From the NCBI RefSeq assembly GCF_010725055.1, contig NZ_BJKB01000001.1:1-64000 (forward strand): a DNA stretch of 64,000 bases, given 5' to 3'. The position numbers were made by a program, and so were the translations under genes. Source of the DNA: Gelidibacter japonicus (GTDB taxonomy: Bacteria; Bacteroidota; Bacteroidia; Flavobacteriales; Flavobacteriaceae). The notes under the pieces are model-generated. The model was given only the letters and a program-made list of their open reading frames with translations, did not search any database and was not told the DNA's origin. Position 1 is the stretch's first letter. Each line of letters opens with the position of its first letter. Positions 1 to 64,000 of the stretch are shown in pieces.

Positions 1-2
1 CC

Positions 3-92
3 TGTGCATATGGTATTGAAAACATGCAAATGCAAGGGGCAATTGCAATATTTACGGTGAACCTGAAAAGAATCCTTAGATTGGCCGTATAA
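3..92 (+). CDS. 3' end of a CDS cut by the window edge, probably a transposase
   Basis: Frame 3 is open from the window edge to a TAA at 90-92 and gives 29 residues (start CAYGIENMQMQGAIAIF, end NLKRILRLAV). A late helix ending in NLKR-like residues is typical of the C-terminus of DDE transposases of IS1182/IS4-like elements, where the last helix packs on the catalytic core. That resemblance is from memory and the fragment is short. No methionine start can be placed because the gene begins outside the window. It could be another protein. Confidence 0.4.
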   Translation, partial: CAYGIENMQMQGAIAIFTVNLKRILRLAV

Positions 93-187
93 AAAGGAGA
101 ATCGTGCAATAATAGCTGGATACGGTGAAATAATGCCTTTTAAGGTTGTGGTAAAGCCTAATCAGCTTCGTCAAAACAGATCCAAAA

Positions 188-231
188 AAAGAAGCGATAA
201 AATAAATTTTGGTTTATTTTATCGCTTCTTT
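188..231. terminator. Strong hairpin terminator, bidirectional
   Basis: A 19-bp perfect inverted repeat (arms 188-206 and 213-231, 6-nt TTTTGG loop). A run of seven A at 184-190 becomes a U-tract on the minus strand, so it should end the protease gene at 293. On the plus strand it may also end the transcript entering from the left edge. A weaker GGCCTC/GAGGGC hairpin followed by nine T lies at 267-294. Confidence 0.8.
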
Positions 232-292
232 AAAGTAATCACTAAAAATGAGATGCTTTTTCAGTGGCCTCCATTTTTTGAGGGCTTTTTTT

Positions 293-1618
293 TTACAATA
301 AACTTTCCAATTTAAAATGAAAGGTCATAATTACACCATCCCTATCTATCTTGAGTTTAATAAGCTTACCTTGTTGTGCCCGAAAGAACGAATTGACCTC
401 TTGCAGTTTATAATTATGGACCTCCTTATTATTAATGGTCAAAATAACATCTCCCAACATTAAGCCTGCTCTTTCAGCCGGCGAATTGGCTCTCAATTCA
501 ACAATTCTGAAAGCGGGTTTAAGGGTAAACTTATAAGCTTCTATTACGGAAAGTCTCGACAGCTCTTCATTGGACTGGTCATTTTTGAATTGAGAACCCT
601 GATCTCTCTCCTTAACCACTCTAACTCCATCCTGCTCCAATACAATGCCACTTTTATTGTATTCAAACGGATCATTGAAATATCTGTTCTTCTTAAAAGT
701 AACTTTCGAGTTCTTAAAATCCATAACAATATTGAACCGCTTTAACAATTCTCCTGCCATGCTACCACTTCTCGCTTTAAATTTTCTAGCAAAACTAACA
801 GCTGCAGAGTCCGGATAAGCAACATTTAGGTTGTGGACATGAAAACCATTTATGCTAAAACGTTTTAATTTTGATCGTTTACCGTGAACGCTTCCGCTTA
901 ATCCTTTTCCTAAAAAATCTATAAAAAAATTACCATTTTCAGGGATCAATCCCAAGGATTCATTTTCAAACAGCCACAGCGCATCACTCCCACCAGAATC
1001 CATCAGCAATTTTACGGGAACTTCTTCTCCTTTTACTTCAACTATGGCGTCAATAAATGGCTTGTTATTAAACAAAGTCAGATTTAAAGTTTCACAGTTT
1101 CTACAGGTTTTATACTTGTAGGTATCAGGATTATTCAACCTAATAAACTTGGAACCATAATTGATTTCAACAATAAAATCCTTAAATATATCATACCCAA
1201 TAATTCCATGGACTGGAATGCCCAATCGAGGTGTGAAATTTATGGTTTCATCAGAAATTATAAACACATCCTGATTGACGTTTATGGCCTCACCAATTTT
1301 AAAGATATTATTTCTCGATTTTAACGCTACTGTAGATTCCCCATCTCCCAAACCTCTCAAGTAGATGCTTTCTACGTCTTTCAATTTTAAAGAATCTGAT
1401 GAGTTGATAATATTGAACAGTATGGGCTTGCTAACTCCAGAATCAAAAATGAATGATAACTTTACCTTATTTATTTCTACAGGAATAATAATGAGATTGT
1501 CAATAAGTTGAAACTTGACCTTTGTACGTTCGGACCGGGTCAAACGAAAACCATTCTGCGAAAAAGATTGTCCGCAAAACAAAACGATACAAAAAATGGT
1601 AAAATATCTCTTAATCAT
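293..1618 (-). CDS. Secreted retropepsin-like aspartyl protease with C-terminal PDZ domain
   Basis: 441 aa with a Sec signal peptide (MIKRYFTIFCIVLFCGQSFSQ, cleaved after about residue 20). Two aspartic-protease-like halves follow: the first has FIFDSG at about 55-60 and the second has LLMDSGG at about 204-210. The two DSG motifs would provide the paired catalytic aspartates of a clan AA (pepsin/retropepsin) enzyme. The last 90 residues form a PDZ domain (NSPAERAGLMLGDVILTING-like segment) that would bind peptide C-termini. Proteins of this build are common in Bacteroidota and are predicted periplasmic or surface proteases; substrates are unknown. It is a single gene on the minus strand, divergent from the aminotransferase, ending at the hairpin at 188-231. 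Confidence 0.8.
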   Translation of the reverse strand: MIKRYFTIFCIVLFCGQSFSQNGFRLTRSERTKVKFQLIDNLIIIPVEINKVKLSFIFDSGVSKPILFNIINSSDSLKLKDVESIYLRGLGDGESTVALKSRNNIFKIGEAINVNQDVFIISDETINFTPRLGIPVHGIIGYDIFKDFIVEINYGSKFIRLNNPDTYKYKTCRNCETLNLTLFNNKPFIDAIVEVKGEEVPVKLLMDSGGSDALWLFENESLGLIPENGNFFIDFLGKGLSGSVHGKRSKLKRFSINGFHVHNLNVAYPDSAAVSFARKFKARSGSMAGELLKRFNIVMDFKNSKVTFKKNRYFNDPFEYNKSGIVLEQDGVRVVKERDQGSQFKNDQSNEELSRLSVIEAYKFTLKPAFRIVELRANSPAERAGLMLGDVILTINNKEVHNYKLQEVNSFFRAQQGKLIKLKIDRDGVIMTFHFKLESLL

Positions 1619-1741
1619 CCTAATCGAAGCTAGAGTAATACCAATTTACAAATCTTTAGGCCCAAATTCATTTTTTACATGACGATTTTCAAAAATCTTT
1701 GAGATAATTTTCAGAACTTTACCCTCTTAAACATTCAGTTC

Positions 1742-2932
1742 ATGCCGAAAATTTCAAAAAAAGGTCAGATGATGCCCTCATCTCCAATAAGAAAGTTAGT
1801 CCCTTATGCCGAACAAGCCTATAAGGATGGAAAAACAGTCTATCATTTAAATATTGGACAACCTGATATCAAAACTCCTGAAATCGCCCTCGACGCGGTT
1901 AGAGTGCATTCTTTGGATATTCTAGCCTACACCCGATCTGAAGGATCAGAGGAATATAGAAAAAAGATAGCGCAATACTACGCCAAAAACAATATCAATG
2001 TGGACCACAGTGATATCATTGTAACCACAGGCGGCAGTGAAGCCTTGTTGTTTGCTTTTGGAAGCGTGATGGATTCTGACGATGAAATCATAATCCCAGA
2101 ACCATTTTATGCCAATTACAACGGATTTTCAACAGCCTCTGATGTTAAAGTGGTCCCGGTTATTTCTAAAATAGACGATAATTTTGCTCTGCCACCCATT
2201 GAAGAATTTGAAAGGTTGATAACAGATAAAACCAAGGCTATTTTAATTTGCAACCCTGGAAACCCTACTGGATATCTCTATTCCAAAGAAGAAATCAAAC
2301 AACTGGCAGCAATTATAAAGAAGCATGATCTGTTTCTTATTGCTGATGAAGTGTACAGAGAGTTTGTTTACGACGGCAACGAATTTTATTCCATTATGCA
2401 GGAAGAGGGGCTCGAGGATCATGCCATTATAATTGATTCTGTATCAAAACGCTATAGTATGTGTGGCGCACGAATTGGCTACTTGGTCTCTAAGAACAAA
2501 GAAGTCATTTCAACAGCGTTAAAGTTCGCACAGGCGCGATTGAGCCCTCCTACGTTGGCACAAATTGCAAGTGAAGCTGCATTGGATACACCCCAAAGTT
2601 ATTTTGATGACGTTATTAAAGAATATAGTAAACGAAGAAACATCCTCATCAGGGAGTTGAAAAAAATTGATGGCCTCAAGGTTGCAGAACCAAAAGGTGC
2701 CTTTTATTGCATTGTGGAATTGCCAGTTAAAAGCGCTGATCATTTTGCACAATGGCTTTTGGAAAGTTATGAACATCATAAGGAAACTGTCATGGTTGCA
2801 CCGGCGGCAGGATTTTATTCAACACCTAATGTAGGATTAAATCAAATTAGGATAGCCTACGTGCTCAATGAAGAAAGTTTGATTAAAGCCGTTTCCATTT
2901 TAAAAGAAGCCTTGAAAGTTTACCCTAATTAG
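1742..2932 (+). CDS. PLP-dependent aminotransferase, class I/II (aspartate aminotransferase family)
   Basis: 396 aa, fold type I, cytoplasmic. Visible signatures are the phosphate-loop TTGGSEAL (95-102), NPGNPTG (171-177), ADEVY (201-205, Asp202 to the pyridine nitrogen) and SVSKRYSMCGARIGY with Lys236 as the PLP-binding lysine. The length is normal for the AspC-like Ib/Ig group. The substrate cannot be decided by eye: aspartate, alanine or aromatic donors are all possible. Its TAG stop shares one base with the GTG start of murB, so the two are probably co-translated. Confidence 0.85.
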   Translation: MPKISKKGQMMPSSPIRKLVPYAEQAYKDGKTVYHLNIGQPDIKTPEIALDAVRVHSLDILAYTRSEGSEEYRKKIAQYYAKNNINVDHSDIIVTTGGSEALLFAFGSVMDSDDEIIIPEPFYANYNGFSTASDVKVVPVISKIDDNFALPPIEEFERLITDKTKAILICNPGNPTGYLYSKEEIKQLAAIIKKHDLFLIADEVYREFVYDGNEFYSIMQEEGLEDHAIIIDSVSKRYSMCGARIGYLVSKNKEVISTALKFAQARLSPPTLAQIASEAALDTPQSYFDDVIKEYSKRRNILIRELKKIDGLKVAEPKGAFYCIVELPVKSADHFAQWLLESYEHHKETVMVAPAAGFYSTPNVGLNQIRIAYVLNEESLIKAVSILKEALKVYPN

Positions 2933-3945
2933 TGAATATTCAAGAAAACATATCATTAAAGCCCTATAACACTTTTGGGTTGGATGCCCGTGCAAAATAT
3001 TTTGTGACGGTTAAGAGCATTCAAGCCTTAAAGGAGGCCGTAAGTTTGGACAACTATCCCGAAAAATTCATTCTTGGTGGTGGAAGCAATATGCTTCTCA
3101 CTAAAAATTTAGATTGTTTGGTAGTTCATTTGGCCTTAAAGGGCATCGAAGTTATTGACGAAGACGATGACAACGTCCTCGTCAAGGCATATGCTGGCGA
3201 AAATTGGCATCAGTTTGTGTTATGGTGTCTAGATCAGAATTATGGGGGTATAGAAAATCTATCCTTAATTCCGGGTAACGTGGGTACCGCTCCCATTCAA
3301 AATATTGGTGCGTATGGCGTAGAATTAAAAGACGTTTTCGAGTCTTGTGATGCGCTGAACATAAGTACAAAAAAAATTGAAACGTTTTCGAAAGACGCGT
3401 GTCAATTTGGGTACCGGGAATCGGTGTTCAAGCAAGAGAAAAAGCACAGTCACATTATAATAAGCACCACTTTGAAATTGAGCAAGCGTCAGCACCAATT
3501 GCATACAGAGTATGGTGCAATTACTAATGAATTAGAAGCCATGGGTATTACAGATCCTACGATTCAAGACATTTCCAAGGCAGTAATCTCGATTAGGGAA
3601 AGCAAACTTCCAAACCCCAAAGAGATTGGAAATAGTGGTAGTTTTTTTAAGAATCCTGTGATTTCCAACTCCCAATTTGAAAAGCTCAAAATCAATTTTC
3701 CAGACATTCCGAGCTATGTAGTATCAACAAAAGAAGTAAAAATACCTGCAGGTTGGCTGATTGAAAAAGCAGGGTTCAAAGGCAAGACCTTTAATAATTA
3801 CGGGGTTCATAAAAAACAAGCCTTGGTACTAGTCAATTATGGAGATGCTAAGGGATCAGATATTCTTAAATTGGCGACACTGATTCAAAAGACAATTGAT
3901 CGAATTTTTGGAATTTCTATAGAAACCGAAGTGAACATCATATAA
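2932..3945 (+). CDS. murB: UDP-N-acetylenolpyruvoylglucosamine reductase MurB
   Basis: 337 aa with a GTG start that overlaps the preceding stop by one base. MurB reduces UDP-GlcNAc-enolpyruvate to UDP-MurNAc with NADPH and FAD, the second committed step of peptidoglycan synthesis. The N-terminal FAD domain has NTFGLDARAKYF and ILGGGSNML; later segments are ENLSLIPGNVGTAPIQNIGAYG and the active-site block NSGSFFKNP (Ser229 region). Length and the YRESVFK segment fit the longer E. coli-like type I enzyme. The cell must make peptidoglycan, consistent with the VanY-type carboxypeptidase at 38561. Confidence 0.95.
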   Translation: MNIQENISLKPYNTFGLDARAKYFVTVKSIQALKEAVSLDNYPEKFILGGGSNMLLTKNLDCLVVHLALKGIEVIDEDDDNVLVKAYAGENWHQFVLWCLDQNYGGIENLSLIPGNVGTAPIQNIGAYGVELKDVFESCDALNISTKKIETFSKDACQFGYRESVFKQEKKHSHIIISTTLKLSKRQHQLHTEYGAITNELEAMGITDPTIQDISKAVISIRESKLPNPKEIGNSGSFFKNPVISNSQFEKLKINFPDIPSYVVSTKEVKIPAGWLIEKAGFKGKTFNNYGVHKKQALVLVNYGDAKGSDILKLATLIQKTIDRIFGISIETEVNII

Positions 3946-4171
3946 AAAGGCCCCAACACAACAGCTGAAGCCTTAAAATAATTCCTGCAGTGTCAAATGA
4001 AAAAGCTATTAATCAATTTTCTTAAAAAGAAGAAATTTAGACACTACCGATATACAAACAATATTTTAATAATAAAGTAGTTTATTTGTAATTTTACCAC
4101 CTTAATATGATATACGTCCAAAAAACATATTTGGACTTTTTAAACCTTAAATTAAATTAAATTTTAACTTT

Positions 4172-4699
4172 TTGAGCTATTCACTAGAAGAACATATTGT
4201 CGAACTTCTTGAAAAAGGAGACAAAGCTGCCCTTAATTTACTTTATGAAAATTATTCTGACAGCCTCTATGGCGTTATTTTAAAAATAACCAAGAATGAG
4301 GAGCTCGCACAAGACGCATTGCAGGAAAGTTTCGTGAAGATCTGGAAAAACTCGAAAAAATACGATTCAAAAAAAGCAAAACTCTTTACCTGGCTCTACA
4401 GAATAGCACGCAATACAGCTATTGATAAACTGAGAAGTTTCAATAATCGTTTCAGTAAAGAAGTCCAAATTGACAAATCAGACGTATATATTCTACCAAC
4501 CTCAAGTTTAAATCAAGATGTTATTGATTTGAAAGAGCACGTTACGAAACTAGAAGAGAAGTATCAAATAGTATTAAATGCCCTGTTTTTTGAGGGCATG
4601 ACGCAACAAGAAGCTAGTGAAGAACTAGATATTCCATTAGGTACTATAAAATCTAGGTTGAAAATCGGTTTGAGAGACTTACGAAAACTCTTCAACTAA
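4172..4699 (+). CDS. ECF RNA polymerase sigma factor
   Basis: 175 aa with sigma-70 region 2 (about 10-85; ENEELAQDALQESFVKIWK and the -10-binding TWLYRIARNTAIDKLR) and region 4 (about 115-175, helix-turn-helix at QEASEELDIPLGTIKSRLK). The start must be the TTG at 4172: an in-frame TAA lies 21 nt upstream, no ATG occurs before the domain, and region 2 begins within a dozen residues. The next gene, 24 nt downstream, encodes a membrane anti-sigma factor, so this sigma is probably held inactive at the inner membrane until a signal releases it. The regulon is unknown. Confidence 0.9.
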   Translation: MSYSLEEHIVELLEKGDKAALNLLYENYSDSLYGVILKITKNEELAQDALQESFVKIWKNSKKYDSKKAKLFTWLYRIARNTAIDKLRSFNNRFSKEVQIDKSDVYILPTSSLNQDVIDLKEHVTKLEEKYQIVLNALFFEGMTQQEASEELDIPLGTIKSRLKIGLRDLRKLFN

Positions 4700-4723
4700 A
4701 GAACAGTTTAAAGTTTAGAAAAA

Positions 4724-5527
4724 ATGGAAAAAAATTTACAAATTTTTATGGATTCGGGCCTATTGGATAGCTATATCTTAGGCACCACAACTCCTGATGA
4801 AAATTTAGAAGTTGAAAGCTATATTGCTGAATTTCCTGAAGTAAAAGCTGAGTACGAGAGGCTTCAAGATAATTTGGAAATCTTAGCGAAGGCAAATACG
4901 GTAGAAGCTCCAAAGTATATATTAGACGCTATTATTAAAGAAATTTCAGAGGAGACTCCGGTTATTCAAATGAATGCATCCCCAGTACATCATCGTACTC
5001 CATGGTATAGTATTGCGGCAAGTATAGCAGCATTTATTTTTGCTGGTACAGCTTTCTTACTCTATGAGCAAAATATATCGCTAAATCACGAAAACCAAGT
5101 GGTTGTTGAAGAGATCTTTGACCTTAGAAGCGATATTGAAGACAATAACAAAAAACTCGAGAACGTCATGCTTCAATTTATGAAATTGAACAACCCGGAA
5201 ACGGAAAAGTATGTTTTAAGAGGAAATTCAAGAGCTAAAGACCTTAAAACTGTGGCATATATCAACGCTGTAGATAAAACATCGATGATTGATGTGGTTT
5301 CATTACCAAAGCTTCCTGAGAATCAGACTTATCAAATTTGGGCCGAATTGCAAGATAGAATGGTCAATCTCGGTATTTTAGATGAATCAGAGCGTAAGCT
5401 CAAGACCATTCCATATATGGAAGATGCACTCGGATTGAGCATTACGATTGAGCAGAAAGTGGGTTCCAAGATCAACAAGGCACATGCTGAAAACTCTGTA
5501 GCGGAAATCACACTAAAAAACAATTAG
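4724..5527 (+). CDS. Membrane anti-sigma factor with RskA-type C-terminal domain
   Basis: 267 aa. The N-terminal 75 residues form a short zinc-less anti-sigma-like helical domain (DSYILGTTTPDENLEVESYI), followed by one transmembrane helix (about 92-112, WYSIAASIAAFIFAGTAFLL), a coiled-coil stretch (about 115-150) and a periplasmic RskA-like domain (about 160-267, with LPENQTYQIWAEL and the MVNLGILD segment). In RskA/SigK systems the cytoplasmic domain binds the sigma factor and proteolysis releases it. Adjacency to the sigma gene supports the same role here. The signal sensed is not visible. Confidence 0.85.
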   Translation: MEKNLQIFMDSGLLDSYILGTTTPDENLEVESYIAEFPEVKAEYERLQDNLEILAKANTVEAPKYILDAIIKEISEETPVIQMNASPVHHRTPWYSIAASIAAFIFAGTAFLLYEQNISLNHENQVVVEEIFDLRSDIEDNNKKLENVMLQFMKLNNPETEKYVLRGNSRAKDLKTVAYINAVDKTSMIDVVSLPKLPENQTYQIWAELQDRMVNLGILDESERKLKTIPYMEDALGLSITIEQKVGSKINKAHAENSVAEITLKNN

Positions 5528-5574
5528 TTTTATTTAAAGATCAAAATAACAATCACTCATTGTTTTATTGAAAA

Positions 5575-5614
5575 TAATAAAGAGGCTGCCTAAAAAGGTG
5601 GCCTCCGTTATTTT
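5575..5614 (+). terminator. Terminator of the sigma/anti-sigma operon
   Basis: The hairpin GAGGC(5582-5586)...GCCTC(5601-5605) is extended by flanking AATAA/TTATT and followed by TTATTTT. It lies 48 nt after the anti-sigma stop. Confidence 0.65.
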
Positions 5615-5877
5615 ATAATAATCAGGTATAAAGGACATATTGTACGGCGATCATGTACCAGTTGCTTTTTCATAGTGTGGAATTAAAAACAGAATTGAGA
5701 TGTAGTTGGATTGGAACACCAATCAATTCGTCAAAATCAACCCAATTCAATGACTTCCCTGTCAGCTTTTTCAATGTTTTTTGAACAGTACAATGTGAGC
5801 TAAATCAAAAAATAAGCTTCTTATAAAGTTATCGCAGATGTAGTCATCAGATAACTGAAAATATTCCAAAAAACCTG
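5615..5877. other. Intergenic stretch with no gene seen
   Basis: Between the anti-sigma terminator and the promoter of the next gene (the whole gap is 373 bases). No open frame with plausible composition, no tRNA-like fold and no repeat shared with other parts of the window was found. Confidence 0.6.
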
Positions 5878-5885
5878 TATCTTTG
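5878..5885 (+). promoter_or_regulatory. -7 promoter element TATCTTTG
   Basis: Exact match to the Bacteroidota TAnnTTTG -7 box, 15 nt before the ATG of the small four-Cys membrane protein. No good TTTG -33 element at the usual distance. Confidence 0.55.
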
Positions 5886-5900
5886 TATAAAATTTAACTG

Positions 5901-6104
5901 ATGAAACTTTTATTCATTACACTCATCCTTTTAGGTCTTGGGGTTGCTGGTATTGCTATAAAAATATGGGCAAAAAAAGACGGTAAATTTGCTGGAACTT
6001 GTGCTAGTCAGAATCCCATGCTTAATAAAGAGGGCGAATCGTGCGGCTTCTGCGGTAAAACACCTGATCAATTTGAAAACTGTAACGAACCTCAACACTC
6101 TTAG
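5901..6104 (+). CDS. Small membrane protein with four cysteines, NqrM-like
   Basis: 67 aa: one N-terminal transmembrane helix (about 2-23) followed by a basic patch and a short soluble tail with exactly four Cys (C34, C48, C51, C61; the middle part reads SCGFCGKTPDQFENC). NqrM (DUF539) of Vibrio harveyi has the same plan: one helix, four Cys, with Cys33 essential, and is needed to assemble Na+-NQR, probably by delivering iron to the Cys4 site between NqrD and NqrE. The present window also encodes the whole NQR (53312-59443). The role is inferred, because sequence identity to NqrM could not be measured and the gene is not next to nqr or apbE. The GT2 gene starts 6 nt downstream. Confidence 0.55.
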   Translation: MKLLFITLILLGLGVAGIAIKIWAKKDGKFAGTCASQNPMLNKEGESCGFCGKTPDQFENCNEPQHS

Positions 6105-6110
6105 CGGTTA

Positions 6111-7223
6111 ATGATTGTTTTTTATGTGCTTTTCTACATCTTTGTTGTAGTCATTCTTGTTCAATTGTTCTTTTACGCTTATGTTTTCTCTAAGGTCAAA
6201 CAGAAAAGCCATAGCAATATCTCCACCGATAGGCCTTTTATTTCCGTAATTGTCTGTGCGAAAAATGAAGCCAACAATTTAGAGAAATTTCTGCCTTCCA
6301 TTTTAAATCAAGATTATCCAGACTTCGAGGTGGTATTGATCAACGACAGTTCTACCGATGGCACATTGAGAGTTATGGAGCGCTTTAAGGCAATGCATAG
6401 CAATATAAAAATTGTCAACGTCAAAAACATCGAAGCGTTTTGGGGCAACAAAAAATACGCACTTACTTTAGGCATTAAAGCCGCAACACACAACCACCTT
6501 TTATTTACCGATGCCGATTGCAAACCTGTTTCCAATCAGTGGATCGCGGAGATGAGCAGATGTTTTTCAAAGGATCATCGCATTGTTTTGGGCTATGGTG
6601 CCTATGCAAAAGTGAAGAAGTCATTTATAAATAAATTGATTCGCTTTGACACCTTAATGACTGCCGTACAATATTTTTCATATTCCAGGTTAGGCCAACC
6701 ATTTATGGGTGTTGGTAGAAATTTAGCTTATACCAAAGAGTTGTTTTTTGAGGCAAGAGGTTTTATGGATCATATGCATATCAAATCAGGTGATGATGAT
6801 CTCTTTGTAAATCAAATTGCCACAGCGGAGAACACAGTCATTTGTTTGTCGAAAAACAGCTTTACTGAATCCCCTTCAAAAAAATCATATAGTGATTGGA
6901 TCATTCAGAAACGCAGACATATCACTACCGCTAAACATTACAAATTAAGGCACAAGGCAATGCTGACTTTGTTTTACCTATCGCAGTTTTTGTTTTTAAC
7001 ATTAAGTATCGCCCTAATCAGCACTCTGTTTTATTGGGAAGTTGTGGTTGGTTTAATTAGTTTAAGGTATATAGTTTTATTTATCACCCTGACTTTAGCA
7101 GCTAAAAAATTAGAAGAGAAAGATTTGATTCCATTATTTCCAATTCTCGAAATATTTTTAATTGTGTCCCAATTCTCTATCTTTATAAAAAATCTCATCT
7201 CAAAACCAAATCGTTGGAAATAA
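6111..7223 (+). CDS. Membrane-bound glycosyltransferase family 2
   Basis: 370 aa. An N-terminal helix (1-27) is followed by a GT-A domain: RPFISVIVCAKNEANNLEKFL at about 41, VLINDSSTDGT, the DxD-like LLFTDADCKP, a GDDDLF acceptor-site motif and QKRRH near residue 265 (the Q/RxxRW-like element of processive or membrane GT2 enzymes). Two or three C-terminal helices follow. It would move a sugar from a nucleotide donor to a lipid or polymer; donor and product cannot be told. The last 10 bases overlap the following sigma factor gene, which suggests one transcript. Confidence 0.85.
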   Translation: MIVFYVLFYIFVVVILVQLFFYAYVFSKVKQKSHSNISTDRPFISVIVCAKNEANNLEKFLPSILNQDYPDFEVVLINDSSTDGTLRVMERFKAMHSNIKIVNVKNIEAFWGNKKYALTLGIKAATHNHLLFTDADCKPVSNQWIAEMSRCFSKDHRIVLGYGAYAKVKKSFINKLIRFDTLMTAVQYFSYSRLGQPFMGVGRNLAYTKELFFEARGFMDHMHIKSGDDDLFVNQIATAENTVICLSKNSFTESPSKKSYSDWIIQKRRHITTAKHYKLRHKAMLTLFYLSQFLFLTLSIALISTLFYWEVVVGLISLRYIVLFITLTLAAKKLEEKDLIPLFPILEIFLIVSQFSIFIKNLISKPNRWK

Positions 7224-7759
7224 AAGAAATCATTAAAAAGGCAAAAAAAAATGACCAATCAGCATTTAATGCCTTGTTGGATTTTTTTTGGAATGATGTC
7301 TACGGTTTTCAATTGAAGCGAACTGAAAATGAAAATGATGCCGAAGATATCGCCATTCAAACATTTTCTAAGGCATTCGACAAAATTGGGACGTATAATG
7401 AAGAATACGAATTTAAGACTTGGTTGCTTACCATCTCTAAAAATATTCATATTGATTTAATAAGGAAACGAAAGTCCTCTATTCAAAATAGATCAAGCCG
7501 TAAAGACCATGAAGATTTTCATAATATTATCGATGAGTCTCCTTCTCCTGAAGACAAACTGATCACCGAACAGAATTTAGCCAAGTTGCTTCGGGATATT
7601 AAAAAACTCAAACCACATTATCAAGAAGTGATCAATTTAAGATACTTTCAGGAATTATCTTATAAGGAAATATCCGAAGAGCTTAACGAACCAATAAATA
7701 ACGTTAAGGTCAAGCTTTTAAGAGCAAAAAAATTACTGGCAGATATAATAATTAAATAA
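7214..7759 (+). CDS. ECF RNA polymerase sigma factor
   Basis: 181 aa; region 2 (about 14-85: NENDAEDIAIQTFSKAFDKI and TWLLTISKNIHIDLIRK) and region 4 (about 125-181: YQEVINLRYFQELSYKEISEEL). The start is TTG at 7214, inside the end of the glycosyltransferase gene; region 2 begins directly after it and no in-frame ATG precedes it. Unlike the sigma factor at 4172 there is no anti-sigma neighbour; the gene 3 nt downstream is an Nramp-like transporter. Regulon unknown. Confidence 0.85.
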   Translation: MEIKEIIKKAKKNDQSAFNALLDFFWNDVYGFQLKRTENENDAEDIAIQTFSKAFDKIGTYNEEYEFKTWLLTISKNIHIDLIRKRKSSIQNRSSRKDHEDFHNIIDESPSPEDKLITEQNLAKLLRDIKKLKPHYQEVINLRYFQELSYKEISEELNEPINNVKVKLLRAKKLLADIIIK

Positions 7760-7761
7760 CC

Positions 7762-8976
7762 GTGAACATCAGTTTTAAAAAATTAGGACCTGGTTTATTG
7801 TTTGCCGGAGCTGCTATTGGTGTTTCCCATTTAGTGCAATCTACTCGAGCTGGTGCCGATTTTGGTTATGGTCTTATTTGGGCCCTTTTGTTGGTCCATA
7901 TTTTTAAATACCCATTTTTTCAATTTGCTCCAAGATATGCTTTGGCAACTGGGGAAAGCCTATTGGATGGCTATAAGAAAATGGGCAAGGGAGTCTTATT
8001 TGCTTATTTCATCCTCACATTTACGACCATGTTTACCATCCAAACTACGGTAACCATTGTTACGGCAGGCATTGCTTCCACTCTTTTTGGAAATCTGATT
8101 TCAACAGAAATATGGGCCGTTATTATTCTTTCAATTTGTGCTCTTATTTTGATCAAAGGCAAATACAGCTTTCTTGATCAAATAATGAAAGTCATTGTCA
8201 TTACATTAACTATAAGCACCTTAATTGCTGTTGTTCTTGCTCTAAACTCAAACCCACATGCGCTTTCATTCAAACAGATACTACCAGAGAACACTTTGGA
8301 AATTAGTTTTTTGATTGCATTCATGGGTTGGATGCCTGCACCTTTGGACGTTTCAGTATGGCAATCACTTTGGGCTTTGGAAAAACGTAAAGTGAACAAC
8401 ACTTATAACGTCAAATCTTCGCTTTTCGATTTTAATGTAGGCTATTTGGCAACCATTATTATTGGCCTGGGATTTATGGCTCTTGGTGCCTTGGTAATGT
8501 TTCAAAGCGGCTCCACATTTAGTGATAAAGCTGGCGAATTTTCCAATCAGTTAATCTCAATGTACACCAAAAGCTTAGGAAACTGGGCTTATCTTATTAT
8601 CGGCATTGCCGCATTTACGACCATGTTTAGCACCACATTGACCACATTGGACGCCTCGCCAAGAACAATGGCCAAAACAACTGAATTGCTTTTTGGCCAT
8701 TCTTCAAAACGGAATTACCTGTTATGGATCGGTATTTTAATTGCCGGAACTGTTTCTATTTACTTCTTTTTGGGTTCGGAAATGGGTTTGCTCATAAAAG
8801 TCGCCACTATCATATCTTTTTTGACAGCCCCGTTTTATGCCATTATCAATTATAAGCTCATCAGTAGTAAACATACTCCTGTTGAATGGCGTCCTTCCCG
8901 AAAAATACATGTATTAAGTTGGTTGGGAATTCTCTTTTTAATTGGATTTAGCCTTTGGTATCTGACCACTCTATAA
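7762..8976 (+). CDS. Nramp-family (SLC11-like) membrane transporter, divergent
   Basis: 404 aa with about 11 hydrophobic segments. It starts at GTG, 3 nt after the sigma factor stop. The N-terminal GPGLLFAGAAIG and overall layout are those of Nramp proteins, H+-coupled divalent-metal importers. However, the TM1 metal motif DPGN is replaced by an IGVSH segment (about 19-23), and the TM6 motif MPH by WMPAPLD (190-196). The canonical Mn/Fe ligands are therefore missing, so the cargo may not be a transition metal; calling it MntH would be unsafe. Cotranscription with an ECF sigma factor is likely from spacing. Confidence 0.75.
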   Translation: MNISFKKLGPGLLFAGAAIGVSHLVQSTRAGADFGYGLIWALLLVHIFKYPFFQFAPRYALATGESLLDGYKKMGKGVLFAYFILTFTTMFTIQTTVTIVTAGIASTLFGNLISTEIWAVIILSICALILIKGKYSFLDQIMKVIVITLTISTLIAVVLALNSNPHALSFKQILPENTLEISFLIAFMGWMPAPLDVSVWQSLWALEKRKVNNTYNVKSSLFDFNVGYLATIIIGLGFMALGALVMFQSGSTFSDKAGEFSNQLISMYTKSLGNWAYLIIGIAAFTTMFSTTLTTLDASPRTMAKTTELLFGHSSKRNYLLWIGILIAGTVSIYFFLGSEMGLLIKVATIISFLTAPFYAIINYKLISSKHTPVEWRPSRKIHVLSWLGILFLIGFSLWYLTTL

Positions 8977-8999
8977 TGTATATTTTCAAATTTACTTTG

Positions 9000-9007
9000 T
9001 ACCTTTG
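9000..9007 (+). promoter_or_regulatory. -7 promoter element TACCTTTG of lipA-gap
   Basis: Exact TAnnTTTG match ending 21 nt before the lipA ATG. Confidence 0.55.
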
Positions 9008-9028
9008 TGTTTGTAAACTTCCTAATAA

Positions 9029-9925
9029 ATGAGTGCAGAGACTATTTCACAAGCAGATACCATTTCTAAAATAATCCCAGAACGCCAACCAAAACCAAAA
9101 TGGCTAAGAGTAAAACTACCTACTGGTAAAAAATATACAGAACTTAGGGGGTTAGTGGACAAATATAGTTTGAACACTATTTGCACCTCAGGAAGCTGTC
9201 CAAATATGGGCGAGTGCTGGGGGGAAGGAACAGCTACATTTATGATTTTAGGAAATATATGTACTCGTTCGTGTGGATTCTGCGGTGTGAAAACCGGACG
9301 TCCCGAAACTTTAGATTGGGACGAACCTGAAAAAGTAGCACGCTCCATAAAAATCATGAATATTAAGCATGCGGTTTTGACCAGTGTAGACAGAGACGAT
9401 TTGAAAGATATGGGAAGCATTATGTGGTCAGAAACCGTAAAGGCGGTGCGACGCATGAATCCTGAAATTACTTTAGAAACACTCATCCCTGACTTTCAAG
9501 GAATAGAAAAACATATTGATCGGATTATTGAGGTTGTCCCTGAAGTGGTTTCCCATAACATTGAAACCGTCAGAAGATTGACACGTGAAGTAAGGATTCA
9601 AGCAAAATATGACCGTAGCTTAGGAGTTCTTAAATATTTAAAAGCTCAAGGACAACGACGAACAAAATCGGGCATCATGCTTGGACTTGGCGAAACTCGT
9701 GAAGAAGTTATTGAAACGCTTCACGATTTAAGAGCAAATGACGTTGATGTGGTGACTATTGGACAATACTTACAACCAAGTAAAAGGCATTTGCCGGTAA
9801 GGCAGTTCATTCTTCCTGACCAGTTCAAAGAATACGAAACAATAGGTTTGGATCTTGGTTTCAGACACGTGGAAAGTAGTGCCTTGGTAAGATCCTCTTA
9901 CAAAGCTCAAAAACACATCCACTAA
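9029..9925 (+). CDS. lipA: Lipoyl synthase LipA
   Basis: 298 aa radical-SAM enzyme that inserts two sulfurs into octanoyl groups on E2 and H proteins to make lipoyl cofactor. Both iron-sulfur clusters are visible: the auxiliary-cluster set [12 protein letters not shown] (C52, C57, C63) and the radical-SAM CxxxCxxC as CTRSCGFC (C78, C82, C85). The late motifs SGIMLGLGE and [11 protein letters not shown] (auxiliary-cluster Ser) are intact. Its TAA stop overlaps the ATG of gap by one base. Pairing of lipA with a GAPDH gene has no obvious enzymatic reason. Confidence 0.95.
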
Positions 9926-10920
9926 TGATCAGGGTTGCTATTAACGGTTTCGGACGAATTGGCCGACGCGTATTCAGACTGATTCAAGAACGAGAAGGTA
10001 TCCAGGTGGTGGCCATTAATGATTTGGCTGATGCCCGCACCTTAAGTCACTTGTTGAAATACGACAGTATCCATGGGGTCTTAAAAAACCAAGTTACATT
10101 TGATGATAACCATATCATATTTGACCAGCAGCTGGTGCCCTTACTGAACCACAAGCAAATTGAAGATATTGATTGGACACCTTACGACGTTGACGTTGTC
10201 ATTGAATCTACAGGAAAATTCAAAACTACAGAAGATTTAGAAAACCATATTAATAATGGTGCCAAAAAAGTCATCTTATCGGTCCCTCCTATTGATGATT
10301 CCATAAAAACCATCGTGTTAGGGGTTAACGACGACATCCTGACTGGAACAGAAACCATCATTTCCAATGCTTCCTGTACCACCAATAATGCAGCGCCCAT
10401 GCTTGCCGTAATCAACGATCTTTGTGGTATAAAACAAGCGTACATTACTACAGTTCATTCATACACCACTGATCAAAGTTTACATGATCAACCACATAAG
10501 GATTTACGACGCGCTCGAGCTGCAGGTCAATCTATAGTTCCAACAACCACTGGCGCAGCAAAAGCACTGACCAAAATTTTCCCTAAACTGAAAGATGTCA
10601 TTGGCGGTTGTGGTATTCGCGTTCCTGTTCCCAATGGCTCCTTGACTGACGTTACTTTAAACGTCATAAATACCGTATCCATTGACGATATAAACCAAGC
10701 CTTTAAGAGAGCTTCAGAAACCCACCTAAAGGGCATTTTAGAATACACGGAAGACCCTATTGTTTCTATCGATATAGTTGGCAATCCGCACTCTTGTATC
10801 TTTGATTCCCAAATGACTTCAGTTATCGGGAATATGATCAAAATTGTGGGTTGGTATGATAATGAAACTGGATATTCAAGTAGAATATTAGATTTAATTT
10901 GCAATTTACCGAAGAAATAA
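9925..10920 (+). CDS. gap: Glyceraldehyde-3-phosphate dehydrogenase, type I
   Basis: 331 aa. The Rossmann start VAINGFGRIGRRVFR and Asp33 (VVAINDLAD) favour NAD+ over NADP+. The catalytic loop is SNASCTTN with Cys151, followed by the base-providing His in TTVHSYTTDQ and the C-terminal WYDNETGYS. It oxidises glyceraldehyde 3-phosphate to 1,3-bisphosphoglycerate in glycolysis, or the reverse. Translationally coupled to lipA. Whether it is the main or a second GAPDH cannot be judged from the window. Confidence 0.95.
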   Translation: MIRVAINGFGRIGRRVFRLIQEREGIQVVAINDLADARTLSHLLKYDSIHGVLKNQVTFDDNHIIFDQQLVPLLNHKQIEDIDWTPYDVDVVIESTGKFKTTEDLENHINNGAKKVILSVPPIDDSIKTIVLGVNDDILTGTETIISNASCTTNNAAPMLAVINDLCGIKQAYITTVHSYTTDQSLHDQPHKDLRRARAAGQSIVPTTTGAAKALTKIFPKLKDVIGGCGIRVPVPNGSLTDVTLNVINTVSIDDINQAFKRASETHLKGILEYTEDPIVSIDIVGNPHSCIFDSQMTSVIGNMIKIVGWYDNETGYSSRILDLICNLPKK

Positions 10921-10942
10921 CCACTTTTGTCGAATAAATAAT

Positions 10943-10950
10943 TATATTTG
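10943..10950 (+). promoter_or_regulatory. -7 promoter element TATATTTG of the hybrid kinase
   Basis: TAnnTTTG match 20 nt before the ATG at 10971; a TTTTG at 10925-10929 is too close (13 nt) for a standard -33 element. Confidence 0.45.
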
Positions 10951-10970
10951 TTTTTATAAAGTGACCAAAA

Positions 10971-13202
10971 ATGTCCCAACCTAAATACTATATAGTTACT
11001 TTTCTAGTCTTTTTTTCCATGACATTATTTGCACAGAATAATGCCAGTGAAGATATTGACATTCTCAAGATGCGTATTCAAAATTATATCACCCAATCTG
11101 GTTTTGAATCAGAGCGCGGTGATTATTATAACGCTAAAGAGAATCTCGAAAAAGCATTAATTATCGCCAAGCAGATCGGCGATAAGAAATCTGAAGGCAG
11201 TATCCATACAAAAATCGCAAAGGTTCAATTTATTGTTGAGGATCCCGAGAGTGCTCTAGTGTCTTTAACAAAGGCAGCTGAGTTGCAGAGAGAAACCAAT
11301 GATTATGCAAATTTGGCCATTACCTATAATATACGGGGCATTTTGCATACAAGCAAAAAAGAATATCCAATTGCTTTGGATTACTTTAATTCTGCAAAAA
11401 CCAAGTTTGAAGAAGAAGGTTTAGAGCGCCTCATTGCAGATGTCAATTTAAATGAAGCCAAGGTATATATAGAATTAGAAGATTATAAAACAGCCAAGGC
11501 AAAGCTGGAAAAAACAATAATTTTAGCCAAAAAACATAACCAGATAGGAGTTTTAAGCAGCGCCTACATTAATAGCGGAAAAGTGCTTCATAAGCTTGGA
11601 AACGACGATTTAGCGCTTTCTATGGCTAAAAAAGGATTGGAACTTGCCAAAGAAAATAAAATTCCGGAATATATTAATGATGGATATCTGACTTTGAGCG
11701 ATATATATCAGGCAAGTGAAGAATATAAGCTCTCCAATCAATACTTAAGGAAGCACATTCAGTTATCAGATTCATTACTTGACATTAAACGCGAAAATTT
11801 ATCGCCAGAAAAAAAAGCACAATTCATATCTGAATACAAGGATTCTGAACGTAAACAAATGGAGGTAAAGCTTGAAGAAGCTGATGCTTCAAATAATCTA
11901 ACCAGAATTACCACCATCTTGAGTATCGCCTTAATTACGATTTTATCTCTATTGACATTATCGCTATACAAAAACAATAACATTAGGCTTAAAACCAATA
12001 ATATGCTCCATAAGAAAAATGATGAGCTTATTATTGCAAAAGAAAAAGCCGAATTGGCGTCCAAAACAAAAGCTAACTTTCTATCAACGGTAACCCACGA
12101 ACTTCGTACACCGCTTTATGCCGTTACAGGTTTGACCAATATGCTATTGGATGAGGAGCCAAAGCCAGAACAACTACCTCATTTGAAATCTCTAAAATTT
12201 TCTGGAGATTATTTATTGACATTTATCAATGATATTCTACAGATCAATAAAATTGAAGCCAATAAAGTGGACTTGGACCCTGAGGTTTTCAATTTGCAGA
12301 AAAAAGTAGAAAACGTGGTTTCGGCATTGAGCAATTCAGCTTTGGACAATAATGTCAAATTGCATTATGAATACGACGATAGCCTTCCATCAACCTTTAT
12401 TGCCGATCAATTAAAGATTTCGCAAATTCTGATCAACCTCATCGGAAATGCGATTAAGTTTACCAAGGACGGAGATATATGGGTGCGAGTAAAGAAACAC
12501 ATCCAAACCAATGACGATTATATAATACGATTTGAGATAGAAGATAATGGTATTGGTATCACTAAAGAAAAGCAGGAAAATATGTTTGAAAGCTTCTCTC
12601 AAGGTTCTATTCAGATCAACAGAAAATATGGAGGGACAGGACTTGGGCTTTCCATTGTAAAAGGACTTATTGAAATTTTAAAAGGAAAAATTTATTTAAA
12701 AAGTGAGCTCGGAAAAGGATCCATATTCATTTTTGAAATCCCTCTACTCTATGCGCCTGAACCAGTAATTACTGCAAAACCTAAAACCCTTAACGAATTT
12801 AACACATTGGACTTGACAAATATCAAAATTTTGGTTGTTGAAGACAACAAGATCAACCAAATGATAACCCGAAAGATTTTAAACAAGATGAACCTTTATT
12901 GTGATGTTGTCGATAATGGTGAAGATGCGGTGGATCGCGTCCAACAAGAACAATATGACGTTGTTTTGATGGACATCCACATGCCTGGTATAAGCGGAAT
13001 TGAAGCCACAAAAATCATTAGAACCTTTGATAAGGAACTCACTATTTTTGCGCTTACAGCCGTTACTATAGAAGATAAAATGCAAGAATTTGACGAAGCT
13101 GGATTTGATGATATTATCTCAAAACCATTTAAGCAGGAAGACTTCGAAAAGAAACTTTACAACGTCTTAAAGTCTAATCAAAAACCTGCAACGTCTATTT
13201 AA
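10971..13202 (+). CDS. TPR-containing hybrid sensor histidine kinase/response regulator
   Basis: 743 aa. Signal peptide (1-21), a periplasmic array of about six TPR-like repeats (about 30-290), a transmembrane helix (about 312-335), a short coiled coil, HisKA with phospho-acceptor His376 in THELRTPL, a HATPase domain (N box NLIGNAIKF, G boxes DNGIGI and GGTGLGLSIV), and a C-terminal receiver with EDN, phospho-acceptor Asp668 in LMDIHMP and Lys in ISKPF. There is no DNA-binding output domain, so the phosphoryl group must go to another protein or feed back on the kinase. The signal is unknown; TPRs suggest a protein partner. The last 8 bases overlap the convergent lpxK gene. Confidence 0.9.
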   Translation: MSQPKYYIVTFLVFFSMTLFAQNNASEDIDILKMRIQNYITQSGFESERGDYYNAKENLEKALIIAKQIGDKKSEGSIHTKIAKVQFIVEDPESALVSLTKAAELQRETNDYANLAITYNIRGILHTSKKEYPIALDYFNSAKTKFEEEGLERLIADVNLNEAKVYIELEDYKTAKAKLEKTIILAKKHNQIGVLSSAYINSGKVLHKLGNDDLALSMAKKGLELAKENKIPEYINDGYLTLSDIYQASEEYKLSNQYLRKHIQLSDSLLDIKRENLSPEKKAQFISEYKDSERKQMEVKLEEADASNNLTRITTILSIALITILSLLTLSLYKNNNIRLKTNNMLHKKNDELIIAKEKAELASKTKANFLSTVTHELRTPLYAVTGLTNMLLDEEPKPEQLPHLKSLKFSGDYLLTFINDILQINKIEANKVDLDPEVFNLQKKVENVVSALSNSALDNNVKLHYEYDDSLPSTFIADQLKISQILINLIGNAIKFTKDGDIWVRVKKHIQTNDDYIIRFEIEDNGIGITKEKQENMFESFSQGSIQINRKYGGTGLGLSIVKGLIEILKGKIYLKSELGKGSIFIFEIPLLYAPEPVITAKPKTLNEFNTLDLTNIKILVVEDNKINQMITRKILNKMNLYCDVVDNGEDAVDRVQQEQYDVVLMDIHMPGISGIEATKIIRTFDKELTIFALTAVTIEDKMQEFDEAGFDDIISKPFKQEDFEKKLYNVLKSNQKPATSI

Positions 13203-14202
13203 CAAAATTACTTATCAACGTATCAAACTCTACTTGTCTATCAATTCTTATTTCAATAGGCAAATAATATAATAAGCCACTTTCACTAAAGTGAGTTTGC
13301 AAGCGCACCATGTCTTTTTCGGTGGTGATTATTAATGATTTTTGCTTTAAAATGGCAATTTCACTTGCATTAAAATCATGATGATCCTTAAATCTTAAAT
13401 GCTCAAACTTTAATCCCAATAATTTTAAATGGGCAATTAAAGGCTTCGGATTTGCAATTCCAGTGACCAGGGTAAATGGTGTGTCTTTTAACCTTTCCAA
13501 ATCCAAGCGATCTTGGTTATTTCTAACGGATTTAGAATACGCAATACTTCCGAAAAAAACATCTTGATGCGGTAAAGGATTTATATCATTCTTGATTTGT
13601 TGTTTCTTTTCTTCCGATAAATCTTCCGGACATTTGGTCACCACAATAATGTCGGCGCGCTTGGCTCCTCGTCTTGGCTCCCTTAAATTTCCAGTAGGCA
13701 ATAAGATATCCTTTGTATAAAGATCATCAAAAGCAGTCAATAAAATATTAAAACCTGCCTTGACCCTTCGATGCTGGAAAGCATCATCAAGCAAAATGAT
13801 TTCAGGAGGCTTAGCTAAAGTCGATAACTGTGAAATGCCGTGAACCCGGTTGGCGTCAACACTCACTATAATATCATCAAATTTTTGATAAAACTGGAAA
13901 GGCTCATCACCAATTGAGCTCGCTGTAGCAGTATCATCCGCAATCACAAAACCTTCGGTCTGTCTCCCATAGCCTCTACTGAGTGTTGCCAGATGGTGCT
14001 CAGATTTCAACAATCGGATTAGATATTCAATCATTGGCGACTTACCAGTACCTCCTACACTCAAATTTCCGACACAGATCACAGGGAAATTATAGGATGT
14101 GGATGTTTTGATCCCCAAATCATACAATTTATTTCTGAACCAGGTTACCAAATAGTAAACAGGAACAATCGGAAAAAGAAGATATCTTAATATTTTCATC
14201 AT
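13195..14202 (-). CDS. lpxK: Tetraacyldisaccharide 4'-kinase LpxK
   Basis: 335 aa. LpxK phosphorylates the 4' position of the lipid A disaccharide with ATP at the inner membrane. Seen: an N-terminal membrane-anchoring helix (about 3-22), the P-loop GNLSVGGTGKSPM (about 42-54), the RGYGR motif (about 79-83), and the DDAFQHRRV motif with the catalytic Asp pair. Two consecutive ATG codons open the frame; the first is used here. Its presence shows an LPS outer membrane. It is a single gene converging on the histidine kinase. Confidence 0.95.
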   Translation of the reverse strand: MMKILRYLLFPIVPVYYLVTWFRNKLYDLGIKTSTSYNFPVICVGNLSVGGTGKSPMIEYLIRLLKSEHHLATLSRGYGRQTEGFVIADDTATASSIGDEPFQFYQKFDDIIVSVDANRVHGISQLSTLAKPPEIILLDDAFQHRRVKAGFNILLTAFDDLYTKDILLPTGNLREPRRGAKRADIIVVTKCPEDLSEEKKQQIKNDINPLPHQDVFFGSIAYSKSVRNNQDRLDLERLKDTPFTLVTGIANPKPLIAHLKLLGLKFEHLRFKDHHDFNASEIAILKQKSLIITTEKDMVRLQTHFSESGLLYYLPIEIRIDRQVEFDTLISNFVK

Positions 14203-14273
14203 TGGCTAACTATATGGTCGTCAAGGAAAATACGAGCAACAATTTTCTTCAAAAAAATATGTACTTCCCGCAC

Positions 14274-14795
14274 CTACCGTTCAATACGCATGTTTTCAGG
14301 TATGTTCACAATTCCGCAACCGTCCACTAATATATGACCGTCCTCTTTGACCAATTGCAATGCTACTTTAAAATCGTCCCAATCTATTCCTTTGACAATG
14401 ACGTAACCTGTTGGGGCATTGAACTCATGGAGCTCAAAACCATTTGGTGGATAATCTTGCGCATCAAACAAAGGATTTGCCAATAACCCAATTCTCGGAT
14501 TCTCTTCCCAGGCCAAAATGACCATATTTTCTAATTCCGATTTTAATTTTTCACTAGCAAGAGGTGAGTTCTTAACAAATTCAAGAATTTCAACTTTATC
14601 GATACTTTCAACATAGGAGTTGATAAAATCGAGTGCCGCTTGATAGTTCTCGTCATCAGAAGTAGCTTCACTTTCTAAGGGCTCGTATAAATCAGTATTT
14701 GGAAGTTCAATAGCTACCCCTTCAGACAGGTTCCTTTTTTCAGATTGACAGGCCAATAAACTTAGAGTAAAAACGAGGGCAAGGATGTATTTCAT
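14274..14795 (-). CDS. Putative lipoprotein, family not recognised
   Basis: 173 aa from the ATG at 14795; a TTG nine bases further upstream is less likely. A lipoprotein signal (MKYILALVFTLSLLACQS, lipid on Cys16) is followed by an acidic linker and a compact domain (about 50-173) with YQAALDFINSYVESID and a final strand-rich part ending DGCGIVNIPE. The layout recalls DUF3828-type periplasmic proteins, but that is only an impression. It lies between lpxK and the divergent nif3 gene. No function assigned. Confidence 0.75.
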   Translation of the reverse strand: MKYILALVFTLSLLACQSEKRNLSEGVAIELPNTDLYEPLESEATSDDENYQAALDFINSYVESIDKVEILEFVKNSPLASEKLKSELENMVILAWEENPRIGLLANPLFDAQDYPPNGFELHEFNAPTGYVIVKGIDWDDFKVALQLVKEDGHILVDGCGIVNIPENMRIER

Positions 14796-14835
14796 AATTA
14801 TCAAAGGACATGTTTACAACGAAAATATAATATTT

Positions 14836-14843
14836 TATCTTTG
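14836..14843 (+). promoter_or_regulatory. -7 promoter element TATCTTTG of the nif3-COG1579 pair
   Basis: Exact TAnnTTTG box 26 nt before the ATG at 14870. Confidence 0.6.
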
Positions 14844-14869
14844 CAAGTAACCTAAAACCTAAAAATCAT

Positions 14870-15964
14870 ATGTTAATCCACAATGTCATCACTCATCTCG
14901 AAGAATTGGCACCTTTAGCTTATGCTGAGGAATTTGATAATGTAGGCCTATTGGTTGGTGATAGAAATAAGCCACTTACAGGGGTTCTGGTAACTTTAGA
15001 CACCTTAGAAAGTATTGTGGATGAGGCCATCGACAACAACTGCAACTTGATTGTCAGTTTTCATCCCATCATTTTTAAGGGCTTAAAAAAAATAAATGGC
15101 TCTAACTATGTTGAGCGCGTCGTTCTTAAAGCCATTAAGCATGATATTGCCATTTATGCCATTCATACGGCTTTAGACAACAGTTTACAAGGCGTCAATG
15201 ATATTATATGCAACACACTAAGTTTAGAAAATAAAAAAATATTATTGCCGCAGCAGGGCACCATAAAAAAACTGACCACTTACGTTCCACAAAAGGATGC
15301 CGACGTCTTACGCCTTGCTTTATTCAATTCTGGAGCCGGCACTATCGGCAATTATGAAAATTGTAGTTTTAACACCAAGGGCACAGGCACTTTTAAGGGA
15401 AATGAAGCTTCCGACCCGAAAGTTGGAAAACGGGGAGAATATCGCCAAGAGGAAGAAACCCAAATTTCCATTACTTTTCAGAAACATTTGGAAGGTCAAA
15501 TTCTCGATGCGTTATTTAAAAATCATCCCTATGAAGAAGTTGCTTTTGAAGTAACTACCTTAGACAATTATAACCAGCATATTGGAATGGGAATGGTTGG
15601 TGAGCTTCCAAATGAAATGAAAACAGAAGATTTTCTACAGTATCTAAAACAAAAAATGAATGTTTCATGCCTAAGGCATTCCAATTTAAACAAAGATAAA
15701 GTGAAGCGTATTGCAGTACTTGGTGGTTCGGGTAGTTTCGCAATTACCGCTGCGAAGTCGACAAAAGCTGATGTTTTTGTAACTGCAGATCTAAAATATC
15801 ACGATTTTTTTTCGGCAGAAGATCAAATTATTTTAGCAGATATTGGTCATTATGAAAGCGAACAGTTCACAAAAACCTTTTTAGCTAACTATCTCTCAAA
15901 AAAAATTACTAATTTTGCAGTCGTTTTATCAAAGATAAACACCAATCCTGTAAAGTATTTATAA
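14870..15964 (+). CDS. Nif3-like dinuclear metal centre protein (YqfO/YbgI family)
   Basis: 364 aa, the long form of the family, with a PII-like insertion (about 125-235) in the middle of the Nif3 fold. Metal-binding His/Asp/Glu segments are visible: VSFHPIIFKG (about 63-72), AIHTALDN (about 102-109), and the C-terminal GHYESEQF block. The family forms hexamers with a two-metal site; the label GTP cyclohydrolase 1 type 2 is carried by annotation but the cellular role is unsettled. The COG1579 coiled-coil gene follows 2 nt after its stop, a pairing common in Bacteroidota. Confidence 0.9.
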   Translation: MLIHNVITHLEELAPLAYAEEFDNVGLLVGDRNKPLTGVLVTLDTLESIVDEAIDNNCNLIVSFHPIIFKGLKKINGSNYVERVVLKAIKHDIAIYAIHTALDNSLQGVNDIICNTLSLENKKILLPQQGTIKKLTTYVPQKDADVLRLALFNSGAGTIGNYENCSFNTKGTGTFKGNEASDPKVGKRGEYRQEEETQISITFQKHLEGQILDALFKNHPYEEVAFEVTTLDNYNQHIGMGMVGELPNEMKTEDFLQYLKQKMNVSCLRHSNLNKDKVKRIAVLGGSGSFAITAAKSTKADVFVTADLKYHDFFSAEDQIILADIGHYESEQFTKTFLANYLSKKITNFAVVLSKINTNPVKYL

Positions 15965-15966
15965 TT

Positions 15967-16749
15967 ATGGCAAAAAAAGCTGAACTTTCTGTTGAAGACC
16001 GATTAAGAGCGTTGTACGATTTACAACTTATTGATTCAAGAGTTGATGAGATCAGAAATATTAGAGGTGAACTTCCTTTGGAAGTAAGAGATTTAGAAGA
16101 TGAAGTTGAGGGACTTAATACGAGACTTGAAAAATTAAACGTCGGACTTTCACTGATTGATGATGACATCAAATCAAAAAAGAATTTGATCGAAGAGGCT
16201 AAAGCTCTGATCAAAAAATACGCTGAACAGCAAAAGAATGTTAGAAATAACAGAGAGTTCAATTCAATTACCAAAGAAATCGAATATCAAGATTTAGAAA
16301 TTGAATTGGCAGAAAAGCACATTAAAGAATTTAGAGCCCAAATTGAGCAGAAAAAAGAAATTATTGCTGAAACCAAGGAGCGTTTGAAAGAGCGTCAAAC
16401 ACATTTAAAACACAAAAAAAGTGAGTTAAATGCTATTTTGGCCGAAACTGAAAAAGAAGAAACGGCACTGATCAAAAAGTCACAAGAATATAAAGAAACT
16501 ATTGATCAACGTTTGGTGAATGCTTATCAAAGAATAAGAGCCAACGTTAAAAACGGACTAGCGGTTGTTGCTATTGAAAGAGGAGCGTCTGGCGGGTCTT
16601 TCTTCACCATTCCACCACAAGTACAGGTAGAAATTGCCTCACGTAAAAAAATCATTACGGACGAACACAGTGGACGTATTTTGGTTGATGCAGAATTAGC
16701 CGAAGAAGAAAAAGCAAAAATGGAGAAAATGTTTGCTAAATTAGGTTAA
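15967..16749 (+). CDS. COG1579-type coiled-coil protein with a cysteine-free C-terminal 'zinc ribbon'
   Basis: 260 aa. A long charged coiled coil spans about 10-190, then a short domain with IPPQVQVEI and HSGRILVD. In the usual family this end carries two CxxC pairs (CxGC...IPPQ...CPNCGRIL) that bind zinc; here the matching positions read RGASGGS and DEHSGRIL, with no Cys at all. The protein therefore keeps the fold signature without the metal. Function is unknown, although homologues are linked to DNA or RNA handling. It is in an operon with the Nif3-like gene. Confidence 0.85.
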   Translation: MAKKAELSVEDRLRALYDLQLIDSRVDEIRNIRGELPLEVRDLEDEVEGLNTRLEKLNVGLSLIDDDIKSKKNLIEEAKALIKKYAEQQKNVRNNREFNSITKEIEYQDLEIELAEKHIKEFRAQIEQKKEIIAETKERLKERQTHLKHKKSELNAILAETEKEETALIKKSQEYKETIDQRLVNAYQRIRANVKNGLAVVAIERGASGGSFFTIPPQVQVEIASRKKIITDEHSGRILVDAELAEEEKAKMEKMFAKLG

Positions 16750-16771
16750 ACAAACCCTCATAAACAGTTAT

Positions 16772-16803
16772 AAAGCCTTTGCAATTTTGTGAAGGCTTTT
16801 TAT
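16772..16803 (+). terminator. Terminator of the nif3-COG1579 operon
   Basis: Stem AAAGCCTT (16772-16779) / AAGGCTTT (16792-16799) followed by T-rich sequence, 22 nt after the stop. Confidence 0.8.
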
Positions 16804-16873
16804 TTTAACATAACTTTTATATTTACATATTAAGTTTTAAAACGATCGAACGACTACTCACAAAACAAAACGT

Positions 16874-17524
16874 ATGAAATCTCTTATTTTATCCTTATCC
16901 CTTATTGTTTTATTCAGCTGTCAAAATAAAGCACAAAATAATCCCAAACAAGAAGCGGTTAAGATGTCAGAGCCTATTGAAGTTCCAATGAAAGATGGAA
17001 AAGCAAAAGCTTATTTTGCGAGTGGCTGTTTCTGGTGTGTCGAAAACATTTATGAGCATGTTAAAGGCGTTGAAGAAGTCATCAGTGGCTATTCCGGTGG
17101 TCACACCAAAAACCCCACTTACGAATCGAGCAATACTGGTAAAACAGGCCATGCTGAAGCCGTAGAGGTTATATATGACCCAAATGTTGTGAGTTTTGCC
17201 ACTTTGGTAGATGTTTATTTTGGATCACAGAACCCCACTCAAGTCAATGGTCAAGGTGGCGACCGGGGTTCACAATACCGATCCATCATTTTTTATCAAA
17301 ATAATGAGCAGAAAGAGATTATTGAAGAGAAAAAATCAGCCTTGGCAAAAAAACTAAATGCAACCATAGCAGCGGAAGTTTATCCATTTCAAAAATTCTG
17401 GATTGCAGAAGACTACCATCAAGATTATGAGAAAAAGAATCCTAATAATCCCTATATCCAGAATGTATCCATCCCACGATATGAACGCTTCAAAGCAAAG
17501 TTTCCAGAGTTGATCAAAGATTGA
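16874..17524 (+). CDS. msrA: Peptide methionine sulfoxide reductase MsrA, lipoprotein form
   Basis: 216 aa. A lipoprotein signal (MKSLILSLSLIVLFSCQNK, Cys16) places it at a membrane facing the periplasm. The MsrA core has the active site SGCFWCVE (catalytic Cys52), SGYSGGHTKNPTYE and GKTGHAEAVEV, and the QYRS segment. It reduces the S-epimer of methionine sulfoxide in proteins. The extracytoplasmic location suggests repair of oxidised envelope proteins. The gene ends 12 nt before a long palindrome that also bounds the convergent methyltransferase. Confidence 0.93.
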   Translation: MKSLILSLSLIVLFSCQNKAQNNPKQEAVKMSEPIEVPMKDGKAKAYFASGCFWCVENIYEHVKGVEEVISGYSGGHTKNPTYESSNTGKTGHAEAVEVIYDPNVVSFATLVDVYFGSQNPTQVNGQGGDRGSQYRSIIFYQNNEQKEIIEEKKSALAKKLNATIAAEVYPFQKFWIAEDYHQDYEKKNPNNPYIQNVSIPRYERFKAKFPELIKD

Positions 17525-17536
17525 AAAACTGCAACC

Positions 17537-17569
17537 AAACCTGACAGGTTTTTGAAACCTGTCAGGTTT
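17537..17569. repeat. AACCTG/CAGGTT palindrome (family P, copy 1)
   Basis: Two perfect 15-bp arms (17537-17551 and 17555-17569) separated by TTG. Each arm is itself nearly palindromic (AACCTG.CAGGTT). It lies between convergent msrA and the methyltransferase gene and may end both transcripts. Related copies are at 20654, 22139, 22178, 22705, 22886 and 25573; 47955 shares only the arms. Confidence 0.85.
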
Positions 17570-18375
17570 TATCTGTTGATTTTAGTCGCTTTCAATGTAA
17601 AAATCAGCGGATAAAGTCTATCTTTAGTAACGTACATTCCCGAATCCGTTTCCACCAAGTCCGGAAGCACGTTGTACGGACTTTCATCATGTTCCTTTAA
17701 ATACTCAATATGCAATCCTGCTTCGGATAATGCAGAAACCACTTCGCCCAAACCATGGTTCCAACCATATTCCTTGCTTATCATATTCGAATTGGTATTG
17801 GCGTAAGTTCCTTTATATTCTTCATAAATAACCTCGTCCAACATATAGCCATATTTCATTTTGGGCTTGCCTTCCAAATAATCAAACATCCAAACCATAG
17901 GATGAAATTCTGCCATAAAAAAAGTGCCATCTTTTTTCAAACGTTCTGCTATCATCTGTCCCCAAGGTTTTAAATCGGGCAACCAACCGATCACGCCATA
18001 ACTGGTGAAAACAATATCAAAAGTATCCGAAACCTTTTCAGAGGTGTCAAGCACATTACAACAAACAAATTGAGCGTTCAGACCTAATTCCTCATTCAAT
18101 TGTTGCGCTAACGCAATCCCTTCATCACTGATATCAACTCCCACACATTGCGCTCCCATCCTGCTCCAACTCAAGGTGTCCTGTCCAAAATGACATTGCA
18201 AATGCAATAAACTTTTCCTATTCACATCGCCAAGAGCCTGCAATTCATAAGGCATTAAAGATGATTTTCCATTCCTGAAAGCGTGCATATCATACATTTT
18301 ACTTTCAGCATGAACCTTAACCTTGTTGTTCCATGTCGCTTTATTTACTTTAAAATATTGATCATTTCGAGCCAT
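17569..18375 (-). CDS. SAM-dependent class I methyltransferase
   Basis: 268 aa from the ATG at 18375. The frame stays open further upstream to 18699, but that extension would run through the divergent lipoprotein gene, and the protein family begins at about MARNDQYFKVNKATWN, so the short start is chosen. The SAM-binding motif is LHLQCHFGQDTLSW (about 56-69), followed by CVGVDISDEGI and DIVFTSYGVIGWL. Methyl acceptor unknown. It shares a 71-bp divergent intergenic region with the lipoprotein gene at 18446. Confidence 0.8.
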   Translation of the reverse strand: MARNDQYFKVNKATWNNKVKVHAESKMYDMHAFRNGKSSLMPYELQALGDVNRKSLLHLQCHFGQDTLSWSRMGAQCVGVDISDEGIALAQQLNEELGLNAQFVCCNVLDTSEKVSDTFDIVFTSYGVIGWLPDLKPWGQMIAERLKKDGTFFMAEFHPMVWMFDYLEGKPKMKYGYMLDEVIYEEYKGTYANTNSNMISKEYGWNHGLGEVVSALSEAGLHIEYLKEHDESPYNVLPDLVETDSGMYVTKDRLYPLIFTLKATKINR

Positions 18376-18445
18376 AATTTCTGATTTAGAATCTAAAATT
18401 AAAGCTTCTGAAACATTCTTCCGTATCTTTATAAAAAGATTTAAA

Positions 18446-19111
18446 ATGAAAAAAACTCTAATTATTGTCACTGTATTCGTCTTTGTTTTTTCTTGTAAAC
18501 AAAAAGAAGAAACAAAAACCATCGAAAAAGAATGGTCCACTGCCGAAAAAATAGCGAACGCCAACGGTTTTGAAAACTGGAAGAAGGTATCCGAATTGCA
18601 GTTTACGTTCAACGTTGATAGAGATACCACCCATTTTGAACGTTCGTGGACCTGGCATCCGAAAACAGATGAGGTCATGATGGTTTTGGGCAAAGACACT
18701 ATAGTTTACAATCGTAAATCTGTAGATAGCACCTCCATGAATGCGGACAAGGCCTTTATCAACGATAAGTATTGGCTTTTGGCACCATTTCAATTGGTAT
18801 GGGACACTTCTGCCAGTATTTCAGACACTTCCGTAGTTGAAGCTCCAATCAGCAAAACGCAACTAAATAAAATAACGATCACTTATTCTGATGACGGTGG
18901 ATATACGCCTGGTGACGCCTATGATCTATTTTATGATGATGACTTTATGCTTAAAGAATGGATCTATAGAAAAGGGAATTCTAAAGAACCTTCCATGATG
19001 ACCACTTGGGAAAATTACGAAGATTTCAACGGCATTAAAATTGCAAAAACCCACAAAAGGCCAAATGAGGATTGGACACTTCATTTTACCAATATTAAAG
19101 TTGTGAAGTAA
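18446..19111 (+). CDS. Putative lipoprotein, uncharacterised
   Basis: 221 aa. Signal with lipobox (MKKTLIIVTVFVFVFSCKQ, Cys17), then a short Lys/Glu linker and a beta-rich domain (about 40-221) with alternating strands such as FERSWTWHPKTDEVMM and DDFMLKEWIYRKG. The pattern recalls LolA-like half-barrel proteins, but no motif is decisive. It is transcribed alone, divergently from the methyltransferase, with a TATCTTTA box 16 nt upstream (18423-18430) and a strong terminator at 19261. Confidence 0.75.
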   Translation: MKKTLIIVTVFVFVFSCKQKEETKTIEKEWSTAEKIANANGFENWKKVSELQFTFNVDRDTTHFERSWTWHPKTDEVMMVLGKDTIVYNRKSVDSTSMNADKAFINDKYWLLAPFQLVWDTSASISDTSVVEAPISKTQLNKITITYSDDGGYTPGDAYDLFYDDDFMLKEWIYRKGNSKEPSMMTTWENYEDFNGIKIAKTHKRPNEDWTLHFTNIKVVK

Positions 19112-19260
19112 AAATCCTGTTAAATCAAGAACTTCGGGGCATTCCCTACTAGTAGTTATAAGCTTTAAAATTAAAGTTGTCGTAATCCAAACTAGTGATA
19201 TAGGACGTATATAAGATATACCGATAGAGTATTCCGCAGTATGCGTCTATATATATTCAA

Positions 19261-19298
19261 AGAGCTTCCACCAATTAAAGTTGAAGCTCTTTTTTTTT
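19261..19298 (+). terminator. Strong intrinsic terminator
   Basis: Perfect stem AGAGCTTC (19261-19268) / GAAGCTCT (19283-19290) followed by a run of T to 19298. It separates the lipoprotein gene from the kynurenine locus. Confidence 0.85.
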
Positions 19299-19354
19299 GG
19301 TGAAACTAAATTTTCAAAAGTCTGTCCTGTATTAAATCCTAAACTTTTAATTCT

Positions 19355-19362
19355 TATTTTTG
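19355..19362 (+). promoter_or_regulatory. -7 promoter element TATTTTTG of the kynurenine locus
   Basis: Exact TAnnTTTG box. Its last three bases (TTG, 19360-19362) are also the first possible start codon of the kynU frame, so that codon cannot be in the mRNA; this moves the kynU start to 19387. Confidence 0.6.
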
Positions 19363-19386
19363 TGTGAAACCCAAAATAAATTCACC

Positions 19387-20655
19387 TTGTCAAACCATCA
19401 ATTAGGATTAGAATATGCCAAACACCAAGATCAAAATGATCTTTTGGCATCTTATAGAAGTCGTTTCCATATTCCAAAGGACAATCAGGGCAAGGAGTTA
19501 ATTTATATGACTGGAAATTCACTTGGACTCCAACCAAAATCAACGAAAGACTATATCCATCAAGAATTGGAAGACTGGGCCAATTTAGGTGTTGAAGGCC
19601 ATACCAATGCCAAACATCCTTGGCTTCATTACCACGAATTCTTGACAGAAAATATGGCAAATGTTGTTGGCGCGAAACCCATCGAAGTGGTGGTCATGAA
19701 TACCCTGACAGCCAACCTCCATTTGATGATGGTCTCCTTTTATAAACCGACTTCAAAACGCTACAAAATTCTGATTGAGGCCGATGCTTTTCCATCAGAC
19801 AAATACGCTGTGGAATCGCAATTGCGCCATCATGGTTTCGATCCGAAGGACGGATTGGTGCTTTGGAAAGCAAGAAAAGGTGAGGAATTGGTTAATTATG
19901 ACGATTTAGAAGCTATTTTAGAAGCGCAAGGACACGAAATAGCCTTGGTGATGATTGGCGGTGTCAACTATTATACTGGGCAGTTTTTTGATCTGAAACG
20001 CATTACTCAACTTGGACATCAATACGGATGTATGGTCGGTTTCGACTGTGCCCATGGGGCTGGAAATGTCAAATTGGATCTTCACGATTCTGGAGCCGAT
20101 TTTGCAGTTTGGTGCACCTATAAATATTTGAATTCCGGACCAGGTAGTTTAGGCGGCTGTTTTGTACATGAACGCCATGCGTACAATAAAAACCTCAATC
20201 GGTTTGCAGGTTGGTGGAGCCACAATAAAGAAACACGTTTTAAAATGCGCGACGAATTTGACCAACTCCCGGGCGCTGAAGGTTGGCAATTGAGCAATCC
20301 TCCGATCTTATCAATGGCAGCAATCAGAGCATCATTAGATATGTTTGCCGAAGTAGGCATGGAAAAACTCACCGAAAAATCAAAACATCTTACAAGCTAT
20401 TTTGAATTTTTAATCAACGATCTGAATAATAAAGACATCAAAGTCATCACCCCTTCAAATCCTGACGAACGCGGATGCCAACTCTCCATTCAGGTGAAAA
20501 ATGCCGATAAGACCTTACATCACCAATTAACCAAAGCTGGAATTATCAGTGATTGGCGCGAGCCAGATGTCATACGATGCGCACCTGTACCATTATATAA
20601 TTCGTATGAGGATGTTTATAAATTGGTGGAGAAGTTAAAAGAAGTACTAACCTAA
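19387..20655 (+). CDS. kynU: Kynureninase KynU
   Basis: 422 aa. It cleaves kynurenine or 3-hydroxykynurenine to (3-hydroxy)anthranilate plus alanine with PLP. Seen: TGNSLGLQPKS, HTNAKHPWLHYHEF, the PLP-site FDCAHGAGN and WCTYKYLNSGPG with the Schiff-base Lys, and the C-terminal SDWREPDVIR that recognises the substrate carboxylate. Start: the longest frame begins at TTG 19360, which lies in the promoter -7 box; the next start codon, TTG 19387, gives MSNHQLGLEYAK, the usual N-terminus. First gene of the catabolic cluster; kmo follows after 74 nt. Confidence 0.92.
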   Translation: MSNHQLGLEYAKHQDQNDLLASYRSRFHIPKDNQGKELIYMTGNSLGLQPKSTKDYIHQELEDWANLGVEGHTNAKHPWLHYHEFLTENMANVVGAKPIEVVVMNTLTANLHLMMVSFYKPTSKRYKILIEADAFPSDKYAVESQLRHHGFDPKDGLVLWKARKGEELVNYDDLEAILEAQGHEIALVMIGGVNYYTGQFFDLKRITQLGHQYGCMVGFDCAHGAGNVKLDLHDSGADFAVWCTYKYLNSGPGSLGGCFVHERHAYNKNLNRFAGWWSHNKETRFKMRDEFDQLPGAEGWQLSNPPILSMAAIRASLDMFAEVGMEKLTEKSKHLTSYFEFLINDLNNKDIKVITPSNPDERGCQLSIQVKNADKTLHHQLTKAGIISDWREPDVIRCAPVPLYNSYEDVYKLVEKLKEVLT

Positions 20656-20697
20656 CCTGCAAGGTTTCCATTCCGAAGCATCGGGACTTGTAAGTTT
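20654..20697. repeat. Degenerate family P palindrome (copy 2)
   Basis: An intact AACCTGCAAGGTTT arm at 20654-20667 (overlapping the kynU stop) and a decayed partner ACTTGTAAGTTT at 20686-20697. Confidence 0.55.
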
Positions 20698-20706
20698 AAT
20701 AATAAG

Positions 20707-20727
20707 ATTCTCCCTTCGCGGGAAGTA
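20707..20727. repeat. CCTTCG-loop palindrome (family E, copy 1)
   Basis: GATTCTCCC-TTCGC-GGGAAGT, a variant of the GATTCCTGCCTTCGCAGGAAT palindrome found at 22247, 22965 and 24588. The loop is shared while the stem bases differ. It ends 3 nt before the kmo ATG. Confidence 0.6.
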
Positions 20728-20729
20728 GC

Positions 20730-22133
20730 ATGAATAAACAACAAAATATACTCATTATCGGTGCAGGTCTGTGTGGAAGTTTACTCGCTTTACGCTTGGG
20801 ACAACGTGGATATAACGTCTCGCTTTACGAGATGCGTCCGGATATACGTACAGCCAATATTAGCGCAGGACGTTCCATCAATTTAGCCCTTTCCGATCGT
20901 GGCATTAAGGCTATGAAACTGGCCGGTATTGAAGATAAAGTCCGAGAATTATGCATTCCCATGAATGGCCGCATGTTGCATGACATTGAAGGCAATATGG
21001 TCATGGCGCCTTACAGCGGACGAGAACATGAATATATCAACTCCATCTCCCGAGGACTCTTAAACGGGTTGTTGTTGGACGAAGCCGAAAAGCACGACAA
21101 CGTCAAAATTCATTTTAACAGAAAATGTAAATCAGTCGATTTTGAAAAAACAAAGGCCCTATTCAAAGATTATGAATCGAATACCGAATTTGTAGAGGAT
21201 GCCGATGTCATAATAGCTACAGATGGCGCTGGCTCAGCCTTACGTAAAAGCTACTTTTTAGGCAAAAAGTTTTTGTTCAGCTTTTCTCAGGAATGGTTGT
21301 CACATGGCTATAAAGAATTAAGTTTTCTACCCACAAAAAATGGAGGTTTTAAAACTTATAAAAACGCCTTGCATATTTGGGGGCGCGATAGTTTTATGCT
21401 GATTGCCTTACCAAATTTGGATGGCAGTTTTACAGTCACCCTATTTTTAAGTTATGAGGATGGCGAATATAATTTTGGCAATCTAACCACTGAAGAAAAG
21501 GTCGTTGAATTTTTCCAAAAATATTTTAAAGACGCTTTGGAGTTAATGCCAAATCTCATTGAAGACTTTTTCACCAATCCCACGTCACCATTAGGAACCG
21601 TAAAGTGTTCCCCTTGGCATTATAAAGGCAATACCTTATTGATGGGCGATGCCGCACACGCCATTGTGCCATTTTACGGACAAGGGATGAACGCCTCGTT
21701 TGAAGATGTCACCGTATTTGACAAGGTTCTGGATGAAGGTCATCAGGACTGGGAAACCATATTCAAAACTTATGAGAAGAATCGTAAAAGAGACACCGAT
21801 GCCATTGCAGATTTAGCCATCGACAATTTTCATGAAATGAAAGGCCATGTAAACAATGCTATTTTCAGGGAAAAGCGTAACTTGGAAATGGCATTGGAAA
21901 AAACTTTCCCAAATGACTATTCCTCAAAATATTCATTGGTTACCTTTAATGAGGAAATCAGCTATTATGAAGCCATGTTGAGAGGCCGGGCGCAAGACAA
22001 GGCAATTCTGAATATGTTGGCAGATAAAGAACTTGACCTCAACGACGATTTAAAAACGAATTTGGAAAAAGTAAAAGCTGCCACAGAAGAAATTTTGGAT
22101 GAGGATCGGGTAGCGAAGGAGTTTAAACATTAG
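20730..22133 (+). CDS. kmo: Kynurenine 3-monooxygenase KMO
   Basis: 467 aa FAD enzyme that hydroxylates L-kynurenine to 3-hydroxykynurenine with NADPH and O2. FAD motifs: [19 protein letters not shown] at the N-terminus, [12 protein letters not shown] (DG motif) near 165, and [19 protein letters not shown] (GD motif) near 310. [13 protein letters not shown] and GRMLHD are KMO-typical substrate-side segments. The C-terminus lacks the long hydrophobic anchor of the mitochondrial enzymes, so it is probably soluble or peripheral. Its start codon directly follows a family E palindrome and two family P palindromes follow its stop. Confidence 0.93.
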
Positions 22134-22138
22134 ATAGC

Positions 22139-22170
22139 AACCTGCAAGGTTTTAAAAACCTTGTAGGTTT
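22139..22170. repeat. Family P palindrome (copy 3)
   Basis: AACCTGCAAGGTTTT directly followed by an inverted partner (AAAAACCTTGTAGGTTT), one mismatch, 6 nt after the kmo stop. Confidence 0.75.
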
Positions 22171-22177
22171 AGACCGT

Positions 22178-22209
22178 AACCTGACAGGTTTTAAAAACCT
22201 GTCAGGTTT
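22178..22209. repeat. Family P palindrome (copy 4)
   Basis: AACCTGACAGGTTTT and its exact inverted partner. The arm sequence equals that of the copy at 17537. Ends 16 nt before the RidA-family ATG. Confidence 0.8.
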
Positions 22210-22225
22210 AATAAAAGACAAATTT

Positions 22226-22675
22226 ATGAGTAAAGATAACAATGAGGTTCCTGCCTTCGCAGGAACTGGAGTAAAACCAAGAGGCACCTATCCGCTCACC
22301 AGACGCGCTGGCGATTTTATTTATGCTTCAGGAACCAGTTCCCGTCGTGCCGACAATACCATTGCTGGTGTTGACATTCTTGACAATATGGGTACTAAAC
22401 ATTTAAACGCCGAAGTACAGACCCGTGAGGTCATTAAAAACATTGAAAAAAATCTCGCTAAGGAAGGTGCCACGCTTAAAGACGTGGTGGATGTCACCTC
22501 CTTTTTGGTGAACATGAACGATTTTGCGGGCTATAATAAGGCTTACGCAGAATTTTTTGATCAGGAAACCGGACCGACAAGAACCACTGTAGCTGTGCAT
22601 CAATTGCCGCATCCAGATTTGGTGGTAGAGATTAAGGTCGTAGCATTCCTACGGAAACAGGAATCTCATGATTAA
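22226..22675 (+). CDS. RidA-family deaminase, probably 2-aminomuconate deaminase
   Basis: 149 aa. The core (about 17-140) is a YjgF/YER057c/UK114 domain: [38 protein letters not shown], and [25 protein letters not shown], with the conserved Arg and the acidic end of the active site. In bacterial aminophenol and tryptophan pathways a RidA-like protein (AmnD type) deaminates 2-aminomuconate to 2-oxo-3-hexenedioate; placement between kmo and a semialdehyde dehydrogenase supports that. Odd: codons 8-14 (VPAFAGT) and the tail FLRKQESHD are the translations of two family E palindromes, so both protein ends appear repeat-derived. A generic enamine/imine deaminase role is the alternative. Confidence 0.85.
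22247..22266. repeat. Family E palindrome (copy 2) inside the RidA coding start
   Basis: A perfect 8-bp stem GTTCCTGC / GCAGGAAC around the loop CTTC, read in frame as VPAFAGT. Confidence 0.85.
22645..22664. repeat. Family E palindrome, reverse orientation (copy 5), at the RidA coding end
   Basis: ATTCCT(acggaaac)AGGAAT followed by CTCATGA; it matches the reverse complement of the family with a decayed inner stem. Read in frame it gives AFLRKQESH just before the stop. Confidence 0.7.
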
Positions 22676-22704
22676 AGATGGTATTTTGAAATAGAAGACT
22701 AATC

Positions 22705-22769
22705 AAACCTCTCAGGTTTTTACTTGTCCGCCAAAGCGTCAGTGTAGGAGGAAAACCTGTGAGGTTTTA
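22705..22769. repeat. Family P palindrome with an interrupting segment (copy 5)
   Basis: Arms AAACCTCTCAGGTTTTT (22705-22721) and an inverted partner (22751-22769) are separated by about 30 nt of unrelated sequence containing TCCGCC. It lies in the 262-nt gap between the RidA-family gene and the dehydrogenase; no gene is seen in this gap. Confidence 0.65.
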
Positions 22770-22885
22770 GGGCCCCTAAAACACTCGTGATCCCGATAAT
22801 TATTGAAACGTGACAAAAAAAGAAAAACAATACGAAAATCTTGTCTACCCATCCACTGAACGAGGAGGAACAAGATTTTAGAATC

Positions 22886-22918
22886 AGACCTTTCAGGTTT
22901 CCCAAACCTGAAAGGTCT
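22886..22918. repeat. Family P palindrome (copy 6)
   Basis: Perfect 15-bp arms (22886-22900, 22904-22918) around CCC. The sequence is AGACCTTTCAGGTTT, a variant of the family arm. Ends 19 nt before the dehydrogenase start. Confidence 0.8.
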
Positions 22919-22937
22919 CAAAAACAATCGTGAATTC

Positions 22938-24416
22938 GTGGTAAACAAGGCAATACAAGACGAGATTCCTGCCTTCGCAGGAATTAGGAACTACATCAAC
23001 GGAGAATATATCAATCCAGTCCAAGACAATTGGCTAGACAACTATTGTCCAGCCAATGGGGAAGTATACGGACAGATCCCAAACTCCACTAAGGAAGATG
23101 TAGAGAACGCCTATATTGCCGCAAAATCAGCGTTTCTTATTTGGTCACAGACCACTTTGGAAGAGCGCAGTAGAATTCTCGTTAAAATTTCAGAACTATT
23201 AGAAAATAATTTACAACGTTTTGCTGAAGCAGAAAGTAAAGATAACGGAAAGCCAATTTCTTTGGCAATACAAGTAGATATCCCAAGAGCGGCCAGTAAT
23301 TTTCGCTTTTTCGGAAATGCCATTACGCAATTTGCCAGTGAAAGTCACGAAAGTGTCGGCCAAGATGCCATTAACTTTACGTTGCGTCAACCAATCGGTG
23401 TAGTTGGCTGTATATCACCTTGGAACCTTCCACTCTATCTGTTTACCTGGAAAATCGCCCCTGCCATAGCCTCCGGTAACTGTGTGGTTGCAAAACCAAG
23501 TGAAATCACACCAATGACGGCTTACTTACTTGGCGATATCTGTACAGAGGCCGGCTTACCACGAGGCGTTCTTAATATCGTTCACGGACTGGGCTCAACC
23601 GCAGGACAGGCCATTATTGAACATCCAGAAATTAAAGCGATTAGTTTTACTGGAGGTACTGCAACCGGCGCCCATATCGCAAAAATTGCCGCTCCACTTT
23701 TCAAAAAGCTATCTTTGGAATTGGGTGGGAAAAATCCAAACATCATTTTTGCTGACTGTGATTATGACGATATGCTTAATACTACGGTACGATCTTCATT
23801 TTCCAATCAAGGACAAATTTGTTTGTGCGGGAGCAGGATATTTGTGGAAGCCTCTATTTATGAAAAATTTAAAAAGGATTTTATTGTTAAAGTAAAAGCA
23901 CTTAAAGTTGGACATCCATCAGAAGCAGAAACCAATATCGGTGCTTTGGTTTCAAAAACACATTTGGAAAAAGTGATGGAGTATATTGAAACTGCCAAAA
24001 CGGAAAACGGAACCATTCTTTGCGGCGGCAATAAAGTGGTGGTCAAAAATTATGAACATGGTTATTATTTAGAGCCGACGGTTATTGAAGTTGCATCGAA
24101 TGACTGCCGAGTGAATCAAGAAGAAATTTTCGGTCCTGTAGTGACTATCATGCCTTTTGAAAGTGAAGATGAAGTATTGGAAATGGCCAACAACGTAAAA
24201 TACGGTTTGTCAGCAACCCTATGGACCAACGATTTAAAGCGTACCATGCGAATGAGCAACCAATTACAAGCTGGAATTATTTGGGTGAACACTTGGATGA
24301 TGCGCGATTTGCGAACGCCATTTGGAGGCATAAAAGCTTCTGGCGTGGGTCGTGAGGGCGGTTTCGAAGCGCTACGGTTTTTTACGGAAGCAAAGAATGT
24401 GTGTATAAAATATTAG
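22938..24416 (+). CDS. Aldehyde dehydrogenase, probably 2-aminomuconate-6-semialdehyde dehydrogenase
   Basis: 492 aa, NAD+-dependent ALDH superfamily. Seen: SPWNLPLYLFTWKIAPA, the catalytic Glu in LELGGKNP, the catalytic Cys in SNQGQICLCGSR, and EEIFGPV. Its place between a RidA deaminase and HAO/ACMSD genes makes oxidation of 2-aminomuconate semialdehyde to 2-aminomuconate (AmnC/NbzC role) the best guess. The start is uncertain: the only in-frame start codon before the conserved NYINGEYINP is GTG 22938. Residues 9-15 (EIPAFAG) are the translation of a family E palindrome, so the first 17 residues are probably repeat-derived. No ATG is available. Confidence 0.88.
   Translation: MVNKAIQDEIPAFAGIRNYINGEYINPVQDNWLDNYCPANGEVYGQIPNSTKEDVENAYIAAKSAFLIWSQTTLEERSRILVKISELLENNLQRFAEAESKDNGKPISLAIQVDIPRAASNFRFFGNAITQFASESHESVGQDAINFTLRQPIGVVGCISPWNLPLYLFTWKIAPAIASGNCVVAKPSEITPMTAYLLGDICTEAGLPRGVLNIVHGLGSTAGQAIIEHPEIKAISFTGGTATGAHIAKIAAPLFKKLSLELGGKNPNIIFADCDYDDMLNTTVRSSFSNQGQICLCGSRIFVEASIYEKFKKDFIVKVKALKVGHPSEAETNIGALVSKTHLEKVMEYIETAKTENGTILCGGNKVVVKNYEHGYYLEPTVIEVASNDCRVNQEEIFGPVVTIMPFESEDEVLEMANNVKYGLSATLWTNDLKRTMRMSNQLQAGIIWVNTWMMRDLRTPFGGIKASGVGREGGFEALRFFTEAKNVCIKY
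22965..22984. repeat. Family E palindrome (copy 3) inside the dehydrogenase coding start
   Basis: Perfect 8-bp stem ATTCCTGC / GCAGGAAT with loop CTTC, read in frame as IPAFAG near residue 10. Confidence 0.85.
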
Positions 24417-24458
24417 AAAAGAGAAAAGAAAAGAGAAAAGAAAAGAGAGAAGAGAAAA
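24415..24458. repeat. 44-nt pure purine tract
   Basis: Uninterrupted A/G made of GAAAAGA-like units, beginning within the dehydrogenase stop codon. It sits 12 nt before the pyrimidine-rich heptamer repeat. Confidence 0.85.
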
Positions 24459-24470
24459 TAGATAACCATG

Positions 24471-24564
24471 TCTTTATTCTTTATTCTTTATTCTTTATTC
24501 TTTATTCTTTATTCTTTATTCTTTATTCTTTATTCTTTATTCTTTATTCTTTATTCTTTATTCT
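24471..24564. repeat. Heptamer tandem repeat, 13.4 exact copies of TCTTTAT
   Basis: Thirteen perfect TCTTTAT units plus TCT with no mismatch over 94 nt. It lies in the gap between the aldehyde dehydrogenase and SDR genes. A perfect array of this length is expected to gain and lose units by strand slippage. It ends 49 nt before the SDR ATG. Confidence 0.95.
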
Positions 24565-24587
24565 AATATAAATTAACCTTAAAAAGA

Positions 24588-24605
24588 TCCCTGCCTTCGC
24601 AGGGA
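24588..24605. repeat. Family E palindrome (copy 4)
   Basis: TCCCTGC / GCAGGGA stem with loop CTTC, ending 7 nt before the SDR ATG. Confidence 0.8.
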
Positions 24606-24612
24606 GTATATT

Positions 24613-25395
24613 ATGGATTTAAAACTAAACAACAAATACGCATTGGTTTGCGGAAGTACAGCGGGAATAGGAAAGGCAACGGCCATATCATTAGCTTCGG
24701 AAGGTGCACATGTCACTTTGGTGGCGAGAAATGAGGAAAAACTGAAACAGGTAATTGCTGAACTCCCCAATTCAAAAGATCACAGTTATATTATGGCGGA
24801 TTTTTCAAACCCTGAAGAACTGCAACACAAGGTTTCTGAGTTTATCAAAACACACCATGGCTTCCATATTTTGGTCAACAATACTGGCGGACCAGCAGCA
24901 GGTCCCGTTTTTTCGGCAAAGCTCGACGAATTTGATAAGGCGTTTACCCAACATTTAAAATGCAATCATATTTTGGCGCAAACTGTTGTTCCGTTTATGA
25001 AGGATGAAGAATATGGCCGCATCATCAATATCATATCCACATCCGTAAAGCAACCTTTGGATGGGCTTGGCGTGAGCAATACCATTCGTGGTGCCGTTGG
25101 CAATTGGAGCAAAACATTAGCCAATGAACTCGGTCAATATGGGATCACCGTCAACAATGTACTTCCAGGAGCAACAGCAACGGATCGACTGACGGAAATA
25201 ATTAAAGATAAATCAGCTAAAACTGGCCGTAGCGAAGAAGAAGCTGCCAATGCGATGAAAAGTTCAGTCCCTGCAAAACGATTTGCAAGACCAGAAGAGC
25301 TGGCTTATGCGGTGACTTTTTTGGCAAGTGAATGCGCCAGTTATATCAATGGCATCAATCTGCCTGTTGATGGCGGACGAACAAAATCATTATAG
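24613..25395 (+). CDS. Short-chain dehydrogenase/reductase (SDR)
   Basis: 260 aa. Classical SDR features: the cofactor loop CGSTAGIGKATA (about 14-25), VARNEEKL after beta-2 suggesting NADP(H), NNTGGP at the NNAG position (NTGG is unusual but occurs in this subgroup), and the C-terminal PVDGGRTKSL. The active-site segment has IISTSVKQPLDGLGVSNTIRGAVGNWSKTL: the catalytic Tyr of YxxxK is not visible, with SNTIRGA in that place. Its gene sits inside the kynurenine cluster but no established step of this route needs an SDR, so the substrate is open. Confidence 0.8.
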   Translation: MDLKLNNKYALVCGSTAGIGKATAISLASEGAHVTLVARNEEKLKQVIAELPNSKDHSYIMADFSNPEELQHKVSEFIKTHHGFHILVNNTGGPAAGPVFSAKLDEFDKAFTQHLKCNHILAQTVVPFMKDEEYGRIINIISTSVKQPLDGLGVSNTIRGAVGNWSKTLANELGQYGITVNNVLPGATATDRLTEIIKDKSAKTGRSEEEAANAMKSSVPAKRFARPEELAYAVTFLASECASYINGINLPVDGGRTKSL

Positions 25396-25572
25396 TAAAG
25401 AATGAATTTGTAAATAAGAACCGAAAGGAAGACTTTTTGTTCTGCAGTTTTATACTTAATTTTAAGTGCGAAATCTCGCGTTAAGGATGGAGGTCCCGAT
25501 AGCTATCTGGATTGGAGCTCCTCTCACTAAAGTATCCGGAGAGAACAACTGCCGACAGCCTGACCTATCCCT

Positions 25573-25599
25573 CCTGCAAGGTTTCAAAAACCTTGCAGG
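25573..25599. repeat. Family P palindrome (copy 7)
   Basis: CCTGCAAGGTTT and its exact inverted partner around CAA, 32 nt before the true start of the dioxygenase gene. The frame through it is open to 25512, so a naive gene call would extend the protein into the repeat. Confidence 0.8.
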
Positions 25600-25631
25600 T
25601 ATTGAAAATTAACGCAAAAAAAACAGAAACC

Positions 25632-26162
25632 ATGAACTTAGTATCTCCCATAAATTTCAAGGAATGGATTGAAGAAAATCGTCATTTATTAAAACCTCCT
25701 GTTGGAAATAAAGTGGTTTGGAAGGACGGCGATTTCATCGTGATGGTGGTTGGTGGCCCTAACAATCGGAAAGATTATCATTACAACGAAACCCCTGAGT
25801 TTTTCTATCAGGTGGAAGGGGACATCGTCTTGAAAATCATCGACAACGGCACACCAAAGGATGTACACATCAAGGAAGGTGATATTTATCTGTTACCTCC
25901 AAAAGTACCGCACTCCCCGCAACGTGGCGCAAATACCGTCGGTTTGGTCATAGAATACAAGCGCCCAGAAGGGATGCGTGATGCACTGCTGTGGTTTTGT
26001 GAAAACTGTACCACGAAATTATATGAAGAAGATTTTACCGTTGAAAATATAGAAACAGATATGCCTAAAATTTTCGATAAATATTACAACGATAAAGACA
26101 AAAGAAAATGTCCCAATTGTGGTGAATTGATGGAACCACCCAAAAAGGTACAAATAGATTGA
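25632..26162 (+). CDS. nbaC: 3-hydroxyanthranilate 3,4-dioxygenase
   Basis: 176 aa from ATG 25632 (MNLVSPINFKEWIEENR), matching the bacterial family length; a longer open frame from 25512 runs through a palindrome and is rejected. It opens the ring of 3-hydroxyanthranilate to 2-amino-3-carboxymuconate semialdehyde using Fe(II). Cupin iron ligands are His50, Glu56 and His94 (YHYNETPEFFYQVEGD; KVPHSPQR), with Arg98 for substrate. The C-terminal rubredoxin-like CxxC pairs (C123/C126, C160/C163) of the bacterial enzyme are present. ACMSD follows after a hairpin. Confidence 0.93.
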   Translation: MNLVSPINFKEWIEENRHLLKPPVGNKVVWKDGDFIVMVVGGPNNRKDYHYNETPEFFYQVEGDIVLKIIDNGTPKDVHIKEGDIYLLPPKVPHSPQRGANTVGLVIEYKRPEGMRDALLWFCENCTTKLYEEDFTVENIETDMPKIFDKYYNDKDKRKCPNCGELMEPPKKVQID

Positions 26163-26187
26163 CAAAGTTCCTCTTCTTTGTTAAAAG

Positions 26188-26235
26188 AAACCCCGTTTCA
26201 TCGACAATAACTGAGATGAAATCAGGGTTTAATTT
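26188..26235 (+). terminator. Imperfect hairpin between the dioxygenase and ACMSD genes
   Basis: AAACCCCGTTTCATC (26188-26202) pairs with GATGAAATCAGGGTTT (26215-26230) with small defects, followed by TAATTTTC. It may be a terminator or attenuating hairpin, so the ACMSD gene may have its own promoter. Confidence 0.5.
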
Positions 26236-26286
26236 TCAATTATAAACTACTTTAAAAAACTATACCCATTTTGTTGGGAACTAATC

Positions 26287-27372
26287 ATGACAAAACGTAA
26301 ACTTCGTATCAATGGCCATTCACATCTCCTGCCTTATCCGGAGGAGATTCCTCAATTCATGAAGGATAAAGAAATTTTTTGGGTGGATAAAGACCGGAAA
26401 TTTATGCTTCAAAAAGATTGGAGTCGACCAGTAACGGATTCGAGTTTTTTTTTGGATGACAAGTTGCTGTGGATGGAGCGGTTTAACATTGATCATGCGG
26501 TTGTTTTAAATCTGTCTCAATTGTACGGCAATGGATTGCGTGTTGAAGAAATGAAACAGGCTTTGCGATTTCAAAACGATTTTAATGCCAAAATACAACG
26601 GGAGAACCCGAGCAAATTTACTTGCGGATTTGTTGTCCATCCCGGATTTGTACGTGGTGCCTGTTGGGAAATTGAGCGTTGTGTTGAAGAATTGGGCATG
26701 CAATTATTGTGCTTACCCACCCATTATATGGACACTATTGGTACCTGGCGATGTATTTTTGACGAAGAAAATGAGCCCATTTTTGAAATGGCCAATAAAT
26801 ACAATTTAGCCGTTGAAATTCATCCTTATGATGGCGAGAAATTCATCAAATTAGAAAATACCTCCTGGCGATTCCACTTGATTTGGATGTTGGCACAATG
26901 TGCTGATGCCTATCACTTTTTAACTCTAAATGGCTATCAAGAAAAATATCCCAATATGCGTACCTGTTTTGCCCATGGGGGACAATTGGCACAAATCAAT
27001 TTAGGACGAAGGATCCAAGGGTTTGATGGTCGACCAGATTTATTCAAAGGAAAAACCCATCCAAGAAAAGCGGTTGGTCACAAAAATATTTTCTTTGACA
27101 CCTTGGTACACGACACTGGAGGTTTGCAATTATTGATCAAAAACCAAGGTTCAAAACAAGTCATTATGGGCTTGGATGATCCTTATCCATTGGGAGAAAT
27201 GGAAAGCGCACAACAATCTTCATATCCTGGAAAAATCTTGGATCTGGCCATAAAGCGCGAAATTATTACGGAAGAAGAGCGTGACGCCATTTGGGAAGAC
27301 AACGTGATAACATGGTTATGTGGTGAAGATGAGGAGGCCAAGCAAAGACTACTCAATAGAATTTTAGGCTAA
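26287..27372 (+). CDS. nbaD: 2-amino-3-carboxymuconate-6-semialdehyde decarboxylase (ACMSD), amidohydrolase family
   Basis: 361 aa. It decarboxylates ACMS to 2-aminomuconate semialdehyde and diverts it from spontaneous cyclisation to quinolinate. Zinc ligands of the amidohydrolase-2 family are visible: HSH (His11, His13) at the N-terminus, EIHPYDG for the third His, and the late Asp in GLDDPYPLGE. FAHGGQLAQ carries another active-site His. The protein is longer than most ACMSDs (about 330-340), with a longer first third. Together with the dioxygenase it defines the cluster as the catabolic rather than the NAD-making branch. Confidence 0.85.
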   Translation: MTKRKLRINGHSHLLPYPEEIPQFMKDKEIFWVDKDRKFMLQKDWSRPVTDSSFFLDDKLLWMERFNIDHAVVLNLSQLYGNGLRVEEMKQALRFQNDFNAKIQRENPSKFTCGFVVHPGFVRGACWEIERCVEELGMQLLCLPTHYMDTIGTWRCIFDEENEPIFEMANKYNLAVEIHPYDGEKFIKLENTSWRFHLIWMLAQCADAYHFLTLNGYQEKYPNMRTCFAHGGQLAQINLGRRIQGFDGRPDLFKGKTHPRKAVGHKNIFFDTLVHDTGGLQLLIKNQGSKQVIMGLDDPYPLGEMESAQQSSYPGKILDLAIKREIITEEERDAIWEDNVITWLCGEDEEAKQRLLNRILG

Positions 27373-27491
27373 ATAATGTTTAGCTAGCCAGCATTATCGT
27401 GGAAGTTTCCGTAAATCCAATTCGTTAGTTAATTTAAATTGAATGAGGTAATTTAAAAATAAACGACCACAAACCAATTAAAGAGAAAATC

Positions 27492-28133
27492 ATGCATTTT
27501 ATATCAGATCAATTAGAGAATTATATTGAAAGTCATTCTGAAAACGAACCAGAATTATTACAACAACTTTCCAGGGAAACGCATCAAAAAATATTACAAC
27601 CACGCATGCTCAGTGGCCATTATCAAGGTCGGGTATTGAGTTTAATATCGAAATTGGTCAATCCCAAATACATATTGGAAATTGGAACCTACACAGGCTA
27701 TTCTGCTTTATGTTTAGCTGAAGGGCTCCAAAAAGAAGGTGAACTTCATACTATTGACAACAATGAGGAATTGGTAGATTTTCAACGCAGATATTTTAAT
27801 AAATCAAGTTTTGGAAATCAAATCCATCAGCATTTAGGGAATGCTTTGGACATCATTCCCAAGCTAAAGCCCAATTTTGATATCGTCTTTATAGATGCCG
27901 ATAAAGTAAACTATAGCAATTACTTTCATCTCATCATGGACAAACTAAATCCTGGAGGTGTCATTCTTTCAGACAATGTTCTTTGGAGTGGAAAAGTGCT
28001 TGAACCACTGAAGAAAGATGATCTTTCAACTGAAGCTATAATGGCCTACAATAAACTACTTAAAGACGATGATCGTGTTGAAACCATTCTGCTACCTATT
28101 CGTGATGGCTTGACGATAAGTAGAAAAAAGTAA
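27492..28133 (+). CDS. O-methyltransferase, class I SAM-dependent (COMT/CCoAOMT type)
   Basis: 213 aa. The SAM site is ILEIGTYTGYSALCLAEGL (about 56-74), then HTIDNNEEL and the metal-binding DIVFIDADKVNY with a later LSDNVLWSGKV segment, as in divalent-metal-dependent catechol or caffeoyl-CoA O-methyltransferases. Neighbouring 3-hydroxylated aromatic intermediates of the kynurenine route are conceivable acceptors, but this is a guess. The LysR gene begins 1 nt after its stop, so the two are cotranscribed. Confidence 0.85.
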   Translation: MHFISDQLENYIESHSENEPELLQQLSRETHQKILQPRMLSGHYQGRVLSLISKLVNPKYILEIGTYTGYSALCLAEGLQKEGELHTIDNNEELVDFQRRYFNKSSFGNQIHQHLGNALDIIPKLKPNFDIVFIDADKVNYSNYFHLIMDKLNPGGVILSDNVLWSGKVLEPLKKDDLSTEAIMAYNKLLKDDDRVETILLPIRDGLTISRKK

Positions 28134-28134
28134 G

Positions 28135-29019
28135 ATGAAAACCAAATTGCACATTTTCAAAGTTGTGGCCGAGCAATTGAGTTTTACAAAGGCCTCTGAG
28201 CTTCTTTTTATATCCCAGCCAGCAGTTTCAAAAACCATAAAAAATTTAGAAGAAGCCTATAAAAGCCATTTCTTTATCAGAAGAAGAAATTCGATTGAAC
28301 TCACTGATGACGGGAAAGCTTTTTTAATTTATGTAAATCGGATTCTGAAGATTTATGACGAAATGAACAATCGGTTTTTGAATTTAAAAACCACCATGCC
28401 CGAGCAGATTGAATTTGGAGCAAGCACAACAGTAGCTACGTACATCATTCCGAAAATTATAGCAAAATTCAGAGCACAATACCCTCAAGTCCATTTTGAG
28501 ATTACGAGTGGCAATTCGGAAGAAATTGAAAGCCTAATTCTTAACGAACATCTCCATTTTGGCATTACCGAAGGAAAACACCACAACCAACAACTTCATT
28601 TTAAAAAGTTCATCAAAGATGAAATTGTGCTTGTTACAAACGCACAGAACAAATCCGTTAAAAATAATACCATTGATAAATCCGCCTTACAGCAACTACC
28701 GATGGTGGAAAGAGAATTGGGTTCAGGAACCAAGGATGTGATTTATAGTATTTTGAAAAAAAACAACATCCCAAAGCTCAATATCTCCTTGCATCTCAAT
28801 AGTACAGAGGCTATTAAAAATTATCTCTACCATTCTGACAGTTATGCTTTGCTATCCATCAATGCACTCACCGACGACTTGATGAACAACAAGTTAAAAG
28901 TGATTGATATTAAAGACATGAGCATGGAACGTTGGTTTTATTTTGTCTCAAGAACAGGTTTCAACTCCAAAATCATGGATTACTTCGAAAATTTTGTTCG
29001 CTCCAATTATAACTATTAG
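28135..29019 (+). CDS. LysR-family transcriptional regulator
   Basis: 294 aa. An N-terminal winged helix (about 1-60; LSFTKASELLFISQPAVSKTIKNLEEAY) and an effector domain of two periplasmic-binding-like lobes (about 88-290; IEFGASTTVATYIIPKII). It lies on the same strand immediately before a YeiH-type transporter; in E. coli the LysR protein YeiE neighbours yeiH, so control of the exporter at 29094 is the simplest reading. Co-directional rather than divergent arrangement is less usual for LysR targets. Confidence 0.88.
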   Translation: MKTKLHIFKVVAEQLSFTKASELLFISQPAVSKTIKNLEEAYKSHFFIRRRNSIELTDDGKAFLIYVNRILKIYDEMNNRFLNLKTTMPEQIEFGASTTVATYIIPKIIAKFRAQYPQVHFEITSGNSEEIESLILNEHLHFGITEGKHHNQQLHFKKFIKDEIVLVTNAQNKSVKNNTIDKSALQQLPMVERELGSGTKDVIYSILKKNNIPKLNISLHLNSTEAIKNYLYHSDSYALLSINALTDDLMNNKLKVIDIKDMSMERWFYFVSRTGFNSKIMDYFENFVRSNYNY

Positions 29020-29040
29020 TTATCAAGAACCAAATATTAA

Positions 29041-29074
29041 TTTGCTTATTAGTAATGTCTAAACTATAATTTTG
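29041..29074 (+). promoter_or_regulatory. Promoter of the YeiH-type gene
   Basis: TTTG (29041-29044) and TAATTTTG (29067-29074) with 22 nt between, a complete Bacteroidota -33/-7 pair, 19 nt before the ATG. Confidence 0.6.
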
Positions 29075-29093
29075 TGTCAACAATTCATACGGC

Positions 29094-30014
29094 ATGAAAT
29101 TATATTTATCAAAATCCCTTTACATACTCCTTATTTTGATTTTGCTTTCGGGGGTTGTCAATAGTCAAGCAGCACTACTTTTAGGTTTTTTATTTACTCT
29201 TATTTTCACTAATCCATTTATAAAGCACAGCCAAAAAGCCATTCATCTTTTGCTAAAGATTGCCGTTGTAGGTTTGGGATTTGGGATGTTTATAAAAGAG
29301 ACTTTTGAAACCAGCAAAGAAGGCCTTGGCCTAACCTTCTACTCGATTATTTTGACCGTAAGCATAGGGTTAATTCTGACCAAACTATTAAAATTGGATC
29401 GTGAGTTGGGGCACCTCATTACTTCAGGCACTTCCATCTGTGGCGGGAGTGCCATTGCCGCTATTTCACCCGTCATCAAAGCGAACGGAAAAACGATCAG
29501 CTTGGCTTTGGGAATTGTATTTTTGCTCAACTCCATTGCTCTTTTTGTATTTCCTCCAATTGGCCATTGGTTCAATTTAAACCAAGGTCAATTTGGTTTG
29601 TGGTGCGCCATTGCCATACATGACACCAGCTCTGTGGTAGGAGCCGCAATGGGATATGGTGATGAGGCCCTAAGGATTGCAACCACCGTTAAACTATCCA
29701 GAACCTTATGGATAGTTCCCTTGTCAATATGTTCTATGTTTCTTTTTAAAACCAAAGGTGAAAAAATTAAAATCCCCTATTTTATTGGTCTGTTTATTTT
29801 AGCTATTGGGATCAACAGTTATGGTGTTCTTCCTACTGCTATTACCGGCAACATCGTATTCATTTCCAAACGTTTACTGGTTGTTACTTTGTTTTTGGTA
29901 GGGTCAGCAATTTCAATTAAAGATTTAAAGCAGACTGGTTTTAAACCCATTGCGCTCGCGATTTCACTTTGGGTCTTCATATCAGTTTTCTCCCTAATTT
30001 ATATTTGCTTCTAA
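29094..30014 (+). CDS. YeiH/UPF0324-family membrane protein, putative sulfate/anion exporter
   Basis: 306 aa with about 9-10 transmembrane helices. The family signature is the glycine-rich GTSICGGSAIAAISPVIKA (about 112-130) and AIHDTSSVVGAAMGYGDEAL (about 173-192). UPF0324 members have been proposed to export sulfate or other small anions in taurine and sulfur metabolism; direct evidence is thin. It has its own promoter, and a LysR gene lies directly upstream. Confidence 0.85.
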   Translation: MKLYLSKSLYILLILILLSGVVNSQAALLLGFLFTLIFTNPFIKHSQKAIHLLLKIAVVGLGFGMFIKETFETSKEGLGLTFYSIILTVSIGLILTKLLKLDRELGHLITSGTSICGGSAIAAISPVIKANGKTISLALGIVFLLNSIALFVFPPIGHWFNLNQGQFGLWCAIAIHDTSSVVGAAMGYGDEALRIATTVKLSRTLWIVPLSICSMFLFKTKGEKIKIPYFIGLFILAIGINSYGVLPTAITGNIVFISKRLLVVTLFLVGSAISIKDLKQTGFKPIALAISLWVFISVFSLIYICF

Positions 30015-30139
30015 AGTTATGTGGCATAACTGAGAAATAAATCACAAATTTCTTAAGTATCGCTTAAAAAAACTTGTATGAAAACGATATTTGTAGTATT
30101 ATATAATCCACAAGTAAAACGCTCTCCAAAACACATTTT

Positions 30140-31246
30140 ATGAGATTAAAAACCGTTGCGACATCATTATTTCTTTTATTCCTTATTTCCCCATTATTTA
30201 CCAATTCACTTCAATCCCAAGAGACCAAAGTAGATCGGTCCCTAACTAAGAAGTTAATCGTTGGCGTTGCCGGCAACGAGCCCTTTGTCTTCTCAAAAAA
30301 CTCTTCAACCAAAGGAATTGCCATAGAAATATGGGAAGATATCGCCAAAGCTAAATCCTGGGATTACAGCTACAAAACCTTTGATACCGTAGAAGATGCC
30401 TTATACGCATTAAACAAAGGAGAACTTGATGTCGTTGCTGGTCCAATAAGTATTACCTCACAACGTCTTGAGTATATGCGTTTTTCGCAACCCTTCTATA
30501 ATTCAAGCTTGGCAATTGTCTCTCGCATTGACGACCTTACGCTTTGGCAAAAACTCGAGCCTCTGTTTAGTATTAAACTAGTATTCGCTATTGGTGTTTT
30601 CTTGATTATTTTAGCAATTGTGGGTACTTTGTTGTGGTTAGCTGAGAGAAAAAGATCACCAGAACAATTTCCGTCAAAAATTGCCGACGGTATTGGCACA
30701 GGCATGTGGCTTGCTATTGTAACCATGAGTACCACTGGGTATGGAGATAAAGCACCTATTACTTTATGGGGACGGATTATTGCAGGCAGTTGGATGATCA
30801 TTTCCATTATTTTCGCAACTTCAATGGTCGCCGGTATTGCAAGCACACTCACTTTGTCATCGCTGGGCAGCTCAACATTCTCCAATATCGAACAGTTATC
30901 CGGTCGAAAAGTGGCAACAGTTTCTGCTTCCCCTTCAGAGGAATTCCTAAATGAACATCAAGCCAAGATTACAGGTGTGGATAACCTCATCGAGGCGATG
31001 TCAAAATTGAAAAACAAAGAGGTGGATGCCGTGGTGTACGACCGGCCACAACTATTATATTATATGAAGAACCATAAAGATGAAGACTTGTTTATTGCCA
31101 AAGCGGAATATTTTAAACAAGGTTACGGATTCGCTTTTCCCACAGATTCAAAACTGATTTATGATGTCAATCGGACCTTATTAAAACTTGCAGAAAGTCA
31201 AGAAATCATAAATATTGTCCAACATTATTTAGATAAGGACGATTAA
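30140..31246 (+). CDS. Prokaryotic ionotropic glutamate receptor-like K+ channel (GluR0 type)
   Basis: 368 aa. Signal peptide (1-27), first half of a periplasmic solute-binding domain (about 38-128; GNEPFVF, GELDVVAGPISITSQRLEYMRFS with the ligand-contact Arg109), transmembrane M1 (about 145-168), a pore loop with the potassium filter TTGYGD (198-203), transmembrane M2 (about 210-235), then the second half of the binding domain (about 252-365; GRKVATVSAS, EVDAVVYDRPQLLYY). This order S1-M1-P-M2-S2 is that of Synechocystis GluR0 and animal iGluRs without M3. It should open a K+ pore on binding an amino-acid-like ligand. Transcribed alone. Confidence 0.9.
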   Translation: MRLKTVATSLFLLFLISPLFTNSLQSQETKVDRSLTKKLIVGVAGNEPFVFSKNSSTKGIAIEIWEDIAKAKSWDYSYKTFDTVEDALYALNKGELDVVAGPISITSQRLEYMRFSQPFYNSSLAIVSRIDDLTLWQKLEPLFSIKLVFAIGVFLIILAIVGTLLWLAERKRSPEQFPSKIADGIGTGMWLAIVTMSTTGYGDKAPITLWGRIIAGSWMIISIIFATSMVAGIASTLTLSSLGSSTFSNIEQLSGRKVATVSASPSEEFLNEHQAKITGVDNLIEAMSKLKNKEVDAVVYDRPQLLYYMKNHKDEDLFIAKAEYFKQGYGFAFPTDSKLIYDVNRTLLKLAESQEIINIVQHYLDKDD

Positions 31247-31362
31247 AAATAAATCTAAAATGAGAGTCAGTTCTTAACGGTTCAACTAAAACTTATACCT
31301 CCAAGAAAAAGATTTCCATTAAGAGAACCAAATATAAGAGGCTAATTATTATCCGAATCGAA

Positions 31363-31653
31363 TCACAACTTGCGTTTCACTGAACCAATAGTCTCTTCCA
31401 ACTCATCTTTCACCTTTTGTACTTCATCGGTAAAAGTTTTGGTATGCTCAGTAGTATTGATGCCGTTCTTTTCTGCAGTTTTTGTAATCTCAGACTTGAG
31501 GTCATTGGTGGCATCTCTAAGCGTACGCATGCCCTTGCCCATACCTCGAGCAATGTCAGGTATTTTATCTGCACCAAAAACCATCACGACTATAAATAGT
31601 ATGAACATGACCTCAGTGGTGCCTATAAACAAAAATGTAGAATGTAGTATCAC
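31363..31653 (-). CDS. tatA: Twin-arginine translocase subunit TatA/TatE
   Basis: 96 aa from a GTG at 31653. An N-terminal transmembrane helix (about 10-25, EVMFILFIVVMVFG), the hinge FGADKIPDIARGMGKGMR, an amphipathic helix, and a charged, probably coiled, tail. TatA oligomers form the transport pore for folded proteins. No tatB or tatC is in the window; in Bacteroidota tatA is often unlinked. The gene begins after the terminator of the M1 peptidase, so it is probably transcribed separately. Confidence 0.88.
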   Translation of the reverse strand: MILHSTFLFIGTTEVMFILFIVVMVFGADKIPDIARGMGKGMRTLRDATNDLKSEITKTAEKNGINTTEHTKTFTDEVQKVKDELEETIGSVKRKL

Positions 31654-31685
31654 AATGCAAATATAGTGAGATGTTTTGAATCCAA

Positions 31686-31720
31686 TAAAAAAGCCGACTG
31701 TTAAATTAATCGGCTCTTTG
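31686..31720 (-). terminator. Terminator of the M1 peptidase gene
   Basis: Stem AGCCGA (31692-31697) / TCGGCT (31710-31715). The A-run at 31686-31692 is a U-tract on the minus strand, 13 nt after the peptidase stop. Confidence 0.75.
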
Positions 31721-31732
31721 TGTTAAAGTTAT

Positions 31733-34039
31733 TTACTCTTGAACTTTGCTCTTAAAACTATCAAATTGGCTTTGTTCAATCCTTTTAGGCCAAGCGTTGT
31801 TTGAGGTATCAATATCTGCAGTGTCATTGTTTGGATCGACGACTATAGAGCTAATCTCTTTTTGGGAAGGGATCGCCTTGCTGACTTGTCGGTCATTCAA
31901 TCTCCATATTTCTGCGGGATAAGTTTCAGTTTTAGAAGTACCATCCACATAATTATATTGGACAATTATTGGCATGACCAAGCCCCCTGGTTTTTCAAAA
32001 ATGACATTATAAAAATATTTTGGCGTGATTATATTTTGACGTTCCTCCTTTGTAAAGTTGTCCATGAGATATTCTTGGAGCGTTGGAATATCCTCTGCCT
32101 GAATCCCGCTTTTTATCGTTTCCGTAAGTTCATCAGCACCCTCTTCAACCATAAACACCATTGGCGAAAGATTATTGATATCCAAGCCTCTTCGTGCTGC
32201 AACATCTTTCATATATTGGTTTGGCTCTGAAGACACATAAAACTTGGTGACCTCTTTAATGCCAATATCTACCCAATCTGTAGTATAAAACCAACCTCTC
32301 CAAAACCAATCCAAATCGAAGGCTGAGGCGTCTTCCATGGTTCTGAAAAAATCTTCCGGTGTAGGATGCTTAAACATCCAACGGCGTGCATATTCTTTAA
32401 AGGCATAATCAAACAACTCCCGGCCCATAACGGTTTCTCTTAAAATATTGAGTGCCGTGGCAGGTTTGCCGTAGGCGTTATTTCCAAATTGATAGGTGTT
32501 CAAGCCTTTGCTCATGATTGGCGCAATATAATCTTGATTGCCTTCCATATAAGGAATGATGTTTTCCGCAGGTCCGCGACGGGATGGAAATTTTTTATCA
32601 TTTGGCGATAGGGCTTCTGGATAGGCTTCGCCAAAATCCTGTTCGGCAACATATTGAAGAAACGTATTTAGCCCTTCGTCCATCCATGTCCATTGGCGTT
32701 CATCACTATTGACAATCATCGGAAAAAAGTTATGTCCAACCTCATGAATGATCACCCCCATCATGCCATATTTAACGCGGTCACTGTAAGTCCCATCCTT
32801 TTCGGGACGTCCATAATTCCAGCAAATCATTGGATATTCCATTCCTTGTCGGTCCGCATGCACAGAAATAGCCTTGTGATACGGGTAATCAAAAGTCATC
32901 TTTGAATAGGATTTTAAGGTACTTGCCACAACTTTTGTAGACCATTCCTCCCAAAGTGGATTTCCTTCTTTGGGATACAATGACACCGCCATGACCTCTC
33001 TATCACCCACTTTCACGGCCATCATATCCCAGATAAATTTACGAGAAGTTGCAAAGGCGAAATCGCGCACATTCTCTGCGTATAATTTCCAAGTTTTCTT
33101 CGCTTTTGAAAAGCCCCTCTCTGCTTTTTCGGCTTCTTCCTGGGTCACAATCAAGACAGGCTCATCAAACGATTTCTTGGCTTTTTCATAGCGTTGCAAC
33201 ATCTTTTTCGAAAACACTTCCTTTCGGTTCATCAGTTTGCCTGTGGCATCCAAAATATGGTCGGCAGGCACGGTAATGTTCACTTCATAATTTCCAAAAG
33301 GCAAAGCAAATTCATCACGTCCCCAAAACTGCGAGTTCTGCCAACCTTCAACATCGTTATAAACTGCCATTCGGGGATGAAACTGTGCAATGACATAAGC
33401 CCTGTTTCCATCTTCAGGAAAGTATTCGTATCCAGAGCGTCCGCCATCCTTAATATGATTATTGATATTGTACCACCATTTAATGCTGAAAGAAAACTTC
33501 TCCCCTGATTTTAAAGGTTGTGGAAGTTCCACACGCATCATAGTCTGATTGATGGTGTATGGCAAGGGTTTTCCGCTTACATCTTTTACTTCTAAAATAT
33601 TAAATCCGCCATCAAACTCTTGAGTTAAATAATCGGAGGCAAACTGGGAGGTTGATGTTGCTTTTGCTACACCCCTACTCTCAATTAAAGGTGACTTGGA
33701 ATCTTTTGCGCGCATATTCTGGTCGAGTTGCAACCAAAGGTAAGTCAACACGTCTGGAGAATTGTTGGTATAGGTTATGACCTCATCGCCAGAAATTTTG
33801 GCGTTCAGATCATCCAATTCGATGTTCATCTTATAGTCGGCCTGCTGTTGATAATAAGCAACACCAGGGGCACCAGAAGCCGATCGATACATATTGGGCG
33901 TTGAAAATTCATTGTACAACTGTCTGAATTTATTGGTATTGACATGGCCAGGTTTACGGTCCGGCTTCGTGTCAATCTGTGCATAGGTACTCACTGAGGT
34001 AAACAGCAACGCGAGGCATAATAGTTTGAATATTTTCAT
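31733..34039 (-). CDS. Secreted M1-family zinc metallopeptidase
   Basis: 768 aa with a signal peptide (1-20). The zinc site is complete: HEVGH (432-436) and Glu455 in TWMDEG, as in aminopeptidase N-like gluzincins. The substrate-site motif normally GxMEN reads GMEYP (399-403), seen in a subgroup of large bacterial M1-like proteins, so amino-terminal exopeptidase activity is not certain. A long beta-rich N-terminal domain (about 60-280) precedes the catalytic domain. No T9SS tail. Likely periplasmic. It is followed upstream on the same strand by a DUF6702 gene. Confidence 0.85.
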   Translation of the reverse strand: MKIFKLLCLALLFTSVSTYAQIDTKPDRKPGHVNTNKFRQLYNEFSTPNMYRSASGAPGVAYYQQQADYKMNIELDDLNAKISGDEVITYTNNSPDVLTYLWLQLDQNMRAKDSKSPLIESRGVAKATSTSQFASDYLTQEFDGGFNILEVKDVSGKPLPYTINQTMMRVELPQPLKSGEKFSFSIKWWYNINNHIKDGGRSGYEYFPEDGNRAYVIAQFHPRMAVYNDVEGWQNSQFWGRDEFALPFGNYEVNITVPADHILDATGKLMNRKEVFSKKMLQRYEKAKKSFDEPVLIVTQEEAEKAERGFSKAKKTWKLYAENVRDFAFATSRKFIWDMMAVKVGDREVMAVSLYPKEGNPLWEEWSTKVVASTLKSYSKMTFDYPYHKAISVHADRQGMEYPMICWNYGRPEKDGTYSDRVKYGMMGVIIHEVGHNFFPMIVNSDERQWTWMDEGLNTFLQYVAEQDFGEAYPEALSPNDKKFPSRRGPAENIIPYMEGNQDYIAPIMSKGLNTYQFGNNAYGKPATALNILRETVMGRELFDYAFKEYARRWMFKHPTPEDFFRTMEDASAFDLDWFWRGWFYTTDWVDIGIKEVTKFYVSSEPNQYMKDVAARRGLDINNLSPMVFMVEEGADELTETIKSGIQAEDIPTLQEYLMDNFTKEERQNIITPKYFYNVIFEKPGGLVMPIIVQYNYVDGTSKTETYPAEIWRLNDRQVSKAIPSQKEISSIVVDPNNDTADIDTSNNAWPKRIEQSQFDSFKSKVQE

Positions 34040-34106
34040 TGGAAACAGATAATTAATAGTTCAAGAGGTTAGTACTAATTCAATCGGGTGAATCAACAAG
34101 AGAAAA

Positions 34107-34607
34107 TTAAAATTTCAAAAGCACATTGTCCGACTGATTGATCAAAATAACACTCTTATTTTGATCATTTATTTTAAGTTTTACAATATTCTGCTGGTCA
34201 TCAAAACTTTCAAACAACACTTTATTTGAAATTTGAAAACTCTTGATTTCCTTGACATCCGTAATTTCTAAATAGCAAAATACAATATCATTGTCATATT
34301 CTCTTCCGACATATTTGAAAGCAACGATTTTATCATTGATCTGGATGGAAATTTTATCTTTTAAGTAGCGTTCCAAATAGAATTCTACTTCCTCGGCTTC
34401 ATTTTCCGGAGCAAAAGTCAGGTGTTTGCTATAGCGTTGGCGCAAAGCGTTCTCCAAATCGTCAATGAAAATTCTGGTGATTATCTGTACGGACTTTTTC
34501 TCGTTCACATACGCAACTTCAGTAACGCTCACATAAAACTTATGCGCATTTACTGAAAGCAACAGCGGAAAAACAAGAACTAAAACAAAAATTTTAATGA
34601 TGTTCAT
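34107..34607 (-). CDS. DUF6702-family secreted protein
   Basis: 166 aa from ATG 34607 (MNIIKIFVLVLVFPLL...); the longer open frame adds 16 residues of poor quality before the signal peptide. After cleavage the protein begins at about HKFYVSVTEVAYV, with the His-Lys-Phe-Tyr start typical of the family, and then a beta-rich domain containing RIFIDDLENALR. Function unknown. It lies 67 nt upstream of the M1 peptidase gene on the same strand, a pairing I associate with Flavobacteriaceae, and may assist that enzyme. Confidence 0.75.
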   Translation of the reverse strand: MNIIKIFVLVLVFPLLLSVNAHKFYVSVTEVAYVNEKKSVQIITRIFIDDLENALRQRYSKHLTFAPENEAEEVEFYLERYLKDKISIQINDKIVAFKYVGREYDNDIVFCYLEITDVKEIKSFQISNKVLFESFDDQQNIVKLKINDQNKSVILINQSDNVLLKF

Positions 34608-34669
34608 AGTGAATTTGAACTGCAAAAATACAGTTTTGTCAATTGCAAAAAACAATCAAAAAGATATTT

Positions 34670-35440
34670 TTACTCTTTTTGTGTTTGAAGAATGGTTTTA
34701 AAAGTTTCCAATTTAGCCTTCAAGAATTCGAAAGTCGCCATGTCATTCTTTAGTTTACAGTACTTTTCAAACGCGGGATCATCTTGGCAATAGTAGAAAA
34801 ACTCTGCTTTAGCGCCATCTTCCAAGTTGGAATTGATAAATAAATCATCAGAAAAATCAGATTTCATTTTTTCGAGACAACCATCCAATTTCTCAAATTT
34901 CACGTGCGCCTTAAGTCGTTTTGTACGTCCGGTGATGGCATTAATAATTGGAAAAAGTGGTATTAAACCACCTCCTGAGGTCGCTTCATACAGGCGCCTT
35001 TCTGTTTGGGTCTTTAATTTCCCCGTATAACCTGGAATGCCCAAGTCATAAAAATCGAGGTCACGTTCAAGTTCAGCATTCGTAATATCTGAATACAAAT
35101 CGCCCGTAAGTATCCTGCCTACCACGACCTCATCCAAAACATTGACCAACTCCTCCAAATGCACGGTAAATTCCTTAGATGCGATAATGAATTTGGTAAC
35201 GACAATTTCCTTGGGCTGATAGGAAATTCCAGAAAAAAGAATAGTATCGTTTAATTTTGCCTGGATAACAAATTCGCCACTGCTATTGGAAATTGTAAAT
35301 CTGCTCGCCGTTTTGTTGATAATATGGATGCCATCCACTTCGTGAGGTGCACTAATTGTTCCGATGATATAATCAGATTGTCCGTAGACGTTCATCACAC
35401 CGTACAATACGACCAAACTAAAAATTAAGCCATTTCTCAC
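34670..35440 (-). CDS. Carboxypeptidase-regulatory-like domain protein, third of three tandem paralogues
   Basis: 256 aa with a signal peptide (to about 20) and an N-terminal beta-sandwich domain (about 22-100) of the CarboxypepD_reg-like type: IHIINKTASRFTISNSSGEFVI, SGISYQPKEIVV, ELVNVLDEVVVGRILTGDL. The C-terminal half is helical and Lys/Asp-rich, and it shares the DLGIPGYTGKLKTQTERRLY block with the next paralogue. GTG start overlapping the upstream TGA (GTGA). The N-terminal domain is like that of TonB-dependent receptors, but no barrel follows. Function unknown. Confidence 0.78.
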   Translation of the reverse strand: MRNGLIFSLVVLYGVMNVYGQSDYIIGTISAPHEVDGIHIINKTASRFTISNSSGEFVIQAKLNDTILFSGISYQPKEIVVTKFIIASKEFTVHLEELVNVLDEVVVGRILTGDLYSDITNAELERDLDFYDLGIPGYTGKLKTQTERRLYEATSGGGLIPLFPIINAITGRTKRLKAHVKFEKLDGCLEKMKSDFSDDLFINSNLEDGAKAEFFYYCQDDPAFEKYCKLKNDMATFEFLKAKLETFKTILQTQKE

Positions 35441-36237
35441 TTTTCGGATTTAAGTTGGAGATTGGATTTAAAACTTATCAGTTTTTCTTTCAGAAACTCA
35501 AGCATTTTAAAATCGTCGTTAATGGTACAAAGCGTGTCAAATTTAGAATCATCGGCACAGAAATAGAAAAACTCATTTCTATGTGTTTTTTCCAAAAAAT
35601 GTGCCTTAAACAGGATTTCTGAAAGATTGGATCTGGCTATACTTAAGCATTTGTCTTTAGTTTCGAGATACACCCTATGCTCTAGCTTTTTGGTTCTTCC
35701 GCTTAATCTGTTCAATATTTTATTGACATTTACGGCGGCTGAAAGGCCATAGAAATAAAAATACTTTCCGTGGTCAGCATCGTACAACCTACGTTCATTT
35801 TGTGTTTTGGGCTTGCCAACATAGCCGGGAATTCCCAAGTCAAAAAAATTAATTTCACGCTCCACTCCTGAATTGAGTAGATCTGAACTCAAATCGCCGG
35901 TCAATATTTTACCCACAACAACTTCATCCAAAGCATTTATTTTTTCAGTAAGGTAAACAGTCATTGCTTTTGAATTGATCATATCTTGACCCACAACTAC
36001 TTTTTTTAACAGATACGAAACTCCTGAAAATGCTAAGGTATCATTCAGTTTTGCGGGGATGGAAAATTCGCCTCTGCTGTTCGTAATGGTAAAAGTATTC
36101 GAGGTGTTATTTAAAACATGAATGCCATCCACATCGTCATTAGCTACGACCTGGCCTTTGACATCGACCGTTTGTCCCATCATAAGGTGAAATCCAACAA
36201 CTAAGAAAAAAGGAACAATGTAGTTACTTTTTACCAC
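35437..36237 (-). CDS. Carboxypeptidase-regulatory-like domain protein, second of three tandem paralogues
   Basis: 266 aa with a signal peptide (to about 22) and the same two-part design: the sandwich domain (IHVLNNTSNTFTITNSRGEF, SGVSYLLKKVVV, KINALDEVVVGKILTGDL) and a helical C-terminus with FFDLGIPGYVGKPKTQNERR and NKILNRLSGRTKKLEH. By eye, more than half of the residues match the 34670 protein in the N-terminal half. GTG start overlapping the upstream gene by 14 nt, so translation of the three is coupled. Confidence 0.78.
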   Translation of the reverse strand: MVKSNYIVPFFLVVGFHLMMGQTVDVKGQVVANDDVDGIHVLNNTSNTFTITNSRGEFSIPAKLNDTLAFSGVSYLLKKVVVGQDMINSKAMTVYLTEKINALDEVVVGKILTGDLSSDLLNSGVEREINFFDLGIPGYVGKPKTQNERRLYDADHGKYFYFYGLSAAVNVNKILNRLSGRTKKLEHRVYLETKDKCLSIARSNLSEILFKAHFLEKTHRNEFFYFCADDSKFDTLCTINDDFKMLEFLKEKLISFKSNLQLKSEK

Positions 36238-37036
36238 CTTCTTTGGCTAAGAATTCTTTACTTTTAACACTGATAAATTCTAAAAACTGAAACTCATTTC
36301 CTGAATTCAAAAGTGAATCATCAACATCCTGGGCTTCAACATAACTGATAAAATCACCAACCTTGTCCTCAGGGATATTAAAATTCTCAACTAAGAACTT
36401 CGTGCTGTATAGATTTGCAAAATCATCATATGAAATTGTAGATGCCATGTCTTTACTGTCTCTCTTCTTCTTGGATTTAAAAATTGGTCTTAAGAATAAA
36501 TCAACAATCCCGATGGCATCAAATCCATATTGTATATTATTTCCAGTTCCGGGCATGGCAACGTTGACCACCTTTGATTTATAGTCATCAGGAAAGTCAT
36601 ACTCATTCATATTTGCCAAACCGAAATAGATGGCATCCAAATCGGGATTAAAAGTTTTGACACTTTCGATATCTACCAGTAGATTTCCGGAGAGATCATA
36701 AGGCAAAATGACCACTTCATCCAGTTTATTGATTTTCTCTACCAAAAACACGGTCATTTTCTTTGTCTTAATGATGTTTTCATCAATGGTCACGGTAAAT
36801 TCTTGAAATTGCAAAGCTCTAAACTCAATAATATCATTTAATGCAACACTAACCGTAAACAATCCATTTTCGTCAGTGAGCACACCTTTTTTAGCGGATG
36901 TATTATAGACTGTGATCCCTTCTAAATCATCACTGTTCACCACAATTTTTCCTGAAACCTCCACGCGTTGTATATTTTGCGCAGTCAATAAGAAGAAAGG
37001 TGTAATGAGAAATAGATAAAGTAAAGCTGTTTTCAT
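36224..37036 (-). CDS. Carboxypeptidase-regulatory-like domain protein, first of three tandem paralogues
   Basis: 270 aa with an ATG start and a signal peptide (to about 19). The sandwich domain has ITVYNTSAKKGVLTDENGLF and EKINKLDEVVILPYDLSGNL, the same frame of motifs as the two downstream paralogues. Its C-terminal part differs more (NMNEYDFPDDYKSK, VDLFLRPIFKSKKK). First gene of a three-gene operon. Function unknown; the repeated LDEVVV-x-LTGDL segment is the best search key. Confidence 0.78.
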   Translation of the reverse strand: MKTALLYLFLITPFFLLTAQNIQRVEVSGKIVVNSDDLEGITVYNTSAKKGVLTDENGLFTVSVALNDIIEFRALQFQEFTVTIDENIIKTKKMTVFLVEKINKLDEVVILPYDLSGNLLVDIESVKTFNPDLDAIYFGLANMNEYDFPDDYKSKVVNVAMPGTGNNIQYGFDAIGIVDLFLRPIFKSKKKRDSKDMASTISYDDFANLYSTKFLVENFNIPEDKVGDFISYVEAQDVDDSLLNSGNEFQFLEFISVKSKEFLAKEGGKK

Positions 37037-37235
37037 AAGATGGAATATTAGTTAGGCTGATAAAGAACGTATGAACTCTCTTAATTAAATTCTAAAGCCT
37101 GATTAAACTTTTGTTAAATTGGTAGATTACTTAAATTTACAACAAAATATTTGAGAATACAGCTATTGCGAACAAATTTCAGGAGGTTTCCTACAACAAA
37201 CCACCTAGTAAATCCATAAGACGAAATACCTATCT

Positions 37236-37943
37236 ATGAAACAGATGATTATTGCCAGTACCTCAACCATACATGGAAGCGGTTATTTAAACTATCTTTT
37301 AGAGGAATTGACTTTCTTTTTCAAAGATGTCGATACAATTTTATTTATCCCGTACGCACGACCAGGGGGCATAAGTCATGACGCATACACAAAAAAGGCC
37401 CAAGAAGCATTTTCAGAAATAGGAAAAAAAGTGAAAGGTATCCACGAGTTTACCAATCCTAAAGAAGCTTTAAATACCGCACAAGGCATTTTTGTTGGGG
37501 GTGGCAATACCTTTGTGTTGGTCAATCAGCTTTATAAAAACAATTTGATCAGCACGCTGCAAGAAGTGATTTTTAAAGGAACACCTTATTTGGGCACAAG
37601 TGCAGGCAGTAATATTTGCGGACTCACTATTAATACGACCAATGACATGCCGATTGTGTACCCACCAAGTTTTAAGACCTTGGCCCTAGTACCTTTTAAT
37701 ATCAATCCGCATTATTTAGATCCTGATCCCAGCAGCAAACACATGGGCGAAACGAGAGAAACACGGATTCAAGAGTTTCATGCTTTTAATTCACAGCCCG
37801 TTGTCGGACTTAGAGAAGGCAGTTGGCTTAAAGTGAACGGTGAGAATATTGTATTGAAAGGCGAATTGGATGCGCGTATTTTTGAATATAATAAGGCGCC
37901 TTATGAAGTGGAAACAGGCACGGATTTGAGTGGGCTGAAGTAG
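37236..37943 (+). CDS. pepE: Dipeptidase E (peptidase family S51)
   Basis: 235 aa cytoplasmic serine peptidase that hydrolyses Asp-Xaa dipeptides. Seen: the oxyanion-side GIFVGGGNTFVLVNQL (about 88-103), the nucleophile elbow YLGTSAGSNICG with the catalytic Ser, and FNINPHYLDP bearing the catalytic His. Length matches Salmonella PepE (229). It is transcribed alone; the upstream 199 nt show no clear -7 box. Confidence 0.9.
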   Translation: MKQMIIASTSTIHGSGYLNYLLEELTFFFKDVDTILFIPYARPGGISHDAYTKKAQEAFSEIGKKVKGIHEFTNPKEALNTAQGIFVGGGNTFVLVNQLYKNNLISTLQEVIFKGTPYLGTSAGSNICGLTINTTNDMPIVYPPSFKTLALVPFNINPHYLDPDPSSKHMGETRETRIQEFHAFNSQPVVGLREGSWLKVNGENIVLKGELDARIFEYNKAPYEVETGTDLSGLK

Positions 37944-38059
37944 TTCTGTCGACAGCCTAATTCGCAGTATCAGTGTCATTATCAATAGTTTAGAGCAAAG
38001 TTAATTCGTGATTCTGATAGCTATCGGAACGTGTCTAAAAAAAAATCCGTAACTGCTTG

Positions 38060-38485
38060 CTAAAGTTTTTTCAAAAAATGATAGCCCAAAATCTCAAAGC
38101 CTTCATTCATATAAAACTTATGCGATGGATGATTTTGCACATAAGTATTCAGTTCTATTGATTGGTAACCCTTTTGGGCCACATAATCATAGATACATTT
38201 CATAAACTGCTTGCCCAAACCTTTCTTTCTATAAGCATCATCAATAATCACATGGTCCAATTCTACACTTCTCCCCGAATAATGACGGGTACAAAACCAC
38301 ATGCCGGCAATCCCGATAAGCTTATCGCCATCATGAAGAGCAGCACACTCATAGTTTTGAGTGACCATTTCAGCAAAACGCTGCTTGAGCACCGCTTCGG
38401 AAATTTTATGATTGTTCAATTTTAGCATCAATGGAATGATCGTATTGATCTGAGAAGGGTCAAGTATTTTGAACGATATGGGCAT
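38060..38485 (-). CDS. GNAT-family N-acetyltransferase
   Basis: 141 aa. The acetyl-CoA site is VIIDDAYRKKGLGKQFMKCI (motif A, R/Q-x-x-G-x-G/A as RKKGLG), followed by the beta-5/alpha-4 part SIELNTYVQNHPSHKFYMNEGFEILGYHF. It could acetylate an amine on a small molecule or protein; substrate unknown. It is divergent from the carboxypeptidase gene at 38561 (75-nt gap). Confidence 0.85.
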   Translation of the reverse strand: MPISFKILDPSQINTIIPLMLKLNNHKISEAVLKQRFAEMVTQNYECAALHDGDKLIGIAGMWFCTRHYSGRSVELDHVIIDDAYRKKGLGKQFMKCIYDYVAQKGYQSIELNTYVQNHPSHKFYMNEGFEILGYHFLKKL

Positions 38486-38560
38486 ACTATAATTTTTAAG
38501 TAAAAATAAATAAATTACTTCAAAACTAAATTGGTTAAGTTTGATTGATTATTTTAAAAT

Positions 38561-39289
38561 ATGAATAGAAAAGATTTTATAAAGACCATCACATTCGGCA
38601 CTGTTGCTGTGGGCATACTTCCTCAATTCGCATTTCACCATTCTGAATTAAGCTATGAGGAACTCATAGGAAAAGGGAGTCCAACACTTTATGGCAACGG
38701 CTTTCAAATAAGAAAGGAAGCTTTTGATGCCTTCACTAAGATGAAAAATGCCGCTCTTCGGGACAAGATATCGATTCAAGTCGTGTCGAGTTATCGGAAT
38801 TTTGCACATCAAAATCGGATCTGGGAACGCAAATACAAAAATTTCACTCAACAAGGTTTAACTCCAGAACAAGCAATTCAAAAAATCATCGAATATTCTA
38901 CCATTCCAGGAACCTCTCGACATCATTGGGGCACGGACATGGATATTATTGATGCCAATGTGGCCCAACCCAAAGACGTCTTGAGCCCGGGTCATTTTGA
39001 AGGGCAAGGCTGTTATGTCAATCTCAAACAATGGATGGATTCGTATTCTAAAGACTATGGGTTTCATTTGGTTTACACCAATAAACCTGGGAGGAAAGGA
39101 TTTAAATATGAACCCTGGCATTATAGTTACAAACCGCTTTCATGCAACTATCTCAAGGCCTACAGGAAATTAAATTTAAAAGAAATTCTCAACAGGGAAT
39201 CGCTGATGGGCCAAGAACATCTGACCAATTCTTTTTTGGACACTTATTACGCTGAAAATATTTTGGACATCAATCCGGAGCTGTTGTAG
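38561..39289 (+). CDS. D-alanyl-D-alanine carboxypeptidase, VanY/M15 family
   Basis: 242 aa. The zinc site of M15B peptidases is visible: SRHHWGTDMDII (His and Asp ligands, about 127-138) and the late EPWHYSYK with Glu and third His (about 188-195). VVSSYRNFAHQNRIW is the usual substrate-side segment. The N-terminus (NRKDFIKTITFGTVAVGILP) resembles a Tat signal with Arg-Lys in place of Arg-Arg, so export could be by Tat or Sec. It trims the terminal D-Ala of peptidoglycan peptides in the periplasm. Confidence 0.88.
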   Translation: MNRKDFIKTITFGTVAVGILPQFAFHHSELSYEELIGKGSPTLYGNGFQIRKEAFDAFTKMKNAALRDKISIQVVSSYRNFAHQNRIWERKYKNFTQQGLTPEQAIQKIIEYSTIPGTSRHHWGTDMDIIDANVAQPKDVLSPGHFEGQGCYVNLKQWMDSYSKDYGFHLVYTNKPGRKGFKYEPWHYSYKPLSCNYLKAYRKLNLKEILNRESLMGQEHLTNSFLDTYYAENILDINPELL

Positions 39290-39298
39290 GTTCAGTCT

Positions 39299-39421
39299 AA
39301 AATCAAGAACCTCGAAGCCCGTCCGACCGGCACGGACGGACAAGCCCACGAAGTATGAATAAGAAATTGCCTTTTCGATCGAGCCAAGCCTCAGAGTGTT
39401 AAAATTCACTGGAGGGTATTA
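39299..39421. repeat. Dispersed intergenic repeat (copy A), about 120 bp
   Basis: Starts AAATCAAGAACCT, contains GTATGAATAAGAAATTG and TTTTCGATCGAG, and ends near CACTGGAGGG. About 80% alike by eye to 48941-49039. Copy A carries a nested hairpin CCGTCCG/CGGACGG at 39319-39339 that copy B lacks. The CGAG..CCTC part can form a small hairpin. Confidence 0.75.
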
Positions 39422-39450
39422 AAAAAGCCTCTTAAAAATAAGAAGCTTTC
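39420..39450 (-). terminator. Terminator of the ankyrin gene
   Basis: AAGCCTCTT (39425-39433) pairs with AAGAAGCTT (39440-39448) with one mismatch. The A-run at 39421-39426 gives a U-tract on the minus strand, 25 nt after the stop. Confidence 0.7.
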
Positions 39451-39474
39451 TCAAATACTAACCCAACTTTCGTT

Positions 39475-39858
39475 CTATGAAAGATTTTTCAAATAGGCCA
39501 AAACATCATTAGCCTTGGATCGTTTGGCATAGTCCATAGCGTTCAAGCCCTTTTCTGATCTCGTTTTTAATTCAGCACCTTCTTTGATTAGTAAGTCCAA
39601 AATCTCTACCCTGTTATACTTGGCAGCGTACATGACGGGCGTCATGCCATTTGAAGATGCATTGACATCAGCACCCAAATCAATTAACTTTTTGACCGTT
39701 TCGAGATCGCCTTTGACAATAGACATGCAAAAAGGGCTGACCGAAATTTTTGTTTTTACAACACTTGTAAGTTGTGAGGTTTCAGTTGTTGGAGCTGCAT
39801 TGGAGATGTGAAAAGCAAAACCTAATGCGATTGCCGAAATAATGATTGTTTTTTTCAT
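39475..39858 (-). CDS. Secreted ankyrin-repeat protein
   Basis: 127 aa with a signal peptide (MKKTIIISAIALGFAFHISNA). About two and a half ankyrin repeats occupy 42-127: SIVKGDLETVKKLIDLGADVNASS, MTPVMYAAKYNRVEILDLLIKEGAEL, LNAMDYAKRSKANDVLAYL. Ankyrins bind proteins; the partner is unknown, and a short periplasmic ankyrin protein may protect an enzyme such as catalase in other bacteria, but nothing here points to that. Monocistronic. Confidence 0.85.
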   Translation of the reverse strand: MKKTIIISAIALGFAFHISNAAPTTETSQLTSVVKTKISVSPFCMSIVKGDLETVKKLIDLGADVNASSNGMTPVMYAAKYNRVEILDLLIKEGAELKTRSEKGLNAMDYAKRSKANDVLAYLKNLS

Positions 39859-40124
39859 GATGAATGATTTTTGATCCGCCCTAACCTAACTTTTCGGTAC
39901 GGACGAGTTAATGATTATTTTTTGATTGTATAAGAAAGACGATTCTAAATCGGATGTGTTACATTATTTATATAAAAACCTCTAAATTTTAACATTTTAT
40001 AAACATTTGGACGATACTTTTAAGAATATCGCAATGACATAAAACACATAGCCCATCTGACTTCTGCGAATTAAATTTATAAGTATTTTAAGCCTTAATC
40101 ATATGCTTTGATTCTTTAAACTTT

Positions 40125-40132
40125 TATCTTTG
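40125..40132 (+). promoter_or_regulatory. -7 promoter element TATCTTTG of gpmI
   Basis: Exact TAnnTTTG box 19 nt before the ATG. The rest of the 293-nt gap (39859-40151) shows nothing else. Confidence 0.6.
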
Positions 40133-40151
40133 GGACTCTAAATAAAGCACC

Positions 40152-41669
40152 ATGAACAAAAAAGTCATTCTTATGATTCTTGATGGATGGGGAAAATCTC
40201 CAGACCCAAAAGTATCAGCCATAGATAACGCCCATACTCCATTTATTGATTCCTTATATACTAAATATCCCAATGCTTCTTTACGAACTGATGGTCTCCA
40301 TGTGGGCTTGCCTGAAGGCCAGATGGGCAATAGCGAAGTTGGGCATATGAATTTAGGTGCTGGCAGAATTGTATATCAGGATTTGGCTAAAATAAATTTG
40401 GCGGTTCAAAACAATACATTAGCACAAGAGCAGGTGTTGGTAGATGCTTTTAAATACGCCAAAGAAAATCAGAAACCAGTTCACTTTTTAGGTCTGCTCA
40501 GTGATGGTGGCGTGCATTCGCACATCAATCACTTATTCGGATTGTTGGATGCTGCAAAAGCATATGATCTTGATCAGGTTTTTGTCCATGCCTTTACCGA
40601 CGGACGTGATGTCGATCCGAAATCAGGCATAGGATTTATAGCACAACTTCTAGACCATATTAAAAATAGTTCTGCCGAATTGGCAACGGTTACAGGTCGT
40701 TATTATGCGATGGACAGGGATAAACGTTGGGAACGTGTCAAATTTGCTTACGATGCTATAGTGAATGGCATTGGAGAAACTTCTACAGATGCCATTCAGT
40801 CCGTACAAAAAAGTTATGACCACGAGGTGACGGACGAATTTATAAAACCAATTGTGATGACTGACCAAAATGGACATCCCAAAGCTAAAATTAAGGATGG
40901 TGATGTGGTTATTTTCTTCAATTTCCGAACTGACCGTGGGAGACAGTTGACTCAAGCCTTATCACAATATGATTTTCATGAACAGAACATGCACAAACTC
41001 GATTTGTATTATGTGACCTTGACCAATTATGATGATGTCTTTAAGGGAATTAAAGTCGTTTTTGAAAAAGACAACCTAACCGAAACTTTAGGAGAAGTTT
41101 TGGAGAAACACCATAAAAAGCAGATCCGCATCGCTGAGACTGAAAAGTATCCACATGTCACATTTTTCTTTTCCGGAGGCCGAGAAGTTCCTTTTGATGG
41201 GGAAAAACGTATTTTACGCAATTCACCAAAAGTTGCCACTTACGATCTGAAACCAGAAATGAGTGCTTTTGAATTGCGGGATGCTTTAATACCAGAACTA
41301 AAAAGCGAGGAGGTCGATTTTGTTTGCCTCAATTTTGCCAATGGCGATATGGTGGGCCATACAGGGGTTATGGCAGCCGCAATCAAGGCCTGCGAAGCGG
41401 TTGATATTGCCGTAAAAGATGTGGTGACCACCGCTTTGGAACACGGATACACCACCTTACTGATTGCCGATCATGGCAACTGCGAAACCATGATCAATCC
41501 GGATGGTTCTCCAAACACCGCACATACGACCAATCCAGTGCCTATCATTTTAATTGATAACGACCTGAAACACATTAACGATGGTATTTTGGGCGATTTG
41601 GCACCAACAATTTTAAAATTAATGGGCATTCCACAACCAAAAATCATGACTCAACATTCGTTGATCTAA
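40152..41669 (+). CDS. gpmI: 2,3-bisphosphoglycerate-independent phosphoglycerate mutase
   Basis: 505 aa, interconverts 3- and 2-phosphoglycerate in glycolysis. Alkaline-phosphatase fold with two metal ions: LMILDGWGKS (Asp11), the phospho-serine loop GQMGNSEVGHMN (Ser61), HAFTDGRDVDPKS, GRYYAMDRDKRW, and the late metal ligands NFANGDMVGHTG and LLIADHGNCE. Length is normal. A single gene with its own promoter; complements gap at 9925 as a lower-glycolysis enzyme. Confidence 0.95.
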   Translation: MNKKVILMILDGWGKSPDPKVSAIDNAHTPFIDSLYTKYPNASLRTDGLHVGLPEGQMGNSEVGHMNLGAGRIVYQDLAKINLAVQNNTLAQEQVLVDAFKYAKENQKPVHFLGLLSDGGVHSHINHLFGLLDAAKAYDLDQVFVHAFTDGRDVDPKSGIGFIAQLLDHIKNSSAELATVTGRYYAMDRDKRWERVKFAYDAIVNGIGETSTDAIQSVQKSYDHEVTDEFIKPIVMTDQNGHPKAKIKDGDVVIFFNFRTDRGRQLTQALSQYDFHEQNMHKLDLYYVTLTNYDDVFKGIKVVFEKDNLTETLGEVLEKHHKKQIRIAETEKYPHVTFFFSGGREVPFDGEKRILRNSPKVATYDLKPEMSAFELRDALIPELKSEEVDFVCLNFANGDMVGHTGVMAAAIKACEAVDIAVKDVVTTALEHGYTTLLIADHGNCETMINPDGSPNTAHTTNPVPIILIDNDLKHINDGILGDLAPTILKLMGIPQPKIMTQHSLI

Positions 41670-41697
41670 TGAATATAGACAAGCAGTTTATTTATTG

Positions 41698-41705
41698 TAT
41701 TTTTG
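41698..41705 (+). promoter_or_regulatory. -7 promoter element TATTTTTG
   Basis: Exact TAnnTTTG box 17 nt before the HAD-family ATG at 41723. Confidence 0.5.
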
Positions 41706-41722
41706 CTCCAAAGCCTTGACTC

Positions 41723-42127
41723 ATGAATTTTCAGAACAGACTCATTATAGCTGTGGATTTTGATGGCACTATTGTAGAAGACCGTTATCCAGGAATTGGA
41801 AAAGCGCGCATTTTTGCATTCGAAACATTAAAGCGTCTCCAGGAAGATGGGCATCGGTTGATTTTATGGACTTACAGATATGGTAAAAGCCTCGATGAGG
41901 CCGTAGAATTCTGTAAACAGAACGGCATCACGTTTTATGCCGTCAATAAAAGTTTTCCAGAAGAAGAGTTTGACAACACCAAAAGTCGCAAAATAAACGC
42001 CGATCTTTTTATTGATGACCGAAATATTGGCGGTGTTCTTGGCTGGGGCGAAGTGTATCAAATCATCACCAAGGAAGAGCCCAAGATCCCAGAGAAAAAA
42101 AGGGGGTTCTTTTCATTTTTCAGATAA
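41723..42127 (+). CDS. Small HAD-superfamily hydrolase (BT0820-like)
   Basis: 134 aa. HAD motif I is AVDFDGTIV (nucleophile Asp12, acid/base Asp14), motif II LILWTYR with Thr, and motif IV ADLFIDDRNIGG with the metal-binding Asp pair. There is no cap domain, as in the Bacteroides BT0820 group. Probably a phosphatase on a small or macromolecular substrate. A basic tail (EKKRGFFSFFR) ends the protein. Its stop abuts the stop of the convergent CoA-transferase gene with no base between. Confidence 0.85.
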   Translation: MNFQNRLIIAVDFDGTIVEDRYPGIGKARIFAFETLKRLQEDGHRLILWTYRYGKSLDEAVEFCKQNGITFYAVNKSFPEEEFDNTKSRKINADLFIDDRNIGGVLGWGEVYQIITKEEPKIPEKKRGFFSFFR

Positions 42128-43399
42128 TCAGGTATTGATCAAATCAAAATACTGCCTATCAATAGATTCTCTATGATTAGGATGTGCAATATTCACTAAG
42201 GCCTTGACCCGGTTTTTAATCGTTTTGCCATACAATTCTGCAATTCCATATTCAGTGACCACATAATTTACATGCGCTCTTGTAGTCACCACTCCTGCTC
42301 CCGGTTTTAAACTTGGAACAATACGACTGATACCCGCTTTCGTTTGGGATGGTAAAGCTATAATCGCCTTTCCTCCATCACTTAATGAAGCGCCTCTGAT
42401 AAAATCCATTTGTCCGCCTACACCTGAATAGATTTTAGACCCAATAGAATCGGCACAAACCTGTCCAGTAAGATCAACTTCTATTGCAGAGTTGATAGCG
42501 ACCATTCGTGGATTTTGTTTGATGATGGACACATCATTGGTGTAATTTGAAGCGCGCATCTCAATAAACGGATTGTCATCAACATAATCATACAAGCGTT
42601 TTGAGCCCATCAAAAAAGTGGCCAATGCTCTGCCCCTATTAATGCTTTTGTAATTGCCATTGATCACGTTGCTCAAAATAAGATCAATTACACCATCACT
42701 GAACATTTCAGTGTGCAACCCTAAATCCTTATGGTTGGTCAATCGGGTCAATACCGCGTTTGGTATACTCCCTATTCCCATTTGCAAAGTGCTTCTATCT
42801 TCAATTAAACCCGCAACAAAATCGCCAATCTTTCCTTCTATAATAGTTGGCTCTGCCATTTCATGAATTGGCAAGGGTTCATCACAATCTACAAATGCAT
42901 CGATCTCAGCTATATGAATAATCCCTGCACCGTGCGTTCGTGGCATTTGCTTATTAACCTGGGCAATCACATATTTAGCATTGTCGATAGCCGCCAACGT
43001 CGCTTCAACAGAAACTCCAAGAGAACAATATCCATGTCTATCCGGAACTGAGACATGGATTAAGGCAACATCCAATGGGATGATGCGGCGCTTAAAAAGC
43101 AAAGGTAGCTCACTTAAAAAAACCGGAGTATATGATCCATTTCCTACTCTTATAGTATGTCTTACGTTTTGACCAATAAAAAAACAATTGACATGGAAAC
43201 TATCTTTCAATTCAGGATTCGCATAAGGCGCTACACCTTCAGTATGTAATTGGCATATTTCGACATGTCTCAGTTCTTCATGTCTATTGGCCAAGGCTTT
43301 TATCAATACTTGTGGAGCAGCCGCCGCCGCTTGTAGATAAACACGATCATTTGATTTTACTGCCTTTACGGCATCTTCTGCAGAAATTGCTTTGTACAT
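42128..43399 (-). CDS. Acetyl-CoA hydrolase/4-hydroxybutyrate-type CoA-transferase
   Basis: 423 aa, family I-type CoA-transferase (Cat1/Cat2/AbfT group). The catalytic glutamate that forms the CoA thioester is expected in LGLHTEMFSDGVIDL (about 231-245), and GVGGQMDFIRGAS plus VVTEYGIAELYGK are the later conserved blocks. Could move CoA between acetyl-CoA and another acid, or hydrolyse acetyl-CoA; the acceptor is unknown. Stop-to-stop contact with the HAD gene means there is no room for a terminator between the convergent genes. Confidence 0.85.
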   Translation of the reverse strand: MYKAISAEDAVKAVKSNDRVYLQAAAAAPQVLIKALANRHEELRHVEICQLHTEGVAPYANPELKDSFHVNCFFIGQNVRHTIRVGNGSYTPVFLSELPLLFKRRIIPLDVALIHVSVPDRHGYCSLGVSVEATLAAIDNAKYVIAQVNKQMPRTHGAGIIHIAEIDAFVDCDEPLPIHEMAEPTIIEGKIGDFVAGLIEDRSTLQMGIGSIPNAVLTRLTNHKDLGLHTEMFSDGVIDLILSNVINGNYKSINRGRALATFLMGSKRLYDYVDDNPFIEMRASNYTNDVSIIKQNPRMVAINSAIEVDLTGQVCADSIGSKIYSGVGGQMDFIRGASLSDGGKAIIALPSQTKAGISRIVPSLKPGAGVVTTRAHVNYVVTEYGIAELYGKTIKNRVKALVNIAHPNHRESIDRQYFDLINT

Positions 43400-43495
43400 A
43401 GTTCTTCTATTTAATTACAAAACTATATAACAAAATCCATTTAAAAACTGTTATATATCATGTTCGTGAACAATGTCCTCCCCATTTATTTTAAT

Positions 43496-43503
43496 TATCT
43501 TTG
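43496..43503 (+). promoter_or_regulatory. -7 promoter element TATCTTTG of map
   Basis: Exact TAnnTTTG box. It overlaps the TTG at 43501 that opens the longer map frame, which makes ATG 43522 the real start. A 12-bp palindrome TGTTCGTGAACA lies at 43461-43472. Confidence 0.6.
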
Positions 43504-43521
43504 CACCATATTTTTTTTACG

Positions 43522-44340
43522 ATGATTATACCAAAAACAAGAGAAGAAATTGAATTAATGCGCGAAAGCGCCTTAATAGTTTCCAAAACTTTGGGCATGT
43601 TGGCCAAAGAAATAAAACCAGGCGTGACCACCATGCAATTGGACAAAATGGCGGAAGAGTTTATCCGTGAGCAAGGTGCAGTTCCAGGATTTTTAGGACT
43701 TTATGACTGTCCATCCACCCTACTTTGCAGCACCAACGAAGCTGTTGTTCATGGGTTGCCAACAAACGTTCCCTTAAAAGAGGGCGATGTGGTGGCGGTT
43801 GATTGTGGCGCCTTAAAGAACGAATTTTACGGTGACCATGCTTATACCTTTGAAATTGGTGAAGTGGCTCCGGAGGTGAAAAAACTCCTCCAAATTACCA
43901 AGGAGTCATTATACGTTGGGATAAGGGAATTTAAAATTGGCAATCGCGTGGGTGATGTGGGTTATGCCATTCAGAATTATTGCGAAGCCGAAGGATATGG
44001 TGTTGTGCGCGAATTGGTTGGACATGGCTTAGGCAAAAAAATGCACGAAGATCCTGAAATGCCGAACTACGGCAAACGCGGACGCGGAAAGAAATTTATT
44101 GAAGGCATGGTTGTGGCCATCGAACCTATGATCAATTTAGGAACACACCGAATCAAACAACTGGATGATGGCTGGACTATTGTGACTTTAGATGGAAAAC
44201 CAAGTGCGCACTTTGAACACGATGTAGCTCTCGTGGATGGCAAACCTGAAATATTGTCAACCTTTGGGTATATTTATGAGGCTCTGGGGATTGTTTCTGA
44301 TGAGGAGGATGAGTTTAGACAAAAAACTTTGGTGCTTTAA
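43522..44340 (+). CDS. map: Methionine aminopeptidase, type I
   Basis: 272 aa from ATG 43522 (MIIPKTREEIELMRES); an upstream TTG in the same frame lies inside the promoter box. Removes the initiator Met. The five metal ligands are visible: VAVDCGALKNEFYGDHAYTF (two Asp), GHGLGKKMHEDP (His), VVAIEPMI (Glu) and HFEHDVAL (Glu). About 20 residues longer than E. coli MAP at the C-terminus. The GxxExxY pseudogene frame follows after a CACAGAG repeat. Confidence 0.93.
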   Translation: MIIPKTREEIELMRESALIVSKTLGMLAKEIKPGVTTMQLDKMAEEFIREQGAVPGFLGLYDCPSTLLCSTNEAVVHGLPTNVPLKEGDVVAVDCGALKNEFYGDHAYTFEIGEVAPEVKKLLQITKESLYVGIREFKIGNRVGDVGYAIQNYCEAEGYGVVRELVGHGLGKKMHEDPEMPNYGKRGRGKKFIEGMVVAIEPMINLGTHRIKQLDDGWTIVTLDGKPSAHFEHDVALVDGKPEILSTFGYIYEALGIVSDEEDEFRQKTLVL

Positions 44341-44342
44341 CT

Positions 44343-44381
44343 ATTTCACAGAGTTACACGGAGATTTCACAGAGATTTCAC
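44343..44381. repeat. CACAGAG-type repeat, left copy
   Basis: TTCACAGAGTTACACGGAG followed by TTTCACAGAGATTTCAC. The reverse complement is found on the other side of the GxxExxY frame (44764-44810), so the two form inverted flanks. Confidence 0.75.
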
Positions 44382-44389
44382 AAAAAAGT

Positions 44390-44766
44390 ATGGATGATAA
44401 ATTGACTGAACGAATTATTGGAGCAGCGATTGAAGTTCACAAGGCCTTGGGACCAGGTTTATTGGAATCTGCTTATCAAAAGTGTTTATTTTATGAACTA
44501 GAATCTCAAGGTTTTGATGTGAAGCAAGAAATTCCTTTACCCATAACCTATAAAGATATCGTCTTAGACCATGGTTATCGGATTGATTTTCTGGTCGAAA
44601 ACGAAGTCGTCATTGAAATAAAAACTGTAGAGAAATTTACAGAGTCCATACCGCCCAAATATTGACCTATTTAAAATTAGGTCAATTCCCGATAGGATTA
44701 CTAATTAATTTTCACTCAAAACCACTAACATCAGGCATTAAACGCTTTATCAACACACCTCAATAA
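44390..44766 (+). pseudogene. GxxExxY-family gene, frameshifted
   Basis: The ATG at 44390 opens a GxxExxY protein (IGAAIEVHKALGPGLLESAYQKCL, then HGYRIDFLVENEVVIEIKTVEKF) that stops early at TGA 44663. Reading one frame over from 44656 restores the family's C-terminus (QILTYLKLGQFPIGLLINF, then a GIKRFINTP ending at TAA 44764). A net loss of one base modulo three near 44650-44656 would explain this, probably a 1- or 4-bp deletion, or a sequencing error. Family function unknown; these genes are typically mobile-looking and flanked by CACAGAG repeats, as here. Confidence 0.8.
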
Positions 44767-44810
44767 ATCTCTGTGTAACTCTGCGTTTTCTCTGCGAATC
44801 TCTGTGATAC
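44764..44810. repeat. CACAGAG-type repeat, right copy (inverted)
   Basis: ATCTCTGTGTAACTCTGCG then CTCTGCGAATCTCTGTGATA, the imperfect reverse complement of 44343-44381. It ends 3 nt before the TTG start of the methyltransferase gene. Confidence 0.75.
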
Positions 44811-44813
44811 AAC

Positions 44814-45578
44814 TTGAAAAAACTCTTTAAATACATCCTCAACACCATCCCAAGGCCAATCCTTATCAGGCTGAGCTACGTGGCACGCCCTGTTTTGGCT
44901 TTCTTTTTAAAAGGCAACGCATTCACGGATCCAATTGATGGTAAAAGCTTCAAATCCTTTTTACCTTATGGATATGGCAACCAGCGCAACAACGTATTAT
45001 CCCCCTCAACCTTGAGTTTGGAACGCCACAGATTGCTCTGGTTGTATCTCAAAAATGAAACCGATTTCTTTACAGCTCCCAAAAAAGTCTTGCATTTTGC
45101 TCCGGAACAAGCGTTCTATAAACGCTTCCGTAAAATGAAGAATTTGGACTATGTTACTACCGATTTGAATTCGCCATTGGCTGACGTGAAAGCTGATATT
45201 TGCAATTTGCCTTTTAAGGATAATGAGTTTGATATCATCTTTTGTAATCACGTATTAGAGCATATACCGGATGATACCAAAGCGATGCAAGAATTATATC
45301 GAATTATGAAACCAGGAGGCTATGGCATTTTTCAGATTCCGCAGGATCTTTCAAGAGCAAAAACTTTTGAAGATGACAGCATAACCGATAGAAAGGAACG
45401 CGCTAAAATCTTTGGACAATATGATCATGTTCGGATTTATGGTCTTGATTATTTTGATAAGCTTCGTTCTATTGGGTTTAGTGTGGCAGAAGTAGATTAT
45501 ACTGCTCAGCTCTCAGATGTGGAGGTGACGCGTTTTTGTTTGGCCAAAGGAGAGATTATTCCCTTAGTGCGGAAGTGA
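44814..45578 (+). CDS. SAM-dependent methyltransferase, class I
   Basis: 254 aa from TTG 44814 (MKKLFKYILNTIPRPI). The core has KVLHFAPEQAFYKRF (motif I variant, about 88-102), DYVTTDLNSPLADVKADICNLPF and the UbiE-like FDIIFCNHVLEHIPDD (about 143-158), then MKPGGYGIFQIP. The N-terminal 80 residues are a family-specific region. Acceptor unknown. No ATG is available upstream: the CACAGAG repeat lies directly before the TTG and may have replaced the original start region. Confidence 0.82.
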   Translation: MKKLFKYILNTIPRPILIRLSYVARPVLAFFLKGNAFTDPIDGKSFKSFLPYGYGNQRNNVLSPSTLSLERHRLLWLYLKNETDFFTAPKKVLHFAPEQAFYKRFRKMKNLDYVTTDLNSPLADVKADICNLPFKDNEFDIIFCNHVLEHIPDDTKAMQELYRIMKPGGYGIFQIPQDLSRAKTFEDDSITDRKERAKIFGQYDHVRIYGLDYFDKLRSIGFSVAEVDYTAQLSDVEVTRFCLAKGEIIPLVRK

Positions 45579-45806
45579 GAGGTTATTTCAAGGAGTTGCA
45601 AGGGGTTTTTTGGGACTTAAAAAAAATGCAGCTAAATTCTCTTTGTGGAACCTTTCTGTCAGCGCAATTAGTAAGCAAAATACCTATAAAATAGAGGCCT
45701 CCTAACCGTTGCGTGGAGTGGTTTTAGAATAGGGAGTTATCCCCCGTTGGTTCAACCTGAGATTGGCTTCGCTGAACCTAAAGGTTTTCTGGCTTTCTAG
45801 AAATAT

Positions 45807-46868
45807 TCAATCTTCAGGAAATCCATTTAAAGCCAATGTTTCCAATCCTCTATCGTCATTTTCAAAAATCAGAAATACTTTTAATTCCGGATGACTGACT
45901 AAAAAGGTCTTTACCTTCTCAAGTCCCATAGCTTTAAATGCCGTCGCATAGGCATCAGCCGTCATGCAATCCTTAGCAATAACTGAAATACTCAATAAAT
46001 TGGTTTTACTCGGATAACCAGTTTTTGGATCCAGAATATGTGAATAACGATTTCCTAAACTATCAACTTTGAACTTTCTATAGGTCCCAGACGTTGCCAT
46101 AGCTTCGTCGTGAAGTGCAATGGTTTTTAAAATAGACTGCTCTTCATCAAAATGAGGTAACTCCACACCTACTTTCCACGGCTTTTGTTTTTCAAGATTT
46201 TGCCCCTTACATCGTATTTCTCCACCAATCTCAACCAGATAATCCTTGATGTTCTGACTTTCCAAAAAATTGGCAATGACATCCACGCCATAGCCCTTGG
46301 CAATAGCATTGAAATCTATGAAGGTACTTGGATGCTCTTTGATAATATTTGCGTTATCCAAGTGCACTTTATCCAAGCCTACAGACAACATCAAGCTATC
46401 AATTTTAAGACTGTCTAAAGCAACCACTTTACCTTCTGGACCAAAATCCCATGCATTGACCAAAACACCTATGGTCGGATCAAAAACACCATCGGTAGCT
46501 TCATAAATTGCTTTTGAAGCCTTAAATACATGTATAAAATGTTCATCAACCACAAAAGCCTCATTTCGGTTAATCTTAGAAATATCAGAGTCCGTTTGAT
46601 AAGTTGACATGGAAGTATTGATGATATCGAATAAACTATCAAACTGTTGTTGGAAGCTTTTATGCTGTTCCGAATAATATTGCACGCCGTAGGAAGTTCC
46701 GAAAACTTCACCAGATATTTTAGTGTTTGTAGGCGCCTGTTTGCATGAAAACACAAAAAACACCAAGAGAACACCTATTACTGCTGCAGCGAATACACGA
46801 CTATTTTTGGAAAAAACACAAGTGAATCTCTGTGAACCTTCGTGGTTCTCCTCGTAACTCTGTGTCAT
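45807..46868 (-). CDS. apbE: FAD:protein FMN transferase ApbE
   Basis: 353 aa lipoprotein (VLLVFFVFSCKQAP, lipid Cys near 42). ApbE splits FAD and links FMN to a Thr of target proteins such as NqrB and NqrC. Visible: GTSYGVQYYS, YEATDGVFDPTIGVLVNAWDFGP, FNAIAKGYGVDVIA, the flavin-site VEIGGEIRCKG, and the Mg-binding DAYATAFKAMG. Odd: the first 16 residues (MTQSYEENHEGSQRFT) are the translation of a CACAGAG-type repeat; no other in-frame start precedes the signal peptide, so the annotated N-terminus is repeat-derived or a non-standard start is used. Confidence 0.92.
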   Translation of the reverse strand: MTQSYEENHEGSQRFTCVFSKNSRVFAAAVIGVLLVFFVFSCKQAPTNTKISGEVFGTSYGVQYYSEQHKSFQQQFDSLFDIINTSMSTYQTDSDISKINRNEAFVVDEHFIHVFKASKAIYEATDGVFDPTIGVLVNAWDFGPEGKVVALDSLKIDSLMLSVGLDKVHLDNANIIKEHPSTFIDFNAIAKGYGVDVIANFLESQNIKDYLVEIGGEIRCKGQNLEKQKPWKVGVELPHFDEEQSILKTIALHDEAMATSGTYRKFKVDSLGNRYSHILDPKTGYPSKTNLLSISVIAKDCMTADAYATAFKAMGLEKVKTFLVSHPELKVFLIFENDDRGLETLALNGFPED

Positions 46869-46869
46869 A
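46822..46869. repeat. CACAGAG-type repeat, solo copy in the apbE start
   Basis: AATCTCTGTGAACCTTCG ... GTAACTCTGTGTCATA, same orientation as 44764-44810 but without a GxxExxY gene. It covers the apbE start codon and signal-peptide upstream region. Confidence 0.7.
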
Positions 46870-46877
46870 GGGCTTTT

Positions 46878-47255
46878 CTAATTCAAATTGGTTTCTATCA
46901 CCTGAATACCATTGTACTCAATCAAATATTCTTCATTCAAATACACTGGCAAATCCTCACCGTCCGGGTTACCAATCCCCACACCAGCGTATAATACCTT
47001 CGCATCATTTTCTCGGGCGTGTTTTTTAAAGGTTTCCATCCAAATGACATCATAATTATTTGGATTCTCAGGAAGGATCACCGTCCTAACAATGACAAAG
47101 AAATACTGTTTCGTTTTATCAATGCACACAAACTGTGGATGTCTTTTAAGCTTACTATTGATTGCTATAAATTCAAATCCCCGAGCTTCCAGATCCTTTC
47201 CGACATGATTCATGCCAAGGTTGTGCATTTCTTGTTCTGTAAGTGCTTTTCTCAT
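46878..47255 (-). CDS. Small cytoplasmic protein of unknown function
   Basis: 125 aa from ATG 47255 (MRKALTEQEMHNLGMNHVG); the open frame begins 8 codons earlier but the TAnnTTTG box lies there. Mixed alpha/beta with FEFIAINSKLKRHPQFVCID, then FFVIVRTVILPENPNNYDVIW and VLYAGVGIGNPDGE. From memory, such proteins have been auto-labelled NQR subunit F in some genomes, but none of NqrF's ferredoxin, FAD or NADH motifs is present. It stops 9 nt before apbE begins, so the two are probably cotranscribed. Confidence 0.7.
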   Translation of the reverse strand: MRKALTEQEMHNLGMNHVGKDLEARGFEFIAINSKLKRHPQFVCIDKTKQYFFVIVRTVILPENPNNYDVIWMETFKKHARENDAKVLYAGVGIGNPDGEDLPVYLNEEYLIEYNGIQVIETNLN

Positions 47256-47259
47256 ATTA

Positions 47260-47267
47260 CAAAAATA
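47260..47267 (-). promoter_or_regulatory. -7 promoter element TATTTTTG, minus strand
   Basis: Exact TAnnTTTG box whose end is only 4 nt before the ATG at 47255. The transcript of this gene and apbE would be leaderless or nearly so. Confidence 0.45.
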
Positions 47268-47465
47268 CAATATTACCAATGATCAGGCTCTTAAGAAAAA
47301 TGAAAAATATTTGGAGTAAACAAAATTACGAGCCATACCACCGTCTTTAAAATTCAGAAAATACCATAACGTCAAAAGTCTCAAGGTTTATGTTATGTTA
47401 AAACCTTTAAATTTCTTCATTCGAAGTATCAATTTTAGTATCTTAATAGTCATAAATACCATCTT

Positions 47466-47927
47466 ATGAAGACTTCACATCGATTGGATCAGGCCATTCA
47501 GAAATTATATTCAGCATTTCATAATAATGAACTTCATCCAGAATGCTGTCAGCAATGTGCCGTCGGAAATATTTTAGACAACACCGATGCTTGGAAACAC
47601 CTTTCCGATAGTCATGGCTCTTTACAGTTGAATTATGTGGGATTGGTCCATCAGAATTTAGGCAGAAAGTTTAGCGGCTATTCCCCACTCGAATTATTAC
47701 AAATAGAAGCCAGATTTCTTAAAGGATGTGGCTATTCCTTACCTTTAAATCACAACGGAAAAAAACCTAAAAACCCAGAAGATAAGAACGTACTTTTCAA
47801 CGGTCTATGTGAAACCGTGGCTTTTTTATGCGCACTGGATGGTGTGGATAATGTGATGGATTATTCAAGACTTTTTGAATTTGAAAACGATCAGCCACGT
47901 TACCAACTGAACGCAACCATAATTTGA
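47466..47927 (+). CDS. Conserved protein of unknown function with clustered cysteines
   Basis: 153 aa, cytoplasmic, helical. A HPECCQQCAVGNILDN segment (about 24-39) carries three Cys in CCxxC, with further Cys near 90 and 114-121 (GLCETVAFLCALDG). The early part predicts two helices. Divergent from the small gene at 46878 (210-nt gap). Some genomes label relatives as an NQR subunit; the sequence gives no support beyond the nearby apbE. Metal or disulfide binding by the Cys cluster is possible. Confidence 0.7.
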   Translation: MKTSHRLDQAIQKLYSAFHNNELHPECCQQCAVGNILDNTDAWKHLSDSHGSLQLNYVGLVHQNLGRKFSGYSPLELLQIEARFLKGCGYSLPLNHNGKKPKNPEDKNVLFNGLCETVAFLCALDGVDNVMDYSRLFEFENDQPRYQLNATII

Positions 47928-47954
47928 TTGGAAGTTGGGAATTATAGATTATTA

Positions 47955-47994
47955 AAACCTTTCAGTCCCGATGGCCATCGGGACTGAAAGGTTT
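47955..47994. repeat. Perfect 40-bp palindrome
   Basis: Twenty-base arms with no loop, centre at 47974/47975: AAACCTTTCAGTCCCGATGG and its complement. Outer part resembles the family P arms (AACCTTTCAG), inner part the CCCGAT/ATCGGG element also seen near 25496 and 38016. Located between convergent genes, 28 nt after one stop and 10 nt before the other; a likely bidirectional terminator. Confidence 0.85.
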
Positions 47995-48003
47995 AGTGAT
48001 CAA

Positions 48004-48885
48004 TCAATTAATTAAGCAAAAATTGTCAAAGCCTAAAAACATTTTGCCATAATCGGCAAATGGCAGATGGGAGTTTGTTACCATAATGTGATTGATGCCA
48101 TTGGCAGGAAATGTCAATGTGCTTGTATCAATAGAGATACTTGTGGTAATCCATGTATTTGACGTACTTGACGTCACAATGATCTCTCCCAAAAACACGG
48201 TATTGGCAGCACCAAACAAGTCGATATTGGTTGGCGTGGCGATTCCTGTGGGGTTTGCTGGCAACGGATCTGACCCTGGATGGTAAACGCCATAAATCCC
48301 AATTTTCACATCTCGGGAACTTGCGCAATTTTGGCTCATATTGGCATAATCAAAAGACAAATTATAGATCCCTGTATTTTGATGTATGGAAGTTGTCAGT
48401 TCATTGAACATACCCTCTCTATAGGTGGCATTACCTGCAGGATTGGTTGTATTTTCAATCCACATGCCGGCAAAAACGCCAGATGTTGGTGTAGGGCCAA
48501 CAAAACAACCCGCTCCATAATTGGTCGTTGTATCGTTGAACAAATCGGCAAGACTACCAGACTGCCATAACGGTTTCCAATGTGTCGCTAAGTCAATATC
48601 CTGATCAATTGAAGCATTTGGGTCTCCGGTTATTATTTCAAAATCGCCATTTTGTATAAATCCAGGACAGGAAGTAATGATTGGAAATTTTGGGACACAC
48701 TCACACGCGTCATTTACAGTGCCATCAGCATCACCATCGCCATTAGAATCGCAGGCATCGCCAATGTTAAGTTGTAGGTCTTGGCAATCCAGAATTTGGT
48801 TGTATTCACATAGATCATCATCACTACAAGAAAATTGCAGCAAAACGAAGACTAAGCACAGCAACTTTAAAAGGTTGGAACTCAT
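48004..48885 (-). CDS. Putative surface lipoprotein with Asp/Gly-rich calcium-loop segment
   Basis: 293 aa from ATG 48885 (MSSNLLKLLCLVFVLLQFSCSDDD, lipid Cys20). The open frame runs 53 codons further up, through the repeat at 48941, and is rejected. After the lipobox a segment with DACDSNGDGDADG resembles thrombospondin type-3 calcium loops, followed by a beta-rich domain (about 80-293; FIQNGDFEI, THWKPLW, TWITTSISID, GFDNFCLIN) that looks like a jelly-roll carbohydrate-binding or LamG-like fold. No T9SS sorting tail. Ligand unknown. Confidence 0.75.
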   Translation of the reverse strand: MSSNLLKLLCLVFVLLQFSCSDDDLCEYNQILDCQDLQLNIGDACDSNGDGDADGTVNDACECVPKFPIITSCPGFIQNGDFEIITGDPNASIDQDIDLATHWKPLWQSGSLADLFNDTTTNYGAGCFVGPTPTSGVFAGMWIENTTNPAGNATYREGMFNELTTSIHQNTGIYNLSFDYANMSQNCASSRDVKIGIYGVYHPGSDPLPANPTGIATPTNIDLFGAANTVFLGEIIVTSSTSNTWITTSISIDTSTLTFPANGINHIMVTNSHLPFADYGKMFLGFDNFCLIN

Positions 48886-48940
48886 CTTATGTGTTTGGTT
48901 TTGGTTTAATATATATTTTGTTTTCATGTTTTTCATTTTA

Positions 48941-49039
48941 AAATCAAGAACCTTCAAAAAAGCCCATGAGGTATGAATAAGAAATTGTCTTTTTGATCGA
49001 GGTAAGCCTCGGAGTATTAAACCCACTGGTGGGGAATAA
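48941..49039. repeat. Dispersed intergenic repeat (copy B), about 100 bp
   Basis: Starts AAATCAAGAACCTT, contains GTATGAATAAGAAATTG, and ends at CCCACTGGTGGG (a small palindrome). About 80% alike by eye to 39299-39421 without its nested hairpin. CGAGGTAAGCCTCG within it forms a perfect 5-bp hairpin. Confidence 0.75.
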
Positions 49040-49072
49040 ATCAAGGCAGCAACTAACGACTGCCCTGATTTG
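49040..49072 (-). terminator. Terminator of the OmpA-family gene
   Basis: ATCAAGGCAG (49040-49049) pairs with CTGCCCTGAT (49060-49069), one mismatch. Located 38 nt after the stop on the minus strand; weak U-tract. Confidence 0.6.
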
Positions 49073-49106
49073 AAAATTGATTAATAGCAAACTAAATCAA
49101 ATGGTG

Positions 49107-50882
49107 TTAAAAGCAGACAACTTTAAACTCTGTTCTACGGTTGATGCGGTGTTCATCATCGGTACAGGGCACATTATTGGCACACTTCGTATTCTTAAGT
49201 TCAGTTTCTCCTGCTCCTCTAGCAATCAAACGACTTTTGGATATCCCTTGGCTCGCAATATATTCGACTGTTGCATCTGCACGACGTTGAGATAATTTTC
49301 TGTTATATTCATCCGAACCTTGACTATCTGTATGAGATGACATTTCCACTTGGATATTCGGATTATCTCTCATTAACTTCACAATACGCTCGAGATCGGC
49401 AATGGCCTCCGGCAAAATGTCAGCCTTGTCCAAATCAAAATTAATATTGTCCAATTTTATGGCCTTTCCGCAAGGGTCCACACACATTTCAAAATCTATA
49501 AACAAAGTATTGTCTCTATTATATGAACTTGTAGAAATCTCTACGTCATTAGAATAGTACCCCTCCTTCTTACCGTTTAAGGTGTAATTGGAAGCCTGCT
49601 TGAGATGGAACATAAAGTCGCCTTTAGCATCAGACAGGGTATGTTTCTGTCCTGGATTGATATTGTCTTTAAGCAAAATATCGACGCTTTGTATCCCTTC
49701 AGCACTATTACACTCTACGACATTTCCTTTTAGTATAAAGTTTTTATCGCCATAGACAATAACTTTTTGTATTCCTGAACTTTCCTTTTGGCAGTTTTTA
49801 AACTCAGCTTTGGTTATGCTCTCTTCTTCTAAACTGACATTATAGAGTTTTCCTTTTATGATATAGTCTCCTTCAACCACCTCATTAAAAACTACCACTC
49901 CATAGGAGTTTGTAGTCCCACTTTGTACGATGTTTCCGTTAAGATCGGTTAGGACAACATCAGTATTAGGCAGTGTCTCTCCTGTAAATTTATCTCTCGC
50001 GGTCACGGTTACGCCACAACCACAAGTTGCACAACAATGTGGGAAATGATCTTCTTGACAAACAGGACAGGTATTTTCTTTTTTGCTTTTTGTGAACTTA
50101 TAGGTGATACCAGCAAATAAACCCACTGAAGATATATCACAATCGCAAGGCTCTTCACGGAACATAGGTTCTCTATCCAATAAGGTCATTGGTCTATCAA
50201 TATTTTCGGTATATGAAGTAAAAGGCTGATACATTGCAGATACTCCAGATTCATTCAATTCTTCAACATTGAAATGTCTCATATAATAAGCGCCGGCATT
50301 GATGCCCCAGTTCTTATTCAAGAGATAGGTAAAGCGCAATTGTCCCTTAGCGGTGAGCACTTGTGAATCGTCATAGCCCGCATGGAAGTTTAATGGATAG
50401 GTATTGGGAGTGGCTGAACTGCCTTCCAAATAGGTCCGGCCTCCTTTTATAGAAGCGAGTCCAAAGCGTGTATTGAGCTCGGCCGTAAACGTTCCCATTC
50501 TGTTTCTATACTGGAAATTTGGACCAATTCCGTAGAAAAATCGTGTAATCTTATCCTCGCTTAAATTAAATGAAGTGATTGGTGTCATCCAATCGGCTTC
50601 ATAAAGATCTGCAGTAGGATAGGTACTTTTTGGTTTGTTTTTTATGTAGTCCACATCTACACCTACTCCAAACCAATTCCAGTAATAATCTAAAGAAAGA
50701 CCTAAGTCAAGTCCGCCCTTATAATCTATATAAGGCGTATTGTTGTTATAAGTAGGAAAATCATAACCAACTCTTGGGGTGAGTTGGAGATAGTTTCGAT
50801 CTAAAGGCTCGTCTTGTGCCATAGCTGAGAATGTGCTCGCAAACACAACTAAAATTCCCAATAATTTCATTAAATTCTTCAT
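49107..50882 (-). CDS. OmpA-family outer membrane protein with carboxypeptidase-regulatory-like inserts
   Basis: 591 aa. Signal peptide (1-22), an N-terminal beta-barrel of about 250 residues (alternating aromatic strands such as GLDLGLSLDYYWNWFGVGVD), a short Cys-rich linker (CPVCQEDHFPHCCATCGCG, about 286-304), two CarboxypepD_reg-like sandwich domains (about 305-465) and a C-terminal OmpA peptidoglycan-binding domain (NINFDLDKADILPEA, SSHTDSQGSDEYNRKLSQRRA, INRRTEFKV). It tethers the outer membrane to the wall. The Cys-rich linker with seven Cys in 19 residues is unusual. Confidence 0.88.
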   Translation of the reverse strand: MKNLMKLLGILVVFASTFSAMAQDEPLDRNYLQLTPRVGYDFPTYNNNTPYIDYKGGLDLGLSLDYYWNWFGVGVDVDYIKNKPKSTYPTADLYEADWMTPITSFNLSEDKITRFFYGIGPNFQYRNRMGTFTAELNTRFGLASIKGGRTYLEGSSATPNTYPLNFHAGYDDSQVLTAKGQLRFTYLLNKNWGINAGAYYMRHFNVEELNESGVSAMYQPFTSYTENIDRPMTLLDREPMFREEPCDCDISSVGLFAGITYKFTKSKKENTCPVCQEDHFPHCCATCGCGVTVTARDKFTGETLPNTDVVLTDLNGNIVQSGTTNSYGVVVFNEVVEGDYIIKGKLYNVSLEEESITKAEFKNCQKESSGIQKVIVYGDKNFILKGNVVECNSAEGIQSVDILLKDNINPGQKHTLSDAKGDFMFHLKQASNYTLNGKKEGYYSNDVEISTSSYNRDNTLFIDFEMCVDPCGKAIKLDNINFDLDKADILPEAIADLERIVKLMRDNPNIQVEMSSHTDSQGSDEYNRKLSQRRADATVEYIASQGISKSRLIARGAGETELKNTKCANNVPCTDDEHRINRRTEFKVVCF

Positions 50883-51283
50883 CGTAAAAAGTGTTTTAAA
50901 TTATGTTACTCACCCTTATATAAAGATGGCTTCAAAATTGTTACCCCCTATTTGGAAAAGTTTAGTGTATTTTGTCAAATTCCTTGTCGTTCATATAAAA
51001 CAAGAAATCTTGGTAGGCCTATAGATTTGAAAAGATGTGCTGTTCCAAGAAGGCCTGTTGAATAACATTATTTTAGACGCCTCCCTACATCCATATCTTA
51101 TTACGTCCGACTGAACAGATCTAAAATGCAAGAGTTTTCAACATGGAAAGTGGTGCTATTTTAGTAAATTTGGACTCCTTAATAAAACTGTTGGCATTGG
51201 TTTATCAATTGGCATTTATATTATTATAGGATGGCATAAAATCAATATAAAACAGAAAATATAATCTTCAGAAGATTTAACCC
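50883..51283. other. Intergenic stretch, no gene seen
   Basis: 401 nt between the divergent OmpA-family and AAA ATPase genes. An open frame of 63 codons near the OmpA start looks like chance sequence. It should hold both promoters, but no exact TAnnTTTG box stands out. Two GGCCT/AGGCC segments near 51019 and 51043 could pair weakly. Confidence 0.6.
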
Positions 51284-52321
51284 ATGGCACATCACAGCAC
51301 CTATTTGAACCCAAAACACAAGGTCATCCCACTTGATCAACTTCACCTCAATGATGATATCAGGGAGCGCATCAATCAATTGTTGGAAGAGTTTGTCTAT
51401 ATCAATGCACTAAACAACCTCAATATTCCAGTTGATAATAAAATATTACTACATGGCCATACAGGATGTGGAAAAACAGCCACTGCTTACGCCATCGGAC
51501 ACGCCTTAAACAAGAAGGTCATTGCCATTAATTTGAGCGGATTTGTATCCTCAAAATTAGGAGAGACGGCGAAGAACCTATCTGATCTATTCAAAAAAGC
51601 CATAAACGATGACGCCATTTTATTTATTGATGAATTTGACTTTATTGGTAAATTAAGAGATTATGATGAAAAAGATTCCGGTGAAATGAAGCGATTGGTG
51701 AATACTTTGCTACAGCTCATAGATAATTTACCTGATAACACTTTGTTGATTTGTGCTACGAACCATTTAGGGATTATTGACTCGGCGCTATTGAGAAGAT
51801 TTCAGATCAGACTGGGGTATACATTACCAACCGAGGAAGATCTCAATAACTATTACGATAGTATTTTGTCAGGATTTCCAAAACACCTCAACATAATAAA
51901 AAGAAGCTATGGTATATCTTATGCGGAAGCTAAAGACAGTATTCATCAACAAATTAAAGCTAATGTCATAGATTTTGAAAAACGTAAAAAACATTTAATA
52001 TTTTTTTATGACCGTTTTAAATCACCTGGTCTACAACTTCAACATTATGGCAGAAAGCTCTCGGGGACTCAAGATACTTTGTCGGGATATGCACTGAACA
52101 ATTCCATGATTAATGGCTTCTCAATGACTGAAAACGGTGAAAGCACCATGAGTTATATGGCTATAAAATCGAAAGAATCCAGTGATAAAATCACAGGAAT
52201 GGTGTATGAAGTTACAGGAGAAGAACTTGTACGGACGGATCAACTGTCAGACCCGAATTCCAAAAGAGTTCTGGCAACCACCGACTCAGGAGTAGAAGTT
52301 TGGGTTTATATTGCAAATTAA
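51284..52321 (+). CDS. AAA+ ATPase fused to an AIG2/gamma-glutamylcyclotransferase-like domain
   Basis: 345 aa. AAA module about 15-200: Walker A GHTGCGKT (58-65), Walker B ILFIDEFDF (112-120), sensor 1 ATN (158-160) and RRF (171-173), close to the FtsH/classic AAA clade. The last 108 residues (238-345) read like an AIG2/GGCT beta-barrel: IFFYDRFKSPGLQ near the start, GYAL, KITGMVYEVTGEEL and GVEVWVYIAN. The catalytic Glu expected after LDxLE is Ser in TDQLSD, so enzyme activity is doubtful. Possible role: an AAA remodeller with a small-molecule or peptide sensor. yggS follows almost directly. Confidence 0.78.
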   Translation: MAHHSTYLNPKHKVIPLDQLHLNDDIRERINQLLEEFVYINALNNLNIPVDNKILLHGHTGCGKTATAYAIGHALNKKVIAINLSGFVSSKLGETAKNLSDLFKKAINDDAILFIDEFDFIGKLRDYDEKDSGEMKRLVNTLLQLIDNLPDNTLLICATNHLGIIDSALLRRFQIRLGYTLPTEEDLNNYYDSILSGFPKHLNIIKRSYGISYAEAKDSIHQQIKANVIDFEKRKKHLIFFYDRFKSPGLQLQHYGRKLSGTQDTLSGYALNNSMINGFSMTENGESTMSYMAIKSKESSDKITGMVYEVTGEELVRTDQLSDPNSKRVLATTDSGVEVWVYIAN

Positions 52322-52328
52322 TTCAATA

Positions 52329-53054
52329 ATGAAGGAACATATGATTCAGGAAAATATCGCAAAAATTCTTGGGAGAATTGAAAGCGCTTGCAGGAAAGTC
52401 AATCGAAATCCTTCGGAAGTTAAGCTGTTATTAGCCACTAAAACCGTATCAGCAGAAAACATAAAGATTGCCTTTAACCATCATCAAACCTTAATTGGCG
52501 AAAATAAGATTCAGGAGGTCAAAGCAAAATACGAGAGCTTGAAACCCTTCCCTCATCAAAAACACTTTATAGGTCATCTCCAAACCAATAAAGTGAAGGA
52601 ACTGATAAGATATGATGTGGATTGTATTCAGTCTTTAGACCGGCTCAGATTGGCGGAGAAATTACAACATCGACTCGAATATGAAGATAGGACCATGGAT
52701 GCCTATCTGCAATTTAATACCTCTTTTGAAGAAAGCAAATTTGGGATGCATCCTGACCATGCCGTAAAATTTGCCTTAGAGGTCCAGCAGTTTGATCGAA
52801 TCCGCATCAAAGGGCTAATGACCATCGGTTTATTTTCAGGAGAACATGAAAAAGTTCGGAAATGTTTTAAATTATTAAAAAGCATCCAACAGCAACTGCT
52901 AGGCAAAGGCATTCCGGTCAATGAATTGTCAATGGGAATGAGCGGAGATTTGGAAATTGCCATTGAAGAAGGCGCAACCATAGTCAGGGTTGGAACGGCT
53001 ATTTTTGGAAAACGTGAGCATCCGGATAGCTATTATTGGAATGAAAATAAATAG
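52329..53054 (+). CDS. yggS: YggS-family PLP homeostasis protein
   Basis: 241 aa from ATG 52329; a TTG at 52311 overlaps the preceding gene and is less likely. Fold type III PLP protein (alanine racemase N-terminal-like): LLLATKTVS with the PLP Lys, IGENKIQEVKAKYESL, HFIGHLQTNKVKEL, FNTSFEESKFG, IKGLMTIGLFS and the phosphate-cup end SMGMSGDLEIAIEEGATIVRVGTAIFG. YggS controls free PLP and amino-acid balance and has no known catalytic reaction. Confidence 0.93.
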   Translation: MKEHMIQENIAKILGRIESACRKVNRNPSEVKLLLATKTVSAENIKIAFNHHQTLIGENKIQEVKAKYESLKPFPHQKHFIGHLQTNKVKELIRYDVDCIQSLDRLRLAEKLQHRLEYEDRTMDAYLQFNTSFEESKFGMHPDHAVKFALEVQQFDRIRIKGLMTIGLFSGEHEKVRKCFKLLKSIQQQLLGKGIPVNELSMGMSGDLEIAIEEGATIVRVGTAIFGKREHPDSYYWNENK

Positions 53055-53195
53055 ATTTATAAATTAGGAATCAAGACGGTCCAAAAACAGGAACCAGGAC
53101 CGCTTCGCTTTTAGATTCAGGAATCAAGAATTGACCTCGACAGTACTGAATGTATTGGATCAAAACCTATTTCATTTTGATCGTTTCAGATCAAT

Positions 53196-53230
53196 AAAAA
53201 ACCCAACACATAAGTATTGGGTTTTAGTTT
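53196..53230 (-). terminator. Terminator of the nqr operon (and of yggS)
   Basis: Stem AAAACCCAA (53198-53206) / TTGGGTTTT (53217-53225). The A-run to its left gives a U-tract on the minus strand; the T-run to its right can serve yggS on the plus strand. Confidence 0.75.
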
Positions 53231-53289
53231 TCTACCGAAGTATAAACTTATTTTATGTTTTAAGATTAACTTTCGATGCACTTAAAGGA

Positions 53290-53307
53290 TTCCTGCTTGC
53301 GCAGGAA
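53290..53307. repeat. Family E-like palindrome (copy 6)
   Basis: TTCCTGC / GCAGGAA stem with loop TTGC, directly after the nqrF stop. Related to the copies in the kynurenine locus but with a different loop. Confidence 0.65.
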
Positions 53308-53311
53308 ATGG

Positions 53312-54619
53312 TTATCCTCCAAAGTCGTCAAATCTGATGTTTTCATCAGGGATTCCGAAATCCTCTCCCATCTTCTGAACCGCTTGGTTCATCAGTGGTG
53401 GACCACAGAAATATAGCTCTATATCTTCTGGTGCTTCATGATGATTTAAGTAGTGATCGATGACACAATTGTGGATAAACCCTACAAAACCATCACCTGG
53501 AGCATCAATATTTTCTTTTACTTTCCAATTATCTTCTTCCAATGGTTCAGATAATGCCATATAGAACTTAAAGTTAGGGAACTCACGCTCCAATTCACGG
53601 AAATGTTCTATATAGAACAGCTCACGTTTAGAACGACCACCATACCAATAAGTCACTTTACGACCTGTTTTTAGGGTTTTAAAGAGCTGATATAAATGAG
53701 AACGCATAGGTGCCATTCCTGCTCCACCACCTACATATAGCATTTCGCTATCTGATTCGTTAATAAAAAACTCCCCGAAAGGTCCCGATATTGTGACCTT
53801 ATCTCCCGGTTTTTGGGCAAATATATATGAAGATGCAATACCTGGATTGACATCCATCCAAGTGTTCTTAGCTCGGTCAAAAGGAGGTGTTGCGATACGT
53901 ACGTTCAGCATAATTTCACGTCCTTCGGCAGGATAGGATGCCATTGAATACGCACGTTCTACGATTTCGTCGTTTTTCATCACCAAAGGCCATAGTTTAA
54001 ATTTGTCCCATTCCTCCTGGAACTTGTCTGGAGTATCATGCTCTTCAGGATGTGCAGTGATATCCATATCCGAAAATTTAATTTCGCACTCCGGAATTTC
54101 GATTTGAATATATCCACCGGCCTTATAGCCCATATCTTCAGGAATTTCAACAACAAATTCCTTAATAAAGGACGCCACATTATAGTTTCTAACAACAGTT
54201 GCTTCCCATTTTTTAACCCCAAATATTTCTTCAGGAATGGTAATTTCCATATCCTGTTTTACTCTTACTTGACAAGATAATCGAATACCTTCTTGAATTT
54301 CCCTTCTGCTAAAGTGAGGAGTTTCTGTAGGCAAAGCTTCTCCTCCACCAGAAAGTACGTGACACTCACACTGAATACACGTTCCTCCACCACCACAAGC
54401 GGACGGCAAGAATATCTTCTGGGCCGATAAAGTGTTCAATAAGGTACCTCCAGAACTTACTTCCAATTTACGTTCTCCATTTATAGTGATTGTTACTGGA
54501 CCTGATGGAGACAGTTTCTGTTTCACTACAAGTAATAGCGTTACCAGTAATAAGGTAACCACCAAAAATGCGATAACCGTAACAATGACTGTCCCTAATG
54601 TGCTTGCTGCTAATATCAT
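53312..54619 (-). CDS. nqrF: Na+-translocating NADH:quinone reductase subunit F
   Basis: 435 aa, the NADH-oxidising entry subunit. One N-terminal transmembrane helix (about 5-27), a 2Fe-2S ferredoxin domain (Cys set [15 protein letters not shown] near 74-88, and SC in GIRLSCQV), an FAD domain ([13 protein letters not shown], RxYSxAS variant) and an NAD domain ([32 protein letters not shown]). Electrons pass from NADH through FAD and 2Fe-2S to the membrane cofactors. Last gene of the operon, 5 nt after nqrE. Confidence 0.95.
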
Positions 54620-54624
54620 AATCT

Positions 54625-55362
54625 TTAATATTTATTATCTGTATCGTTTTTTGATTCTATCACAAGATCAGATGCTTTATGATCTTTCTGAACAGTAACC
54701 ATTCCATCTACAGTTTCCATTTCATCCTGTGCGCCTTCGTCATCACCTCCGGTCAACATACCACCAAAACTCATAAATCCGATGGCCATAAGACCTGTAA
54801 TGATAAAGGTTATTCCTAATCCTCTTAATGGTGCCGGTACATTACTATATCTGATTTTCTCTCTAATGGCAGCAATGGCAACAATGGCTAAAAACCAACC
54901 TATTCCAGAGCCTATACCATAATTAAGTGCTAAACCTAAAGTTTCTATCTCACGAGATTGCATGAACAATGAACCTCCCAAAATAGCACAGTTTACGGCA
55001 ATCAATGGTAAAAATATCCCCAATGAATTATACAATCCCGGTGAAAATTTCTCGACCACAATTTCAACCAGTTGTACCATTGTTGCAATGGTAGCAATAA
55101 ACATAATGAAGGATAAAAAGCTGAGATCAAAATCCGCATATTCTGGTCCTAACCAAATCAAGGCACCTTCTTGCAATAAATATTGATCCAACAACCAGTT
55201 TAAAGGTACTGTAATTGCCAAAACAAAGATTACTGCCGCACCAAGACCAACAGCAGTGGCTACTTTTTTAGACACCGCCAAGTAAGAACACATACCCAAG
55301 AAGTATGCGAAAATCATGTTGTCTACAAATATCGATTTGAAAAATAATTCTATATGTTCCAT
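54625..55362 (-). CDS. nqrE: Na+-translocating NADH:quinone reductase subunit E
   Basis: 245 aa, six transmembrane helices in the first about 200 residues. It shares the iron site with NqrD: Cys25 ([10 protein letters not shown]) and Cys125 (AVNCAILGG) are both present. Compared with the about 198 aa of Vibrio NqrE it has an extra C-terminal acidic tail of about 45 residues ([16 protein letters not shown]...) of no known function, which I believe is found in Bacteroidota NqrE. The 84-nt gap from nqrD, filled with short repeats, is the only break in the operon. Confidence 0.93.
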
Positions 55363-55372
55363 TTTTTATAGT

Positions 55373-55440
55373 CTTCAGTCTTCAGTCCACAGCCTTCAGT
55401 AGCGCTTGAATGCTTACTGATAACTACTTACTGCAGACTA
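55373..55440. repeat. Short CTTCAGT repeats in the nqrD-nqrE gap
   Basis: CTTCAGT occurs at 55373, 55380 and 55394, with related TTACTG/ACTGA segments to 55440. Fills the only sizeable intergenic gap of an otherwise tight operon. Confidence 0.6.
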
Positions 55441-55446
55441 TTTAAA

Positions 55447-56091
55447 TTAATCTTCTATTAATTCTTTGTTTTTACTACGTTGCACCCAAATAATGATTCC
55501 AATAACAATCAATGCCATTGGAGGCAATACCATAAAGCCGTTGTTTTCATAACCAATGGCGTACAGGCCTGTTTTCTCAACCGAGTCACCCAGAACTTTA
55601 TACCCCAACAAGGTTCCTGAACCCAAGAGTTCTCTAAAGAAACCAACAATAACAAGGATGACACCGTAACCTAAGGCGTTCCCAACCCCATCCAAAAAGG
55701 ATCTCCAAGGTCCGTTTGCCAAAGCAAAGGCTTCAAAACGTCCCATGATGATACAGTTGGTAATAATGAGTCCGATGAAAACAGAAAGTTCCTTACTCAA
55801 ACTATAAGCATAAGCTTTCAACACCTGATCAACAATAATTACCAAGGTTGCTACGACGACGAGCTGAACTATAATCCTGATTTTTGAAGGAATGATATTT
55901 CGCATTAACGAAATGACCACGTTACCAGCTCCTAATACAAATATCACAGAAATAGCCATTACAATTGATGGTTTTAACTGTGCAGTAATTGCCAAGGCAG
56001 AACAAATTCCTAGAACCTGAATGGTAATAGGGTTGTTATCCGCCAATGGATCCATTATTAGTTTACTATCTTTTTTTGATAAAAGTCTCAT
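55447..56091 (-). CDS. nqrD: Na+-translocating NADH:quinone reductase subunit D
   Basis: 214 aa, six transmembrane helices, related to NqrE and RnfA. The two iron-binding cysteines Cys30 (VLGICSALAIT) and Cys113 (IITNCIIMGR) are present, so with NqrE the Cys4 iron centre is complete. GRFEAFALANGPWRSFLDG and GFFRELLGSGTLLG are conserved family blocks. Separated by 6 nt from nqrC. Confidence 0.93.
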   Translation of the reverse strand: MRLLSKKDSKLIMDPLADNNPITIQVLGICSALAITAQLKPSIVMAISVIFVLGAGNVVISLMRNIIPSKIRIIVQLVVVATLVIIVDQVLKAYAYSLSKELSVFIGLIITNCIIMGRFEAFALANGPWRSFLDGVGNALGYGVILVIVGFFRELLGSGTLLGYKVLGDSVEKTGLYAIGYENNGFMVLPPMALIVIGIIIWVQRSKNKELIED

Positions 56092-56097
56092 ACAATT

Positions 56098-56847
56098 TTA
56101 TTTTAATGACTTGAAATAAGGCACATACATTCTTAAATCCTTTTTAATCATCGCGGTAACTCCGTCCCCTGTTATGGTGGCTCCTGCAATAGCATCTACG
56201 GCATTATCGGTCTTCCTATCATTTCTAGGATCGGCGTTGCCTTTGGCCACCGTTATTCCTTTAAAAACTCCAGATTCATTGAGAAGGTGCTCCCCTTCAA
56301 AATCATCCATAAAATAGCGTTGTTTAATTTCACTACCTAAACCTGGCGTTTCTCCAGCGTGATCAAAAAAGACACCTTGAACAACCATCTCATTGTTCAC
56401 CGCCACAAACCCCCAAATGGCATCCCATAGACCTTTTCCTCTAATTGGAATAACATATATTGGATTCCCATCCCTTTCACCTTCAAACAACGGTAGTTTT
56501 CGTGTGTAATTTGGATCTTTGGCCTTAGCTTCCTCCTTTTTGATATCTATCATATAGGCTTGAGGATCTTCAGTTACCTTATCACCTTCAATGACATACT
56601 GTTTTGTAATGGTGCTATTAAACACGTCCTCTACTTTATCTGCAGGTATGAACTCAACATCACTTGGGCCTTCATTGGCATTGATGCCCATGGCGTACAA
56701 AATATTTTGCTGAATTTCAAATCGCTCATTCGCTTTTACCAAAGGTTTTAAGCCTTGTGCCAGTCCTGCAAGGATAGAACCAACCACAATAACCATAACA
56801 ATGGCAAAAATAACGGTATAACTATTTTTATCTGTATCGATCGCCAT
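56098..56847 (-). CDS. nqrC: Na+-translocating NADH:quinone reductase subunit C
   Basis: 249 aa: one N-terminal transmembrane helix (about 11-30) and a periplasmic FMN-binding domain. The flavinylation motif DxxxGAT reads DAIAGAT (218-224), so FMN is expected on Thr224, attached by ApbE. GKGLWDAIWGFVAV and HAGETPGLGSEI are conserved. Overlapping spacing (3 nt after nqrB) indicates one transcript. Confidence 0.94.
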   Translation of the reverse strand: MAIDTDKNSYTVIFAIVMVIVVGSILAGLAQGLKPLVKANERFEIQQNILYAMGINANEGPSDVEFIPADKVEDVFNSTITKQYVIEGDKVTEDPQAYMIDIKKEEAKAKDPNYTRKLPLFEGERDGNPIYVIPIRGKGLWDAIWGFVAVNNEMVVQGVFFDHAGETPGLGSEIKQRYFMDDFEGEHLLNESGVFKGITVAKGNADPRNDRKTDNAVDAIAGATITGDGVTAMIKKDLRMYVPYFKSLK

Positions 56848-56850
56848 AAC

Positions 56851-58077
56851 TTAAGCTGTTTTTAATTTTCCTCGTTTTAATCTCTTCTTCACATTGCCCT
56901 GAACTACATAGTGATCAATAGTTGGCGCAAATACATTCATTAACAATATAGCCAGCATGACGCCCTCTGGGTACGCTGGGTTAAATACACGGATCATAAT
57001 GGAGATAAATCCAATTAAGAAACCGTAAATCCACTTTCCTTTGTTGGTTTGTGACCCAGTTACCGGATCTGTGGCCATATATACAATACCGAAGGCCATT
57101 CCACCTATGATCAAATGATGCCAGAATTCAGTGCTCATCAATCCATAGAATTTACTTGTTTCGGTTATCCAACCGGCATCTACAACCACATTAAATATAT
57201 AGCCCATAACTAATGCCCCAAGAGTGGCGCTAAGCATAATTCTCCAGCTTCCCACCTTGGTAAAAATAAGGAACAATCCGCCCAAGAGAATTAAAAGTGT
57301 GGATGTCTCGCCAACAGAACCCGGAATAAAACCAAAAAACATATCCATTACGGAATAATCTACTGGATGCGATTGCGCCAAACTCCCCAATATGGTTTCT
57401 CCTGAGATGGCATCGGCTGTAGACCCATTTGCGATCTCCTTTGTTCTTTCAACTGCACCTTGTACCCAAACTTTATCCCCACTCATCCATGTTGGATAAG
57501 CGAAGAATAAAAATGCTCTAATGGTCAATGCAGGGTTGAGTATATTCATTCCCGTACCACCAAACACTTCTTTCCCGATAACAACACCAAAAGCTACAGC
57601 CACGATTAACATCCACCAAGGAATGTCAATTGGCACAATCAATGGCACTAACATACCAGTTACCAAATAGCCCTCTTCAACCTCATGACCTTTAATAACG
57701 GCAAATAAAAATTCAATCCCCAATCCAACACCATAGGAGATGATCAATAAAGGAAGAATTTTCCAAAAACCTAAAACAAAGTTCTGTAAGTTCCAAAATT
57801 CACTGCTAAAGAATCCATTAGTAACTGCTTGGATCTCTCCTACAGCCAAATAATGTTGATACCCTGCATTAAACATTCCGAAAATCAAACACGGAATCAA
57901 TGCCATAATGACCGTGTTCATGGTGCGCTTTAAATCATCTGCTGCTTTAATATGCGTGCCGCCACGTGCGGTATCATTAGGCGTATATAGAAAAGTATGC
58001 AAGGCATTAAAGGCAGGTGCGATCTTAGTCCCTTTATATTTTTCTTTTAAATTATGTAAGTTCTGTTTTAAACCCAT
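56851..58077 (-). CDS. nqrB: Na+-translocating NADH:quinone reductase subunit B
   Basis: 408 aa with about ten transmembrane helices. It carries covalent FMN and riboflavin and provides the main sodium path and part of the quinone site. The expected ApbE target is DAISGET (222-228), that is SGET rather than SGAT, with Thr228 as FMN site (Vibrio Thr236 in a 415-aa protein). GKEVFGGTGMNILNPAL and GSVGETSTLLILLGG are further conserved blocks. Follows nqrA after 10 nt. Confidence 0.94.
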   Translation of the reverse strand: MGLKQNLHNLKEKYKGTKIAPAFNALHTFLYTPNDTARGGTHIKAADDLKRTMNTVIMALIPCLIFGMFNAGYQHYLAVGEIQAVTNGFFSSEFWNLQNFVLGFWKILPLLIISYGVGLGIEFLFAVIKGHEVEEGYLVTGMLVPLIVPIDIPWWMLIVAVAFGVVIGKEVFGGTGMNILNPALTIRAFLFFAYPTWMSGDKVWVQGAVERTKEIANGSTADAISGETILGSLAQSHPVDYSVMDMFFGFIPGSVGETSTLLILLGGLFLIFTKVGSWRIMLSATLGALVMGYIFNVVVDAGWITETSKFYGLMSTEFWHHLIIGGMAFGIVYMATDPVTGSQTNKGKWIYGFLIGFISIMIRVFNPAYPEGVMLAILLMNVFAPTIDHYVVQGNVKKRLKRGKLKTA

Positions 58078-58087
58078 TGTCTCTATA

Positions 58088-59443
58088 TTAACCGATTTCT
58101 TCTATCATTAAATCCAAGCCCTCTCTAATAATTTTCTGATGTGGTTGTTTTGACACACATATAAATTCTGTTAAGGCAAAATCTTCAGGAGCTACTTCAT
58201 ACATCCCTAAAGCTTCCATTTCATCCAAATCTTGATACATACAAGATTTTAAGATTTGTAACGGATATATATCCAATGGAAAGACCTCTTCGTAGTTACC
58301 AGTAAGCACAAAATTACGGTGCTCTCCATTCATGTTGGTATCCAAATCATACACCTTATTTGGAGTCAGCCAAGAAAAAGTCAAGGCTCTAGAAGTAGAT
58401 ATTTTATCAAAAATTGGCTTGTTCCAACCAAAAAGCTCATAGTCATCTCCTTCAGGAATAATCGTTAGGATATTATTATAATAACCCAAATAACCATCAG
58501 GGCCAATTTGTTTCCCACTCAACACGTTTCCGGAAATGATGCGATCGTTTCCGTTCTGATCTACGCCATTGTCATAAATCATAGTGGCTACTTCGCTCGC
58601 TATTTTAGTGACAAAATAACGTGGCTTCTTAACTGATGACCCCACAAGGGCAACAATACGCTCAGCATTGAATTTACCGGTAAGCAACAGCTCTCCAATA
58701 ATCACTAAGTCTTGCGCGTGAATTGTCCAGACGGTTTCTCCCTTATTGACAGGGTCAATTTTATTGATCTGCGTCCCAACATTCCCACATGGGTGTGGTC
58801 CTGATACTTTATGCAAGGTAATTCCGGAAAGTCCAGCCAAAGGCGAATTTGATTTTGCACCAACGCTAACGTGCACTTTACCATCGGTAAGCTTACCTAC
58901 TGCAGTTATAGCTGCTTGCAATTCAGCTTCTTTGCCTTGAAGCACATAGTCAAGATCAGCAGCCAAAGGCGCGCTGTCATATCCTGAAATGAAAATTGCT
59001 TTGGGCGATTGGTCTGTTTTCGCGATAATGTCATAAGGTCGTTGTTTGATAAATGTCCAACAACCAGAGGCCAGCAAATGTGCTTTTATGGTATCAGCAT
59101 CTACGGCATTAACATCCATCTTACCGTAATCTTGGAAGATTTGTTCCTTATCTGCTTGAATTTTAATACCAACTATGCGTCTTTTCTCTCCTCGCGCAAT
59201 CTCAATAATTTCTCCAGAAACTGGAGAAACAAATTTCACGGCTTCATTGGATTTGTCATGAAAGATAGGTTCTCCAGCCTTCACCTTTGCACCTTCTTTA
59301 TAAATCAATCTTGGAATAACACCGTGGAAGTCTTCTGGTCTCAATGTATAAAAGTTGCTTAAAACCGCTTTTTCAATGGTTTTTTCAGCTTCACCCTTTA
59401 GTTTGATATCGAGACCCTTTTTAATCTTAATGTCGTTTGACAT
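58088..59443 (-). CDS. nqrA: Na+-translocating NADH:quinone reductase subunit A
   Basis: 451 aa, the cytoplasmic subunit without bound cofactor that takes part in quinone binding. Begins with IKIKKGLDIKLKGEAEK and PEDFHGVIPRL, then a barrel-sandwich segment (KAGEPIFHDKSNEAVKF, SPVSGEII) as in lipoyl-like domains, and the long Rossmann-like middle (FISGYDSAPLAADLDYVL, GPHPCGNVGTQINKIDP). First gene of the operon; the promoter box at 59503 lies 60 nt upstream. Confidence 0.94.
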   Translation of the reverse strand: MSNDIKIKKGLDIKLKGEAEKTIEKAVLSNFYTLRPEDFHGVIPRLIYKEGAKVKAGEPIFHDKSNEAVKFVSPVSGEIIEIARGEKRRIVGIKIQADKEQIFQDYGKMDVNAVDADTIKAHLLASGCWTFIKQRPYDIIAKTDQSPKAIFISGYDSAPLAADLDYVLQGKEAELQAAITAVGKLTDGKVHVSVGAKSNSPLAGLSGITLHKVSGPHPCGNVGTQINKIDPVNKGETVWTIHAQDLVIIGELLLTGKFNAERIVALVGSSVKKPRYFVTKIASEVATMIYDNGVDQNGNDRIISGNVLSGKQIGPDGYLGYYNNILTIIPEGDDYELFGWNKPIFDKISTSRALTFSWLTPNKVYDLDTNMNGEHRNFVLTGNYEEVFPLDIYPLQILKSCMYQDLDEMEALGMYEVAPEDFALTEFICVSKQPHQKIIREGLDLMIEEIG

Positions 59444-59502
59444 ATTATAAGTCTATTGGTTAATAGTTACAATGATGTGATTTTACACAGTAAAAATCGA
59501 TG

Positions 59503-59510
59503 CAAATTTA
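59503..59510 (-). promoter_or_regulatory. -7 promoter element TAAATTTG of the nqr operon
   Basis: TAnnTTTG box on the minus strand, 59 nt before the nqrA ATG, within the 178-nt divergent gap to the T9SS gene. The T9SS gene side has a TATCTTTA box near 59596. Confidence 0.45.
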
Positions 59511-59621
59511 CAAATTAATTATGCAGTTTACATAATTAATGTTACAAAAATTATACGTTAACGATTGCGTAAATTAAGAGGCATAATTTTTGTTTATCTT
59601 TACCTTTCAAATTAGCTGTCG

Positions 59622-60872
59622 ATGAGTGCAAATCTTAAATATTTTCTTTTACTGTTTTTTTTTACGACTTTTGTATTTTCCCAAATTGTAGAAGTCAATC
59701 CTCCAAATTATATCAAAACAATAGGATTTAAAGGCAGCACCAATGAAAGTCAATTGCCTATCCTAAAGCTAGGAGAGCCATTGCTTTTGGAATTTGATGT
59801 GCTTACCGGAACTGAACCTGATTTTTATTACGTGATTGAGCATTTTAATTACGATTGGACGCCTTCCAATTTGGTAAAGTCTGAATACTTGAGAGGTTTT
59901 GACAACCAGCGAATTCAAGACTATAAGAATTCCTTCAACACTTATCAAATCTATTCGCATTATATGCTTCGAATTCCCAATGAACAGACCAGAGCCTTAT
60001 TGGTGACAGGCAATTACCTCTTGAGTATATTCAATGACGATGATGAATTGGTGTTTTCGAGAAAATTTATGATATACGAAGACCTTGTCAATGTTGGGGT
60101 GGCCATCAAACGCTCAAGGGATGTTAAGGATATCGACAAAAAGCAATCGGTGGACATAGTTATCAACAGCAGAAACATCAACTTCAACAATCCCTTGGAA
60201 AACGTCAAAAGCCTGATCATCCAGAACAACAACCTCAATACCGCCATTGCCAACGTAAAACCGCAATACACATTGGGAAATCAGTTGATCTATAAATACA
60301 CTTCAGAAACGAGTTTTTGGGGTGGCAATGAATATCTCTATTTTGAGAACAAAGATGTGCGGGCAGCCAATGTAGGGGTGCAGTTTATTGATTTAAAAGA
60401 GATATATCACAACTACCTATTTGTCAATACTCCAAGAGCAGATCGACTTTACACTTACAATCCTGATATCAACGGGAATTTTTTGATTACTGCCATAGAT
60501 GCCCGAGACGTGTCCATTGAGGCCGATTATACCATGATCCATTTTGCCCTTCAATATCCCGAACTGACAGACGGCAGCTCTATTTATGTTTATGGAAATT
60601 TCAACAATTACGCTCTTGAACCCGACAACGAGCTTCGTTTTAATTCGGAATCTGGCTTATATGAATGTGCCTTCCGTTTAAAACAAGGATTTTACAATTA
60701 CAAATATGTGATGACCGATAAAAACGGCAACTTGAATGAAGGCGCAATCAGTGGAGACTTCTACCAAACCGAAAACAATTACAAGGTGTTGGTGTATTAT
60801 AGAGACCTAGGGGCCCGTTACGACCGATTGATAGGCTTGGGTGAAGGATCTTCTGTCAACATTTCAAATTAG
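59622..60872 (+). CDS. Type IX secretion system plug protein (DUF5103 family)
   Basis: 416 aa with a signal peptide (1-20, ...TFVFSQ). The family is beta-rich: LPILKLGEPLLLEFDVLTG, YYVIEHFNYDWTPSNL, ALLVTGNYLLSIFNDDD, and the C-terminal YVYGNFNNYAL ... LKQGFYNYKYVMTD, which looks like a CBM48/E-set-like domain. In Flavobacterium the Plug protein closes the SprA translocon of T9SS; the match rests on family memory. Divergent from nqrA. It implies that the organism secretes or surface-displays proteins by T9SS. Confidence 0.85.
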   Translation: MSANLKYFLLLFFFTTFVFSQIVEVNPPNYIKTIGFKGSTNESQLPILKLGEPLLLEFDVLTGTEPDFYYVIEHFNYDWTPSNLVKSEYLRGFDNQRIQDYKNSFNTYQIYSHYMLRIPNEQTRALLVTGNYLLSIFNDDDELVFSRKFMIYEDLVNVGVAIKRSRDVKDIDKKQSVDIVINSRNINFNNPLENVKSLIIQNNNLNTAIANVKPQYTLGNQLIYKYTSETSFWGGNEYLYFENKDVRAANVGVQFIDLKEIYHNYLFVNTPRADRLYTYNPDINGNFLITAIDARDVSIEADYTMIHFALQYPELTDGSSIYVYGNFNNYALEPDNELRFNSESGLYECAFRLKQGFYNYKYVMTDKNGNLNEGAISGDFYQTENNYKVLVYYRDLGARYDRLIGLGEGSSVNISN

Positions 60873-61076
60873 ATTTTCTACCATAAAAAATGACCACCTA
60901 AAGTTAATCACAAGGCCTTTTTATGATCTGAATTCCAAAATTATAGCACGAAATATACCATTAAATTATAGCTAAAATAGGGATTGGGTTAAATCTTGAA
61001 TCAAATAAATTATTAAAGTCTTTTTATTTGTGCTATTTTAGCATTAATCTAACAAACAATTTAATATTTTAATATT

Positions 61077-61463
61077 ATGGTCCAGCAGGTTACAAGTGGC
61101 ATTAAGATAAGTGTTCAGACCACGTTTGAGGGTACTTTTTATAAAAACTATAAAGTTCATTTCGCTTTTGGATATAAAGTGACCATTGAAAACCAAAGTA
61201 AAGGTGCGGTACAATTAAATTCTCGTCATTGGAAAATTTATGATGCCTTAAACAATGTTGAAATCATCGAAGGCGAAGGGGTCATCGGCAAAAAACCGGT
61301 GCTAAAACCAGGAGAATCGCATACCTATACCTCTGGGTGCCTACTTTCATCGCCTTTTGGCGCCATGCAGGGGCATTACAATATGGTCAACTTTACAAAC
61401 ACCAATAAATTCAAAGTCTATATTCCGTCATTCAAATTAAGCGCTCCATTTGCTTTGAATTAA
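61077..61463 (+). CDS. apaG: ApaG domain protein
   Basis: 128 aa. Immunoglobulin-like ApaG fold: YKVHFAFGYKVTIENQSKGAVQLNSRHW, GVIGKKPVLKPGESHTYTSGC and MQGHYNMV, all the usual blocks. The label Co2+/Mg2+ efflux protein comes from a Salmonella phenotype; the biochemical role is unclear. It has its own 204-nt upstream region and is followed by a 407-nt gap. Confidence 0.9.
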   Translation: MVQQVTSGIKISVQTTFEGTFYKNYKVHFAFGYKVTIENQSKGAVQLNSRHWKIYDALNNVEIIEGEGVIGKKPVLKPGESHTYTSGCLLSSPFGAMQGHYNMVNFTNTNKFKVYIPSFKLSAPFALN

Positions 61464-61870
61464 TTTCCTTCAATTATAATACCGTCATCATGACCTCTTC
61501 AATCTGCATTTACCTGCAAGTTTAGCAGGCGCAGAGGCTCCTGAGCAGAAATAGCCCACTTTATTTATCAGTATACGAAAAACAATTCGATCCTATTTTT
61601 GAAGCCATACCACGTTCATTCCCTTTAAATTGGTGTCAATATCTTCTAAAAATCTGACATTGGCTCTGGGTTTACAAACAACTAAAACAGTTTTTATAAA
61701 GCCAAACGACACGTACTTTACTTCTGAGTTCCATCGGTCAGAATAAGGTTGCACAAAAAACAGAGGGCACATTTAACGTGGTTTTAGGACAATATCACAT
61801 AAAAATGGATTCAAAATTTTGTAACTTCGCATCATAAAATTTTAAACATTCAAAATAACAATATCTAATC
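61464..61870. other. Intergenic stretch with one doubtful small frame
   Basis: 407 nt between apaG and pruA. On the minus strand ATG 61772 to TAG 61593 encodes 59 residues (MCPLFFVQPYSDRWNSEVKY..., ending KGMNVVWLQK). Codon use looks protein-like (WNSEVKYVSFGF, LVVCKPRANVRFLEDI), so it may be a gene remnant or a small gene, but nothing recognisable is in it. The rest shows no feature. Confidence 0.35.
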
Positions 61871-63496
61871 ATGGGAAAAGGATTTTTCAAGGTACCAGTT
61901 GCCGTCAATGAACCTGTAAAAACTTACGCTCCTGGATCTCCGGAACGAGAGGCAGTGATAGCGGAATATTCAAAAATGTTCAGAGGCAAAGTTGATGTGC
62001 CTCTTTATATCAATGGCAAATATGTCACAACTAAAAACACCAAAACCATGTCCCCACCCCATGATCATAAACATGTGGTTGGCACCTATCATTTGGCCGA
62101 AAAAAATCACGTAGAGGACGCTATAGCTACAGCTCTTGAAGCGAGAAAGTCTTGGTCACAAATGCCATGGGAGCATCGCGCAGGAATTTTTCTTAAAGCG
62201 GCAGAATTGATTGCTGGTCCTTACAGAGCAAAAATCAATGCGGCCACCATGATAGCGCAATCAAAAACCATTCACCAAGCGGAAATTGATTCGGCTTGTG
62301 AGCTGATTGATTTCTTGAGGTTCAACGTTCAGTTTATGACTGAAATATACCAGGATCAACCACAAAGCACAAGCGATGCATGGAACAGGGTCGAATACCG
62401 ACCATTAGAAGGTTTCACCTATGCTGTAACTCCTTTTAATTTTACCGCCATTGCAGGCAATCTGCCGTCGTGTATGGCTCTAATGGGAAATGTGGTTATT
62501 TGGAAACCAAGTAACCATCAAGTTTATTCTGCAAAGGTGATTATGGATGTCTTTGAAGAAGCTGGCGTTCCTCCAGGGGTCATTAACGTTGTTTTTGGTG
62601 ATGCCGCAATGATCACCGACACGATTATGGCCAGTCCTGATTTTTCAGGATTGCACTATACGGGTTCGACTTCCGTCTTTCAAAACCTATGGAAAAAAAT
62701 CGGAAACAATATTGCAAATTATAAAACCTATCCACGAATCGTAGGCGAAACTGGAGGGAAAGACTTTATAGTTGCCCATAAGACTGCTGATGCCAAACAA
62801 GTAGCCACCGCGATTGTTAGGGGTGCATTTGAATTTCAAGGTCAGAAATGTAGCGCTGCTTCAAGGGGCTATATTGCCAAAAGCATCTGGGGCGATGTTA
62901 AAAAACATGTTATTGAGGATCTAAAGACCATAAAAATGGGATCTCCTGAAGACATGGATAACTTTGTTACCGCCGTCATCCATGAAGCTTCTTTTGACAA
63001 ATTGGCCAACTATATTGACCAAGCCAAAAAAGATAAGAATGCCACGATCATTGCCGGTGGAAATTACGACAAGAGCAAAGGGTATTTTATAGAACCAACG
63101 GTAATTGAAACTACTGACCCGAAATACCCAACGATGTGTACGGAGCTTTTCGGTCCCGTAATGACTGTTTATGTATATGATGATAAAGATTTCAGCAAAA
63201 CCTTAAAGTTAGTTGATGAAACCAGTGAATATGCTTTAACTGGCGCTATTATGGCAACTGACAGATATGCCATTGACGAAGCGACCAAAGCACTTCAAAA
63301 TTCGGCTGGAAACTTTTATATCAATGACAAACCAACAGGTGCCGTAGTTGGCCAACAACCTTTTGGGGGTGCAAGAGCATCAGGAACCAATGACAAAGCG
63401 GGAAGCATGCAAAATTTGCTGCGTTGGATCTCTCCGAGACTGATTAAAGAAACTTTTGTCACACCTACCGATTATCGCTATCCATTTTTAGGATAA
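61871..63496 (+). CDS. pruA: L-glutamate gamma-semialdehyde (1-pyrroline-5-carboxylate) dehydrogenase
   Basis: 541 aa, the monofunctional P5C dehydrogenase that oxidises glutamate semialdehyde to glutamate with NAD+ in proline and arginine breakdown. Seen: the N-terminal KVPVAVNEPVKTYAPGSPER, PFNFTAIAGNLP, KPSNHQVYSA, the catalytic Glu in VGETGGKDF, the catalytic Cys in FQGQKCSAASR, ELFGPVMTVYVY and the C-terminal PFGGARASGTNDKAG. Length is normal for this family (about 540-560), unlike the other ALDH at 22938. No proline dehydrogenase is adjacent. Confidence 0.95.
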   Translation: MGKGFFKVPVAVNEPVKTYAPGSPEREAVIAEYSKMFRGKVDVPLYINGKYVTTKNTKTMSPPHDHKHVVGTYHLAEKNHVEDAIATALEARKSWSQMPWEHRAGIFLKAAELIAGPYRAKINAATMIAQSKTIHQAEIDSACELIDFLRFNVQFMTEIYQDQPQSTSDAWNRVEYRPLEGFTYAVTPFNFTAIAGNLPSCMALMGNVVIWKPSNHQVYSAKVIMDVFEEAGVPPGVINVVFGDAAMITDTIMASPDFSGLHYTGSTSVFQNLWKKIGNNIANYKTYPRIVGETGGKDFIVAHKTADAKQVATAIVRGAFEFQGQKCSAASRGYIAKSIWGDVKKHVIEDLKTIKMGSPEDMDNFVTAVIHEASFDKLANYIDQAKKDKNATIIAGGNYDKSKGYFIEPTVIETTDPKYPTMCTELFGPVMTVYVYDDKDFSKTLKLVDETSEYALTGAIMATDRYAIDEATKALQNSAGNFYINDKPTGAVVGQQPFGGARASGTNDKAGSMQNLLRWISPRLIKETFVTPTDYRYPFLG

Positions 63497-63512
63497 GCTG
63501 CCCATATTCAAC

Positions 63513-63548
63513 AAAAATCCTCAAACCTGTCGTTTGGGGATTTTTTTT
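63513..63548 (+). terminator. Strong terminator after pruA
   Basis: AAAAATCCTCAAAC (63513-63526) pairs with GTTTGGGGATTTTT (63532-63545) with one G-T pair, loop CTGTC, then a T-run; 16 nt after the stop. Confidence 0.85.
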
Positions 63549-63666
63549 CACTTTAATTAAAAATTTTAGGGCATCAATACCCGATGGTGGAAATAAATAG
63601 TTTCTCCGTTCTAGCTATGAAAGTCAAATCTTTGTATCTTTAAGTCAACTAAAAAATAGATCTCAG

Positions 63667-64000
63667 ATGATAAAAAACTACTTTCTGCTATTATTGATAA
63701 CCAATGCTTTCGTATTTGCCCAAACCCCGGGTAGTGAAAGTCCCGTTATGACTATTGACGCGACCATTCCTTATCAAGGATATGATGAAGTTGCTCCTTT
63801 ATTGGGTTCGGCTCAGTATAAAATCTATTATGACAACGTAGATGGCGTATTGGACAAACCCATCTTTCTCATTGATGGCTTTGATCCAAACGATTCGAGA
63901 GACATCCCAGCGGTGTATGCCTTATTAAATTATGGCAATACCGGATTGAATTTGGGCGATTTAATTAGAGATGAAGGCTTTGACCTCGTTGTTCTTAATT
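63667..64000 (+). CDS. Secreted protein, possibly alpha/beta-hydrolase, cut by the window end
   Basis: At least 111 residues from ATG 63667, open to the window end. Signal peptide (MIKNYFLLLLITNAFVFAQ), then a mature start with YDNVDGVLDKPIFLIDGFDPNDSR and LGDLIRDEGFDLVVLN. The segment DGFDP after a beta-strand (IFLIDGFDP) resembles lipase-like or esterase-like surface proteins that end in a T9SS sorting domain, but the catalytic part is outside. It has TATCTTTA-like boxes near 63635. The function is only a guess. Confidence 0.6.
   Translation, partial: MIKNYFLLLLITNAFVFAQTPGSESPVMTIDATIPYQGYDEVAPLLGSAQYKIYYDNVDGVLDKPIFLIDGFDPNDSRDIPAVYALLNYGNTGLNLGDLIRDEGFDLVVLN

Follow-up and report, generated by a model that had tools for sequence, protein, structure and literature searches.

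The closest described relatives of the repeat reported here are the CGTC-1 REPs. In the sections of their description available to us (Di Nocera et al. 2013, PMC3733652), the distances of CGTC-1 repeats from downstream genes vary, and the type is equated with RPE-6 of R. conorii and with dRS3 of Neisseria, which is mostly found in large clusters. Ribosome stalling has been described for E. coli REPs located within 15 nt of stop codons (excerpt of PMC12306157). The term "start codon" was not returned by text searches of the main texts of PMC3733652 and PMC12306157. A start-codon-adjacent class of such repeats was not found in the open-access literature searched, which is weak evidence. The repeat type is already known, and the start-codon lock described below seems to be new. 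We take the E. coli REPs to be a different repeat family from the Gelidibacter palindrome.

The window analyzed here is a stretch of 64,000 nucleotides from the marine bacterium Gelidibacter japonicus. Its locus of interest contains genes for kynureninase, an FAD monooxygenase (taken as kmo), a RidA/Rid-family protein, aldehyde dehydrogenase (ALDH), short-chain dehydrogenase (SDR), and 3-hydroxyanthranilate dioxygenase. The repeat is directly observed: scanning the window with ATTCCTGCNNNNGCAGGAAT at up to 3 mismatches gave 5 places (22247, 22645, 22965, 24587, and 53289) against 0.28 expected, and 5 places were reached in 0 of 100 shuffles. The first-pass annotation had put a palindrome at or just before the starts of four consecutive genes. 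All four are present, but the one near 20707 is a degraded copy (ATTCTCCCTTCGCGGGAA) absent from the list above, and the ALDH copy lies inside its gene, not before it.

The repeat family in Gelidibacter

By its anatomy the palindrome is a CGTC-1-type REP, in a tagless Gelidibacter variant. Both have an 8-bp stem and a 4-nt loop, are dispersed, lie near gene 3' ends, are sometimes in frame inside genes, and have no dedicated transposase (compared with the available part of PMC3733652). In the genome the palindrome was found at 135 places with up to 2 mismatches (12 for the reversed control) and at 80 places with up to 1 mismatch (0 for the control). The sample drawn from this genome (G000) comprises 87 copies selected for a near-perfect 7-bp stem, with the loop length fixed by the search. 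Of these 87 preselected copies, 63 have an eighth, outer A-T pair.

Unlike the CGTC-1 REPs, the Gelidibacter copies are without the CGTC/TGTC tag and the CCA tail and have a sharp start-codon class. The unpaired tag was seen in 1/87 copies in G000, 0/36 in G008, and 0/8 in G003; elsewhere it was found in 15/19 copies in G026, 12/20 in G014, and 4/16 in G059. The CCA tail (TGGA on the other strand) was present in 0/87 copies in G000, where GAGA occurred in 46/87, and TGGA was found in 10/19 copies in G026 and 7/20 in G014. The Gelidibacter copies also differ from Neisseria dRS3 in being dispersed, with a few arrays.

A comparison with Rickettsia palindromic elements had been drawn from the sequence alone, and it is apt, CGTC-1 being equated with RPE-6 in the part of PMC3733652 available. 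Like RPE-6 and RPE-4, the palindrome occurs in frame inside conserved genes; in Gelidibacter, however, in-frame copies are a minority (15/87) and often lie at gene ends. The feature that marks the Rickettsia elements, an in-frame insertion absent from orthologues, is found in the 33-nt insertion of RidA. The suggested search for a RAYT transposase covered one family, Y1_Tnp, which gave 7 matches in the genome. No copies of the palindrome were present in the Y1 regions L163-L167, and the copies nearest to Y1 genes were about 2.8 kb (L141) and 2.4 kb (L142) away. Flanking of the Y1/RAYT genes by the palindrome was rejected, as no copy lies within about 2.4 kb. GTAG, the end of RAYT-mobilized REPINs, is absent from the flank consensus. 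Two Rfam matches fell far below gathering scores and were taken as chance.

Copies read in frame in RidA and ALDH

The RidA gene (22226..22675, plus strand) carries palindrome-derived residues at both ends; Pfam PF01042 covers residues 18-140 only. An in-frame insertion of 33 nt (11 codons) at 22238..22270 (plus strand) separates codon 4 from the conserved V-x-P-R-G. It is directly seen against short orthologues without it, its window coordinates being set by homology from a comparison of filled (L054/L056) with empty (L113/L123) loci. Inside the insertion, the palindrome GTTCCTGCCTTCGCAGGAAC (22247..22266, plus strand) reads VPAFAGT. A reverse-orientation copy (22645..22664, minus strand) forms the final RidA codons in frame as FLRKQES, and a perfect palindrome (22965..22984, plus strand) reads EIPAFAG in the first ALDH codons. 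The translations agree with all three readings as originally proposed. Extension of RidA through a new upstream start was rejected, because the original ATG-AGT-AAC/GAT-AAA is kept and the 33 nt come after it.

The RidA insertion is carried by 42 of 80 loci, and FLRKQES is found in 3 of 81 (the window, L046, and L047). EIPAFAG, with no later Met, occurs in L046, L047, L048, L050, L063, L067, and L077. Because there is no ATG between the hairpin and the ALDH protein core, the hairpin lies within the first codons and not upstream of the gene. The ORF caller missed this start, therefore the window's ALDH copy, placed at 22966 in that count, was taken as intergenic. Other repeats lie between the FLRKQES and EIPAFAG copies at the ridA-ALDH junction.

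In the orthologue alignment that had been set beforehand as a test of the coding idea, orthologues without the palindrome were also without the peptide residues. These filled and empty RidA genes provide a polarized case of a mobile palindrome that was made coding, kept across several genera, and lost several times. Such copies may mislead start-codon annotation. Further in-frame copies occur in a heavy-metal P-type ATPase (L162; an ORF of G008 has the same flanking residues), a homocysteine S-methyltransferase-family protein, and a GATase-family protein. This range of host proteins, together with RidA and ALDH, could suggest that the encoded peptides are themselves selected for a benefit at the protein level. 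We consider this extremely unlikely. The RidA residues drift at the insertion (PTSAGT, PVSKGT, TTSKAT), and the insertion was lost several times among lineages, leaving scars in two; because some lineages lost it, the peptide is dispensable. RidA residues 1-14 and 146-149 are also predicted at pLDDT below 50 in a modest model.

The nucleotide sequence of the RidA copy varies less in the stem than around it. Over 37 rows, entropy at fourfold sites was 0.20, 0.40, and 0.53 in the stem and 1.24, 1.46, and 1.73 in the loop and outside; the mean for the RidA gene core was 1.46. Constraint on the start region may explain part of the stem invariance, because 3 of the 47 fourfold sites in the core match the stem in invariance, all three within the initial core codons.

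Position and orientation at gene edges

The G000 sample holds 72 intergenic copies and 15 copies (of 87) inside ORFs of at least 80 aa, some of these ORFs being doubtful. In 18 of the 72, the repeat ends 2-12 nt upstream of a start codon (3.3 expected; binomial 3e-9), and all 18 have the CTTC-type loop on the sense strand; the stem most often ends 5-6 nt from the ATG. Nineteen of the 72 begin 2-12 nt past a stop codon (3.1 expected; binomial 1e-10), and all 19 have the orientation opposite to the start class, with a GAAG-type sense loop. Their gaps are 4-5 nt in 11/19 and 2-9 nt in 19/19. The window copy at 53289..53308 (plus strand) belongs to this stop class: it lies beyond a minus-strand 435-aa gene, in reverse orientation in the sense of that gene, with its 18-base core 4 nt past the stop codon.

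The kin genome G008, which is not independent of G000, has 12 start and 13 stop copies among 32 (1.5 expected each), with orientation agreeing in 11/12 and 13/13, respectively. In three other genera pooled (47 copies), there were 7 start copies (2.3 expected; orientation agreeing in 7/7) and 15 stop copies (2.1 expected; 14/15); the start-adjacent copies there are few and more loosely placed. The regular placement near start codons had been noted as striking in one operon. It is found genome-wide, locked in orientation and with a mirror class after stops, and the kynurenine operon was rejected as a special case. The count of copies elsewhere, also set in advance as a test, came out strongly biased to gene ends in the sample.

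The position of the stop class directly past stop codons would fit transcription terminators or attenuators, but the stems of the listed stop-class copies (GGAATCTC and similar) have no T run after them, the start class lies directly before the ATG, and the two classes have different sense strands. We regard this explanation as highly unlikely. A hairpin adjacent to the stop codon is common to the E. coli REPs and the Gelidibacter copies; the position fits, and a similar effect on translation may be suggested by analogy.

The positions and orientations of the sampled copies are direct observations; we infer that both edge classes are active in mRNA. The explanation we favor, and hold to be somewhat more probable than all others together, is a selfish repeat, with its copies at gene edges retained as hairpins in mRNA. 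In this reading the start-side class is new, and the function is inferred. A non-autonomous, dispersed, tagless CGTC-1 variant would enter short intergenic gaps of operons. Some copies would land in the codons at either end of a gene, and those in frame may persist as peptides, among them VPAFAGT, EIPAFAG, and FLRKQES. Edge copies would then be retained since the transcribed hairpin acts in the mRNA. With its GAAG-type sense loop, the stop class may act in the way reported for E. coli REPs. The start class, with its CTTC-type loop, may keep the start codon open or tune initiation.

Other hairpins served as controls. In tandem gaps of the G000 genome, 2 of 38 end within 12 nt before a start and 7 of 38 are stop-adjacent. 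In the AACCT..AGGTT family, 0/18 lie 2-12 nt from a start and 4/18 lie 2-12 nt from a stop; these numbers are small, and a stricter form of the pattern has only 2 genomic places. The 2/38 and 0/18 counts rejected the start lock as a property of the genome's hairpins in general. Predicted pairing at the ATG was 0.30 in 13 hairpin genes versus 0.55 in 200 other genes, where the ORF caller was simple and the control genes may include wrong starts.

Hairpins before the SDR and kmo genes

The SDR hairpin, TCCCTGC-CTTC-GCAGGGA (24588..24605, plus strand), has every stem base paired and lies 7 nt upstream of the SDR ATG (24613). Covariation is directly observed in its orthologues: over 23 rows, which are selected species picked by eye for a recognizable hairpin, 92.5% of cells are paired and 6 of 7 pairs have changed on both sides. 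Neither the pairing nor the covariation was reached in any of 500 shuffles, and slid controls were 38-56% paired. Copies could be homogenized in the stem by gene conversion, which would mimic covariation. The degraded start-class hairpin at 20707..20724 (plus strand) ends 5 nt upstream of the kmo ATG (20730); its assignment is based on its sequence and on L046 and L048, where the hairpin at this position is intact and nearly intact, respectively.

Hairpins of any kind ending within 16 nt before the ATG were found in 26 of 51 filled loci for SDR (2.2 expected) and 13 of 41 for kmo (2.1 expected). By reading of the list, 17/26 and 9/13 are of the palindrome's own type. The unrelated hairpins number 9 for SDR and 4 for kmo, the kmo figure being barely above chance.

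The closest rival explanation is tolerated insertion into tiny intergenic gaps. It holds that the repeat is neutral or selfish only and inserts anywhere; because only gaps of a few bases in compact operons tolerate insertion, the survivors abut stop and start. Orientation would reflect the mode of insertion, for example insertion in pairs whose outer ends face the genes. Empty ALDH-SDR junctions with gaps of 6-8 nt (L091, L113, L124) contrast with five loci (L070, L080, L111, and the diverged L118 and L120) that hold a 75-76 nt module in which an AT-rich spacer separates a reverse hairpin from a forward hairpin. Upstream of kmo, L056 is empty with overlapping genes, whereas L055 is filled with 253 nt. 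In opposed pairs no more than 150 nt apart in G014, G059, and G026, these gene-facing ends mostly point outward (7 versus 2). Interior copies in tandem gaps of the G000 sample also run mostly in one direction (15 F and 3 R, arrays included), so that the orientation bias extends beyond the gene edges. However, most Gelidibacter edge copies are single and lie at one side of spacers of about 50-400 nt, and the G000 sample has only one opposed pair within 150 nt; the pair model accounts for the SDR module in the five loci and for few Gelidibacter copies. The start-side SDR hairpin also persists in several species where the stop side holds other repeats, and its stem covaries. We consider neutral insertion a real possibility, though a less probable one than retention as mRNA hairpins.

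Bacteroidota choose their start codons without Shine-Dalgarno pairing. According to the part of PMC6847099 available, the region from -20 to +20 around starts in F. johnsoniae is normally free of structure, and initiation is expected to suffer from structure close to the start. Because starts are normally unstructured there, a hairpin before the ATG might simply hinder translation. A bolder proposal, which we think unlikely, is that Bacteroidota without Shine-Dalgarno pairing repeatedly recruited selfish hairpins as start-codon modules. The stem, 5-6 nt before the ATG, would take the position of the Shine-Dalgarno duplex and keep the start open, and could be replaced by unrelated palindromes. 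A family of hairpins lying in one orientation a few nucleotides before starts is an unexpected exception to the expectation of unstructured starts.

A dispersed repeat in the kynurenine locus

The window carries at 19360-26162 the genes for kynureninase, a FAD-dependent monooxygenase (called kmo on the basis of Pfam FAD_binding_3 and gene context), a RidA/Rid-family protein, aldehyde dehydrogenase (ALDH), short-chain dehydrogenase (SDR) and 3-hydroxyanthranilate dioxygenase. Among named loci, those of Gelidibacter gilvus and G. pelagius are the nearest. Pattern search of the 64-kb window gave five matches to the hairpin-forming palindrome, compared to 0.28 expected. The first-pass annotation had also placed a copy at 20707. 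Its position is borne out by an intact counterpart in locus L046 and a nearly intact one in L048, but the window copy is degraded, was missed by the pattern search and lies outside the five matches.

The palindrome is a dispersed repeat. A search of the Gelidibacter japonicus genome (G000; 4.67 Mb, 61 contigs) found 135 places with at most two mismatches (reversed control, 12) and 80 with at most one (reversed control, 0). At least one match was present in 63 of 79 genomes, G000 included, and more than 20 were found only in G000, in five of the other eight Gelidibacter genomes (G002, G003, G004, G006 and G008) and in G014, G026 and G059 from three other genera. Tandem arrays were seen in L133 at 4908-5789 (G000 C1:86907-87788) and in L153 at 7936-8484 (C13:85935-86483), the copies being spaced by 135/153 and 57/101 nt.

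Placement and orientation at gene edges

The bias to gene ends raised by the first-pass annotation extends to sampled copies elsewhere in G000. The sample, holding part of the copies, comprised 40 stretches around the repeat and Y1 transposase matches listed, plus the window (521,619 bases), with ORFs taken by a simple longest-ORF rule. Among the matches listed, 91 palindrome sites were found and 87 passed a stem-pairing filter, 15 within ORFs of at least 80 aa and 72 intergenic. Of the 72 intergenic copies, 18 lie upstream of a start codon with their end 2-12 nt from it (12 of them at 5-6 nt), and 19 follow a stop codon, beginning 2-12 nt past it (nine at 4 nt); random intergenic placement predicts 3.3 and 3.1, respectively. 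On the sense strand the loop, typed by a simple score, is CTTC-type (forward) in 18/18 start-adjacent and GAAG-type (reverse) in 19/19 stop-adjacent copies. The remaining intergenic copies include tandem arrays; interior copies in tandem gaps number 15 forward and 3 reverse, with another 17 in other gaps.

Other hairpins of the G000 sample differ from the palindrome in edge placement. In tandem gaps, 2/38 are start-adjacent and 7/38 stop-adjacent. A further hairpin family, AACCT..AGGTT (AACCTGACAGGTTTT..AAAACCTGTCAGGTT and variants), also occupies several gaps of the kynurenine region, with window copies at 17537-17569, 22139-22208, 22886-22918 and 25573-25600; of its 18 copies in the sample, 4 follow a stop at 2-12 nt and none precedes a start at that distance.

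In G008, 12 and 13 of 32 copies are start- and stop-adjacent (1.5 expected each; orientation kept in 11/12 and 13/13), some of these sites probably being orthologous to those of G000. G003 has 1/7 and 3/7 (0.3 expected each). Pooling the three other genera (n = 47) gives 7 copies next to starts and 15 next to stops (2.3 and 2.1 expected), oriented alike in 7/7 and 14/15. These per-genome counts show that the orientation rule is common to these genomes and that the sharp start peak is clear in Gelidibacter only.

The ALDH-SDR junction is empty in L091, L113 and L124 (stop-to-start gap 6-8 nt) and filled with the palindrome repeat in L070, L080, L111, L118 and L120. The 75-76 nt there start with a reverse hairpin that abuts the stop, continue through an AT-rich spacer and finish with a forward hairpin ending 5-9 nt before the ATG; the L118 and L120 versions are diverged. 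Other species carry different inverted repeats at this junction. In the window gap (24416-24612) the stop is followed by a purine-rich tandem repeat and the start is preceded by a pyrimidine-rich one, (ATTCTTT)n; comparable pairs occur there in some other species. Upstream of kmo, the genes overlap in L056, which is empty, and 253 nt are present in L055, its relative at 93% identity. Counting any hairpin with a stem of at least 6 bp ending within 16 nt of the ATG, and leaving out gaps below 30 nt (24 SDR and 36 kmo loci), 26 of 51 filled loci have one at SDR (2.2 expected) and 13 of 41 at kmo (2.1 expected). Read by eye, 17 and 9 of these are of the window's type. The unrelated remainder, nine at SDR and four at kmo, thus suggests that other families have replaced the start hairpin at SDR and gives a weak indication of this at kmo.

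In an alignment of 23 SDR hairpins picked by eye, 92.5% of cells are paired and six of seven pairs have changed on both sides; 500 shuffles never reached either value, and slid structures were 38-56% paired. Gene conversion between copies could account for part of this covariation.

Relation to known repeats and possible function

Di Nocera et al. (PMC3733652), in the portions drawn on here, define CGTC-1 REPs by an 8-bp stem, a 4-nt loop, a CGTC or TGTC tag and a CCA tail, assign dRS3 and RPE-6 to them and list Bacteroidetes among phyla with CGTC repeats; these REPs lie near gene 3' ends at varying distances from downstream genes, some in frame, and are described there as having no dedicated transposase. 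The Gelidibacter repeat resembles them in stem, loop, dispersal and absence of a flanking Y1 transposase, but lacks tag and tail; most G026 and G014 copies retain the tag. We file it as a REP-like variant in its workings, not a strict CGTC-1 member. Seven Y1 transposase matches (L126-L132) were seen, some RAYT-like by eye, and L126 and L132 have separate repeated hairpins of their own beside them.

In 13 start-hairpin genes the stem region is predicted to be paired (0.61-0.81 from -25 to -6), whereas predicted pairing at the first bases of the start is 0.30, compared to 0.55 in 200 of 386 other genes; A stands at -3 in 10/13 versus 46% of others. In Flavobacterium johnsoniae, according to the part of PMC6847099 used here, -20 to +20 around starts is normally unstructured and A at -3 helps initiation. 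Given these facts and the predicted open start, we infer that the start-side hairpin may be an anomaly that is tolerated or, alternatively, a structural module keeping the start open. For stop-class copies, an analogy suggests a function, since in E. coli ribosomes stall at REPs located no more than 15 nt from a stop codon (PMC12306157, in the section consulted).

Copies read in frame

The first-pass annotation likened VPAFAGT of RidA to an in-frame insertion, and orthologues without it exist: L123 begins ATG-AGT-AAC-AAA-GTA-ACA and L054 has 33 nt including the palindrome between AAA and GTA. These starts otherwise match, so the peptide is an 11-codon insertion in frame. It is present in 42 of 80 loci placed on the kmo protein tree, five of them (L048, L050, L058, L099 and L116) labelled modified or decayed by eye, and requires 13 changes (at least eight forced by well-supported branches) compared to 26.9 in shuffles. 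Remnants in L089 (MNEGTK) and L070 (TTGTN), and absence from L068 inside an insertion-bearing clade, show that it has been lost in some lineages. In L048 and L050 the insertion at the ridA start has grown (VPATLPGGQAGAGT, IPASLPTGQAGVAT), apparently through a second element within the first.

For the RidA stem, scoring retained 38 of 83 distinct rows, and 37 element-bearing rows were left after one near-duplicate was dropped. Twenty-one of these keep the 7-bp stem fully paired, and L060 has one compensating pair. Entropy at fourfold sites is 0.20, 0.40 and 0.53 in the stem and 1.24, 1.46 and 1.73 in the loop and just outside, which is comparable to the core (mean 1.46). This low variation is only suggestive of constraint, because 3 of 47 core sites vary just as little, and all three belong to the first codons of the core.

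Of 81 loci, only the window, L046 and L047 have the RidA C-terminus FLRKQESHD. EIPAFAG without a later Met was found in ALDH of 8 of 80 loci with the anchor; a variant form is seen in L049, and in L092 and L096 the hairpin precedes a Met. In a predicted structure of modest quality (mean pLDDT 69.7), RidA residues 1-14 and 146-149 fall below 50. In-frame palindromes were also seen in the genes for a heavy-metal ATPase (L162), a GATase-family protein (L156) and a homocysteine S-methyltransferase-family protein (L153), the last with a same-length ORF of like end in G059. The called ORFs L221 13965-15032 and L195 4606-6063 begin at an ATG just before a hairpin, and their true starts are probably downstream. 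As in these ORFs, palindrome copies next to ATGs may mislead start annotation.
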